Shown here in pieces: positions 1 to 37,737 of a stretch of DNA of 37,737 bases. A program made the position numbers and the translations under genes. The stretch lies in IMG/VR virus record IMGVR_UViG_3300015265_000209, positions 1 to 37,737 of that record. One strand, given 5' to 3'. Source of the DNA: a virus. Under the pieces are notes generated by a model. That model was not told where the DNA came from. It ran no database searches and worked only from the letters and a program-made list of their open reading frames with translations. How positions within the stretch are numbered: the first letter of the stretch is position 1; every line of letters begins with the position of its first letter.

Positions 1-930
1 GTGCACCCTGGTGGTACCCTTGCCATCCAACTGATGCCAGCACCAATTCAGCCTGTTCCCTTCTACGCGAATAGCACAATGGTTGTTCCCTTCCTCACGC
101 TGCTCGGCATTGGGGCAACCGTTTGGTTTGGGTTTTGGAAGACGAACCGAGAGCTTGACGCGTCGCAGGATAAGTGGCGGATTGACCGCAATGATTCTTT
201 GGCGAAAATTGAAACGGATCGCGCGCATGCAGCCGATGAGGCACGTCGAGCAAGGCTAGTTGTGGCGCGGCGAGAGGTTTATCTCGATCTGATTAAGGAG
301 ATGACTGCTGCGAGCATGGCGCTTGGTGGTATGCCATTTAAGAAAGGTGAGAGCCTTGAGGTAGAGGAGGGTTTCAAAGGATTTTTAAGCGCTGTGGCTC
401 GGGTCGCAATTTTGGGCGAAATGGATACAGTCTTAAAAAGTCGGGAGTTAATGAGCCTGGTTCAAAGAATTTTGTACAAAAAATTGCCTGAAATAGGTGA
501 CTTGAGGTTCATCAAAAGCCAGCAGGAAAGGCTAGAGAGCTTGGAGAGGCAGCAGCTTGAGAAGTCGGAAAGTATAAAAAATATTGTTGCAAATCTGTTA
601 AGTGATTCATCCGGTTCGCTTGGGCCACAAAAGAGCACTTTGCTCGAATCCTGGTCTCAAGGGCTTAATAAGTCCGATGCAGATGCGAAGCTGTATGGAG
701 AAGGTGCAGCCGACTTCGGGCGTCAATACGTCAATCTCGCTCGAGGTTATCAGCGCTCGATTGTTGACGACACGATTGAACTCGCAGCAAAGACTAATGA
801 ATTGATTGTGTGTATCCGTGAGGAACTTGAACTAGATAGCGACCTGTCATCGTTGGAGTCTTCGACAGCAGAGATGTTTTCTGCTATCAAAGAATCGATC
901 GAAAAGATGCAGGCCACATACTCCGATTAG
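1..930 (+). CDS. Membrane-anchored coiled-coil protein of unknown function (possible prophage cargo)
   Basis: I do not recognise the family. A hydrophobic segment near residues 28-46 (VVPFLTLLGIGATVWFGFW) looks like one membrane span. It is followed by a long, charged, helical, coiled-coil-like cytoplasmic part rich in E, K, R and Q. The GTG at base 1 is in frame, but the window begins there, so the true start may lie outside, or at the ATG at 79, directly before the membrane span. The gene ends convergently with the integrase, 65 bp away, so it sits between the integrase and the prophage end. That is a common site for lysogenic-conversion or anti-phage genes. Its codons are visibly more A+T-rich than those of the structural genes, which hints at separate acquisition. 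A superinfection-exclusion or defence role is inference from topology and position only. Confidence 0.6.
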   Translation: MHPGGTLAIQLMPAPIQPVPFYANSTMVVPFLTLLGIGATVWFGFWKTNRELDASQDKWRIDRNDSLAKIETDRAHAADEARRARLVVARREVYLDLIKEMTAASMALGGMPFKKGESLEVEEGFKGFLSAVARVAILGEMDTVLKSRELMSLVQRILYKKLPEIGDLRFIKSQQERLESLERQQLEKSESIKNIVANLLSDSSGSLGPQKSTLLESWSQGLNKSDADAKLYGEGAADFGRQYVNLARGYQRSIVDDTIELAAKTNELIVCIREELELDSDLSSLESSTAEMFSAIKESIEKMQATYSD

Positions 931-995
931 AAGCCAATGTGAAATTTGTTCCGTTTCGCTAGTGCAACACAGTGTATGTGAGGAATGTCTTCGAT

Positions 996-2180
996 TTATA
1001 TCGCTAAGCCGCCGAGGTTAAGTAGTTCGCCTGCGTTTCGGGAAAAAACCGAGACTGCTTTCTGGCCAGCGGTAAGATCAGCATCCGGCATCCATCGGCC
1101 GTATCTCCGGGCGATCATCGTCCAATCCTTGTGGCCCATCTGCTTGGCCACCCACATGGCGTGTTCGCCGGCAGATAGCATCATGCTTGCGTAAGTATGC
1201 CGTGTTTGATAGGGTTTGCGATACCGGATGCCACCGCGTTTGAGCGCCCAGGTCCACAGGGTTTTACGGATCGACTGATCGCCGGTCCACCGTTCTCCGG
1301 TCTGGGGATTTTGGAACACCTCGGCGCCCTTTAGCCACGTGTGTTGCTTCTGTTCCTTCAACGCCTCAAGTGCCGGCTGTAGCAGCTTAATCTCACGCCG
1401 GCCAGCGGCCGTCTTAGTGCTCTCAGCTTCCTTGGACTTCTGTGTGAGAGCGCGTGTCACCTTCGCCACGCTACGCACGAAATCGATGTCGCCCCATTCC
1501 AGTGCCACCAGCTCGGACGTACGCATGCCCGTCCAAAATGCGAACTGGATGAGGTTGCGGGCCTGGCCGGTGAGCTGCTCGAGGATGATGGCCTGCTCGT
1601 CCTTGCTGAATGGATCGATCTCGTCTTCTTCCTTCGGGGCTTCGATCTTAGAGAAGCACCAGTTGGCCAACGGATTGATATCGATCAGCTCGTCGTTGAT
1701 GGCGTCATCCAAAGCCTTGCGCATGACGCTTTGAATGTTGGCAAGGGTCTTGTTGCTGGCCGTGCTCTCTTGGAGCTTTTCCCGCATGTGCTTCTTCTTC
1801 AATTCGGACACCTTGAGTTTTCCGAACCAAGGGATTAGCTTGCCGTCCACGATCTTGCGGTAACCGTCCCATCCGCTTGCCTTGAGGTGGGGCTTCTGAC
1901 GCTTTAACCAGGCTTCAAGATACGCCTCGATCAGCTCGACGTCTCCGAGCTGATTGGCAAACTTGGCCGCGTTAGTGGACTTGGGGAAGGTGGCGGTGTA
2001 ATCGAAGCTATCAGTGGCGATAGCGTGCATGATGGCCGAGCGGTGATGCTCGGCGCGCTTTAGATTAGCGGGGGTGGGCTGGAGCGCGATGCGCTCACGG
2101 CACCTAACGCCCTTATAGGTGAATGTGATTTCGATGCTGCTTTGCGATGCAGCTTTAACGCCCCGCCCGTCTCTACCCAT
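996..2180 (-). CDS. int: Tyrosine-family site-specific integrase
   Basis: This is the phage integrase for recombination between attP and attB. The N-terminus (about residues 5-65, IEITFTYKGVRCRER) resembles the DUF3596 arm-binding domain. A SAM-like core-binding domain spans about 80-180 and the catalytic domain about 185-365. Catalytic residues visible are R220 (TGMRTSEL), K256, R327 in YQTRHTYAS, H350 (QMGHKDW) and the nucleophile Y360 (RRYGRW). The first histidine of the usual HxxR box is replaced by Y324, as I recall for this integrase subgroup. At 394 aa the length is normal and all domains are present, so the enzyme is probably active. It is the last gene of the leftward operon, and its 5' end overlaps the excisionase-like gene by about 120 bp. 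Confidence 0.95.
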   Translation of the reverse strand: MGRDGRGVKAASQSSIEITFTYKGVRCRERIALQPTPANLKRAEHHRSAIMHAIATDSFDYTATFPKSTNAAKFANQLGDVELIEAYLEAWLKRQKPHLKASGWDGYRKIVDGKLIPWFGKLKVSELKKKHMREKLQESTASNKTLANIQSVMRKALDDAINDELIDINPLANWCFSKIEAPKEEDEIDPFSKDEQAIILEQLTGQARNLIQFAFWTGMRTSELVALEWGDIDFVRSVAKVTRALTQKSKEAESTKTAAGRREIKLLQPALEALKEQKQHTWLKGAEVFQNPQTGERWTGDQSIRKTLWTWALKRGGIRYRKPYQTRHTYASMMLSAGEHAMWVAKQMGHKDWTMIARRYGRWMPDADLTAGQKAVSVFSRNAGELLNLGGLAI

Positions 2181-2335
2181 TTTTCAAATCCCTGTACATC
2201 GATAAGATTGCGGCCGTCAGGAGCCTTGATCCAGACGTCGCCTTGTGGCCATATACCATCCCTGATTTTGGTGCGGATAGCGTCCTCGGTGTAGCCCGAT
2301 TCCACGGCAAATTTTGGGATGGTCATGTAGCGCAT
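2060..2335 (-). CDS. Excisionase-like DNA-binding protein
   Basis: This 91-aa product resembles small phage excisionases of the winged-helix type. IPKFAVESGYTEDAIRTKI looks like a recognition helix-turn-helix. It is followed by a GIWPQGDVWIKAPDGRNL wing and FEKWVETG, wording I associate with excisionases paired with DUF3596 integrases. The reading frame stays open upstream to 2458, but that part overlaps another small gene and is low in family-like sequence, so I chose the ATG at 2335; 2326 is an alternative. The coding region runs about 120 bp into the integrase gene in another frame, an arrangement that would couple the two products. The role in directing excision is inferred from the pairing. 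Confidence 0.65.
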   Translation of the reverse strand: MRYMTIPKFAVESGYTEDAIRTKIRDGIWPQGDVWIKAPDGRNLIDVQGFEKWVETGGALKLHRKAASKSHSPIRALGAVSASRSSPPPLI

Positions 2336-2421
2336 TTCGTGCTTCTCGTTTTTAGTTGAACTAGCCGGCGGCTGCAACCACCAGCCGCGTGCCAGCGTTG
2401 TGGTTGCAAACCTTGTTAACT

Positions 2422-2586
2422 TCAGGTGGCATCGTGAGTAAGTACTGCGGCGGTGCAATGGTGGATGTCCCTGCCGTCATAAAATGCTCCAAGCCGTTCG
2501 CAGTCATCGGCAATTGATTTGGTGGATATTGCCCAGCCAAGCAGTAGGCCAGCGGCGATTGCCGTGAATACGTGGATCGCTCTCAT
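2422..2586 (-). CDS. 54-aa small membrane or exported protein
   Basis: A 54-codon frame begins at an ATG that overlaps the stop of the upstream 158-aa gene as ATGA (2583-2586), the same coupling seen at most junctions in this operon. The N-terminus MRAIHVFTAIAAGLLLGWAI is a typical short signal-anchor: basic residue, then about 16 hydrophobic residues. The remainder is polar with two cysteines (C29, C44). I do not recognise a family. Coupled translation and membrane insertion are inferred from the overlap and hydrophobicity. Confidence 0.55.
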   Translation of the reverse strand: MRAIHVFTAIAAGLLLGWAISTKSIADDCERLGAFYDGRDIHHCTAAVLTHDAT

Positions 2587-3059
2587 GGCGCGTCCTTCTT
2601 CTTGGCCTGCAGTACTTCTCGCACTTTGTCCAAATCGGCGACCGCATGCACGCGCCAGTCGACGCCATGCTGGATGACTAGCCGCACCAGCTTGTCGATG
2701 ACGAACGCCTGCTCAGCTTCAGCTTTGCGGGGAATGTCGGCCAAGCCGGCATCGCGATACCCATGCGCGAGCGGCGCGCATTGAAAATTGGGCATGCCCA
2801 TCACCTCAGCCAAATCGTCAGAGAGTGAGGGAGGGTAGATCAATGGGCTGATCGATGTTGTGCTCTTATCCTGCAACGCTGGGGCGGCGTCGGCGCCCGC
2901 GAGAGTAAGCGTGTAGAAGGCCGCCGCATTTTCGATCGTGCCCTCCACTACGTGCTGACCGCTGACAGTGTTGTGCCGCACTTCAAAGCCGCAGGCTCGC
3001 AGCATGGTGACCATTACGGTGTTAATCGGCTGGTCGATGGTTTGGTCTTGATGCGACAT
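2583..3059 (-). CDS. Hypothetical phage protein, 158 aa
   Basis: I do not recognise this protein. It is a soluble 158-aa product without a signal peptide or membrane span, with an acidic centre and a helical, basic C-terminus ending in QAKKKDAP. It starts 3 nt after the stop of the upstream 141-aa gene and ends in an ATGA overlap with the 54-aa gene, so it belongs to the leftward early operon. Genes in this position of temperate phages are usually accessory to recombination, host takeover or lysogeny; nothing here lets me choose among these. No plus-strand frame across this segment looks like a better gene. Confidence 0.6.
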   Translation of the reverse strand: MSHQDQTIDQPINTVMVTMLRACGFEVRHNTVSGQHVVEGTIENAAAFYTLTLAGADAAPALQDKSTTSISPLIYPPSLSDDLAEVMGMPNFQCAPLAHGYRDAGLADIPRKAEAEQAFVIDKLVRLVIQHGVDWRVHAVADLDKVREVLQAKKKDAP

Positions 3060-3062
3060 AGA

Positions 3063-3488
3063 TTAAGCTCCGAAGGATTTTGGGTCGGCGGCGCGTGCGA
3101 CCTGGTCGATCACGCTGCGGGGGAGGGACGAGTCGATGCTGATCGGCGTGCTGCCTGGCGCCACTTCATCCAGCACGGCGCGCAGGGCAGCGCGCATCTC
3201 CATGTTCTGCATCACGATGGTGGCATAGGCCTCGGGCATGGCGGTGCCGGCGCCGCGTGCGTGCAGCATCATGGCGAAGTTGGCCACGTCTACCGGATCA
3301 CCTTTCGCGACTGCGTCGCGCAGCTGCACGCGCAGCGAGGCATCGGTGCACAGTTCAGGGTTATTCCAGCCTGCGCGGCCCTTCAAAGCGGCCTGATTCA
3401 TCTTGCTGGCCATCGCTGTGGCGAAGCTCACCACGGCCTTGGTATCGTCGTGTGCTTCGCGGATAAATGCGTCCATTGGTGCGTTCAT
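3063..3488 (-). CDS. Hypothetical phage protein with GW/KGDPVDVANFAMMLHARG motif
   Basis: The stretch GRAGWNNPELC followed by KGDPVDVANFAMMLHARG is a sequence I recognise from many small uncharacterised phage early proteins, sometimes found next to dATP/dGTP diphosphohydrolase-type domains. Here it is stand-alone, 141 aa, mostly helical, with no membrane segment. The ATG overlaps the parB stop as ATGA (3485-3488), so translation is probably coupled to ParB. A link to nucleotide metabolism would be speculation from the motif alone. I am confident that it is a real gene and not confident of any function. Confidence 0.65.
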   Translation of the reverse strand: MNAPMDAFIREAHDDTKAVVSFATAMASKMNQAALKGRAGWNNPELCTDASLRVQLRDAVAKGDPVDVANFAMMLHARGAGTAMPEAYATIVMQNMEMRAALRAVLDEVAPGSTPISIDSSLPRSVIDQVARAADPKSFGA

Positions 3489-5644
3489 GCTGCTTCCTTC
3501 TCGGTAGTTTCGGACTTGTTGTTATCGTCGCTGGTTAATGCGGACTTGGGCCACGGCCAAGATTCTGCCGGCGCTGGTGCCGGCGCTGTCGGCTTGACCT
3601 TCGGCGCCTTTGCCTTGCCGGCGCGCTTAGCGGGCTCTGGCGCAGCCTGGACGAAATCGGCGGCGTCCACGTAGTCGCCATCGGCGGCAGCGGATTCAGT
3701 GCTCACCTGGCTGGTGGTGTCCGCCGGCGCAAGTGCCGAGGTGGCCACCTCGATTACGGCACCGTCGCTTTTCACCCACGCGCTGCCTGGTGTCGGTGTT
3801 TGCCACTTGCTCCAGGTGTAACCGTTAGCTTCTGCTGCGCGCTGCAGTGCCGCGATGTTGTGCGGCTGCGTGTCTATTACGACGGCGGTCAGCTCCGCCA
3901 GGCGCTCGGGCGCCAGGCGGATGAGGTCGTTAAAGTCTTCACTGGCGATTTCTGCAACGGCGGTGCTGCGAAGATCATGTTCACGGCGCTCGAGTTGGGC
4001 ATCGAGACCTTCGTGTCGCGCCATGTCAACGAGGGTGTTCCAGGTAGGGGTGTAATTTGCATCCTCCAAATCGTGAATGTCGAACGCATCCACCCCCAGG
4101 CACTCGCCCATTACCAGGTCCACCAAGATCAGTTGGACCTCAGGCAGCGTCGCCTGGTCGATGTACGCACACACCGCATCGTCCGTGGCGTCCGGGAATG
4201 GGTACAGGTCGCCGATAAGATCGTCGGGGATGGCGTAATCGTTGTAGCTGCGGACCATCAGCTTCACGAACTCGCGCAGCGACGCCAGGCTAAACCCATT
4301 GGCGCCGCGCTGGCGCAACTTGCGGTAGAGCGATACACGGAACTCAGTTTCTTTGGCTGCCATCTGTCTGGATTTCTCACGCTGCAGCTGTTCTGCCGTG
4401 GGCTGCTCGTCGCCTTTTGCCTGATTAGCCCGTTCCTTTTCGGCCATACGCGACGCGTGCGCTGTGACCGTTTCGCATGCACCAGCCCTTTCCAGTGCTG
4501 CCTGAATTGCAGTGCGATCGTAAATAGCAGTCACGACACCTGTACTGTCCTTGAGGTACTTTACCGGTTTCGGCATGTTGTCTTTACCGATGTAGTCTTC
4601 CGCTCTGCCGGCGTTGCCGGTGGGTGGTGCGTTGCGGTCAAAACGCCAAATTGGAGTGTTGCCGGCCACGAACTCGCTGCCGTGCGCATAGGCGTCTATT
4701 TGCTTTGCCTCGTCGCCTTCGATCACCGGAATGCCGGTCTTGTTGGCGATCACAATCACCTTCGCATAGTGGGCGGCGCGCTTCTCCTCAAAACAGTCTG
4801 GATCGGTGCAGACGTCTGCACTTTTGATGTCCGCAAAGACGAGCGGCTGATTGCCCGAACGTTTAGGGCATTTCGAGCAGGAGCCGGCAGCGGCCAGCAG
4901 CTTGCCGTCACCCACGTCGAAGTTTGCGTAGGACAGGTCCAATGTGTATCGCTGCTGGATGTGCTGCTGTGCGCGGCGGTACGACATCGGCTCAGGCTGA
5001 TATACCGAGGTTGCAGTGATTTCGCCTAACGCGCGCGCCTGGAGCGCCGGCACCGGTATCCGTGCAACGAGCAGGGCGGTGGATGCCGAGATTTCATCGC
5101 TGAGAAATTTCTCGCGCGCCTCGATCGTGAGTGCGCACAGCTTCAAGCGGCCGTAAATGTAGGCGCGACTTTTCTTGATTTTGTCGGCCAACTGGTCGGC
5201 GTTGTAGCCGTGGTTCATCATCAACTGCTCGTAGCCCTCGGCTTCCTCGAGCGGGTGCGGGTCTTCGCGCTGGAGGTTCTCCAGGATCTGGATTTCAGCT
5301 GCCTGTTTGTCGCTCAGCATGCGGCACATCGCCGGGATCGTTGTGACCTCAGCGATGCCCGAGGCGCGCCAGCGGCGCTCCCCGGCGACCAGTTCGTACG
5401 GCTCGGGCTGCTCGATGGTAGGCGTGACAGGACGGATCAGGATGGGCTGCACCACGCCCATTTCCTTGATGTTGGCGGCCAGCTGCTGCAGCGCCACTTC
5501 GTTGAAGCGCTTACGGTTGGTTGGCGACTTGCGAATATCGCTCAGGTTGTAGATGCCATACGTGCCTTGCTCTGCCGGTGCTTCAGCGGCAGGCAACGCC
5601 GGCGATGCCGCAGCCGCGCGCGCGGGGCTTTTTGCTTTGCTCAT
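3485..5644 (-). CDS. parB: ParB/Spo0J-family protein (phage ParB)
   Basis: This long (719 aa) ParB-type protein has an N-terminal ParB/sulfiredoxin-like CTP-binding fold at about residues 30-140, with GERRWRA (88-94) and ENLQREDPHPLEEAEGY (122-138). A helix-turn-helix follows at about 146-170 (YNADQLADKIKKSRAYIYGR). Cysteines C256, C259, C279 and C284 form a likely zinc knuckle. The C-terminal half is unassigned and ends in a long Ala/Pro/Lys-rich linker. Standard ParB proteins are about 300 aa, so this one carries a large extra region. No parA lies nearby, which argues for a regulatory, DNA-compacting or nuclease role rather than classical partition. An AGGAGAG ribosome binding site lies just before the ATG at 5644. 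A near-perfect palindrome inside the gene (4806-4821) is a candidate binding site. Confidence 0.9.
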   Translation of the reverse strand: MSKAKSPARAAAASPALPAAEAPAEQGTYGIYNLSDIRKSPTNRKRFNEVALQQLAANIKEMGVVQPILIRPVTPTIEQPEPYELVAGERRWRASGIAEVTTIPAMCRMLSDKQAAEIQILENLQREDPHPLEEAEGYEQLMMNHGYNADQLADKIKKSRAYIYGRLKLCALTIEAREKFLSDEISASTALLVARIPVPALQARALGEITATSVYQPEPMSYRRAQQHIQQRYTLDLSYANFDVGDGKLLAAAGSCSKCPKRSGNQPLVFADIKSADVCTDPDCFEEKRAAHYAKVIVIANKTGIPVIEGDEAKQIDAYAHGSEFVAGNTPIWRFDRNAPPTGNAGRAEDYIGKDNMPKPVKYLKDSTGVVTAIYDRTAIQAALERAGACETVTAHASRMAEKERANQAKGDEQPTAEQLQREKSRQMAAKETEFRVSLYRKLRQRGANGFSLASLREFVKLMVRSYNDYAIPDDLIGDLYPFPDATDDAVCAYIDQATLPEVQLILVDLVMGECLGVDAFDIHDLEDANYTPTWNTLVDMARHEGLDAQLERREHDLRSTAVAEIASEDFNDLIRLAPERLAELTAVVIDTQPHNIAALQRAAEANGYTWSKWQTPTPGSAWVKSDGAVIEVATSALAPADTTSQVSTESAAADGDYVDAADFVQAAPEPAKRAGKAKAPKVKPTAPAPAPAESWPWPKSALTSDDNNKSETTEKEAA
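4806..4821. repeat. 16-bp palindrome GTGCAGACGTCTGCAC (candidate ParB site)
   Basis: This is a perfect 16-bp palindrome inside parB, over the codons for residues 275-280. Apart from the central two bases it is identical to the intergenic palindrome at 13565-13580 (GTGCAGATGTCTGCAC). A third 14/16 match lies at 16473-16488 in the large terminase gene. Shared palindromes of this length in one window are unlikely by chance. A ParB recognition role is inference. Confidence 0.4.
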
Positions 5645-5670
5645 GATGCTCTCCTGGTTAATGCGGGTGG

Positions 5671-5874
5671 TTACTTCTTGATGAAACTGAATTGGTGGGT
5701 ACCGCCGATGGGCAGCAGCTCATGGCCGCTGGCCTGCTCTGCGACGAGGGCGGTGCGCGCCTGGCGCGGCGACACGGGCCGACCGGCTGGATCGGTGAAT
5801 CCGCGCAACTCACTTAACGGCCGCTGCAGGAGCGCGCGGACGTCGACGGCGAGGGGATGGGTGGGGGGCGTCAT
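5671..5874 (-). CDS. Hypothetical small phage protein, 67 aa
   Basis: The gene starts at an ATG overlapping the upstream stop as ATGA (5871-5874) and ends 26 bp before the parB start. The product is soluble and compact, with FTDPAGRPVSPRQARTALVAEQASGHELLPIGG. This looks like a small DNA- or protein-binding module, but I do not recognise the family. The frame stays open upstream to 6219, but that upstream part is out of frame with the better supported 101-aa gene, so the start inside the overlap is preferred. Confidence 0.55.
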   Translation of the reverse strand: MTPPTHPLAVDVRALLQRPLSELRGFTDPAGRPVSPRQARTALVAEQASGHELLPIGGTHQFSFIKK

Positions 5875-6176
5875 TGGCGCACACCAGGTGTGAAGAAGAC
5901 CATCTGCAGGCTGGCGCCGGCAGGGACGGTAATGTCCACTTTCCAAGCGGTGTGCCCTGCCTTGGTCTGCGTCTGCGGAATGCGCGGTTCGCTGACCTGA
6001 TAGCCACGTGCGCGCATGGCGTCGAGGAACTTGAACGTATCCAGCCGCGTGCCGTCCGGTGTAGTGATCTCGGTCCTGTCCATACCGGTGGCGTCCGCAA
6101 CGCGGCTCACGGCGGCCGCCAGGTGCGCGGCCTTGAGCGCTGCTTGGAGCTCGGGGAATTTGGTGGTGGTCCTCAT
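5871..6176 (-). CDS. Hypothetical small phage protein, 101 aa
   Basis: The 101-aa product has a helical N-terminus (TTKFPELQAALKAAHLAAAV), then TPDGTRLDTFKFLDAMRARGYQVSEPR and a beta-rich end (KVDITVPAGASLQMVFF). It has no membrane span or signal peptide and I cannot name it. Both ends are ATGA overlaps, with the 51-aa gene upstream and the 67-aa gene downstream. This places it firmly in the translationally coupled early operon. Confidence 0.6.
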   Translation of the reverse strand: MRTTTKFPELQAALKAAHLAAAVSRVADATGMDRTEITTPDGTRLDTFKFLDAMRARGYQVSEPRIPQTQTKAGHTAWKVDITVPAGASLQMVFFTPGVRQ

Positions 6177-6328
6177 GCGGACACCGTGCGGTGAGGCGTG
6201 ACAAAGATGGCGCAGTCAACGCCGTGCTGGTCGCGTGCTTCGTCTTGGGCGTCTGCTGCGTGCGCGGCTATGACGAAATAGGTGCTGGTGCCGGCGGCCG
6301 TGCTCACCTTGACAATGAAAGCGATCAT
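6173..6328 (-). CDS. 51-aa small phage protein
   Basis: A 51-codon frame fits exactly between two genes, with ATGA overlaps at both ends (6325-6328 and 6173-6176). The product begins MIAFIVKVSTAAGTSTYFVI and ends with a histidine-containing polar tail. It has a beta-alpha-beta feel (IVKVST, TSTYFVIAAHAADAQDEA, VDCAIFVTPH), like very small phage proteins that fold as one alpha/beta unit. No family is recognised. The double overlap is the main reason to believe it is translated. Confidence 0.55.
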   Translation of the reverse strand: MIAFIVKVSTAAGTSTYFVIAAHAADAQDEARDQHGVDCAIFVTPHRTVSA

Positions 6329-6540
6329 TGGGCGGCACCTGCGGGCTGAGCGGATGGCGAGATGCCCGCCACCTCATTCAGTGCGGCCGCCAAGCCTGGA
6401 TCCGTGGCGTCAACGTAGAAGCTGAGCATGGCGCAGAACGAACGGGCGCGGAGCTCGGGGTCTTGTGGCCAAGTGGAGCAAGCTGCCTTAGCTGCGCGCT
6501 CAATACTTGACTTGTACTCGATTGCTGTAGACCCTGCCAT
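6325..6540 (-). CDS. First gene of the leftward early operon, hypothetical, 71 aa
   Basis: The product is helical and soluble (MAGSTAIEYKSSIERAAKAAC...), with no recognised family. The frame is open to an ATG at 6603, but that lies upstream of the predicted transcription start. The ATG at 6540 is preceded by a good GGGAGG ribosome binding site, so it is the likely start. Its 3' end overlaps the 51-aa gene as ATGA. As the promoter-proximal gene of a repressor-controlled operon it would be made early after induction, in the position where lambda carries N. It shows no arginine-rich motif, so an N-like role is not supported. Confidence 0.6.
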   Translation of the reverse strand: MAGSTAIEYKSSIERAAKAACSTWPQDPELRARSFCAMLSFYVDATDPGLAAALNEVAGISPSAQPAGAAQ

Positions 6541-6570
6541 ACCGCCTCCCGTAAGTGGTTGATGGGGGCG

Positions 6571-6599
6571 ATGATAAGGCAATGCTTTACCTAGGTCAA
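6571..6599 (-). promoter_or_regulatory. Leftward early promoter (PL-like)
   Basis: Read on the minus strand, TTGACC (6599-6594), a 17-bp spacer and TATCAT (6576-6571) make a near-consensus sigma-70 promoter. Expected transcription start is about 6564, giving a leader of about 24 nt before the ATG at 6540. One repressor operator fills the spacer and another covers the -35 box, so the repressor would block it. Confidence 0.7.
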
Positions 6600-6611
6600 G
6601 CATAGCATGAC
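6574..6611. promoter_or_regulatory. Left operator pair (two 17-bp repressor sites)
   Basis: ATAAGGCAATGCTTTAC (6574-6590) and GTCAAGCATAGCATGAC (6595-6611) are imperfect palindromes with centres 21 bp apart, two helical turns. They match the three operators on the far side of the repressor gene. A 12-base copy of a half-site, TCAATACTTGAC, also lies at 6500-6511 inside the first operon gene. Confidence 0.65.
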
Positions 6612-6640
6612 TCGGTAAAGCGCTTCATGTTGCTGTGGCG

Positions 6641-6667
6641 AAAAAAAACCGGCAGAAAGCCGGTTTT
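6641..6667 (-). terminator. Intrinsic terminator of the repressor gene
   Basis: On the minus strand, AACCGGC, a five-base loop and GCCGGTT are followed by a run of T residues (6648-6641). It lies 67 bp after the repressor stop and before the leftward early promoter, insulating the two units. Confidence 0.85.
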
Positions 6668-6733
6668 GTCAGGTATGAATCAATATGAAATTAACTGTCC
6701 CAGCGCACAATTACTGGCTGCGCGCGAGTTAAG

Positions 6734-7456
6734 TTAGCGTTTGCGAGCCTTCCTGCGGTGCTCTGCCATGACCCCGATGATCACGAGTGGAGTTTCATCG
6801 CTGCGCACTACAGGATAATCTTCGTTCAATGGAACAAGTTCGAATATATCGCGGCCGTCTTTATCAGTTCCGCGTTGACGATATTTTTTGAACGTCGCCT
6901 CTTGCCTTCCGTTCTTTGCAGCTACGTATTCTCCTGGGCGCGGTTCCCAGTCCGGCTCGATAATGACCATGTCACCAGGCTTAAACTCTGGAAGCATTGA
7001 ATCACCCTCAATTTCCAACCCAAAAGCCCACCTGGAATAGTCGTCGTCGGTGTAGAGGGCGGCGTATCCGTCGCCCAGTGCGTACGGCTCCAAGATTTCC
7101 TTCATGGCGCCGGCCTGAATGGCTGAAATAACAGGGATCGCCCTACGGCGGCCCATTGGTGAATCTTTAACATTAACATCGAATACAGATATTTCAGAGG
7201 TTGCGGGTGATCTATCGTCGAGACGCGAGATTGGCTGGTCCATATTCTCGTCTAAAAACCATGAAAGTTGAATAGATAGGAGCTCCGCGAGCTTAATTAA
7301 GTTTCCTTTGCTAATCCTACCTGTTGTTTCCCACCCAGTTACCGACTGTTTCGTTACGCCAAGACGCTCAGCGATTGTTTTCTTGTCAAGCTCATGCACG
7401 GACGCGATGGCCTGGCGAATCTTGGTGGAAAGCATCTGGTTTGCGGTAGGAGGCAT
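6734..7456 (-). CDS. CI/LexA-type phage repressor with self-cleavage domain
   Basis: This is the lysogeny repressor, 240 aa. An N-terminal XRE helix-turn-helix covers about residues 12-65 (KKTIAERLGVTKQSVTGWE). A linker leads to a C-terminal S24 peptidase fold. The cleavage site is Ala115-Gly116 (AIQAGAM), the nucleophile Ser153 in EGDSMLPEF, and the general-base lysine K190 in ATFKKY. All autolysis elements are intact, so the prophage should be inducible by RecA and DNA damage. The ATG at 7456 has a modest AGAAG upstream. The operator at 7471-7487 lies directly ahead of this start and could give autoregulation. The gene is transcribed opposite to the Cro-like gene and ends at a clear terminator. 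Confidence 0.93.
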   Translation of the reverse strand: MPPTANQMLSTKIRQAIASVHELDKKTIAERLGVTKQSVTGWETTGRISKGNLIKLAELLSIQLSWFLDENMDQPISRLDDRSPATSEISVFDVNVKDSPMGRRRAIPVISAIQAGAMKEILEPYALGDGYAALYTDDDYSRWAFGLEIEGDSMLPEFKPGDMVIIEPDWEPRPGEYVAAKNGRQEATFKKYRQRGTDKDGRDIFELVPLNEDYPVVRSDETPLVIIGVMAEHRRKARKR

Positions 7457-7470
7457 TGTTCTTCTCGTAT

Positions 7471-7544
7471 ATCAAGCAATGCTTGATTGTCTAGGGTAAA
7501 GTTAAGTCAATCAATACTTGACCATTGGTAAGGCAATGCCTTAC
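7471..7544. promoter_or_regulatory. Right operator cluster (three 17-bp repressor/Cro sites)
   Basis: Three palindromes lie between the divergent repressor and Cro-like genes: ATCAAGCAATGCTTGAT (7471-7487, perfect around a central base), GTCAATCAATACTTGAC (7506-7522) and GTAAGGCAATGCCTTAC (7528-7544, perfect around a central base). Spacing between centres is 35 and 22 bp. The third fills the -35/-10 spacer of the rightward promoter, exactly as in the leftward promoter. Confidence 0.75.
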
Positions 7545-7547
7545 ACT
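7518..7547 (+). promoter_or_regulatory. Rightward early promoter (PR-like)
   Basis: TTGACC (7518-7523), an 18-bp spacer and TACACT (7542-7547) align base for base with the leftward promoter. The start would fall at about 7553-7555, on the ATG of the Cro-like gene (7554), so this mRNA is probably leaderless or nearly so. Confidence 0.6.
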
Positions 7548-7553
7548 TCGGCC

Positions 7554-7814
7554 ATGACCACACCTTTCGAAAAAGCTTGCGAAATCCTCGGCGCGTCCAA
7601 GCTCGCGCAAATCTTAGACGTGTCTCCTCAGGCAGTTAGCGATTGGCGCAAATCGAAAAGGGCAATTCCGCTCGAGCGATGCGCTCAGATTGAAAAAGCC
7701 ACTGGAGTGGCGGTCACGTGCGAAGAGCTGCGCCCGGATAAGCGGGACTTCTGGGCCTACATGAGAACCCCAGGAGCCAACCCGGCTCCCGTGTCGGATG
7801 TCGCTCTTGATTGA
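7554..7814 (+). CDS. YdaS/Cro-like antirepressor-type regulator
   Basis: This 86-aa helix-turn-helix protein (FEKACEILGASKLAQILDVSP, then QAVSDWRKSKRAIPLERCAQ) is of the YdaS/Cro type that occupies the cro position in lambdoid prophages. It would bind the shared operators and favour the lytic cycle. The frame is open upstream to 7518, but that segment overlaps promoter and operator. The YdaS fold begins right at the ATG at 7554, so this start is firm. No ribosome binding site precedes it; the predicted transcription start coincides with the ATG, which suggests leaderless translation as known for lambda cI from PRM. Confidence 0.85.
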   Translation: MTTPFEKACEILGASKLAQILDVSPQAVSDWRKSKRAIPLERCAQIEKATGVAVTCEELRPDKRDFWAYMRTPGANPAPVSDVALD

Positions 7815-7894
7815 AAGCTGCTCGTGCATTTTGCCACTGCGGCAATCTTAACTTATTTGTTTGTCATAAAAACCACCAGCGAACAGGGGAAGTA

Positions 7895-8356
7895 GTGGAC
7901 ATTAGGAAATCTTATTTGGCAATGATCAAGGCATTTCCCGGCGGTTGGGATGCTATGACGGGCGCAGTCGGCATGACACGCAATGCGCTGGAAAACCGTA
8001 TCTACGAGCGGAAAGGGCAGGGCGTAGATGTTGAGCTTGCGATGTTGATGCAGACGTTCGCTGGCACTACGCACTTTGCGGAGGCGGTCGCCATTCAAAG
8101 CGGCGGCGTGTTCCTCAAGATGCCCCCCGCCCTTGATCACAGCAATGTGGACATCGGAAAAAAGTGGCGGGAGCTTCACGTGCGCATCGGCGAACTTGCG
8201 GTGACGTTCGACAGCGCTATCGAGGGCGACGACGAGATCGACGCGAACGAGCGCCGCAAGCTTGAGGCGATCGGCGCCGATATGCAGCGGACCATTGCTG
8301 AGCTGCTGGCCCTGTCATTCCGGGTGTATTGCAAGACCGACGAGCGTGCGGAATGA
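7895..8356 (+). CDS. Phage regulatory protein, CII/YmfL-like
   Basis: The product contains YLAMIKAFPGGWDAMTGAVG, then MTRNALENRIYERKGQG, which I recognise as the signature of the YmfL/phage regulatory CII family. The second part (to 153 aa) is helical (DIGKKWRELHVRIGELAV, DANERRKLEAIGADMQRTI). The frame is open to 7811, but a GTG at 7895 directly behind a GGGGA ribosome binding site gives a product starting just before the conserved region, so I prefer it. It lies between the Cro-like gene and the replication genes, where cII sits in lambda, and ends in an ATGA overlap with the next gene. A role as transcriptional activator for lysogeny is family-based inference. Confidence 0.75.
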   Translation: MDIRKSYLAMIKAFPGGWDAMTGAVGMTRNALENRIYERKGQGVDVELAMLMQTFAGTTHFAEAVAIQSGGVFLKMPPALDHSNVDIGKKWRELHVRIGELAVTFDSAIEGDDEIDANERRKLEAIGADMQRTIAELLALSFRVYCKTDERAE

Positions 8357-8556
8357 GCGCCTCCGACGTTGTGGCAGCGCCAGATGATGCGGTGCCGTCA
8401 GTCGCCGGGCCGCGCACTCACAAGGGCGCGGCGAATCTCTCGCCACGGCACGTGCTGCGAATGACCTCTATTCGTGAAGGTGCGCACGATTACCGCGACA
8501 TACCGTCGGTGATGGGCGCCGGACGTGTGGCGTACGGTATGAAGGCTAAAGCGTGA
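8353..8556 (+). CDS. Small phage protein, 67 aa, upstream of the primase-helicase
   Basis: The gene overlaps the CII-like gene as ATGA (8353-8356) and the primase-helicase gene as GTGA (8553-8556), so it is tightly coupled to both. The product is basic and soluble (TSIREGAHDYRDIPSVMGAGR), with no recognised family. The position suggests a replication accessory, but nothing in the sequence proves it. The longer frame from 8329 is less likely because it loses the ATGA junction. Confidence 0.6.
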   Translation: MSASDVVAAPDDAVPSVAGPRTHKGAANLSPRHVLRMTSIREGAHDYRDIPSVMGAGRVAYGMKAKA

Positions 8557-11072
8557 CGCTCGACGATTTTGCTGCAGTCAACAGCGCGGCCATCCTTTCC
8601 ATAGAATCGCTGCTGAACTCTTGGTTCCCGAACGGCGTGCGTGAAGGGATCGAGTTTTGTATTGGTTCTTCCTCCGGCGAAGCCGGCAAATCAATGCGTA
8701 TTCGCCTCGAAGGCGACAAGGCCGGGGTATGGGCTGACTTTTCCGACGACGGCGTAGCCGGCGCTGATCTCATTTCCCTCTATGCTCATATCCACGGCGT
8801 GAAACAGGGTAAGGCGTGCGCAGACCTGGCTAAGGAGCTGGGCATTACGCTGACGCCATCTGATTCTTATTCTGGCGCACCGCGCCCTATCGTTTCGGCC
8901 AAGCCGAAAAACATCCCTAGTCGTGCGCCCGCGCAAGCGGACAAAGGGGTACAGGCACTTCCCGAGGCCAAGAAAAAGACGCCGTGGGAACCGCTGTTGC
9001 CGGTCCCTGCCGATGCCGGGCCTTATCCCAAGGCCCACGTGGTGCGCGGCAAACCCGATGTGTCCTGGGAATACCGCGACCAGGGCGGCCGACTGCTGGG
9101 CGTGATCTATCGATTCACGACCTCGGACGGCGGCAAAGAGGTGCTGCCGTGCCTGTTCGCTCAGCACCCGGTGACGCAGCAGCGCGAGTGGCGTTGGATG
9201 GCGTTCCCGGTGCCGCGCCCGCTGTACCTTCGCGGCGCATTGCGGCCCGATTTTCCAGCGATGGTGGTGGAGGGGGAGAAGTGCGTGGATCGGGGGCATG
9301 CGCTCCTGGGTGCCGAACTGGACATGGTGAGCTGGCCCGGTGGCAGCAAAGCAGTCGACAAGGCGGACTGGACGCCGCTGGCGGGCCGCTCAGTCATCCT
9401 GTGGGCCGATGCCGACGCCAAACGCTACAAGGAAAAGCACAAGCTCGCTGGCAAGCTGCTGCCCGAGTCTGAACAGCCTGGCATGTCCGCGATGATCAAA
9501 ATTGCCGGCATCCTGCGTGAGCTGGGCTGCGCCGTTTTCTTTGTCGACATTCCAGCGCCGGGCGAAGTGGCCGACGGATGGGATCTGGCCGACCTGATCG
9601 ATGGCGGCGCCGGTTTTGATGAGGTCATGGCGTGGGTGGCTAAGCTACGGACAAACGTAGTGGAGGATGCTTCGGGCGAGCCGATAGAAGCTCCGCGCAA
9701 TGAGCGCCAGGATGATGTGCCTGACTGGTTTGATGATGCTGCCGCGGGTGGATCTACCCCTTTGCCAGCTGGCGCGGGCATGTCGCCCAAGCAGCTGCGG
9801 TCGGAGTTAATCCAGACCGCTAATGGTGGCGTGAAGGGTTGCCGCGAGAACGTTTACACCGTGATGCAGGGTGACCCGCGCCTGATTGGCTTGGTCGGGC
9901 TGGATCTGTTTTCCGGCCTGCAGGTAAAACGCCGCGCCACGCCCTGGCGCAGCGAGCCGGGCGAATGGACGGAAGGTGACGATTTCCACCTGGGCGTCTA
10001 CTTGTCTCGTCACCATAGTCTGCTGCTAGCCAGCATCGGCGACATCGAGCGCGGTGTCGCGCAGGCAGCGCGCGAGCATGCGTTCAATCCGGTGACCGAT
10101 TACATGGACCGCTGCGCAGCCATGTGGGACGGTGCGCCACGCGTGGCCGGCGCCTTGGGTCGGTATTGGGGGTGTGCGGACAACAGCGAGTACTTGGAAC
10201 TGGTGTCTACCATGTTCTTTGTCGGAATCGTGGTGCGAGCGTATCGCCCGGGCGCCAAGCACGACTATGCGCCAGTGTTTGAAGGTGGCCAGGGTGAGGG
10301 CAAGTCGACTGCCTTGAAGGTGCTGGGGGGCGACTGGTTCGCCGACACGCCTTTCCGCATGGGCGAGAAGGACGGGTACCTGTCGATCCAAGGTGTGCTG
10401 CTGTATGAAGTGGCCGAGCTGGAGCAGTTCAACCGGTCCGAGGTCACGGCGATCAAAGCGTTCATGTCGTCGACCGTCGATCGCTTCCGTGAGCCATACG
10501 GCCGTCGCATGAAAAACATGCCGCGCCGCTGCGCGTTTGCGGCGACAACGAACGAGGGTGAGTATTTTAAAGATTCGACGGGGAACCGGCGCTTCTGGCC
10601 AGTGGCCACCGGGCGCATTGACCTCGATGCGTTGATCGAGGACCGCGACCAGTTGTTCGGCGAGGCTGTGGCCATGATGAATGCCGGCGTGCTGACGTAT
10701 CCAACACGTGAGCAGCAGACGCGACTGGTCTCGCCTCAGCAGGAAAGCCGCGAGATACCTGACCCATGGCATGGTCATATCTATCGCTACCTGGAAGGCA
10801 TCGACGCTGATGGCGTGCCAAAGATCAACGGACGAATCAACCGCGTGACGGTGTTGGACCTGCTGACACGCGGATTGCACTTTGAGGTGTCCAAGCTTGG
10901 CCCGGCCAAGCTGGAAACCATGCGCATCGGCGCAATCATGCGCAAGCTGGGCTGGACGAAAGACCGTGAAACATCGGGCGCGCGCGAGCGGTTCTACGCG
11001 CGCCCGGCAGCGCCTGGCGCGACGGCCGGCGCAGAGGCGCAGGAGGGCGATGATGCGCCACTTCCTTTCTAA
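8553..11072 (+). CDS. Toprim/VapE-type primase-helicase replication protein
   Basis: This 839-aa fusion would initiate phage replication. The N-terminal 100 residues form a primase-associated DNA-binding part (MRIRLEGDKAGVWADF). A Toprim-like region follows, with MVVEGEK near residues 237-243 and WADADAK near 284. The C-terminal half is a VapE/virulence-associated-E ATPase: Walker A GGQGEGKST at 578-586, then YEVAELEQFNRSEVTAIK, RFREPYGR and ATTNEGEYFKDSTGNRRFWP. The start is a GTG overlapping the previous stop. It is full length with all motifs intact. A structured, repeat-rich segment lies directly downstream. No separate helicase loader or DnaB is present, consistent with a self-contained initiator/primase/helicase. 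Confidence 0.9.
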   Translation: MTLDDFAAVNSAAILSIESLLNSWFPNGVREGIEFCIGSSSGEAGKSMRIRLEGDKAGVWADFSDDGVAGADLISLYAHIHGVKQGKACADLAKELGITLTPSDSYSGAPRPIVSAKPKNIPSRAPAQADKGVQALPEAKKKTPWEPLLPVPADAGPYPKAHVVRGKPDVSWEYRDQGGRLLGVIYRFTTSDGGKEVLPCLFAQHPVTQQREWRWMAFPVPRPLYLRGALRPDFPAMVVEGEKCVDRGHALLGAELDMVSWPGGSKAVDKADWTPLAGRSVILWADADAKRYKEKHKLAGKLLPESEQPGMSAMIKIAGILRELGCAVFFVDIPAPGEVADGWDLADLIDGGAGFDEVMAWVAKLRTNVVEDASGEPIEAPRNERQDDVPDWFDDAAAGGSTPLPAGAGMSPKQLRSELIQTANGGVKGCRENVYTVMQGDPRLIGLVGLDLFSGLQVKRRATPWRSEPGEWTEGDDFHLGVYLSRHHSLLLASIGDIERGVAQAAREHAFNPVTDYMDRCAAMWDGAPRVAGALGRYWGCADNSEYLELVSTMFFVGIVVRAYRPGAKHDYAPVFEGGQGEGKSTALKVLGGDWFADTPFRMGEKDGYLSIQGVLLYEVAELEQFNRSEVTAIKAFMSSTVDRFREPYGRRMKNMPRRCAFAATTNEGEYFKDSTGNRRFWPVATGRIDLDALIEDRDQLFGEAVAMMNAGVLTYPTREQQTRLVSPQQESREIPDPWHGHIYRYLEGIDADGVPKINGRINRVTVLDLLTRGLHFEVSKLGPAKLETMRIGAIMRKLGWTKDRETSGARERFYARPAAPGATAGAEAQEGDDAPLPF

Positions 11073-11183
11073 CGTTATGGGCGTTGCTGCAGCAATCGTC
11101 TGCCAGGGATCGTGGGCGCCATGTGCGCAGGCGGAAAAGGCGGAATTGTATGTGGCGTACATGCCCATTTCGGCCAGGCTGGA

Positions 11184-11435
11184 CCAGCCGTCCAACCTCG
11201 CCATTTTTAGGTTGGACGGCTGGAACCCGCATGAACAGCGGCCCCGCCAACCTCCCAACCTCGCCAACCGAAACGCGCCTGCACACGCACGCACGTGCGC
11301 ACGTATACGTGCGTGTGCGGGGTTGCTTTTGGCTTTTGTCCTTCCAGTAGAACCTAGAAATAGGTTGGGTAGGTTGGGAGGTTGGCAAAGCAAGCATCCA
11401 TGCGGGTTTGCGCCGTCCAACCTTTTGCCCAACCT
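11184..11435. repeat. Heptamer repeats and inverted repeats, candidate replication origin
   Basis: This gene-poor segment holds six CCAACCT/G copies on the plus strand (11192, 11247, 11255, 11264, 11417, 11429) and four AGGTTGG copies (11209, 11362, 11371, 11379). The first pair forms a 15-bp perfect inverted repeat (11184-11198 with 11209-11223, 10-nt loop). The next clusters form a 24-bp inverted repeat with two mismatches (11246-11269 with 11363-11386). Inside that lies another hairpin (11281-11291 with 11308-11318). The position after the replication gene suggests an origin; an RNA element is an alternative. The whole interval 11073-11468 contains no gene I can support. Confidence 0.6.
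11280..11319. other. 40-nt alternating purine-pyrimidine tract (Z-DNA-prone, hairpin-forming)
   Basis: Every step in this stretch alternates pyrimidine and purine, mainly CA/TG and CG steps, and includes the palindrome ACGTGCGCACGT (11293-11304). It is the apex of the larger inverted repeat. Such tracts favour left-handed or cruciform DNA under supercoiling. Confidence 0.6.
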
Positions 11436-11468
11436 TTTCGAGGTGGGACCAAATTGCAGGAGATCGAC

Positions 11469-11792
11469 ATGAGCAGCGGAAGTATGCGGGAACAGATGCC
11501 TCAGGTAGCGGCGATCATCGATGCGTTCCGCGATGCGTTTGGGGCAGAAGTGGTGGATGCGGCGATACGGCGTGGCATACGCGGCGGGCAAGGTTTCCAC
11601 GCGACCGAGAACGGGCATGAGGTGGGCACGCCGATCATCCGGGGCGTGCGGATAGGGATGGATGCGCGAGGCAACAGGATCAACCTGGATGACCCGCAGG
11701 CGAATATCCCGGAGCCGTATCTGCGCCGACAGGGCGGGATGGCGTGGCAGGCAGCATTGGATCAGCAGGAATTGGACAACAAAAAGGGGTAA
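11469..11792 (+). CDS. Hypothetical phage protein, 107 aa
   Basis: The product (MSSGSMREQMPQVAAIIDAF..., then GFHATENGHEVGTP) resembles small conserved phage proteins found between replication and late genes, but I know no function. It is soluble. The frame opens at 11382 inside the repeat region, yet a strong AGGAGA ribosome binding site precedes the ATG at 11469, so that start is preferred. It ends 4 bp before the start of the next gene and shares its transcript. Confidence 0.65.
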   Translation: MSSGSMREQMPQVAAIIDAFRDAFGAEVVDAAIRRGIRGGQGFHATENGHEVGTPIIRGVRIGMDARGNRINLDDPQANIPEPYLRRQGGMAWQAALDQQELDNKKG

Positions 11793-11796
11793 GGCG

Positions 11797-12744
11797 ATGG
11801 AAGCAGGTGACGAGGCAGTATTTGAAAGTGTGGGGCAGGCGGTGCATGTGTCATTCCTGATCATGGCGCAGGAAGCGACGCAAGATGCGCCTTTGCGCAA
11901 GGCGCTGATGCGGGCAATGGAAACCATCCAGTTGTCAGCTAGCCAGCAACACTGGCTGGAAGCGCTGCGCGGCGTTGGTGGTGGCACAGTCAATTTTGAA
12001 GGCTTGGACAACAACGAAGTTCGAGCGCAGTGCGCCTTGGTTACCCAAGCGATTAAATCACGGCTTCCCAAGCCAGAGATGTGGGTATTGCAGGCGAAAT
12101 TTGGTGAGACGGAATTTGAGGATGTAGTGGACTCGGTGGATGCTTTTCACAAGCTCGCAGAGGCCCTGGACTTAGCGGAGGCAGCTGTACGAAAAAAGCG
12201 GGTGGATCTCGATAAGGCTCAGGTAGTGTATGCCAAATGGTCTGGCACCATCACCAGGGACGATGCGGATCGGCGTAAGCGAGGCGATGAGCACCGCGCC
12301 GTGCTGGAGTTGCGCGAACAGGTGGAGCAGCTGGAATCGGACGCGAGGCTGATACAAATTGCGATGGGGCAGACTCGGGCGTGCAAGCTGGTCGATAACG
12401 GCCGTCGCGTTCAAGTGGGCCAGGCCCCACGCCGGCGTTATGTGTTCTCTGCCGAGAGGATCGCGGCGATACAGGGATTGTCCGAATGGTTCCGGCCGCT
12501 GCTCCCGACAGTGCCGGCGCTGGCCATCGATTGCATGCTGGGCCGCGTGTTTGCCAACCATAAAAAAATCGACATCTCTTTCAGGGACTTGGCGGAGTCG
12601 TTTGGCGGTAGCCATGTGAAGTATTACCGGGCCTCGAAAAAGATGATGAGCCACGTGAGAACGCTTGAGCAGAACGCGATGGCGCGTCTTGAGCCAATAT
12701 TTGCGGCACAGGGTGTGACAACGATATTTGAAGAAAGTGTTTGA
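11797..12744 (+). CDS. Candidate late-gene regulator (Q-position protein)
   Basis: This 315-aa soluble protein begins MEAGDEAVFESVGQAVHVSF, then has NNEVRAQCALVTQAIKSRLPKPE. A charged coiled-coil-like middle (about residues 135-200) follows. The C-terminus ISFRDLAESFGGSHVKYYRA looks like a helix-turn-helix. I recall similar N- and C-termini in uncharacterised proteins of other betaproteobacterial phages, usually without the long middle insert. It has no sequence signature of lambda Q that I can see. The evidence for a Q-like role is positional: it is the last early gene. A strong promoter overlaps its stop codon and a terminator follows shortly after. The ATG at 11797 has a GGGGTAAGG upstream; the longer frame from 11662 is rejected. 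Confidence 0.55.
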   Translation: MEAGDEAVFESVGQAVHVSFLIMAQEATQDAPLRKALMRAMETIQLSASQQHWLEALRGVGGGTVNFEGLDNNEVRAQCALVTQAIKSRLPKPEMWVLQAKFGETEFEDVVDSVDAFHKLAEALDLAEAAVRKKRVDLDKAQVVYAKWSGTITRDDADRRKRGDEHRAVLELREQVEQLESDARLIQIAMGQTRACKLVDNGRRVQVGQAPRRRYVFSAERIAAIQGLSEWFRPLLPTVPALAIDCMLGRVFANHKKIDISFRDLAESFGGSHVKYYRASKKMMSHVRTLEQNAMARLEPIFAAQGVTTIFEESV

Positions 12745-12770
12745 CGGAGGTGTAACAAGCCCTGTATATT
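12741..12770 (+). promoter_or_regulatory. Candidate late promoter (pR'-like)
   Basis: TTGACG (12741-12746), an 18-bp spacer and TATATT (12765-12770) form a strong sigma-70 promoter overlapping the stop of the 315-aa gene. The start is expected at about 12777. The terminator about 65 nt further on suggests a short leader RNA unless antitermination occurs. Confidence 0.65.
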
Positions 12771-12839
12771 TCGGTCATTCTCGGAGTAACTGTGTCCAGG
12801 GTAATGTCTGTCGCCTACTCTGAGGGGCAAGAACAGATC

Positions 12840-12875
12840 AACCTCGCCAGGCATCAAGCCGCGCGGGGTTTTTTT
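12840..12875 (+). terminator. Leader terminator (tR'-like)
   Basis: AACCTCGC (12840-12847) pairs with GCGGGGTT (12863-12870), including one T-G wobble, and the hairpin runs into seven T residues. It would stop transcripts from the promoter at 12741. A 27-codon frame (12804-12887) crosses it, but its start has no proper ribosome binding site. Confidence 0.75.
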
Positions 12876-12891
12876 ACGCCTGTCTAAAGAT

Positions 12892-12926
12892 CCTACCAGT
12901 GGCGCAATGGTAGGCCGCTGCGCCAC
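12892..12926 (+). other. Two mutually exclusive hairpins in the late leader
   Basis: CCTACCA (12892-12898) can pair with TGGTAGG (12908-12914), with GTGGCGCAA as the loop. Alternatively, GTGGCGCA (12899-12906) pairs with TGCGCCAC (12919-12926). The two cannot form together, a switch-like arrangement just after the leader terminator. The rest of 12876-13010 shows no gene. Confidence 0.4.
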
Positions 12927-13013
12927 CGTCTGCAAGAACATGTTGGACGGAGCGAGAGAGAAAGTTGTGGAGCCTCATCGCGTATAGATGAATTATTTCT
13001 GCTCAGGCTAGTC

Positions 13014-13051
13014 CCCTTGGTATAGGATCGAGAATCCGAAAAAACCAAGGG
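13014..13051 (+). promoter_or_regulatory. Hairpin overlapping the ribosome binding site of the moron-like gene
   Basis: CCCTTGGT (13014-13021) pairs with ACCAAGGG (13044-13051), enclosing a smaller GGAT/ATCC stem. The 3' strand includes the first part of the AAGGGAGAAGG ribosome binding site of the gene starting at 13059, so folding could limit its translation. Confidence 0.45.
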
Positions 13052-13058
13052 AGAAGGT

Positions 13059-13514
13059 ATGAATGTCGTACTTGGACTTATCAAGAAGTCGATAGGTGAT
13101 CTAGCAGCCGGAACCATCGCATTAGTTCAGATCGACCGTAAATTGGTGCACGGCTTTACTTTTACCTACGACAGGGGAGAGCTAAGCGTTCTCGTCTTAG
13201 AGGGCCCCCGGGCTGGCGAGACGATGTATCCAGATTCTGATGTTGCCTTTGTAAGCCCGACAGAAGCCAGTATGCACCCCTCCATTGATCCTAGTGACCT
13301 CGCAATGGAATGTCCCGAGACGAAGCTACCTCTCTATATAACACCAAGTGGCGCAACGTACTTCGTTGTCACGCAGCACGGGAACAGGTACGGTATCGCT
13401 CTGGAAAATGGAGTTTTTGGCCCCGTGCGCGCTCATAACGCTTTGTTTGTTTCGAAGTGGGAAGTGAGAGTTGACGGTGAAGAGATTGCCAGATTGCGCA
13501 GCCCATCGAACTAA
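13059..13514 (+). CDS. Moron-like hypothetical protein, 151 aa
   Basis: I do not recognise the family. The product is beta-rich and soluble, with no signal peptide (MNVVLGLIKKSIGDLAAGTIALVQ at the start, later YITPSGATYFVVTQHGNRYGIA and WEVRVDGEEIARL). This suggests one or two small beta-barrel domains, perhaps SH3-like. It lies alone between the late-leader terminator and another intrinsic terminator, is more A+T-rich than neighbouring structural genes, and has a strong but partly paired ribosome binding site. This isolated, terminator-flanked layout is typical of morons, genes that phages gain and express separately in the lysogen. I could not identify a convincing private promoter. Confidence 0.6.
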   Translation: MNVVLGLIKKSIGDLAAGTIALVQIDRKLVHGFTFTYDRGELSVLVLEGPRAGETMYPDSDVAFVSPTEASMHPSIDPSDLAMECPETKLPLYITPSGATYFVVTQHGNRYGIALENGVFGPVRAHNALFVSKWEVRVDGEEIARLRSPSN

Positions 13515-13538
13515 AATTTTGTACAAGATTCAGTAAAT

Positions 13539-13564
13539 GCCCGCTTGCACGCGGGCTTTTTTTT
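13539..13564 (+). terminator. Intrinsic terminator after the moron-like gene
   Basis: GCCCGC, a six-base loop and GCGGGC are followed by eight T residues, 25 bp after the stop codon at 13514. Confidence 0.85.
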
Positions 13565-13583
13565 GTGCAGATGTCTGCACAAA
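13562..13583. repeat. 22-bp palindrome (candidate operator or ParB site)
   Basis: Perfect 10-bp arms (TTTGTGCAGA and TCTGCACAAA) surround a central TG. The core differs only at one central base from the palindrome inside parB (4806-4821). It is intergenic, directly after the terminator T-run and ahead of the late structural genes. Confidence 0.5.
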
Positions 13584-13661
13584 CAGTTTCTCAACAGCGA
13601 AAGAGGTGATCACATCTGACCCGCAGCTATAAGCGGCGTCTACAGTCCCCCGTTCGTCTTG

Positions 13662-13683
13662 CCCGCTTAGCGCGGGATTTTTT
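13662..13683 (+). terminator. Short terminator-like hairpin before the gpZ-like gene
   Basis: CCCGC, a five-base loop and GCGGG are followed by A and six T residues, ending 27 bp before the ATG at 13711. The stem is short, so it is probably a weak terminator. Confidence 0.5.
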
Positions 13684-13710
13684 ATTTGTACTGCCAGTAT
13701 TGGAGCGCGC

Positions 13711-14364
13711 ATGAGCACCGTACAGCTACAGGGATATCGCGAGCTAGTGGCTCGTATGGGGGCAGCTGGGCGCCGGCACATGCCGTTTGCCGTTGCCAAG
13801 GCACTGACACAGACTGCTTGGCAAACATCAGCTGCCGAGACTGCGCACATCAAGCAGGTGTTCGACAAGCCGACACCGTTTACTCAGCGCGCTGTAGGTG
13901 TGACGCCGGCCACCAAGGCCAAGCTGCAGGCGCGGATATTCGTCAAGGATGTGCAGGCCAAGTACCTGGCGGTTGAAGCCATCGGTGGCCGGCGCGCCTT
14001 CAAGACTTTTGAGGAGCGGTTTGCCAGCGGCGGTACGCCGCAGTTCGCACTACCTGGGCGCGGCGTGGGCCTGAACCAATACGGCAACATCACCAAGGCG
14101 AAGATCAAGAAGATCGCCGCCGACATCGAGACCTTCAACAGCAACAAGCGCTTCTTCAAGGGCGTGCCGAAGGGCGGCGGCCTGCCAATGGGCATCTACG
14201 CGCGGGCCAACAACAACAAACACATCACGACGCTGATCCGCTTCTCGACCGAAGCGACGTACAAGAAGCGCTTCGAGTTTAGCGCGGTGGCGAACGAGAC
14301 CATCACGAGCAACTTCGAAGCGAACCTGGTCAGTGCATGGGAAGCAGCGTTACGCAGCGGTTGA
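13711..14364 (+). CDS. Phage minor tail/neck-like protein (possible gpZ relative)
   Basis: The 217-aa protein begins with a helical region (YRELVARMGAAGRRHMPFAV) and continues KALTQTAWQTSAAETAHIKQ, VFDKPTPFTQRAVGVTPATK. The pattern ALTxTA...RPTPFTxxxxxVxPATK...V.KD resembles minor tail protein Z and related tail-completion proteins. The C-terminus is a basic beta-strand region. A GGAG ribosome binding site precedes the ATG. It lies on the opposite side of the cos-like region from the tail genes. The slot for gpZ between the head-tail joining and tail-terminator genes is empty, supporting displacement. The name is tentative; the gene itself is secure. Confidence 0.6.
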   Translation: MSTVQLQGYRELVARMGAAGRRHMPFAVAKALTQTAWQTSAAETAHIKQVFDKPTPFTQRAVGVTPATKAKLQARIFVKDVQAKYLAVEAIGGRRAFKTFEERFASGGTPQFALPGRGVGLNQYGNITKAKIKKIAADIETFNSNKRFFKGVPKGGGLPMGIYARANNNKHITTLIRFSTEATYKKRFEFSAVANETITSNFEANLVSAWEAALRSG

Positions 14365-14588
14365 GGTGCGTGCGCGGTCGTCGGCGCCGGTGATGGCGGG
14401 ACGCTGGCCGGTACGGGCGGCCCTGGCCGGGCCTCGGCGCCGATGGGGCCGGCCTTAAATTTTCCAGGGTCCTTCCGGGGGTATCCCCAGCATGGGTAAT
14501 TCGCGCCCCGATGTTCGCGCCGTTACAGAATTTCAAAAGGGGTAGTCACCCGGTAGTCAGTAGTCAGTAGTCACCAAGGGGTAGTCAG
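14365..14588. other. Candidate cos packaging region
   Basis: This is the only sizeable non-coding stretch next to the terminase genes, and its downstream end adjoins the Nu1-type small subunit gene, as in lambda. It contains a G+C-rich part with several inverted repeats, GGGG-TAT-CCCC symmetry at 14478-14488, a direct repeat TTCGCGCC (14500 and 14514), and a cluster of GTAGTCA heptamers. The exact cut site cannot be placed by eye. Confidence 0.5.
14542..14587 (+). repeat. Five GTAGTCA heptamers (candidate terminase-binding sites)
   Basis: Copies start at 14542, 14553, 14560, 14567 and 14581; the middle three are in direct tandem. Offsets are 11, 7, 7 and 14 bp. The last copy ends one base before the ATG of the small terminase gene, and its AAGGGG ribosome binding site overlaps the repeat edge. 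Confidence 0.75.
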
Positions 14589-15173
14589 ATGGCATTGATG
14601 GGATATCGCGAATACTCGCGGCACGCTGGCGTGACACTGCGCGCAGTGCAGAAGGCCATCGAAGCCGGCCACATCCTGGTCCAGGACGGCAAGAAAATCG
14701 ATTCCATGCAGGCCGACCGCGACTGGCGCAACAGCGCCGACGTGCTGCGACCTGTGCTCAGCGTAACACCGACCGAAAAACGCACGGTTTCCTCCGCTGC
14801 GCTTGCTGGCGAGGATTACGACGAATCTGACGCCCGAGGGGACGGGGACAGCGAACCCGCCGAGGCGGATGGGTCAACCACGGAGTACCGGACCCACCGC
14901 GCCGCGCGGGAAAAGTTCAGCGCGCTCAAGCAGGAGCTGGAGTACAAGCAGCTGGCCGGAGAGTTGATCCTGGTAGGTGAGGCGAAGCGGATCGCGTATA
15001 CGACGTTCCGCAATATCCGCGACTCGGTGCTCAACGTACCGGCGCGGTTGAAGGATCAGCTGGCAGCGGTAAGTGACGCGCACCAGTGCGAACGGATTAT
15101 GGAGGAAGCGCTTGCTGCCGCGCTGGCCGGCATTGATGTCACCAAGCTGTTGCAGGACCAAGAGGATGAATAA
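14589..15173 (+). CDS. Terminase small subunit (Nu1-like)
   Basis: This protein recognises the packaging site and recruits the large terminase. The N-terminus (MGYREYSRHAGVTLRAVQKA, IEAGHI) is a winged-helix DNA-binding domain like that of Nu1/DUF1441 proteins. An acidic linker (about residues 75-100) and a helical C-terminal assembly domain (REKFSALKQELEYKQLAGEL, NIRDSVLNVPARL) follow. At 194 aa it is similar to lambda Nu1 (181 aa). It directly abuts the large subunit gene: the TAA at 15171-15173 touches the next ATG. It follows the GTAGTCA repeats it may bind. Confidence 0.8.
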   Translation: MALMGYREYSRHAGVTLRAVQKAIEAGHILVQDGKKIDSMQADRDWRNSADVLRPVLSVTPTEKRTVSSAALAGEDYDESDARGDGDSEPAEADGSTTEYRTHRAAREKFSALKQELEYKQLAGELILVGEAKRIAYTTFRNIRDSVLNVPARLKDQLAAVSDAHQCERIMEEALAAALAGIDVTKLLQDQEDE

Positions 15174-17171
15174 ATGGGTGCAGTCGATGAATTCATCCGG
15201 TCGCTCAGTGAAGCGATAAAGCCGGACGACCGCATCCCCATTGCGCGGTGGGCCGAACGGTATAGGGTGCTGCCGCCGGATACGCCAGAACCTGGTCCCT
15301 GGCGCAATAGCCGCACGCCCTACCTGGTCGGCATCATGGACGCGCTGTCACCCGACAGTCCGTACCGTGAGGTCTACCTGAAGAAGGGCCATCAGTTGGG
15401 CGGCTCTGCATTGGGCGAGAACTTCATCGGCCACGCCATCACCTCGGCAGCCGGCAACATCCTGGCCGTGTTCGCCACGGTGGAGGATGGCGAGAAATGG
15501 AACCTGTCGCGCTTCGAGCCGATGCGGCAATCGACGCCCGAGCTGCGGCGCCGAATCCGGGACAAAGAGGTCAAGGGTTCCGACAACACGCAGCGCCGGA
15601 AGAAATTCCCCGGCGGATTCATGCAGATCGTCGGCGCGAACAGGCCGGGTGGCCTGAAATCCTCGACCATGCGCTACGTGCTGCTCGAGGAGATGGACGA
15701 GTACCTGGGAGACATCGGGAAACAGGGCGCGCCGGAAACGCTGGCCAAGAACAGGACTAGCAACTTCGGCCGCAAGGCGCGCATCTTCGGCAACAGCACG
15801 CCGACCATCGTCGGCAGCTCGCCGATCGACCGCAATTACCAGCGCGGCGACCAGCAGAAGTACATGGTGGCGTGTCCGGACTGTGGCGAGCGTCAGTTCT
15901 TCAAATGGTCGCAGATGAAGTGGCCGGATGACGAGCCGGAGAAAGCGCGTTACGCATGTGAGCAATGCTCGGTGCTCAGCACGGAGGCCGAGTGGAAGAC
16001 GCTCGGCTACGAGGGCGCATATTGGATGCCTACCGTGAAGGGTGAGCCAGGCGTCGCCAGCTTCCATCTACCGTCGCTGTACGCGCCACTTGGCTGGCGC
16101 CCTTGGGTTGAGCTGGCGGCTGACTTTATTGCAGCAAAGCCTGATCCGATCGCGCTCAAGGCTTTCATCAACAACATGCTAGCTGAGTGCTGGGAAGATT
16201 TGAGCGGGCAGATCAAAGGTGCTGAGATCGCCAAGCGGCGCGAGGGCTGGAACCTGCGCACGATCCCGCAGGGCTGCCTGGCGCTGGTAATGTCGGTGGA
16301 CGTTCAAGGCAACCGTCTGGAATACAAAATCCTCGGCTTCGGCCGCAACAAGAAGCACTGGGTTATCGACTACAACATCATCGATGGTGACCCCGCCAAA
16401 GAGGAGGTTTGGACTCGGCTGACAGCGTTGCGTGAACGTCCGCTGGTGAACTCTTTCGGTGTCTCGATGCGTGTGCAGACGTGTGCAATCGACTCCGGTG
16501 GACATCACACGCATGAGGTGTACCACTACGCCAGGCTGTATCGCCATGCGGGCGTGTTTGCGGTCAAGGGCGCGTCGTCGGCTGGCAAGCCGGTAATCGG
16601 TCGGCCGGTGCCGATGGACGTCAACCACAAGGGACGCGTTATCAAAGGCGGCGTGCAGCTTTGGCACGTCGGCACCGATACGGCCAAGTCGCTGCTGTTC
16701 AACTACATCGCCTCAGACGAGGAGTCGATACCGGAGGACCGCTTTATCCGATTCCCTGCAGGTCTGACCGACGATTACTTCGAGCAGCTGACGGCGGAGG
16801 TGTTCGACGCGGCGAAGTCGCAGTACCGCAAGCTGCCGGGGCGCCGCAACGAGGTCATCGATTTGTTCGTCTATGCGTTCGCTGCGGCGTATCACCCACT
16901 GCTGCGGCTGGACGTCATGCGTGACGCTGACTGGGCGCAGCTGGAGGCAATGATCGAACCGGTCAACGGCGACCTGTTTAGACAGCCGCTACCAGCGCCG
17001 GACGAGCAAGAGCCGAACAGTGCTATGCAGGATCACCAGGTGGCCGTCGCGGCGACGGCAGAAAATGAAGCACCGCCCGCGCCAGTCGTTACGGCCAGCG
17101 CGCCGGAAACACAACCCGAGCAACAGCCCGACAGCGATTGGCTGTCAGGCACTGATAACTGGCTGGATTAA
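15174..17171 (+). CDS. Terminase large subunit (GpA family)
   Basis: This is the motor and nuclease of DNA packaging, 665 aa (lambda gpA is 641). The N-terminal ATPase has a GpA-type P-loop region KKGHQLGGSALGE (70-82) and a Walker B-like YVLLEEMDEY (168-177). A zinc-binding module follows with C234, C237, C262 and C265. The nuclease part contains SVDVQGNRLEYKILGFG and later acidic positions. The C-terminal tail is rich in Pro, Ala and Gln and probably binds the portal. GpA together with a Nu1-type small subunit points to cos packaging with cohesive ends. A 14/16 match to the GTGCAGACGTCTGCAC palindrome lies at 16473-16488 within the gene. Confidence 0.95.
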   Translation: MGAVDEFIRSLSEAIKPDDRIPIARWAERYRVLPPDTPEPGPWRNSRTPYLVGIMDALSPDSPYREVYLKKGHQLGGSALGENFIGHAITSAAGNILAVFATVEDGEKWNLSRFEPMRQSTPELRRRIRDKEVKGSDNTQRRKKFPGGFMQIVGANRPGGLKSSTMRYVLLEEMDEYLGDIGKQGAPETLAKNRTSNFGRKARIFGNSTPTIVGSSPIDRNYQRGDQQKYMVACPDCGERQFFKWSQMKWPDDEPEKARYACEQCSVLSTEAEWKTLGYEGAYWMPTVKGEPGVASFHLPSLYAPLGWRPWVELAADFIAAKPDPIALKAFINNMLAECWEDLSGQIKGAEIAKRREGWNLRTIPQGCLALVMSVDVQGNRLEYKILGFGRNKKHWVIDYNIIDGDPAKEEVWTRLTALRERPLVNSFGVSMRVQTCAIDSGGHHTHEVYHYARLYRHAGVFAVKGASSAGKPVIGRPVPMDVNHKGRVIKGGVQLWHVGTDTAKSLLFNYIASDEESIPEDRFIRFPAGLTDDYFEQLTAEVFDAAKSQYRKLPGRRNEVIDLFVYAFAAAYHPLLRLDVMRDADWAQLEAMIEPVNGDLFRQPLPAPDEQEPNSAMQDHQVAVAATAENEAPPAPVVTASAPETQPEQQPDSDWLSGTDNWLD

Positions 17172-17173
17172 CT

Positions 17174-17395
17174 ATGGCATTCACACTGAGTCAACTAAAC
17201 GCGCTCGACAGCGCAATTGCGTCCGGCCAGTTGTCGGTCAACTACGACGGAAAAAGCATCACGTACCGCAGCGTGTCCGAGCTGATGAAGGCGCGCGACC
17301 TGGTGCGCTCCGAACTGATCGTCTCCGGTCAGCTCGGCACCGGGCCGCTGTCCAACCGTGGCCCGGCATCGCTAGCCACCTTCACCCGGGATTGA
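17174..17395 (+). CDS. Head-tail joining/connector protein, gpW family
   Basis: The 73-aa product (MAFTLSQLNALDSAIASGQL, YDGKSITYRSVSELMKARDL) has the length, order and spacing of gpW-family connectors. These stabilise packaged DNA and form the tail attachment site below the portal. It sits between the large terminase (2-bp gap) and portal (1-bp gap), the usual place. Confidence 0.85.
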   Translation: MAFTLSQLNALDSAIASGQLSVNYDGKSITYRSVSELMKARDLVRSELIVSGQLGTGPLSNRGPASLATFTRD

Positions 17396-17396
17396 T

Positions 17397-18848
17397 ATGA
17401 ACTTGATCGATGAACTGGTCAGCGTATTCAACCCGATGGCCGGCGTGCGGCGCGCCCAGGCGCGCATGGCGCTCGAGCACGCGCGCGGCTACGATGCAGC
17501 GAAGATAGGACGCCGCACTGCCGGCTGGGTAGCGGGTGGTGGTAGCGCCAACGCGGAGATCGGGCCGGCCTTGACACGCGTGCGCAATCGCTGCCGCGAC
17601 GTGGTGCGCAACAATGAATATGCCGGACGTGCCATCGACAGCCTGGTGGCCAATACCGTCGGTGACGGCATCACCGCCAAGGCCCCTGACCAGGAGCTGT
17701 GGAACGACTGGTGCGAATACTGCGACGCTGATGGCCAGCTCGACTTTGCCGGCCTGACCGAGCTGGCCCATCGCACGAGGCGCGAGAGTGGTGAGGTGCT
17801 GATCAGGTTCCGGCCCCGTCTCCCCGAGGATGGCTTGCGCGTGCCGCTGCAGTTGCAGGTGCTGGAACCGGACCATATCGACAACACGAAGAACGGGCCG
17901 CTGGCGAATGGCAACTTCGCGATCACGGGCATCGAGTTCAACTTGGTGGGCCAGCGCGTGGCCTACTGGTTGTATCCGGTTCATCCCGGCGAAGTCGCCA
18001 CATTCCGGCTCAATTCGCTTGAGAGCAAGCGCGTGCCGGCATCGGAGATCCTGCACTACTACCGCAAGCGCCGCCCGACTCAGGTGCGCGGTATGCCGGA
18101 GCTGGCGGTGTCGTTGCTGCGCCTGCGCGACCTGGCCGACTACGAGCAGGCCGAGCTGGTGCGCAAAAAGATCGAGGCCTGCTTCGTCGCCTTCGTGCGC
18201 ACCGACGACGCCAGCGCGCGCTTGGGTGCTGCAACCGCGCCAGTCAAGGGGCCAGTGCAGGAGAAGGTGGCGCCGGGGATGATCAAGTACCTCTCCAATG
18301 CCGAGGGCGTGGACTTCGGCAATCCGTCATCGAGCGGCGGCTACGGTGAGTACACCACCACGCAGCTGCAGGCCATCGCGGCCGGCGCCGGCGTGATGGT
18401 GTCGCAGATGACCGGCGACCTCTCGGGCTTCAATTACAGCAGCTACCGCGCCGGCCTGGTGGAGTTCCGCCAGCTGATCAAGGGAGAGCAGTGGCTGGCG
18501 TTGAAACCGATGGTGTTGGCGCCAATCGCGCGGCGCTTCCAGCAGGCGGCGCTGTTGGCCGGAGCGACCAAGAATCCGGTGCGGCCGTTCACCTGGAACA
18601 TGCCCAAGCTGCAATGGGTCGATCCGCTCAAGGACGTAATGGCGGAGAAAGAGGCAATTCGCGGCGGTTTAAAAACTCTCTCTGCGTCCATCCGCGAAAG
18701 CGGCGACGATCCCGAGGTGGTGTTCAAAGAGCGTTCAGCAGAGACCGAAAAGTTGCGCAGCCTTGGGATTGTCGTGGATTCGGACGCCGCCGTGTCGGCC
18801 AAGCTGCTCGACGCTGCAACCGTGGCGCAAATTTTCGGCACCGAGTAA
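17397..18848 (+). CDS. Portal protein, lambda GpB family
   Basis: The 483-aa product would form the dodecameric portal ring through which DNA enters the head. Recognisable lambda-portal features are RVRNRCRDVVRNNEYAGRAI, SGEVLIRFRP, EILHYYRKRRPTQVRGMPEL and MTGDLSGFNYSSYRAGLVEF, followed by a helical C-terminus. Lambda gpB is 533 aa, so the size is near normal. A C-terminal scaffold/protease partner follows as a separate gene. Shortly after the stop comes a strong intrinsic terminator, so the next gene probably depends on antitermination or on partial read-through. Confidence 0.93.
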   Translation: MNLIDELVSVFNPMAGVRRAQARMALEHARGYDAAKIGRRTAGWVAGGGSANAEIGPALTRVRNRCRDVVRNNEYAGRAIDSLVANTVGDGITAKAPDQELWNDWCEYCDADGQLDFAGLTELAHRTRRESGEVLIRFRPRLPEDGLRVPLQLQVLEPDHIDNTKNGPLANGNFAITGIEFNLVGQRVAYWLYPVHPGEVATFRLNSLESKRVPASEILHYYRKRRPTQVRGMPELAVSLLRLRDLADYEQAELVRKKIEACFVAFVRTDDASARLGAATAPVKGPVQEKVAPGMIKYLSNAEGVDFGNPSSSGGYGEYTTTQLQAIAAGAGVMVSQMTGDLSGFNYSSYRAGLVEFRQLIKGEQWLALKPMVLAPIARRFQQAALLAGATKNPVRPFTWNMPKLQWVDPLKDVMAEKEAIRGGLKTLSASIRESGDDPEVVFKERSAETEKLRSLGIVVDSDAAVSAKLLDAATVAQIFGTE

Positions 18849-18866
18849 GGCCGCCTTTTTCCACCA

Positions 18867-18902
18867 GCCCCGCAGGCATCAGCCTCGCGGGGCATTTTTT
18901 TT
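18867..18902 (+). terminator. Terminator-like hairpin ahead of the capsid gene
   Basis: GCCCCGC (18867-18873) pairs with GCGGGGC (18887-18893), followed by A and eight T residues. It ends 11 bp before the ATG at 18913, with the GAGGT ribosome binding site directly after it. Confidence 0.8.
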
Positions 18903-18912
18903 GAGGTACGCA

Positions 18913-20964
18913 ATGCCGCAACCTGAACAACAGCAGCACATCCAGCAGCTGCCGCTCATGGCGCGCGAAGCGCCTGTGACGGCGGTCAGCGCTGAAACCC
19001 GCACCGTTGACCTGGTGTGGAGCACTGGCTCCAGCGTTCTGCGCTGGGACTGGTACGCCGAGCGCTACTACAACGAGGTGTTGAGCCTGGAACCCGCACA
19101 CGTGCGCATGGCGCGCTTACAGTCGGGTCGCGCTCCGCTGCTCAATACCCACAGCCGCTGGGACCTGAGCAGTGTGCTCGGCGTGATCCGCACTGCCGAT
19201 CTGGCAGACGGCCAGGGCGTGGCCACTGCTGAATTTTCCAAGCGTGCGGATGTCGAGCCGTACTACCAGGATGTGGTCGACAAGATCATCGGCAACATCT
19301 CGGTGGGCTATACGGTGCATGCATTCGAGCGCATTCCGCCGACTAATCCTGGCGAGCTTTGGACCTACCTTGCTGTCGACTGGGAACCGACCGAGGCGTC
19401 GCTGGTGCCGATAGGCGCGGATGCGGATGCCGGCGTGCGCAGCATTGACCAGCAGCCGCCCAAGATGCCAGAAGGCCGGCTTAGTCCCTGCACTTTCACC
19501 ACCCGTAGTACCGAACCTACCCAACCACCGGCAGCCGCCGGTTCTACCACCCGAAAGGAAAACACCATGCCTGGTGAAAACACCACCCCGGCGGCGCAAC
19601 CGCCTGCCGTCTCGCAAACTGACCAGCGTGCCCTCGACCAGGCGCGTGCTGACGGCATGCGCGCCGAAGCCGAGCGCCAGTCGGGCATCCGCGAGGCGGT
19701 CACCCTCGGCGGTCTGGACGTCGCCTTTGCAGAGCAGCTCATTGCGCGCTCGGAACTGACGGCTGCCGATGCTGGCCTCGCCGTGCTGCGCGAGCAGGCC
19801 AAGCGCAGCGCCAATAACCCGACCCGCAGTGTCGCCAATATCCAAACCGTTACCGATGAAACGGACGTACGTCGCGCCGCGATCAGCGACGCGATCACGT
19901 TGCGCTGCAACCCGAATGCGGAAGTGCGCCGCAACGCAGAACGTGTCGAAGCTGCGCGCCAATATCGCGGCTTCAACCTGATCGACATGGCGCGTGCCAG
20001 TATCGAAGCGGCAGGTGGCAACACGCGCGGTCTGAGCCGTCGCGAAATCGCCGTGGTGGCGCTCAACCTCGATAACGACATGCGCGGTCGTGCCGGTATG
20101 CAATCGACGTCGGACTTCCCTGAAATCCTCGCCGGTACCGTCACTCGCACGCTGCGCGCGGCCTATCTGCAGCAGTCCCGTACCTTCACCGCATGGGCGC
20201 GTCAAACCACGGCGCCGGACTTCCGCCAGGTGGCGCGTACTCAGCTGTCGGAGTCGTCGGCATTTAAGAAAATCAACGAGGGCGGCGAGTACAAGGCGCT
20301 CACCTTCGGTGAAGGCGCCGAGAAATATGCGCTGTCGAAATTCGGCGGCATTGTCTCTATCACCTGGGAGGCGCTGGTCAACGACGACTTGGGCGCGTTC
20401 GAGCGTATTCCGGTTGCGCTCGCAGCTGAAGCCGCAGCGCTGGAAAGCGACATCGTGTATGGCCTGCTGACCAACAACCAGAAGATGTCCGATGGTAAGG
20501 CGCTGTTCCACGCTGATCACGGCAACCTGGCCGGCGCCGGCAGTGCGATCGATGAAGTCTCGCTGGGCGCCGCTCGCGCCGCCATGCGCAAGCAAAAGGG
20601 CTTGAAGGGCCGCGTGCTGAACTTGACCCCGTCTTACCTGATCGTTGGTCCGGACAACGAGACGGCGGCGAACAAGTACACCAGCGCCTCGTTCGTGGCT
20701 GCCAAGGCCAGCGACATTAACCCGAACTACAACACTTCCTTGGAAGTGGTGGTAGAAGCGCGTATCGAAGGCCGTGATTGGTTCATGTCCGCTGCCCCAG
20801 GGATGGTTGACACCATCGAATACGCCTATTTGGAAGGCGAGGAGGGCCTGTACACCGAACAGCGCCAGGGCTTCGAGGTGGATGGCTTGCAGATTAAAGC
20901 GCGCCACGCATTCGCTGCAGCTCCGATCGACTGGCGCGGTCTGTGGAAAACCCCCGGCGCCTAA
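18913..20964 (+). CDS. Prohead protease-major capsid protein fusion
   Basis: The 683-aa product joins two functions that are separate in most phages. Residues about 1-190 are a prohead protease domain (LLNTHSRWDLSSVLGVIRTA, FSKRADVEPYYQDVVDKII, GNISVGYTVH, DWEPTEASLVPIGADADAGV). A Pro/Thr-rich linker (about 195-235) leads to a delta-like helical scaffold region and an HK97-fold major capsid protein (about 400-683; ALTFGEGAEKYALSKFGGIV, FHADHGNLAG). The Asn/His catalytic environment of the protease is typical but I cannot assign the nucleophile with certainty. The true start is the ATG at 18913 with GAGGT upstream. A good internal ribosome binding site and ATG at 19567 could produce the capsid half alone. 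Confidence 0.9.
   Translation: MPQPEQQQHIQQLPLMAREAPVTAVSAETRTVDLVWSTGSSVLRWDWYAERYYNEVLSLEPAHVRMARLQSGRAPLLNTHSRWDLSSVLGVIRTADLADGQGVATAEFSKRADVEPYYQDVVDKIIGNISVGYTVHAFERIPPTNPGELWTYLAVDWEPTEASLVPIGADADAGVRSIDQQPPKMPEGRLSPCTFTTRSTEPTQPPAAAGSTTRKENTMPGENTTPAAQPPAVSQTDQRALDQARADGMRAEAERQSGIREAVTLGGLDVAFAEQLIARSELTAADAGLAVLREQAKRSANNPTRSVANIQTVTDETDVRRAAISDAITLRCNPNAEVRRNAERVEAARQYRGFNLIDMARASIEAAGGNTRGLSRREIAVVALNLDNDMRGRAGMQSTSDFPEILAGTVTRTLRAAYLQQSRTFTAWARQTTAPDFRQVARTQLSESSAFKKINEGGEYKALTFGEGAEKYALSKFGGIVSITWEALVNDDLGAFERIPVALAAEAAALESDIVYGLLTNNQKMSDGKALFHADHGNLAGAGSAIDEVSLGAARAAMRKQKGLKGRVLNLTPSYLIVGPDNETAANKYTSASFVAAKASDINPNYNTSLEVVVEARIEGRDWFMSAAPGMVDTIEYAYLEGEEGLYTEQRQGFEVDGLQIKARHAFAAAPIDWRGLWKTPGA
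19554..19569 (+). promoter_or_regulatory. Internal ribosome binding site and ATG within the protease-capsid fusion
   Basis: AAAGGAA (19554-19560), a short spacer and an in-frame ATG at 19567 lie exactly at the end of the low-complexity linker between the protease and the scaffold/capsid parts. Use of this start would give a 465-aa capsid precursor without the protease. Confidence 0.5.
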
Positions 20965-20975
20965 GCTTGTTCACC

Positions 20976-20999
20976 GGGTGCCTGCTAACTCAGGCGCCC
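20976..20999 (+). terminator. Terminator-like hairpin before the first decoration gene
   Basis: GGGTGCCTG (20976-20984) pairs with CAGGCGCCC (20991-20999) with one G-T wobble. The following T-run is poor, so it may be an mRNA-stabilising or processing hairpin rather than an efficient terminator. It ends 19 bp before the ATG at 21019. Confidence 0.45.
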
Positions 21000-21018
21000 A
21001 TATTTCCTTGGAGCCGCA

Positions 21019-21957
21019 ATGAAAAACTTTGTACAGCAGGGTAGTACCTTGACCCTGCCGGCGCCCTACGATGTCGTAAGCGGTGCTGGCTTTCAAGTCG
21101 GCGCGTTGTTTGCCGTTGCAATCGGCGGTGCAGCAGCGGGTGTACAGGTCGAGGGAGCGACTTGTGGCTTGTTCACGCTGCCGAAGTCAGATGCTCAGGC
21201 ATGGGCAGTGGGTGCGCGCATATACTGGGACGATGTCAACAAGCGGTGTGATAGCGACAGCGCGAAGGGCAATTTGATTGGCGTGGCCACGGTCGCGGCA
21301 GCGAACCCCTCCGCGTTAGGGTATGTCCGTTTGAACGGCAGTGCCGTCGCTAATGGCGGGTCTACAGCAACGGCACCAGGCCAGCCCGCTAAACCCGTGC
21401 TGACTGCGTTGGCTGGCGCCGTGAGTGTGGCCTGGACGCCCGGCGCCGCCGGCAGTACCGCGACCACCGGCAACATCTGGACCGACAGCAGCGGCAAGGT
21501 GACACCATTGACCACGAATCCGCAAGTGATCACCGCCTCGGCCGGTACTCCCTACACCGGTACCGTGACCACGCTGAACGCACAGGGACCTGGCCCGGCG
21601 TCGGTGCAGGCTAACTCGGTGACGCCGACGGCCGCACCCGCTACGCTGCGCACGTTCGAGACATTCGATGTCAACGGCAACAACACCAACACGTTCAACC
21701 GCGTGGCGGTAGCTGAGATGGGGCGCACCAGCCTGATCATTCGCAGCCCCGCTAGCAACACGGCACAGATCGCGCTGGGTTACCGCGATGCCGACAACCT
21801 CAACAATCCGAACCCCGACTTCAGCGCGCCTGTCCTGATCAACCCTGGCGAGGAAATGTTCAGCGACAACGACCAGATGCAGTATTACGCACGCCAGAAC
21901 GCTGCTACCGCCGTGACCGGCCAATATATAGAAGTTGAGAAAGTGATCACGCTATGA
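21019..21957 (+). CDS. Capsid decoration protein (DUF2190) with C-terminal Ig-like extension
   Basis: Residues 1-112 (MKNFVQQGSTLTLPAPYDVV, GFQVGALFAVA, AVGARIYWDDVNKRCDSDS, GYVRLNGSA) form a DUF2190-type head decoration/stabilising domain. Residues about 121-206 are a fibronectin-III/Ig-like module (PVLTALAGAVSVAWTPGAAG ... SVTP). The last 100 residues are a separate beta-rich domain of unknown kind (TSLIIRSPASNTAQIALGYR). A shorter paralogue without the extension lies at 23372. Ig-like extensions on head proteins are usually displayed on the particle surface. The start has a GGAG site. The end overlaps the propeller gene as ATGA, so the two are probably translated together. Confidence 0.8.
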   Translation: MKNFVQQGSTLTLPAPYDVVSGAGFQVGALFAVAIGGAAAGVQVEGATCGLFTLPKSDAQAWAVGARIYWDDVNKRCDSDSAKGNLIGVATVAAANPSALGYVRLNGSAVANGGSTATAPGQPAKPVLTALAGAVSVAWTPGAAGSTATTGNIWTDSSGKVTPLTTNPQVITASAGTPYTGTVTTLNAQGPGPASVQANSVTPTAAPATLRTFETFDVNGNNTNTFNRVAVAEMGRTSLIIRSPASNTAQIALGYRDADNLNNPNPDFSAPVLINPGEEMFSDNDQMQYYARQNAATAVTGQYIEVEKVITL

Positions 21958-23204
21958 CCCGGACCGTCCGCGCAGCAACTGCTCGCGCCAATCCTCAGTA
22001 CACGATGACCGTTGTCGAATACATCGCACCTGGCGCATCCGTGATTGGCATTTCCAAAAACGGCGCTCGGTTCTATGGCTCGACTGGCAACATCCTCAAA
22101 ATGTGCCTCGATCTGGCCACGGCCAGTACGCCGACGTGGACCAACGTTCATGATTTCACGGCCGAGGGTGGTACCAACCACACGGTGGGCGGCATCCACG
22201 AGATGTTCAACGGCGAGGTGCTGGTTGCCTGTACCAACGGCAGCGGTTTCTCGGCGCTGTACCTGTCCTTGGGCTGGTCAGCAAATCCTGCCACGGCCAC
22301 GTGGACCAAGGTCTTGACCGCAACCAACGGCATATTCAGCCCGCAATACTCACTGACTGACTTCTGCTCAGGCACCAACGGCGTCGTGTACTTGGTCGAC
22401 TCCAACACGGCGCAGACGCTTGGTGGTGAGTCGAACGCAGCGACCGACGCAACGCGCGGGGGATTCGGCATGTTGTCCACCGATTTCGGCAAGACGTGGA
22501 GCAAGGTCTTCGATTTGGTGGCCTATTCGACGTCGCGAGGATTGCCGTACGCGTCCGGCCTGCACACCCACGGCAGCTGCTACGACGAGGTGGACGATCG
22601 CATCTACCAGATATACGGCGATAACACCGGCCAGGGCAAAGACGTGGCCGGTGTTGGTTTTGCGCAGGTCGTGTACAGCGATGACCGTGGCGTTACGTGG
22701 AACCGACTGCCCAACCCCGCGAAGTACGACACCAATGCACCGAGCTCTGCCAGCACCATCCAGTACATCAGCGTGGCGCCGCTCGAAACCTGTGTACTGT
22801 TCAGCCCTGACGTGAACCAGCCAACCGCTGCCGTGATGTACCCGCGCGCAGGCTACCGGCAGTTGGGCGTAGCGCATATCAGCACCACGATCTATTACGG
22901 CGGTGTGAATGGCTACATGCAGCGCACTGGCGTCGGCATTGACAAACCAGTGTTTGTAGGCGGCACTGTTGTGCAGACTCAAACCGGCAGTCGCAAAGTC
23001 CAGATCCCGATCCTCCACCCAGGGCAATCTGCGTGGTCGCGCCTGGACTACGATATCCCAGTGCAGTCTCCCAACATTACCGGCTACGGATTCGGTCGCG
23101 TGTTCGGCCCGTTCGCCAACAATCGCATCGTGGCGACTTGCCGGCACAGCGTCGGCGGCTCCGGGAACACGTTGATGCGGGCAACGCTGGTCAACCCTTC
23201 GTAG
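21954..23204 (+). CDS. Asp-box (BNR) beta-propeller protein in the head operon
   Basis: The 416-aa product has two clear Asp-box motifs, STDFGKTW (175-182) and SDDRGVTW (242-249), and repeated strand patterns, as in sialidase-like and other BNR beta-propellers. There is no signal peptide. I do not see the full catalytic set of a sialidase (arginine triad, Tyr/Glu pair), so carbohydrate binding or a scaffold role is as likely as hydrolysis. Its position is unusual: propellers are normally tail-fibre domains, but this gene is coupled by ATGA to a surface-displayed decoration protein and sits between two decoration paralogues. A head-associated adhesin is an inference. Confidence 0.7.
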   Translation: MTRTVRAATARANPQYTMTVVEYIAPGASVIGISKNGARFYGSTGNILKMCLDLATASTPTWTNVHDFTAEGGTNHTVGGIHEMFNGEVLVACTNGSGFSALYLSLGWSANPATATWTKVLTATNGIFSPQYSLTDFCSGTNGVVYLVDSNTAQTLGGESNAATDATRGGFGMLSTDFGKTWSKVFDLVAYSTSRGLPYASGLHTHGSCYDEVDDRIYQIYGDNTGQGKDVAGVGFAQVVYSDDRGVTWNRLPNPAKYDTNAPSSASTIQYISVAPLETCVLFSPDVNQPTAAVMYPRAGYRQLGVAHISTTIYYGGVNGYMQRTGVGIDKPVFVGGTVVQTQTGSRKVQIPILHPGQSAWSRLDYDIPVQSPNITGYGFGRVFGPFANNRIVATCRHSVGGSGNTLMRATLVNPS

Positions 23205-23213
23205 GGAAGGCAG

Positions 23214-23375
23214 GTGTCCCTCACCATCGAAGCCGGCGCCAGCGTGCCGGATGATGACATCTATGTCAGCGGTGCAAGTGAAGTGTGGAAGAACCCCAGC
23301 ATTGAGATGCTGGTTCAAGCGACGCCGGCCGGAAACGCTGGTGTCCTATTTTTTCTTTGTAAGGAATCGAGATGA
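23214..23375 (+). CDS. Possible 53-aa small protein between propeller and second decoration gene
   Basis: A GTG start at 23214 follows a GGAAGG ribosome binding site, and the frame ends in an ATGA overlap with the decoration paralogue (23372-23375). The product starts MSLTIEAGASVPDDDIYVSG and ends in a hydrophobic GVLFFLCKESR. No family is recognised. It may be a genuine coupled gene or the remnant of a larger gene left by the duplication or insertion event here. Confidence 0.4.
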   Translation: MSLTIEAGASVPDDDIYVSGASEVWKNPSIEMLVQATPAGNAGVLFFLCKESR

Positions 23376-23710
23376 AAAATTTTGTACAAGAAGGTAACGT
23401 ATTGACGCTGCCAGCCCCTTACGACGTTGCAAGCGGTGGCGGCTTCCAGGTCGGTGCGCTGTTCGCTATCGCGACTACCGATGCGGCTTCGGGTACGCCA
23501 GTCGAGGGTTCGATGAAGGGCGTCTTCACGCTGCCAAAGACGAGCGCTCAAGCATGGGCGGTCGGTGTCCGCGTTTATTGGGACGACACCAACAAGCGCT
23601 GCGACAGCGATAGCACGAAAGGTGGCTTGATCGGCGTGACCACCGCTGTATCGGCGAACCCTTCGACTGTTGGCTACGTGCGCCTGAACGGCGGCGCAGT
23701 CGGCGCTTAA
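23372..23710 (+). CDS. Capsid decoration protein (DUF2190), short paralogue
   Basis: The 112-aa product aligns along its whole length with the first 112 residues of the gene at 21019 (MKNFVQEGNVLTLPAPYDVA versus MKNFVQQGSTLTLPAPYDVV; both with WDDxNKRCDSDSxKG and GYVRLNG). Silent and replacement differences are many, so the duplication is old. This is the usual length for the family, suggesting it is the standard decoration protein and the longer copy the modified one. An AAGGAA ribosome binding site precedes the ATG. Mixed occupancy of the head by both paralogues is possible. Confidence 0.8.
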   Translation: MKNFVQEGNVLTLPAPYDVASGGGFQVGALFAIATTDAASGTPVEGSMKGVFTLPKTSAQAWAVGVRVYWDDTNKRCDSDSTKGGLIGVTTAVSANPSTVGYVRLNGGAVGA

Positions 23711-23722
23711 GCGGGAGCTTAC

Positions 23723-24031
23723 GTGCCATTTCATGCAGAGCGCTTCTGGAGCGCCATCCAAGACGCGGGGATGCTGGATGATGCCAGCTACCAGCCGCCA
23801 GTTGGTGACCTGGTGGTGTTCTCGGGCGGCTTTAAACGGCCCGACCAGGTGGTGCTCGACGGCGTGGTGCATACCACCGATTACAGCATCGAATACTTGG
23901 CCACAGACGTGGAGCTGAAGCGCGGCTTCATCATTACGGTGGACGGGGCGCAGTACAAAGTGCGCCAAGCGCCTATGGCTAAGGGCGATGGTGGGTTTTT
24001 TATTGCGATGCTGGATAAGGTGACGCCATGA
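23723..24031 (+). CDS. Head-tail joining protein (lambda gpFII-position)
   Basis: The 102-aa product (GTG start, GGGAG upstream) contains VVFSGGFKRPDQVVLDGVVH, then TTDYSIEYLATDV and ITVDGAQYKVRQAP. This is the beta-rich pattern of small head-tail attachment proteins that join tail to connector. It lies directly after the head genes and overlaps the tail-terminator gene as ATGA. The name rests on position and fold pattern rather than a firm signature. Confidence 0.6.
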   Translation: MPFHAERFWSAIQDAGMLDDASYQPPVGDLVVFSGGFKRPDQVVLDGVVHTTDYSIEYLATDVELKRGFIITVDGAQYKVRQAPMAKGDGGFFIAMLDKVTP

Positions 24032-24444
24032 CTCTGCGCGAATTATTCATCCAAGAGCTGTTGGCGCTGTTGTCGGCGGCGCCAGCCTTCCCAGCCATGG
24101 TCGAACGCTCGATCAACATCGCATTCACTCGCGAGGAAAGTCCCGTGCTGGTGATTCATCGCGGTAGCGAGGATATTGAGGCCGATCTCTGCGGCGAGAC
24201 GATCCGCGAGTGCGAGATCCTGGCCAGCGTCATCACCCGCAGCGATGTGCCGGACCAGCAGGCCGATAGCGTGATGGAAATCGCGCATCCGCTGATCATG
24301 GCTTACACGTCCGACCACCTCCTGCAGATTTGGGAGGTGGGAACCAATGCGCCGCTGTTTGCCGGCGCAGACGGCATGGCCTGCATGCTGACCACCCGAT
24401 ACAAAGTGCAGTACCGAACCGAGACAGCGAGCCTCACAGCTTAG
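24028..24444 (+). CDS. Tail terminator protein (lambda gpU-position)
   Basis: The 138-aa product is alpha/beta: MTLRELFIQELLALLSAAPA, then the beta-rich SPVLVIHRGSEDIEADL and a long strand-helix-strand region. This is the composition of minor tail U/tail terminator proteins, which cap the tail tube and stop its growth. Gene order (head-tail joiner, this gene, tail tube, gpG) is that of lambda with gpZ missing. The 5' end is an ATGA overlap with the joining-protein gene. Confidence 0.6.
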   Translation: MTLRELFIQELLALLSAAPAFPAMVERSINIAFTREESPVLVIHRGSEDIEADLCGETIRECEILASVITRSDVPDQQADSVMEIAHPLIMAYTSDHLLQIWEVGTNAPLFAGADGMACMLTTRYKVQYRTETASLTA

Positions 24445-24461
24445 CTGCTCATCCATTTTCA

Positions 24462-24489
24462 GACCGCCCCAGTGGCGGTCAATTTTTTT
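24462..24489 (+). terminator. Terminator-like hairpin ahead of the tail tube gene
   Basis: GACCGCC (24462-24468) pairs with GGCGGTC (24474-24480), then AA and seven T residues. The AAGGAG ribosome binding site and ATG (24502) of the tail tube gene follow at once. Confidence 0.75.
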
Positions 24490-24501
24490 AAGGAGCCTAT
24501 C

Positions 24502-24918
24502 ATGGCAACCGGTGGAATTTCTGCCCAGGGCAGCACCCTGGAGATTCAAACGGGCACGGTGCAAGCGCCCGTCTGGACCAAGATCAAGGGCGTCATTTCG
24601 TACAACGGCCTCGATGGTTCCGCGTCCGACATCGATGTGACCGACCTCGACAGCGAGGCGATGGAATACATCAGCGGCCTGGTCGACAACGGCAAGTTCA
24701 GCATGGAAGCGAAAATGCTCAACGACGACCCTGGCCATATCGCACTGCGCGCTGCGCACGTAAGCGGCGAGCGCACGGCGCTGCGCCTGACGTTCCCCGA
24801 TGCAGTGGTGGTCACGTTCGACATCCTGGTCAAGTCGATGCCCGTCGCTGGCGGCGTCAATGCAGTATTGAAGGGCACCATCGATACCAAGGTGACCGGA
24901 AAGCTGGTGTGGGCATGA
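24502..24918 (+). CDS. Major tail tube protein
   Basis: The 138-aa product would form the tail tube hexamers. Typical features are the N-terminal loop (GGISAQGSTLEIQ), WTKIKGVISYNGLDGSASDI, DVTDLDSEAMEYISGL and FDILVKSMPVAGGVNAVLKG. Lambda gpV is longer (246 aa) because of an Ig domain that this one lacks. The ATG at 24502 has the perfect AAGGAG site; the frame upstream to 24472 runs through the terminator T-run and is rejected. The stop overlaps the chaperone gene as ATGA. Confidence 0.85.
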   Translation: MATGGISAQGSTLEIQTGTVQAPVWTKIKGVISYNGLDGSASDIDVTDLDSEAMEYISGLVDNGKFSMEAKMLNDDPGHIALRAAHVSGERTALRLTFPDAVVVTFDILVKSMPVAGGVNAVLKGTIDTKVTGKLVWA

Positions 24919-25325
24919 GCACCTTGTTGAGCCGCTCGGCGATCCTGGCTGCCGCTGACCTGAAGCATGAAGACGTGCATGTGCCGGCATGGGGCGGCAC
25001 GGTGCGCATTCGCGTCATGACGGGCGCCGAGCGCGACGCGTTCCGCACGTCCATTGCATCGGATGCCGGAGTTCCTGTAGGTCGGTTCTCGGCGGCGCTG
25101 CTCGCAGCCACGATCGTTGACGAATCGGGCGCCTGCATGTTCACCGTGGCCGATATCGACGCGCTGCAGGCCAAGTCGGCTCGGTCACTCGATCGCCCGG
25201 CCGCCGTCGCCATGCGCCTCAACGGTCTGGGCGATAAGGCGGAAGCGGATGCCGAAAAAAACTCCGTGAGCGGCCAGAGCGACGATTCTGGTTCAGGCTC
25301 GCCGCCAAGCTCGGCAAGTCAGTAA
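24915..25325 (+). CDS. Tail assembly chaperone, gpG-like zero-frame product
   Basis: The 136-aa product is the short form of the tail assembly chaperone that coats the tape measure before tube polymerisation. It has the usual N-terminal beta part (DVHVPAWGGTVRIRVMTG, AERDAFRTSI) and a helical middle. After the slippery site near codon 116 the tail becomes a low-complexity Ser/Gly/Gln stretch, typical of the out-of-use end of a gpG frame. It is coupled to the tail tube gene by ATGA and lies before the tape measure gene. Confidence 0.85.
   Translation: MSTLLSRSAILAAADLKHEDVHVPAWGGTVRIRVMTGAERDAFRTSIASDAGVPVGRFSAALLAATIVDESGACMFTVADIDALQAKSARSLDRPAAVAMRLNGLGDKAEADAEKNSVSGQSDDSGSGSPPSSASQ
25256..25262 (+). 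other. Programmed -1 ribosomal frameshift site A AAA AAC
   Basis: In the gpG frame the codons read GAA AAA AAC, giving the canonical X XXY YYZ heptamer A AAA AAC. Slipping back one base continues into the downstream open frame. Seven consecutive A residues (25255-25261) add slipperiness. Confidence 0.85.
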
Positions 25326-25630
25326 GGCAGGCTCAGCTGGAGATATGTTCGGCTGAGTTCACCGAATGGATGGCGTACTACAAGATCGAGCCGTTCGGTG
25401 AACTGATTGCCGACTACCGCCACGGTGTCGCCTGCGCGGTGCAGGCGAATATCAATCGGGACAGCAAGTCACGCCCGGAACCGTATAAACCGGACGACTT
25501 CATTTTCTGGCGCGATACCGGCGACGATGCGCCAGATGATGAACCGGTGCTGCTGGCCGATCCGGTTGCTCAGGGCCAGTTGCTCCGGGCCGCGCTGTTT
25601 GGCGTGCGACCTTCATCTAACGCAGGATAA
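25262..25630 (+). CDS. gpT-like C-terminal part of the frameshifted gpGT chaperone
   Basis: Reached by -1 slippage at 25256-25262, this frame continues with RPERRFWFRLAAKLGKSVRQ and then AQLEICSAEFTEWMAYYKIE before the PFGELIADYRH region, to 25630. The joined product is about 238 aa, with about 116 residues from the zero frame. The conserved sequence begins well before the first ATG in this frame (25370), which argues that it is made by frameshifting and not from its own start. By analogy with lambda gpGT, the T part contacts the tail tube protein. Confidence 0.8.
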   Translation, partial: LRERPERRFWFRLAAKLGKSVRQAQLEICSAEFTEWMAYYKIEPFGELIADYRHGVACAVQANINRDSKSRPEPYKPDDFIFWRDTGDDAPDDEPVLLADPVAQGQLLRAALFGVRPSSNAG

Positions 25631-25635
25631 TTTTT

Positions 25636-28221
25636 ATGTCTACATTGGGATCGCTCGTTGTTTTCCTCGAGGCGAACATTGCACGTTACCAGTCGGACAT
25701 GGAGCGGGCGGCGCAGGGAACTGAGTCAGCCATGCGGCGGGTGAAGAGCGCCGCCGGTTTTGTTTCCGGCGCTCTGGCGGTGGTCGGGGTGGCGTTGACG
25801 GTCGATGCTCTGATCGGATCGGCGAACAAGGCCATCGACGCGCTGGCCGACCTCGATGACATGGCGCAGAAAACCGGCTCATCGGTGGAGAACCTGTCGC
25901 GGCTGGGCCAGCTGGCGTCCGCGACAGGTACCGACTTCGGCGGCATTGATAGTGCCTTGGTCAAGCTGTCCAAGGGGCTCGTCTCGGTAGACGACGAGGG
26001 CAGTAAGGTGCGCAAGGCGCTGACCGCCTTGGGAATGGAAACAAAGAATCTGAAAGACCAGGACCCATCCGAGACGTTCATCGAAATTGCCAAGCATCTC
26101 CAAGGGTACGAGGACGGCGCCGGTAAGGCGGCGTTGATGAATGACTTGCTCGGAAAGTCGGGTGCTGAGCTGTTGCCGTACATGAATGACGTCAACGACC
26201 ACCTGGGACGCTTTACCGGCGTCTCCGCCGAGGCTGCTGCCGCTGCTGCGAATTACCAGGATCAGCTGGGGTTCATACGCGTGAAATTCGAGGCGATGGT
26301 GGCGCAGATCGTCGGCGCCGGTTTGCCAGCTGCTACCGATCTGGTGGAGGCATTCGCTGACCTGACGACAGGCGCAGATGGCCTGGTGAAAGAGGACTTG
26401 TCCGGATGGTTCGATGATCTCTCTATCGGAATTGCGACGGCAGTCGATGTGTCGTTGCTGTACGTGCGCACGCTGCAAACGATCGGCAACAGCATCAAGG
26501 CGGTGTACGCCGATATCACGGTGGCCGGCAGCGCCGTCAAGAACTTCAACCCCTATAGTCTCGTTGCAAATGTTTTCAGCGGCGAGTCGTCCACCGCTCA
26601 ATTCCAGAAAGACCTTGCCGCGCGCGACGTAGCGGTAACCAATGCGAACCAGAAGCTCGCTGACCTGTGGAGCACGCCATGGGATTCGATGTCGCAGAAC
26701 GTGCGTAAGCGAGTTGATGCGCGGAATCAAAAAGATGGCACCGCGCCAGCCGACGATGGCGCAAAGCCCAAGAAGCCGCTCAAGTATGCCGGTGACAAGG
26801 AGGAAGACGCCAGTTCTGCAACGGCCAAGAAGCGGCTCGACATGCGCCTGGCCAGCCTCGAGGCCGGGCTGGCGAAAGAGCAGGGCGCGCTGGCGTTCGG
26901 GAACAAGTACATCGCTGAGCTGCGCAGCCAGGACCTGATCGACCTGGATGCCTATAACGATTACAGGCAAAAGGCCCTGGAGAGCGGACTGGCGATCACG
27001 CTGCAGGCCTACGACGACGGGATCGCCGCCCTGCAGGCGCACCAGGCCAAGGCGACCAAAGCGGCCGACCGCGATGCCGACCAGCAAGCGATCAGCAACC
27101 TGCAGGCGAAGAAGGCGAAGGCGCAGCAGGATGCTGACGAAGACAGCCTGACGCTGAAACTGGAGCTCAACCGCGCCCAAAGCGATTTAAACCGGGCCGT
27201 CGAGGACTGGAATCGGCAGCAGACGCAGTCGATCAGCCAGATGGCGTTCGAAAACGATCTGTATGGAAAGTCCGCCCTGGAGGTCGCCAAGCTCACGGCT
27301 GCGCGGCGCATCCAGCTTGATGTCGAGGAGCGCATCCGGCAGGCCAAAGAGAAGGGGCCCGTCAGTGACGAATCAGTGCAGAAATTCAGGCAGGACGGCG
27401 ACGACCAGACCAGGCAGGTGAATAAGGCCCTGACCAAGTCGTCGGCCCAGCAGATTGGCGACTCGCTGAAGAAACCTGAAGACGTGGAGCGTGAGCAGTA
27501 CGCCACTCGCCTCAAGGACCTGCAGGCGTTCCGCGATGCCGAGCTGGAGAACGCGATCGAGGGAAACCGGCTGATCGAGGAGGAAAACCAGCGGCACACC
27601 AACGCCATGATGGAAATGGAAACCTCGTATCAGTTGCAATCGCTGGGCGCCGCCGGCAATACGGCGGATCAGCTATACGGGATGATGCAGCAAGCGGGCA
27701 AGGAGCAAAGCGCGCTGGGCAAGGCAGCATTCCTGGCCAGCAAGGCGATCGCGGTGGCCGAGATCCTGCTCAACACCGAGGTGGCCGCCGCCAAGGCTGG
27801 CGCGCAGCTGGGTATCTACGGTATTCCGATGGCAACAATGATCCGTGTAACCGGCTATGCCAGCGCCGGCATGGTGGCCGGCATGGCGATCGCCGGCATG
27901 CGTGAGAAGGGCGGGCCGGTGTGGAGCGGCGGCGCGTTCATCGTGGGCGAGAAAGGCCCGGAGATTTTCCAGCCGACGTCGCACGGCACCATCATCCCGA
28001 ACAGCAAGTTGGGGGGAGGTGGCGGCGGCGACGTGAAGTGGACCGTTGTCAATACCGGAACGCCGCAGCGCATCGTGGAGCAGAAACGCATTTCGGATGA
28101 CGAGTGGGCGTTGATCGTCGAGGACGCAGTCTCGTCGGTGGCTGCGCAAATGGCCGATCCGAACAGCAAGACAAGTCGAGCGATGTCGCGTAATTTCAAT
28201 ACACCAAGGAGCCGTGGTTGA
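25636..28221 (+). CDS. Tape measure protein
   Basis: The 861-aa product sets tail length. The N-terminus resembles lambda-type tape measures (LVVFLEANIARYQSDMERAA, QGTESAMRRVKSAAGFVSGA), with a hydrophobic segment at about residues 39-60. A long charged coiled-coil centre follows (about 400-680; LQAKKAKAQQDADEDSLTLK). The Gly/Ala-rich hydrophobic end includes GMVAGMAIAGMREKGGPVWS, GGAFIVGEKGPEIFQP. At roughly 1.5 angstrom per residue, the family rule, the tail would be near 130 nm. The ribosome binding site AGGAT is moderate. Its stop overlaps the next ATG by one base. Confidence 0.93.
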   Translation: MSTLGSLVVFLEANIARYQSDMERAAQGTESAMRRVKSAAGFVSGALAVVGVALTVDALIGSANKAIDALADLDDMAQKTGSSVENLSRLGQLASATGTDFGGIDSALVKLSKGLVSVDDEGSKVRKALTALGMETKNLKDQDPSETFIEIAKHLQGYEDGAGKAALMNDLLGKSGAELLPYMNDVNDHLGRFTGVSAEAAAAAANYQDQLGFIRVKFEAMVAQIVGAGLPAATDLVEAFADLTTGADGLVKEDLSGWFDDLSIGIATAVDVSLLYVRTLQTIGNSIKAVYADITVAGSAVKNFNPYSLVANVFSGESSTAQFQKDLAARDVAVTNANQKLADLWSTPWDSMSQNVRKRVDARNQKDGTAPADDGAKPKKPLKYAGDKEEDASSATAKKRLDMRLASLEAGLAKEQGALAFGNKYIAELRSQDLIDLDAYNDYRQKALESGLAITLQAYDDGIAALQAHQAKATKAADRDADQQAISNLQAKKAKAQQDADEDSLTLKLELNRAQSDLNRAVEDWNRQQTQSISQMAFENDLYGKSALEVAKLTAARRIQLDVEERIRQAKEKGPVSDESVQKFRQDGDDQTRQVNKALTKSSAQQIGDSLKKPEDVEREQYATRLKDLQAFRDAELENAIEGNRLIEEENQRHTNAMMEMETSYQLQSLGAAGNTADQLYGMMQQAGKEQSALGKAAFLASKAIAVAEILLNTEVAAAKAGAQLGIYGIPMATMIRVTGYASAGMVAGMAIAGMREKGGPVWSGGAFIVGEKGPEIFQPTSHGTIIPNSKLGGGGGGDVKWTVVNTGTPQRIVEQKRISDDEWALIVEDAVSSVAAQMADPNSKTSRAMSRNFNTPRSRG

Positions 28222-28709
28222 TGCCAACTTTACCTCCCGGATTATCGCCGACCGTGGCGGCATATTCTTTTAGCGGGCCTGGCGGGGTGCTTCGTACCGA
28301 AGTGCCCGGCGGTGCTGCGCGCTACGGCCTGGAGTATGGCCGTGGGACTCAGCAGTTCAACGTGACGCTGGTTCTGAACCAGCTCAAATTCTCCATCTGG
28401 ACGGTGTTCTACCACCACATCATTCTGAAGGGATCGGTGACGTTTGATATGCCGCTCGACAGCGGATTTGGCACGCAGCCGCATGCTGTCAATATCGTCC
28501 CAGGGACATACACAGCCTCCCGCACGGGCGGCATTGCAATGGTGGTCTCGTTCGTCGTGGAGGCGGAAAACAAGGTCTACGACATCAGCGCTGATGATGC
28601 TGCTGGACTCATCGATTTCTACACCACCTTCGCTGATGAGTCGGACCAATTACTCACGCGGTTGGCGACGTTTGCCAACAGCGACACCAACGTACTGGAT
28701 TTCGAATGA
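28221..28709 (+). CDS. Minor tail protein (gpM-position)
   Basis: The 162-aa product is beta-rich (YGLEYGRGTQQFNVTLVLNQ, YHHIILKGSVTFDMPLDSGF, VVSFVVEAEN) and lies directly after the tape measure, where lambda has gpM. These proteins connect the tail tip to the tube. The ATG at 28221 overlaps the tape measure stop by one base; the TTG at 28218 is less likely. The name is based on position and beta pattern. Confidence 0.65.
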   Translation: MPTLPPGLSPTVAAYSFSGPGGVLRTEVPGGAARYGLEYGRGTQQFNVTLVLNQLKFSIWTVFYHHIILKGSVTFDMPLDSGFGTQPHAVNIVPGTYTASRTGGIAMVVSFVVEAENKVYDISADDAAGLIDFYTTFADESDQLLTRLATFANSDTNVLDFE

Positions 28710-29221
28710 GCTTAGATATTGGCAGCCGCTTGAGGAGATTCCTGGCCTCGGCTCCGCAGGCCGTGTGGCCCATTCAGACATTGCAAATCAGCCATTCAGC
28801 GATGAGTCGCGTTTTCTATTTATGGCGTGAGCCGTACCCTGGGCAGGTGACCACTGAGGACGGAAAAGTCGTCACCATGCTGCCCAGTAATATCGAAACC
28901 AAGTTGGCCGGCAGCCTCGGGCATCTGGATCAAAAATTCGATATCCGCATAGGCCTGGTCGAGCGAGTCGAGCAAGACCAGTTTCAACTGGAGATGGACC
29001 GAGTGCCATTGACGACGCAGGAAAAAGTCAGCGTGGTGTACCGCGAATACTTGAGCGACGATTTGCACGATCCGCAGGCAGTCGCTGTGCTGCAGGTCGA
29101 AAGTATCACCTACATGATCGGTGCCGCTGGCATCAGCGCGGTGTCGCCCCGCTTGAACATTACCCGGACCGGGGAGCTCTACGTACCAAGGGATATTCCC
29201 ATGCTGAGAGAATTTTTATGA
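28706..29221 (+). CDS. Minor tail protein, DUF1833 type (gpL-position)
   Basis: The 171-aa product contains WPIQTLQISHSAMSRVFYLW, then REPYPGQVTTEDGKVV and LDQKFDIRIGLVER, which fit the DUF1833 family found at the gpL position of many siphophages. It probably forms part of the distal tail hub. It has ATGA overlaps at both ends, with the gpM-like gene and the NlpC/P60-type gene. Unlike lambda gpL, I see no iron-sulfur-type cysteine cluster. Confidence 0.75.
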   Translation: MSLDIGSRLRRFLASAPQAVWPIQTLQISHSAMSRVFYLWREPYPGQVTTEDGKVVTMLPSNIETKLAGSLGHLDQKFDIRIGLVERVEQDQFQLEMDRVPLTTQEKVSVVYREYLSDDLHDPQAVAVLQVESITYMIGAAGISAVSPRLNITRTGELYVPRDIPMLREFL

Positions 29222-29586
29222 ACGTCAACGATTACCTGTCGCGTCAATACGACACGCCCCCGTGCTGGCAACTGGTGGCAGATGTATACGGCAGTGAGCT
29301 GGGGCAGACCGTCACCGACTACCGAACCATTAATAGCTCGATCCGGGCGATCGCCAGTGCGTTTCGCATCGCCCTGCACAAGTCGCCCAGCGGCTTCGCG
29401 CAGGTTGCCGAGCCAGTGAATTTTTGCATCGTATTAATGGGGAAGTCGCAGGCCATGGGGCTGCATCACTGCGGTGTTTTTTACGATGGCCGAATACTGC
29501 ACGCACTTGCTGACGGAAACCGATATGACGAGATGTCGGTCATCGGCGATGTTTATCCGGTACTGGAATATTGGGCGAGATCATGA
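29218..29586 (+). CDS. NlpC/P60-type cysteine peptidase of the tail tip (gpK-like)
   Basis: The 122-aa product has the minimal NlpC/P60 layout: nucleophile C16 in PPCWQLVADVYG, and histidines in GLHHCGVFYDGRILHA (H83/H84 and H95). Such proteins cut peptidoglycan peptides during genome entry or tail assembly. It lacks the JAMM/Mov34 domain that forms the first half of lambda gpK, so it is a short version. ATGA overlaps on both sides place it firmly in the tail-tip operon. Confidence 0.8.
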   Translation: MNVNDYLSRQYDTPPCWQLVADVYGSELGQTVTDYRTINSSIRAIASAFRIALHKSPSGFAQVAEPVNFCIVLMGKSQAMGLHHCGVFYDGRILHALADGNRYDEMSVIGDVYPVLEYWARS

Positions 29587-32315
29587 CCCGCATTCGTTTG
29601 TACGAATCACCCTTCGCACCAGTGGCCCCTCGAATTTTTGAAGCGACGAGCTTGGCACACTGGCTGCTCGATCACTATGGCGATGTGCCAAAGGTCACCA
29701 TCCAAATTTTCACTGGAGAGCCGTCCGTCGCGACCGAGATTAGCCGCGACGCGACGGCGATTCTCGCCAACGAGTTTGAGGAGTATGTGATCCTTGAGTC
29801 GCCTGGTGCGCCAGCGGCATGGATACCCTACATAATCGCTGCAGTGATGGCTGTGGCGGCTTATGTGCTGATGCCTAAGCCAGTCATGCCGGGAAACATC
29901 AACCGCACGCAGCAAAGCCCTAATAACTCACTCGGGCAGCGGGAAAACAAAGTCCGAATGCTCGAGCGTGTCGAGGACATCTATGGCACCGTGCTTTCGG
30001 TTCCGTCGCTGATGATGCCGACCTATTCCAAATATATCGGGCACCGCAAGTTTGAGTACGGCTATTACTGCATCGGGCGTGGCTACTACGACGTCGCTGA
30101 GGTCAAGGATGGAGACACCCTGATCGCTGACCTGCGTGGCTCCAGCGCGGCGATCTATGAGCCATTTACCTCGCCTAACAGCGGCACTCCCGTGCTGCAG
30201 ATCGGCGACCCTATCATTGACAGCATCCTGTCTACGCGCCGCGCCATTGAGGTCGATGGCATTACCCTCAAAGCGCTGAACCAGATTCAGTTGCCCGGCT
30301 CCGCCGCATATTCGTTTGACGGCGGTAATCGCATCAAGCAAATCAATAAGGAGCCCAATTTCAACGCTGTCTTGGCTGTCGGCGACTTCATCACCGTCAG
30401 CGCAGCGGGCGATGCCGTCACTACCGTAGGCCAGGTGACATTTAGTGCTGCATTGCAGAGCTTTTCCGATGTGCTGAACCGGGAGTTATTTGCCGATATT
30501 GCTATCGGTGATGTGGTTGTAGTGGGCGGTACGGTACTGAACAACGGGCTGCGGACGGTTGTCGCTAAGCCGGATGCATCCACGCTAATTGTTGCCGGAG
30601 GTGTGACCGACGAGGATGTCGAGGTCGCCACGTTTGAGGCGCCCCGCGATTACGGCGGTACCTTTGAAGTGGGCGCTGTTGACGATGGCTACGTGCAACT
30701 GATTGGCGCGTCCTGGCCGGGTGAGCGCACCGTTGCCGGCGCTAGTGTGCAGTTGGTCGGCGTGAGCGACTACACCGATTGGGTGACGCTGCCAGCGAAG
30801 GGCCGGACCGAGGTTTGGTGCAACATCGTAGCCCCCACAGGAATGTTTCGTGACGATGGTGGGAAGTCAGCTACTACGGTCAATTTTGTAATTGAGATCG
30901 AACGCCTGACCGAATCGCTGGCGCCAACCGGTACTGTTGAGATCATCAACGGAAGCTTGCGAGGGGCCGTGCAAGACGAGCGCGCCGAGACCATCGAGCG
31001 ACGTACTGCCTGGACTGGCCCCGCGCGCGTGCGCATGCGCCGCGTGACTCAGTACGATTATGGGTTCAAGGGCACGATCGTTGACGAAATCAAGTGGCAG
31101 GACCTATACGCTGTGGTGCCTGTTGACAAGGCCGAGTTTGGTAACAAGACGACCGTGCATACAGTTACCCAAGCTACGCTACGGGCGACGACAATGAAGA
31201 CGCGGCAGCTCAACTGCCTGGTCTCACGCCGACTACCGCTGTACGACGGTACCAGCTTCTCGGGCGCATTTGATGCGGATGGACGCCACGTGGCCGGCAG
31301 TATCCAAGCCACTTCGCGGCTTGTCGATATCATCGCTGCGGTGGCGGTAGACGCTAAAATAGGAAGGCGCAACTTGGCCACCGAAGTGGACATGCGACAG
31401 ATATGGGGGGTGCAGCGGCAGCTCGATGCGTGGCGGCCGGATGTCGGACAGTTTAACTTCACGCTCGATTCGGATAACACCAGTTTCGAGGAGACGGTGA
31501 TCATGATCGCCAATGCCGGCTTTTGCATCGCGTACCGGCAAAACGGCAAGATTCGCCTCGCACTTGACCAGGCCCAGCCCGCCAGCACGGCGCTATTCAC
31601 TCATCGAAACAAGAAGCCACGGTCGGAGACGATAACACGCGCGTTCGCCAACGACGCTGACTATGACGGCGTGGAATTTGTGTACGTCGATCCCGATTCA
31701 CTGCAGTCGGAAACGATTACATTGCCGCTTGATCGTAGCCATAGCAAGGCCAAGAAATTTGAGATTGCCGGCATTCGCAGCTTCGCTCAGGCGTGGCTGC
31801 GAGCTAACCGCGAGTATCGGAAGCTTCTGGGCCAGCGGCTCACCGTTGAGACGAGCACTACCACCGATGCGCGCGGCCTGCTGCCCAACGCACGTGTGGA
31901 CATCGTAGACAACACGCGCTTTAAATCGTTCGATGGTGAGGTGGTAGGGCAGAGTGGTTTGGAGTTGGCGCTCAGCCAGGACGTTGAGTTTGCGCCCGGC
32001 CTGCCCCACAGCATCGTGTTGATGCGCCGCGACGGCAGCGTCGAGAGTGTGGTTTGTGGGCCGGGCAGTTCGTCCAATAAAGTCGTGCTGCAGACCTTGC
32101 CCGGTGAACCACTTGTGACCCAATACGGGCGGGATGGAGTACGCACGATATTTAGTTTTGCAGCAGATAGCGCTCGTGACGCGATGGCATTCCTGGTGCA
32201 GGAAATTGATCTATCGGATCCTCAGTATCCGACAATTCGTGCTGTCAACTACAGCCCGGATTATTACCTGGGTGACCAGTTACCAATTCCTGACCGCGAT
32301 AGCGTGATCAGTTGA
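29583..32315 (+). CDS. Host-specificity/tail hub protein, TipJ family
   Basis: The 910-aa product starts with a ubiquitin/MoaD-like and gpI-like region (about 1-75) and a hydrophobic hairpin (WIPYIIAAVMAVAAYVLMP, about 80-100), then the TipJ signature (LGQRENKVRMLERVEDIYGT and YYCIGRGYYDVAEVKDGDT). The rest is beta-rich and forms the central hub and receptor-facing spike. The N-terminal part suggests that the lambda gpI and gpJ functions are merged. No separate gpI gene is present. The ATG at 29583 overlaps the peptidase stop as ATGA. Confidence 0.88.
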   Translation: MTRIRLYESPFAPVAPRIFEATSLAHWLLDHYGDVPKVTIQIFTGEPSVATEISRDATAILANEFEEYVILESPGAPAAWIPYIIAAVMAVAAYVLMPKPVMPGNINRTQQSPNNSLGQRENKVRMLERVEDIYGTVLSVPSLMMPTYSKYIGHRKFEYGYYCIGRGYYDVAEVKDGDTLIADLRGSSAAIYEPFTSPNSGTPVLQIGDPIIDSILSTRRAIEVDGITLKALNQIQLPGSAAYSFDGGNRIKQINKEPNFNAVLAVGDFITVSAAGDAVTTVGQVTFSAALQSFSDVLNRELFADIAIGDVVVVGGTVLNNGLRTVVAKPDASTLIVAGGVTDEDVEVATFEAPRDYGGTFEVGAVDDGYVQLIGASWPGERTVAGASVQLVGVSDYTDWVTLPAKGRTEVWCNIVAPTGMFRDDGGKSATTVNFVIEIERLTESLAPTGTVEIINGSLRGAVQDERAETIERRTAWTGPARVRMRRVTQYDYGFKGTIVDEIKWQDLYAVVPVDKAEFGNKTTVHTVTQATLRATTMKTRQLNCLVSRRLPLYDGTSFSGAFDADGRHVAGSIQATSRLVDIIAAVAVDAKIGRRNLATEVDMRQIWGVQRQLDAWRPDVGQFNFTLDSDNTSFEETVIMIANAGFCIAYRQNGKIRLALDQAQPASTALFTHRNKKPRSETITRAFANDADYDGVEFVYVDPDSLQSETITLPLDRSHSKAKKFEIAGIRSFAQAWLRANREYRKLLGQRLTVETSTTTDARGLLPNARVDIVDNTRFKSFDGEVVGQSGLELALSQDVEFAPGLPHSIVLMRRDGSVESVVCGPGSSSNKVVLQTLPGEPLVTQYGRDGVRTIFSFAADSARDAMAFLVQEIDLSDPQYPTIRAVNYSPDYYLGDQLPIPDRDSVIS

Positions 32316-32333
32316 TTTAAATTTATTAATACC

Positions 32334-32357
32334 AAGGCGCCTGCGGGCGCCTTTTTT
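32334..32357 (+). terminator. Intrinsic terminator ahead of the tail fibre gene
   Basis: AAGGCGCC, a TGCG loop and GGCGCCTT are followed by four more T residues. It lies between the hub gene and the fibre gene, 18 bp before the ATG at 32376 and its GAGGA site. Confidence 0.85.
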
Positions 32358-32375
32358 GTTGAAGAGGAAGTCTGA

Positions 32376-34970
32376 ATGTCCGCTCTCACCATCCAAGATT
32401 TGAACAACGGTAAGAAAGACCTCGAGCACATCGAGGCGCTGGCCACCTCTGAGGCGTTGACTGCTCAGGACCGTTTCGGCAAGTCCAAGCTCACGCTCGC
32501 CGGCGTGCTGTCAAAGATTCCCGACTCTGGCATCAAGGGCTATCCGACACTGGCAAGTCTCAATGCGGACCTGTCGCCGCCGTCGCAGATGATGGCATTC
32601 GTAACGAACGACCCAACGCCGAGTAACAATGGCACGTACCGCAAGGAGGGGGCGCCGGGCGCAGGGAACTGGGTGCTTGCCAATGACCTGGTCACTGCGC
32701 TTGACGTCGCCGGACCCTTGGCCTCGATTGATGCAGACCTCTCCATCACCGTGGATCTCGGGCAAAAGAAAATTACCGTCCATCAGGCTGGCGTGGTGAT
32801 GCATCGGCGCGGCTTTAGCAGCATTCCAGCCGGGCAGGTTGTCGCCTTTTCGTACTCGTATCCGGGCAACCTGATGTACCTGCACGCGAACAAGGCGACA
32901 GGTGTGGTCGCTATTACCGAGGTCCTCCAAGGGCAGCCTCCGGTGGGTTCCGTAGTGCTGGGGTACATCCTTGGTCAAAAACTGTACGCCGAGGACCGGT
33001 CGTGCCGAATACTCGTCATTCCGGTGAACACCGGCGTGAGCAGTGGGCAACTGGAGGCCATGGGCACATTTATTTGTGCACCGGGCGGGTTGACCCTCAA
33101 CATGGCCACCAAACGCGTTACCACCGACGCGCAGGGCGGCATCATCGCGTACCGTGGTGGTTTCGTTGAGGTGGCAGGCAACCAGGACATTGCCTTCACA
33201 TGGACCTACCCTGCAGGGTTGGGGTGGCTATTCGTCAATCCTAAGTCGGGCACACTCGGCATGACGGATGCGGCGGCCACACCCCCTGCGGGAGTGCCCG
33301 TCATCGGGATGGTCTGGAACAGCAAGCTGTACACCCAGTCGGACAACCGTAATGTGAAATTCGTTGACGCTAATGGAACGTCGCGTCGCTGCAAAGGCCT
33401 CTCCAGTGACGAGTCCAACCTGGGTACCGTGACTGCAGGACTCGGCGTTACGATTAATCTGGCCACTGGAATGGTGAGAACGACCGGCGCTGCCAACACC
33501 GGCATCGTGTTGGGAGGTGGCGATTACGTCATCGTGCCAGGTGGTCAGGCCGTATCGTTTTCGGCGGCCAGTTCTGAATTCCTGGTATGGGTTTACGTTG
33601 ACCGATCCACCGGTGATGTAGGGGTTTTAGTGGCTCCTGAGGATTTGCCGGCGAATGTGCTGCCCATTGCAGCGGTGTACCAGCAGCGGTTGTATGCAAA
33701 CGATCCATATCAGAAAATTGAGCTGATCGACGCCGCAGGGAATGTGGTCTCTCGTCCTGGTACAGTGCAGTTTGATGAAAAGGCCCACCGTTTGATTCTG
33801 CCAGACGACATGTATTTTTGGGAGCATCAATCCATGGCGCTGTTCAAGGGCCGCTGCTTCTCGTCGAATGCGGTGCAGATCATGAACGAGATCCGCTTGT
33901 GGCTCGACACGAAAGGTCCTGATATCGCTGATCGTTTTCAGTGCGTCGAACAGGTGCTCAAGCTGAACCCACTTCAGTTGGGCGCCCAGTTCGAGCTGGG
34001 CTTCCGGCACGAGGCTAAGCCGATGGTGCGGTACCTCCAGCCGATCAACCGGCGTATGGCTGCACCAGATGCGTTGAACGGCCGTGCAATTCGGTGGCTG
34101 CCGATGGGCGACTCGCTGACCGAAGTGGGGATGGTGGCGACCAACGTCAACAACCTCACAGCTCACGGCGCTGTGGTGACGCCGCTCGGTACGTACTCGT
34201 CTGAATATACAGAGGGCTACGTGGGGGAAGGGCGCGGATACTGGAACTACCGAAGCTTCATCGGCAAGGACAATTTCAGCGCCGGTATTGGTCCTCACAC
34301 TCGCAGCCCCGGCGGGAAAGCGAGTACTTCTAAATTTGAAAATCCATTTCTTAAACCGGCCAGCCCGGCCGATAAAGCGGCGCATCCAACATGGTGTTTC
34401 CGATTTACCGGGGTAGATCGCGAAGTGTCGTATACGGATGCGACGGACAAGACGGGTGAATTTTTCATCTTTGATTTCGCCTGGTACATGGCGCAGCACT
34501 CCGTGCCGGCGCCAGACGTTATCACCATCGCGCTGTCGACCAACGACATTAATCTTGACACCGGAAACTATACGAAGGCTGAGCGGATGCAGTACATGCG
34601 CCTCGGCCTGCAGGTCATGGTGCGGCAAATTAAGGCGGCCTTACCAAACGTAAAGATCGGCATCATCCCTGCACCCGGCTGGTCCTCTACGACGATGGGT
34701 GACGCTGTCTGGCAGGACGAAACAAGCGCCTGGATCGAGCAGTGCCAAACGGATGTGCGCGCCCTGCAGGTCGAATTTGCGGGGCTGTACGTCGTACCAG
34801 TGTGGCCCTTCATGTCGCTCGACTGGGCTTATCCCTATGATAGCGCTCAAGCCATTTCTCCAGTGAATAAGTCGCAGCGCCGCGCCATCGTCGACTGGGT
34901 GCATTTCGACGCGGTTGGGCGCCAACAGTACGCGCAGGTAGTTGGTGCCTGGATGGCGAACGTCCTGTAG
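32376..34970 (+). CDS. Tail fibre/spike with three internal repeats and SGNH hydrolase domain
   Basis: The 864-aa product has an N-terminal tail-attachment part (about 1-110). Three related repeats of roughly 100 residues follow (about 118-215, 229-331 and 349-451), each running from ITVDL/LTLNM/VTINL through YxxxxGxxxxI to QKLY/SKLY/QRLY and a final ILVI/VKFV/IELI strand. A C-terminal SGNH/GDSL hydrolase contains GDS (S580), STND (N723, D724) and DWVH (D840, H843), a complete catalytic set. Such enzymes deacetylate or de-esterify surface polysaccharides, so this is probably the receptor-processing fibre. No chaperone gene follows. Substrate is unknown. Confidence 0.85.
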   Translation: MSALTIQDLNNGKKDLEHIEALATSEALTAQDRFGKSKLTLAGVLSKIPDSGIKGYPTLASLNADLSPPSQMMAFVTNDPTPSNNGTYRKEGAPGAGNWVLANDLVTALDVAGPLASIDADLSITVDLGQKKITVHQAGVVMHRRGFSSIPAGQVVAFSYSYPGNLMYLHANKATGVVAITEVLQGQPPVGSVVLGYILGQKLYAEDRSCRILVIPVNTGVSSGQLEAMGTFICAPGGLTLNMATKRVTTDAQGGIIAYRGGFVEVAGNQDIAFTWTYPAGLGWLFVNPKSGTLGMTDAAATPPAGVPVIGMVWNSKLYTQSDNRNVKFVDANGTSRRCKGLSSDESNLGTVTAGLGVTINLATGMVRTTGAANTGIVLGGGDYVIVPGGQAVSFSAASSEFLVWVYVDRSTGDVGVLVAPEDLPANVLPIAAVYQQRLYANDPYQKIELIDAAGNVVSRPGTVQFDEKAHRLILPDDMYFWEHQSMALFKGRCFSSNAVQIMNEIRLWLDTKGPDIADRFQCVEQVLKLNPLQLGAQFELGFRHEAKPMVRYLQPINRRMAAPDALNGRAIRWLPMGDSLTEVGMVATNVNNLTAHGAVVTPLGTYSSEYTEGYVGEGRGYWNYRSFIGKDNFSAGIGPHTRSPGGKASTSKFENPFLKPASPADKAAHPTWCFRFTGVDREVSYTDATDKTGEFFIFDFAWYMAQHSVPAPDVITIALSTNDINLDTGNYTKAERMQYMRLGLQVMVRQIKAALPNVKIGIIPAPGWSSTTMGDAVWQDETSAWIEQCQTDVRALQVEFAGLYVVPVWPFMSLDWAYPYDSAQAISPVNKSQRRAIVDWVHFDAVGRQQYAQVVGAWMANVL

Positions 34971-34988
34971 GTGGCGGTATTTCATCTT

Positions 34989-35044
34989 GATCAGTGCAGC
35001 CGCATAAGCACTGATCCCCACGGCCCGCTTAGGCGGGCTTTTTT
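34989..35044 (+). terminator. Two tandem hairpins, the second an intrinsic terminator, before the lysis genes
   Basis: GATCAGTGC (34989-34997) pairs with GCACTGATC (35008-35016). Then GCCCGC-TTAG-GCGGGC (35023-35038) is followed by six T residues. Lysis genes start at 35065, so expression beyond this point needs read-through or antitermination. Confidence 0.8.
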
Positions 35045-35064
35045 ACGCCCACAGAAAGGCAAAC

Positions 35065-35451
35065 ATGCCAGCAGATGAACAGATGGAGCGGCAGCACCAC
35101 GCCGATAACCAAGCCCGAATGGAGGAGCTTGAGCGGCAACAGGCTGCAATGAAGGCCAGCATCACGCAGTTGGTCGAAGGCCTCGCAAAGCTTGGCATCG
35201 ACGTGCACACCATGAAGGGAAACATGGCCGGTAACACCGCGCTTACGCAGGAGACGCTGGCGGGCGTGGACATCATCAAAGGCCTGGTCGCGCAGCTCGA
35301 TGTGGCCGCGCTGCGTGAGATGGTCAATGCAGTTAATTCGATGAAGGGCGGGATGCGGGTGCTGGGTTGGTTCGAGCGGCCGGCGAAATGGATCTCCGCA
35401 ATCGTCGGCGCCGCCCTAGCGCTGTACGGAATTTTTAAACTGAAAGGCTGA
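35065..35451 (+). CDS. Lysis-cassette membrane protein with coiled coil and C-terminal membrane span
   Basis: The 128-aa product has a highly charged helical N-terminus (QMERQHHADNQARMEELERQ, QAAMKASITQLVEGLA) and one hydrophobic span near the end (WISAIVGAALALYGIFKL). No family is recognised. It precedes the holin-like gene with a one-base gap and may regulate lysis timing or be a second holin, but this is based on topology and position only. Predicted orientation is cytoplasmic N-terminus. Confidence 0.65.
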   Translation: MPADEQMERQHHADNQARMEELERQQAAMKASITQLVEGLAKLGIDVHTMKGNMAGNTALTQETLAGVDIIKGLVAQLDVAALREMVNAVNSMKGGMRVLGWFERPAKWISAIVGAALALYGIFKLKG

Positions 35452-35452
35452 T

Positions 35453-35689
35453 ATGAAAATCGAATTGATCGAAGACTGGCGCGCCGTGCTCACCCGGGCC
35501 TGGTCGATGAAATTCAGCATCCTGGCTGCCATCCTGGGTGGCCTGGAGGTGGGCGTGCAGTTCGTGCAGCCGGCCGGCATCCCGGGCGGTGTGTTCGCTG
35601 GCATCGCGTCCGTGGTGTCGATGTCGGCCGCAATCGCGCGCCTGGTGGCGCAGCGTGAACTGTCGGGAGGCGCCAATGGCAACGCCTAA
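35453..35689 (+). CDS. Holin, probably pinholin type
   Basis: The 78-aa product has two hydrophobic segments (about 21-39, FSILAAILGGLEVGVQFV, and 45-66, GVFAGIASVVSMSAAIARLV) with a short polar start and a charged C-terminus, the topology of class II holins. The first segment is weakly hydrophobic, as in the S21 pinholin whose first span leaves the membrane. It overlaps the endolysin gene by 14 bp. Pairing with a SAR endolysin supports a pinholin, which depolarises the membrane rather than making large holes. Confidence 0.75.
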   Translation: MKIELIEDWRAVLTRAWSMKFSILAAILGGLEVGVQFVQPAGIPGGVFAGIASVVSMSAAIARLVAQRELSGGANGNA

Positions 35690-36155
35690 ACAACGTGCGG
35701 CCGCCGCAGCCGCGCTGGCCACGGTCATCGCCATCCCCGCCGAGGGCATCCGCCAGATCGCCTACTACGACCCGCCCGGCATCCTGACCGTGTGCTACGG
35801 CCACACCGGCGCTGACGTGGTGGCGAAGCGCCTGTACTCGATGGATGAATGCCGCGCGCTGCTGACCGCCGACATGCAGAAGGCGGTGGCCACCGTTGAG
35901 CGCTGCGTACCAGGCTTGCCAGTGCCGGTGCTTGCCGCGTTCGCCGACGCGGTGTTTAACCTGGGGCCGACCCTGGTGTGCAGCCGCGCAAGCTCGACGG
36001 CGGCGCGCATGCTGTACGCCGGTGACCTGGTCGGCGCCTGCAACCAGTTGCCGCGCTGGGACAAGGCTCGCCTGGTGGGCGTGATGGTGGCGCTGCCGGG
36101 CCTGACCAAGCGCCGGGCTTCCGAGCGCAGCCTGTGCCTGACGGGCGTGCCGTGA
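35676..36155 (+). CDS. SAR endolysin, GH24 lysozyme family
   Basis: The 159-aa muramidase has the exact E-8aa-D-5aa-T triad: E23, D32 and T38 within AEGIRQIAYYDPPGILTVCY, followed by GHTG. The N-terminus (ATPKQRAAAAAALATVIAIP) is an Ala-rich, weakly hydrophobic segment. It fits a signal-arrest-release domain that tethers the inactive enzyme to the membrane. A GGGAGG site precedes the ATG at 35676; the longer frame from 35538 is a shadow of the holin gene. Cysteines at C40 and further on could take part in disulfide control. It releases when the membrane potential drops. Confidence 0.88.
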   Translation: MATPKQRAAAAAALATVIAIPAEGIRQIAYYDPPGILTVCYGHTGADVVAKRLYSMDECRALLTADMQKAVATVERCVPGLPVPVLAAFADAVFNLGPTLVCSRASSTAARMLYAGDLVGACNQLPRWDKARLVGVMVALPGLTKRRASERSLCLTGVP

Positions 36156-36547
36156 GCGCGCTCAGCCTTGCTGGCGGCGCCGTCGTCGCCGGCATCTGGA
36201 AAGTGGCGGCCCTGGTGATGGCCGTACTGCTGTTGGTGGTAACCACCGGCACCGGCACGGGCTGGCGGCTGGCGGCCATAGCGCGCGACCAGGCGCTGGC
36301 CAGCCTGAAAGCAGAGGAGGGCGTTAGCGCCACGCTGCGCGCCTCGATTGGCGTTCAGAACGAGGCGGTCCAATCCATGCACCGGCTGACCGTGACTGCC
36401 GACGCGCGCGGCCGCGCTGCCCAGGCGCTGGCGGCCGCCAACGGTCGCCGCTTCGATGGCGCGCTGGCTAAGCTGGTCGGCGCGCGTGTCGACTCCTGCG
36501 ACGAGGCCATGCCATTCGTCGACCAGCTGCTGAAGGACGTTAAATGA
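36152..36547 (+). CDS. i-spanin, Rz-like
   Basis: The 131-aa product has one N-terminal membrane span (about 13-30, AALVMAVLLLVVTTGTG) and a periplasmic, helical coiled-coil domain (LAAIARDQALASLKAEEGVS and QSMHRLTVTADARGRAAQAL). This is the typical i-spanin form, which joins the outer-membrane lipoprotein to fuse the two membranes in the last step of lysis. Start GTG at 36152 overlaps the endolysin stop as GTGA. Its 3' end overlaps the Rz1-like gene as ATGA; here the pair is separate rather than nested. Confidence 0.75.
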   Translation: MSALSLAGGAVVAGIWKVAALVMAVLLLVVTTGTGTGWRLAAIARDQALASLKAEEGVSATLRASIGVQNEAVQSMHRLTVTADARGRAAQALAAANGRRFDGALAKLVGARVDSCDEAMPFVDQLLKDVK

Positions 36548-36810
36548 AAACACCTATCTTCGTGGGCGTACTGCTGCTGGCGGGTTGCGGCACCGCGCCT
36601 CTGCCGGCGGAAACCGTCTACGTACCGGTGCACGCGCCTTGCATCAGGGACAAACCGGTGACACCCGTGTACGAATTCGACAAGCTACCGCTCAATGCGC
36701 AGGCCGGCGAGAAGGTCCTCGCTCTCGCGCGGGACTGGCTGATCGGCCGAAAATATGAAGGAAAGTTGGAGGCAGCGCTAGCTGGCTGCGTTCAGGACCT
36801 ACAGCAGTAA
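36544..36810 (+). CDS. o-spanin lipoprotein, Rz1-like
   Basis: The 88-aa product has a lipoprotein signal (MKTPIFVGVLLLAGCGTAPL) with lipobox LAGC and modified cysteine C15. A Pro-containing mature part (PLPAETVYVPVHAPCIRDKP) and helical end follow. Together with the Rz-like protein it forms the spanin complex. It is longer than lambda Rz1 (60 aa) but of the common length for separated Rz/Rz1 pairs. It starts in an ATGA overlap with the i-spanin gene and is the last gene of the late operon. Confidence 0.8.
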   Translation: MKTPIFVGVLLLAGCGTAPLPAETVYVPVHAPCIRDKPVTPVYEFDKLPLNAQAGEKVLALARDWLIGRKYEGKLEAALAGCVQDLQQ

Positions 36811-36948
36811 AAACAGAGCGCCTGGCCAATTTGCGTCAACAAACTGGCTAGGCCTCAATTCACTGATAGACCCAGTAAACCGAGCAAGGCTCTGCTACCT
36901 CCGGAGGCGGCGGGAGTCTAGCACAAAATAATGTAAAAAGGTTTACAC
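36811..36948 (+). promoter_or_regulatory. Intergenic region between lysis genes and methyltransferase
   Basis: GCCTGGCCA (36820-36828) and TGGCTAGGC (36845-36853) form a nine-bp stem with one mismatch and no T-run, possibly ending the late operon. CCTCCGGAGG (36898-36907) is a palindrome. TGTAAA-AAGG-TTTACA (36932-36947) places the AAGG ribosome binding site of the next gene in a hairpin loop. No clear sigma-70 promoter is seen. Confidence 0.4.
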
Positions 36949-37737
36949 ATGGCAATGCCAATCATTCCCTGGATCGGCGGCAAGCGTCGTCTTGCTGACC
37001 GCATCATCCCCCAGTTCCCCGCGCACAAGTGCTATGTCGAAGTGTTCGCCGGCGGCGCAGCGCTGTATTTCATGCGGCCACCAGCGGAGGTCGAAGTCAT
37101 CAACGATGTGAACGGCGAACTGGTCAACCTTTACCGGGTGGTGAAGAATCACCTCGAGGAATTTGTTCGCCAGTTCAAGTACGCGCTCTCGAGCCGCGAT
37201 GTGTTCAAGTGGTTGCAGCAGACACCACCCCACACCCTCACGGACATTCAGCGAGCAGCGCGTTTTTTCTACCTGCAGCAGCAGGCTTTTGGCGGGAAGG
37301 TAGAAGGGCAGACGTGGGGCACTGCCACGACGGCGCCACCGGTCAATCTGCTTCGCATCGAAGAGAACCTGTCCGCAGCGCATCTGCGGCTCACTGGCGC
37401 CTACATCGAGAACATGGACTGGTACGAGTGCATGGAGCGATACGATCGCCCTCATACCCTGTTCTACCTTGATCCGCCGTACTGGGAGACAGCTGGATAC
37501 GGGGTCGAGTTTGATTTTGCCCAGTACGAGAAAATGGCAGAACTGATGTCGCGTCTAAAGGGGAAAGCAATTCTCAGCCTGAACGACCACCCGGATATCC
37601 GGCGGGTATTTGCGCGCTTCGAAATGGATAGCACAGGAATCAACTACATCGTAGGGGGCGGCGGCAAGGGCGTCGAGCGCAACGAGCTTATTATCTACAG
37701 CTGGGATCGGGCTGCTGAGCCTGCGGGTTTGTTCTAG
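36949..37737 (+). CDS. DNA adenine methyltransferase, D12/Dam class
   Basis: The 262-aa enzyme has the order of D12-class N6-adenine methyltransferases: PWIGGKRRL (7-15), SAM-binding motif I FAGGAALYF (33-41), IND (51-53) and catalytic motif IV DPPYW (175-179). It is probably active and makes adenine methylation, perhaps at GATC as in the Dam group, but the site cannot be read from sequence. No restriction enzyme follows. It lies after the lysis cassette, at the edge of the prophage, and is separated from the late operon. Roles could be protection against host restriction or changing host gene expression. The stop is at the last base of the window. Confidence 0.9.
   Translation: MAMPIIPWIGGKRRLADRIIPQFPAHKCYVEVFAGGAALYFMRPPAEVEVINDVNGELVNLYRVVKNHLEEFVRQFKYALSSRDVFKWLQQTPPHTLTDIQRAARFFYLQQQAFGGKVEGQTWGTATTAPPVNLLRIEENLSAAHLRLTGAYIENMDWYECMERYDRPHTLFYLDPPYWETAGYGVEFDFAQYEKMAELMSRLKGKAILSLNDHPDIRRVFARFEMDSTGINYIVGGGGKGVERNELIIYSWDRAAEPAGLF

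Follow-up and report, generated by a model that had tools for sequence, protein, structure and literature searches.

The stretch that follows the vapE gene of a temperate phage is very probably the double-stranded replication origin of that phage, with the adjoining 839-aa VapE-type protein as its self-loading initiator, as judged by comparative sequence analysis. It is probably best read as an iteron origin of the SaPI/PICI type, in a variant whose centre carries an alternating purine-pyrimidine tract. The initial annotation had suggested a new type of origin. What stands of this suggestion is an iteron origin read by VapE, which is strongly supported by comparison of relatives and by homology to PriRep1, whereas the class itself is already known, having been published for SaPIs and PICIs.

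The DNA analysed (an IMG/VR record of 37.7 kb, hereafter the window) encodes an integrase, CI/Cro/CII-like regulators, the VapE-type protein, terminases, portal, head, tail and lysis genes, and its source is a temperate tailed phage. The virion and packaging set comprises the terminase small and large subunits, portal, major head/protease, head decoration, tape measure, a tail protein and endolysin. Because full virion and packaging genes are encoded, the element is not a PICI, a PICI being a satellite without the complete set. The vapE stop codon lies at 11072 and is followed by a non-coding stretch that reaches to the next likely gene, at about 11469. Scanning of the ORFs agreed with the earlier statement that the array adjoins the only replication protein: no other replication gene was recognised, a ParB-like protein aside. 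The latter (3485-5644, minus strand, 719 aa) has ParB_N and ParB HTH parts and a long C-terminal part, is unusually long for a ParB, and is encoded in the region upstream of the repressor gene, 5.5 kb from the array. At the end of the window, a DNA methyltransferase gene (36949-37737) is truncated by the end of the record. GC skew is monotonic across the window, tracks gene direction and is uninformative. The DnaA box pattern TTWTNCACA has a single match in the whole window, at 20942, far from the array, and none within it.

The array occupies 11184-11435, as the initial annotation had it, and its first iteron arm begins 112 nt past the vapE stop. The parts of the locus are as follows.

8553 to 11072, plus strand: gene of the VapE-type primase-helicase, 839 aa (Pfam PF05272, E 1.7e-67), the putative self-loading initiator.
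11103 to 11140, plus strand: accessory element, consisting of CCAGGGATCG, a 5-bp hairpin (11115-11119/11125-11129) and CGGAAAAGG.
11184 to 11223, no strand: outer left inverted iteron pair, CCAGCCGTCCAACCT / AGGTTGGACGGCTGG, with a 10-nt loop, conserved in relatives.
11224 to 11235, no strand: non-iteron element AACCCGCATG, inverted partner of 11397-11408.
11247 to 11269, plus strand: left inner iterons CCAACCTC CCAACCTCG CCAACC, three direct copies at 8- and 9-nt pitch.
11280 to 11319, no strand: perfect alternating purine-pyrimidine tract of 40 nt with an 11-pair hairpin, the presumed supercoil-sensitive centre.
11324 to 11361, no strand: relatively A+T-rich part of the centre, the likely unwinding site, its position conserved in alignment A2.
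11362 to 11385, minus strand: right inner iterons AGGTTGGGT AGGTTGGG AGGTTGG, three opposed copies at 9- and 8-nt pitch.
11397 to 11408, no strand: right copy of the non-iteron element, CATGCGGGTT, from alignment and pairing of relatives.
11417 to 11435, plus strand: outer right iterons, two exact heptamers (exact matches).
11441 to 11449, plus strand: degenerate third outer right iteron AGGTGGGAC, with AGGTTGGAC at the same place in relative L012.

Where ten CCAACCT/AGGTTGG heptamers had been counted, we find nine exact copies (at 11192, 11247, 11255, 11417 and 11429 and, in inverse orientation, at 11209, 11362, 11371 and 11379) and one hexamer (11264-11269 reads CCAACC, then G). The nine compare with 0.023 heptamers expected in 244 bp (Poisson P about 6e-21), and elsewhere in the window CCAACCT occurs once, at 33415. 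The previously described 15-bp perfect hairpin is present (11184-11198/11209-11223, 100% complementary, 10-nt loop), and so is the alternating tract, which is exactly 40 nt long; no other perfectly alternating 40-mer occurs in the window. An interrupted inverted repeat lies where one of 24 bp had been described, but its length is 23 nt (11247-11269/11363-11385); this inverted triple array belongs to a 61-nt arm pair (11209-11269/11363-11423) with 77% complementarity. Reading frames across the array are disrupted by 1-nt indels in relatives (alignment A2), which bears out the view that the region is non-coding. The best 30 nt of the centre are 37% GC in a phage of ~59% GC, the other half being the G+C-rich alternating tract; classical iteron origins are richer in A+T at this place, which counts against the origin reading. 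A G-quadruplex reading of GGTTGGGTAGGTTGGGAGGTTGG was rejected (many relatives have GGTTAG), as was a leader peptide past the vapE stop (GTG near AGGGATC), for which the spacing is too short and the frame is not preserved.

Absence of the repeats from close relatives, which the initial annotation had named as evidence against an origin, was not found: a VapE protein search recovered 13 relatives (ten at 66-87% identity and three distant ones at 38-47%), and each of them has this array, 90-185 nt past its vapE stop. A blastn search of the array against the phage collection returned no relatives; these came from protein and pattern scans in IMG/VR. When the DNA alone was scanned with the array core, 45 IMG/VR phage contigs were found, and in 42 of them a VapE homologue (31-92% identity) ends beside the array. 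As for the other three, L039 and L009 are one contig, L033 proved to have vapE with more divergent queries, and L019 ends <200 bp from the array. In 399 Burkholderiales genomes the array-core pattern gave one match, after a prophage vapE in Janthinobacterium. The neighbouring genes differ among 33 loci (14 unrelated clusters after the array, 12 before vapE), vapE being the sole constant neighbour. Given such conservation across the sequences compared, a chance origin of the array is untenable.

Two further elements accompany the iterons. The flanks of the accessory element are invariant in 20 relatives and its hairpin is variable, with changes on both sides in two of the five pairs. This element was found in most AGGTTGG loci and in L074 and L075, and in variant form elsewhere; lying between the vapE stop and the iterons, it is common to lineages with different iteron words (L014:3346-3394; L075 and L063, just past the vapE stop). 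It may be a signal for single-strand priming or else an element of the mRNA. In the AACCCGCATG element 93% of cells are paired, with compensatory changes in L022 and L072. The non-iteron motif at these places (11224-11235 and 11397-11408; GCGGGTTTCAG / CTGAAACCCGC) stands beside the outer iterons in several lineages with different iteron words, with L074, L076 and L142 having it in the right flank; it is inverted in most loci and a direct repeat (CAAGCACTGGCGCGGG) in L078 and L083. Motif GGGTTTCAG occurs in 14 of 80 loci against 7% of control windows, which is suggestive only.

A wider profile scan contributed 80 more VapE loci, supplemented by annotated phages and plasmids. We then took 80 non-redundant loci chosen by VapE only, with the 900 nt after the vapE stop as the 3' window. 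Of these 80, 56 have their best inverted repeat in the 3' window against 9.5 expected (binomial P about 1e-33), 60 have their best 7-mer clustering there, and 71 have either. In the remaining nine loci, which count against the origin reading, neither statistic singled out the 3' region. IMG/VR loci are often fragments, and 7-mer statistics miss degenerate arrays. A same-strand iteron pair at 8-10-nt pitch that faces a pair on the opposite strand is present in 52 of the 74 loci with a clustered word, versus 2 of 663 control windows, and the gap between the facing pairs has a median of 105 nt (IQR 98-115). These facing-pair loci use 26 different words; the geometry is kept while the word is wholly changed. 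Most iterons within one lineage carry one lineage-specific word (examples are AGGTTGG, TATGGAA, GTTAGGA, GGTAGGA, GTCCCAC, ATGACCA, GGTAACA and CTGTTCA; TTCCATACC is the iteron word of another lineage). The alternating tract likewise has its best example of the locus in the 3' window in 59 of 80 cases (9.5 expected), conserved in position and not in sequence.

Arrays directly follow vapE in Staphylococcus phage phiSP15-1, Corynebacterium phage IME1320_01 and Bacteroides phage F2, and, among plasmids, in E. coli pLAO97 and the 4.3-kb Gluconobacter pGO128. Some origins, such as those of Aval, VarioGold and a Comamonas plasmid, are array-like by eye and weak or non-significant in the statistics, and no clear array was seen after vapE in Burkholderia phage Mica or Croceibacter phage P2559Y. 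Across the loci compared, the layout is recurrent in viruses and plasmids of four bacterial phyla, with its own repeat word in each lineage. In general it consists of an outer inverted pair, two to three direct iterons 8-10 bp apart, a ~105-bp centre made of the alternating purine/pyrimidine tract and an A+T-richer patch, and mirrored iterons. That one word recurs at many sites, in direct and in inverted orientation, speaks for a single co-inherited DNA-binding protein.

Some lineages depart from this layout in detail. In the Pseudomonas-type loci (L067, L102-L145) vapE and the array are separated by a small ORF of ~120 codons; the array is thereby displaced by ~375 nt and keeps its geometry. 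A distant VapE of about 682 aa (31% identity) in L024, L030, L043, L046, L048 and L049 is accompanied by a reduced origin with 2+2 iterons (CTAACC / GGTTGG) and a purine-rich, A+T-rich centre without the alternating tract. The reduced origin of this group may be a minimal form.

An AlphaFold2 model of the VapE protein (19 aligned sequences, mean pLDDT 79.7) has a CHC2-like zinc-finger fold at 1-104, a TOPRIM domain at about 147-375, an SF3 helicase at about 413-735 and a C-terminal winged helix at 738-816, with the order helix-strand-helix-helix-strand-strand. Residues 1-104 are matched by the zinc-binding domain of DnaG, and residues 147-375 by its RNA polymerase domain. Among solved structures the best relative, in sequence as in fold, is PDB 7pds, PriRep1 with dsDNA (hmmsearch E 1.4e-74; Foldseek E 1e-30; VIA Z 34.2 over 413-825, the winged helix included), which we take to be the SaPI1 protein from the name PriRep1 and the SaPI5 entries released alongside. 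Because zinc-finger-like, TOPRIM, SF3 helicase and winged-helix parts are fused in the model, a single polypeptide could plausibly bind, unwind and prime.

Architecture, vapE linkage and PriRep1 homology are observed; for binding, opening and loading we infer the following course by analogy with SaPI Reps and PICI origins. The C-terminal winged helix of VapE would bind the iterons, and two oppositely oriented helicase rings would assemble, one per half-site. The supercoil-sensitive centre would then open between the half-sites, the rings would load back to back on the two strands to give divergent forks, and the fused TOPRIM domain would lay the first primers. This would amount to theta initiation in the SaPI/PICI (and P4-alpha-like) mode, with no sign of a need for DnaA.

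The arms of the array can also pair as one long hairpin, and the region could instead act as a structured RNA within the vapE message, downstream of its coding part (an antiterminator, an immunity RNA or similar). The fold of the strand is very stable (-77.3 kcal/mol versus a shuffled mean of -45.4; z -8.65, with DNA parameters), 87.7% of cells are paired in 20 relatives, where nine pairs are changed on both sides (above column shuffles), and the CCAGGGATCG/GGAAAAGG flanks are conserved around a variable hairpin. However, iteron position 2 is unpaired (C facing A) in 7 and 9 of the 20 sequences at two paired iterons, and C[C/T]AACC suits a tolerant duplex-DNA motif. Moreover, direct and inverted copies, the outer ones included, share one word per lineage, although base pairing needs no such sharing. 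It is because of the position-2 mismatches and the single word per lineage that we favour duplex iterons. An RNA would also have to be reconciled with the presence of the array in small plasmids without phage late genes, and with searches that found no promoter-like site in the array and no Rfam family at gathering score in the region; the best Rfam matches, SNORD17 (25 bits, cut-off 45) and mir-3149 (24 bits, cut-off 100), are look-alikes of eukaryotic snoRNA/miRNA and were rejected, all being sub-threshold. We consider the RNA reading unlikely. The array may have a secondary structural role, since the long hairpin can form, with a few compensatory changes in non-iteron segments.

The position of the array between vapE and the genes leading to terminase and structural genes, together with one terminator-like hairpin inside it, would fit an operator array for a transcription regulator, or a terminator, at the early-to-late gene switch. 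This is very unlikely, since the regulator and downstream genes vary and vapE is constant, no promoter-like site is present, the terminator count is at chance level, a two-sided symmetry about a melting-prone centre is unusual for operators, and plasmids without late genes carry the array. A partition site (centromere) served by the 719-aa ParB-like protein encoded 5.5 kb away is extremely unlikely: the genes flanking the array vary in the 33 compared loci around a constant vapE, and Staphylococcus and Bacteroides phages and pGO128 have vapE-side arrays with no ParB annotated nearby. The terminase small-subunit gene, ~3.2 kb downstream, could hint at a packaging site (cos/pac), yet Variovorax phage VarioGold has its annotated cosR (39420-39429 of the phage record) some 1.6 kb away from the array that follows vapE (about 37622-37832 of that record), plasmids without terminase carry the array, and the array tracks vapE; the probability of a packaging site is close to nil.

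An origin read by VapE, the reading that we prefer, lends itself to a wider proposal, which we put forward tentatively and hold at somewhat under even chances: that VapE primase-helicases define a general replicon class, spanning phages and plasmids of at least four phyla, with one origin geometry (iteron sets of 8-10-bp pitch that face each other across about 105 bp, with a Z-DNA-prone alternating tract and an adjoining A+T-richer patch between them) and an iteron word that is replaced in all copies in each lineage. The word would be an interchangeable identity tag that the co-inherited winged helix reads, and supercoil energy for opening would be stored in the alternating tract as well as in an A+T-rich element. 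Replication proteins of the VapE type are common in temperate phages but have been little studied and are still named 'virulence-associated', and a predictable origin beside each vapE would offer a route to origins in hundreds of phages and plasmids and to minimal replicons. It would also provide a system for studying the joint change of specificity of an initiator and all its binding sites, a question that touches on replicon exclusion and on the way in which satellites maintain a separate identity. A literature search found no description of such origins for VapE phages. Three features appear new: the carriers, which are small plasmids and ordinary temperate phages from several phyla; the fixed spacing, kept while the word is completely replaced; and the conservation of the alternating tract. 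In Streptococcus thermophilus phages an origin follows a P4-alpha-like primase gene, which, if correct, would lessen the novelty.

Among known systems, bacterial iteron plasmids have origins with one-sided iterons of ~20 bp, DnaA boxes and a Rep_3-type protein. They share with the present array the tandem initiator-specific iterons beside a melting region, whereas here the iterons are 8-9 bp, two-sided and with no DnaA box in the array. The alpha protein of phage P4 combines a TOPRIM-type primase, an SF3 helicase and, at its C terminus, a winged helix for the binding of short repeats, which is the same one-protein domain set as in VapE. P4, however, has two separate sites (ori/crr) and a different repeat. 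The description of alpha as a TOPRIM primase is given in PMC4234260. The archaeal plasmid pRN1 uses as its origin a stem-loop that immediately follows the gene for ORF904, a protein with primase, SF3 helicase and winged helix (PMC4234260); pRN1 lacks iterons and its primase is archaeo-eukaryotic, whereas here iterons dominate and the primase is TOPRIM-like. The C-terminal domain of the SCCmec helicase Cch2 binds short repeats just downstream of its own gene (PMC7581432), but that site has three 5-nt direct iterons, unmirrored, and the primase-polymerase is separate.

The closest likeness is to the SaPI/PICI origins (SaPIbov1, SaPI1, EcCICFT073), which also lie immediately 3' of the initiator gene and have short element-specific iterons in two sets around a centre, the melting region in SaPI/PICI origins (PMC6092414); the helicase and winged helix of VapE are homologous to those of SaPI1 PriRep1. 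SaPI Reps recognise, with their C-terminal domain, iterons directly downstream of their own gene (PMC7581432). PICI origins always have two iteron sets flanking an AT-rich region and support plasmid maintenance, and rep plus ori of EcCICFT073 supports autonomous plasmid replication (PMC6092414). The putative origins described here differ in that their carriers are full temperate phages and small plasmids, in that a conserved alternating purine/pyrimidine tract shares the centre with the A+T-richer patch, and in the extra outer inverted iteron pairs and non-iteron inverted element. They would thereby widen an organisation, that of two iteron sets, which has been regarded as unique to PICIs (PMC6092414).

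Follow-up and report, generated by a model that had tools for sequence, protein, structure and literature searches.

The window, which is the whole 37,737-base IMG/VR virus record of the temperate phage analysed here, contains an open reading frame on the plus strand (11797-12744) for a 315-aa protein. This protein is very probably a phage processive antiterminator of the AlpA type (Q-like), and the approximately 135 bases past its gene would be the loading site. Comparison of sequences and models supports the homology and fold of the protein, the in-register cis elements, the co-variation between protein and DNA, and the late genes downstream; the start site, the pause, the loading and the read-through are what we infer. 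The preliminary description had proposed a protein at the Q position with the Q/pR'/tR' layout of phage lambda, and the position, promoter, leader and terminator were found as described. It had also proposed a new Q-type antiterminator. The antiterminator part is strengthened by a distant relative with the same layout, AlpA; the novelty has to be narrowed, since the protein is not an orphan type but appears to belong to a phage branch of the AlpA type.

Identity of the protein and its relatives

11797-12744, plus strand: predicted AlpA-type (Q-like) late antiterminator gene, long form, 315 aa
12127-12423, plus strand: coding region of the insert (about aa 111-209), a coiled-coil hairpin of two helices that stands on a beta-hairpin tip and is missing in the short forms
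12580-12636, plus strand: coding region of the helix-turn-helix (HTH, aa 262-280), in which R263 corresponds to R128 of AlpA, H273 to K138 and V274 to S139

An alternative longer frame opens at 11662; the start at 11797 was preferred because the starts of the relatives align with it and a purine-rich, ribosome-site-like stretch precedes it. Another frame (11382-11792), without Pfam or PHROG match, ends just upstream of the gene. The absence of a recognised Q signature, as noted earlier, was borne out: the 315-aa protein showed no Pfam match at E 0.1, no NCBIfam match and no match to Q proteins of the lambda, 82 or 21 type. Moreover, 13 family members searched against Pfam matched no Q family, even at E 10. 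Judged by sequence, the protein falls outside the Q families of lambda, 82 and 21. It matches PHROG 17923, which was also matched by three relatives, including short forms and the protein of Burkholderia phage BgManors32; the profile has a length of 215, lacks the insert and has no function assigned.

AlpA of Pseudomonas aeruginosa (PDB 7XYA and 7XYB) is described as a proven Q-like antiterminator (PMC7969949, PMC9371919), and it is active in E. coli as well (PMC7969949). It was the single significant match of the family profile among the PDB sequences. The chain 7xya_G was on top of all PDB chains with a profile from 13 sequences (E 1.3e-6), and reached E 5.4e-10 in hmmsearch with a 73-sequence profile, the next match being at 0.08. 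The hhalign comparison of the family with AlpA gave a probability of 97.2 over 172 columns of the 176-aa AlpA. Among phage records, the sole match was BgManors32 (two accessions of one phage), and a 118-residue piece of AlpA found no match there. The BFVD search returned two probability-1.00 matches with weak E-values and no named function. At least 4 of 399 genomes in the order of G001 have a match, with few candidates scored per genome. One genome (G251) has five intact, divergent family copies (L087, L090-L093); by eye, no promoter-terminator module adjoins the gene in its remote copies, and the downstream DNA differs among the copies.

Predicted structures

An AlphaFold prediction for the 315-aa protein (mean pLDDT 78.7) aligned with AlpA over 152 residues with Z 14.1, spanning residues 11-306 of the model. 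Foldseek gave a probability of 1.00 for this pair with an E-value of only 0.052, and the lower rows of the fold list were coiled-coil matches of the insert. For a short relative (pLDDT 81.9), the model matched AlpA with a Foldseek E-value of 4.4e-5 and with Z 15.4 over 156 of 158 residues. In these predictions the match takes in both the N-terminal ring segment and the C-terminal HTH, although parts of the ring region are modelled with low confidence in both cases. The comparison with Q proteins suggested earlier gave AlpA as the best match (Z 14-15); among the Q proteins named, 21Q (6p18_Q) came third in the ranking of the short form (Z 5.8, rmsd 8.7, 126 aligned residues, the next match at 4.7).

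The possible C-terminal helix-turn-helix of the preliminary description aligns with the HTH of AlpA. In AlpA, the HTH residues R128, K138, S139, T140 and H142 are described as contacting the DNA element (PMC9371919), and R263, the counterpart of R128, is nearly invariant across the family. The polymerase contacts of AlpA align as E53 with E74, M60 with L81, and R34 with M41, the last where the alignment is loose; for R34 and M60 there is no identity at the aligned family positions.

Promoter, octamer, predicted pause and terminator past the gene

12741-12746, plus strand: -35 element TTGACG, overlapping the stop codon TGA (12742-12744)
12751-12758, plus strand: putative loading element (Q/ABE-like) TGTAACAA, at -26 to -19
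12765-12770, plus strand: -10 element TATATT, separated from the -35 element by an 18-nt spacer
12776-12781, plus strand: -10-like hexamer CATTCT at -1 to +5, with A+1 and T+5, a predicted sigma-dependent pause element
12783-12794, plus strand: match to the elemental pause consensus, with a predicted pause end at +17 (12793)
about 12840-12875, plus strand: intrinsic terminator (tR'-like), a stem with an internal loop followed by seven T

The promoter reported to overlap the stop codon lies at 12741-12770 and has 10/12 matches; transcription would start near 12777. The octamer of the window is a variant of the family consensus TGTTMCAG. The elemental pause consensus is G-11 G-10 ... T-3 G-2 Y-1 G+1, and the lambda pause is at +16/+17. 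The window matches this consensus at 6/6 positions, and across the family the consensus peaks at +17 only (mean 4.2/6; the next offset reached 2.7). The terminator, expected about 65 nt past the start, was recovered from +64; it folds as a terminator and is conserved in relatives. A simple terminator scan missed it because of the internal loop in the stem. A long hairpin folds from the first 48 leader bases (12780-12824) and covers the predicted pause region.

The promoter by itself is at chance level (1 found, 1.5 expected in 3 kb), and when the DNA of the window was scanned for the promoter pattern, no second copy was found. The case that the module is above chance comes from its conservation in the family. 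The queries for the search of viral contigs were the 315-aa protein, an alignment of the family and alignments of three sub-families; two Massilia genome loci and BgManors32 were added. This gave 108 regions, window included, with sufficient DNA past the stop codon; L050, L055 and L077, at contig ends, are outside the count. A promoter with at least 8 matches was present in 105/108 regions and in 58/214 dinucleotide shuffles. With the hexamer (A+1/T+5) also required, the numbers were 99/108 and 3/214, and with a terminator of at most -10 kcal/mol within 130 bases as well, 99/108 and 2/214. Among the nine regions that failed the joint test, two (L064 and L069) keep the promoter and the terminator with the hexamer shifted by one base, one (L081) has a weak -35 element and promoter, and six failed outright (L073, L079, L080, L151, L168 and L176). 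A terminator follows in 77/77 tested leaders, with three promoterless regions left out.

The 108 regions hold near copies, including 17 of the BgManors32 type, and L006 and L012 resemble one prophage. A non-redundant set of 35 blocks with mutual identity below 85% showed the same picture. The mean information was 1.21 bits in the -35 box, 1.06 bits in the octamer and 1.55 bits in the -10 box, against 0.30 and 0.34 bits in the spacer flanking the octamer. Information was also concentrated at -6 to +18, where A+1 is present in 33/35 and T+5 in 34/35 blocks. Past +25 the leader fell to 0.46 bits, even though this part holds the terminator stem in many members, and both its sequence and its length vary within the family.

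Co-variation of the recognition helix and the octamer

The octamer, in the register of the AlpA binding element (ABE), is a candidate binding element for the HTH, as judged by its pairing with the recognition helix. Residue 273 aligns with K138 of AlpA. In 96 module rows, AlpA among them, a G stands at base -23 in 20/20 rows with K or R at residue 273 and in 0/76 of the others. The relatives with SKST-Y/F-HR (L072, L074-L076, L078) and those with SKSTYER (L197-L200) carry TGGGACAG, and AlpA (SKSTLHR) carries TGGGACGA; SKST is thus paired with GGGAC in AlpA, in the L072-L078 clade and in L197-L200. One relative, L066, has TGGGACAG together with PRMTFAR. Met, Val or Leu at residue 274 was found in 39/54 rows with A-22 and in 2/23 rows with C-22.

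The pattern had been spotted before it was tested. On the tree, 4/4 well-supported independent pairs were concordant for residue 273 (p 0.125); with just four such pairs, p 0.05 is out of reach. In the mutual-information z-scores, clade-specific residues rank as high as the recognition helix, and therefore the argument for co-variation leans not on z but on the raw value, on the contact in AlpA and on the independent pairs. The tree omits L055 and L073, and the count omits L011, in which the octamer is shifted by one. Alignment A2 omits L048, L050, L055, L073, L077, L079, L080 and L014 as well as repeats of one sequence.

Genome context

The left side of the window encodes an integrase, an S24/HTH repressor and a VapE-type primase; the right side is the late operon. 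Directly past the primase gene, a hairpin of 11 pairs in alternating ACGTGCG-like sequence (11290-11319) was scored as terminator-like.

13539-13564, plus strand: second intrinsic terminator
13662-13686, plus strand: third terminator-like site
14589-17171, plus strand: genes for the small and large terminase subunits, which open the late operon
later late genes: portal at 17397, head protein/protease at 18763, tape measure at 25636

A 151-aa frame (13059-13514) lies past the leader terminator and ahead of the late genes, with a strong terminator of its own (13539-13564). Searches of Pfam, NCBIfam and PHROG gave no match for this frame, which is possibly a late-added cargo gene. A 217-aa frame (13711-14364) matches phrog_1924, 'minor tail protein' (5.6e-51), yet it lies upstream of the terminase genes. 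A GpA-type terminase large subunit is downstream and on the same strand in 33/33 loci with a match, and was present in 30/60 loci with at least 4.5 kb, at identities from 27% to 88%. This spread of terminase type and identity indicates that the late genes change while the gene and its switch stay together.

The coiled-coil insert

The long coiled-coil insert described earlier appears in the model as two helices (residues 114-149 and 156-194, of 36 and 39 residues), at the place where the short-form model has a beta-hairpin from residues 106-111 and 114-119. The family includes short forms of about 215 aa, long forms of about 320 aa, and intermediates. The core tree requires six changes for the long form, at least three of them on supported branches, and the insert comes and goes within the family; gain and loss are indistinguishable on this tree. 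The window protein groups with the short forms L037-L047 (support 92/95, not starred), and several of these have the same leader as the window. An 18-nt spacer was found in 28/29 long forms and in 32/44 other forms, and no link between insert and promoter spacing was seen beyond possible clade effects. As a guess, the hairpin might be an accessory arm in contact with polymerase, with a Nus factor or with upstream DNA.

Comparison with known antitermination systems

The layout copies alpA/PalpB/tB of P. aeruginosa even more closely than that of lambda. Directly after alpA, PalpB has TTGACG, GGGACG, TATAAA and CACGAT, followed by a terminator hairpin, and its start is 69 nt past the alpA stop. 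GGGACG at -25 to -20 is described as the AlpA binding element, and CACGAT at -1 to +5 as required at PalpB (Wen et al. 2022, PMC9371919). The two systems appear to share the fold over nearly the whole of AlpA and the HTH, and they share a spacer element at the same distance from the -10 box, the hexamer at -1 to +5, the target promoter right behind the regulator gene and the intrinsic terminator downstream. G-25 and C-21 are common to the phage octamer and the ABE, and A-22 to many members. However, the octamer differs (TGTAACAA in the window), the phage proteins add the beta-hairpin and, in the long form, the coiled-coil hairpin, and the phage gene precedes terminase and head genes, whereas AlpA belongs to a chromosomal lysis cassette.

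The order of lambda (Q, promoter, short leader, terminator, late genes) and the element between -35 and -10 are also kept; the 315-aa protein, in contrast, lacks zinc-finger cysteines (only scattered Cys and no CxxC pair, read by eye) and a Pfam Q-family match. The job and loading scheme predicted here resemble those given for 21Q of phage 21 (PDB 6P18; PMC6606751). No sequence match of 21Q to the family was found, and 21Q is described with two direct repeats and two protomers (PMC6606751), whereas the family shows a single octamer. GafZ of the Caulobacter gene transfer agent, a proposed antiterminator with a putative element in the -35/-10 spacer (PMC11150451), is likened here by its description only.

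Proposed mechanism and alternative explanations

After induction, the early operon would make the 315-aa protein. Host RNA polymerase would initiate at the promoter over the stop codon, with sigma region 2 gripping the -10-like hexamer, and the pause sequence would hold the polymerase near +17. The departing polymerase could then not form terminator hairpins, and the modified enzyme would pass the leader terminator and the two further terminators into the late genes.

The protein might instead be an ordinary HTH activator or repressor that acts on initiation, the terminator being a plain attenuator. One of 13 members does match Sigma70_r4_2 (3.7e-6) through its C-terminal HTH, which thus resembles sigma region 4, and a binding site in the -35/-10 spacer would be in keeping with a repressor. 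However, the match to AlpA includes the N-terminal, ring-forming part; the conserved block to +18, with A+1/T+5 and the pause sequence, would be superfluous for control of initiation; and the terminator stands behind every tested leader. An initiation regulator is therefore improbable. Still less probable is that the promoter and terminator yield a short leader RNA with a job of its own while the protein acts elsewhere. The window leader does fold better than its shuffles (z -3.2), and the nearest relatives (L037-L043) keep most of its 5' hairpin; but the variable sequence and length after about +25, the retention of the promoter-proximal elements and of their match to the recognition helix, and the absence of an Rfam match in 12700-13100 argue against this.

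It is also conceivable, at the very lowest probability, that long forms have become another kind of regulator through the insert and have, for instance, lost antitermination. The insert lengthens the protein by about 100 aa and is conserved less well than the core (mean identity among long forms 37% vs 66%). Nevertheless, long and short forms carry the same module, and the core of the window protein matches AlpA along its full length in the model. An AlpA-type antiterminator with its loading site is thus the preferred reading.

Pena et al. 2021 proposed a prophage origin of the alp system (PMC7969949), and the phage family described here is a candidate for that origin. It may tentatively be suggested, as a reading somewhat less likely than its opposite, that the family is the phage source of AlpA. 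In that reading the antiterminator gene, promoter, loading site, pause and terminator would form a travelling cassette, the source of the self-lysis switch of P. aeruginosa, and the long form would be a Q protein with a coiled-coil arm to a further partner. Among open-licence papers, by titles and the starts of abstracts, we found no phage relatives of AlpA with the module and no description of a coiled-coil arm as part of a Q protein; nor was a statement that this family is the source of AlpA found in open-licence papers. The family makes the proposed prophage origin testable.

These results suggest a probable function for a phage protein family listed as unknown (PHROG 17923). The removable coiled-coil hairpin provides a natural experiment on the other contacts of Q proteins. 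With dozens of natural pairs of protein and site, the recognition code of an antiterminator becomes readable and testable. Phages of Massilia, Burkholderia and other hosts probably use AlpA-type antitermination to switch on their late genes.
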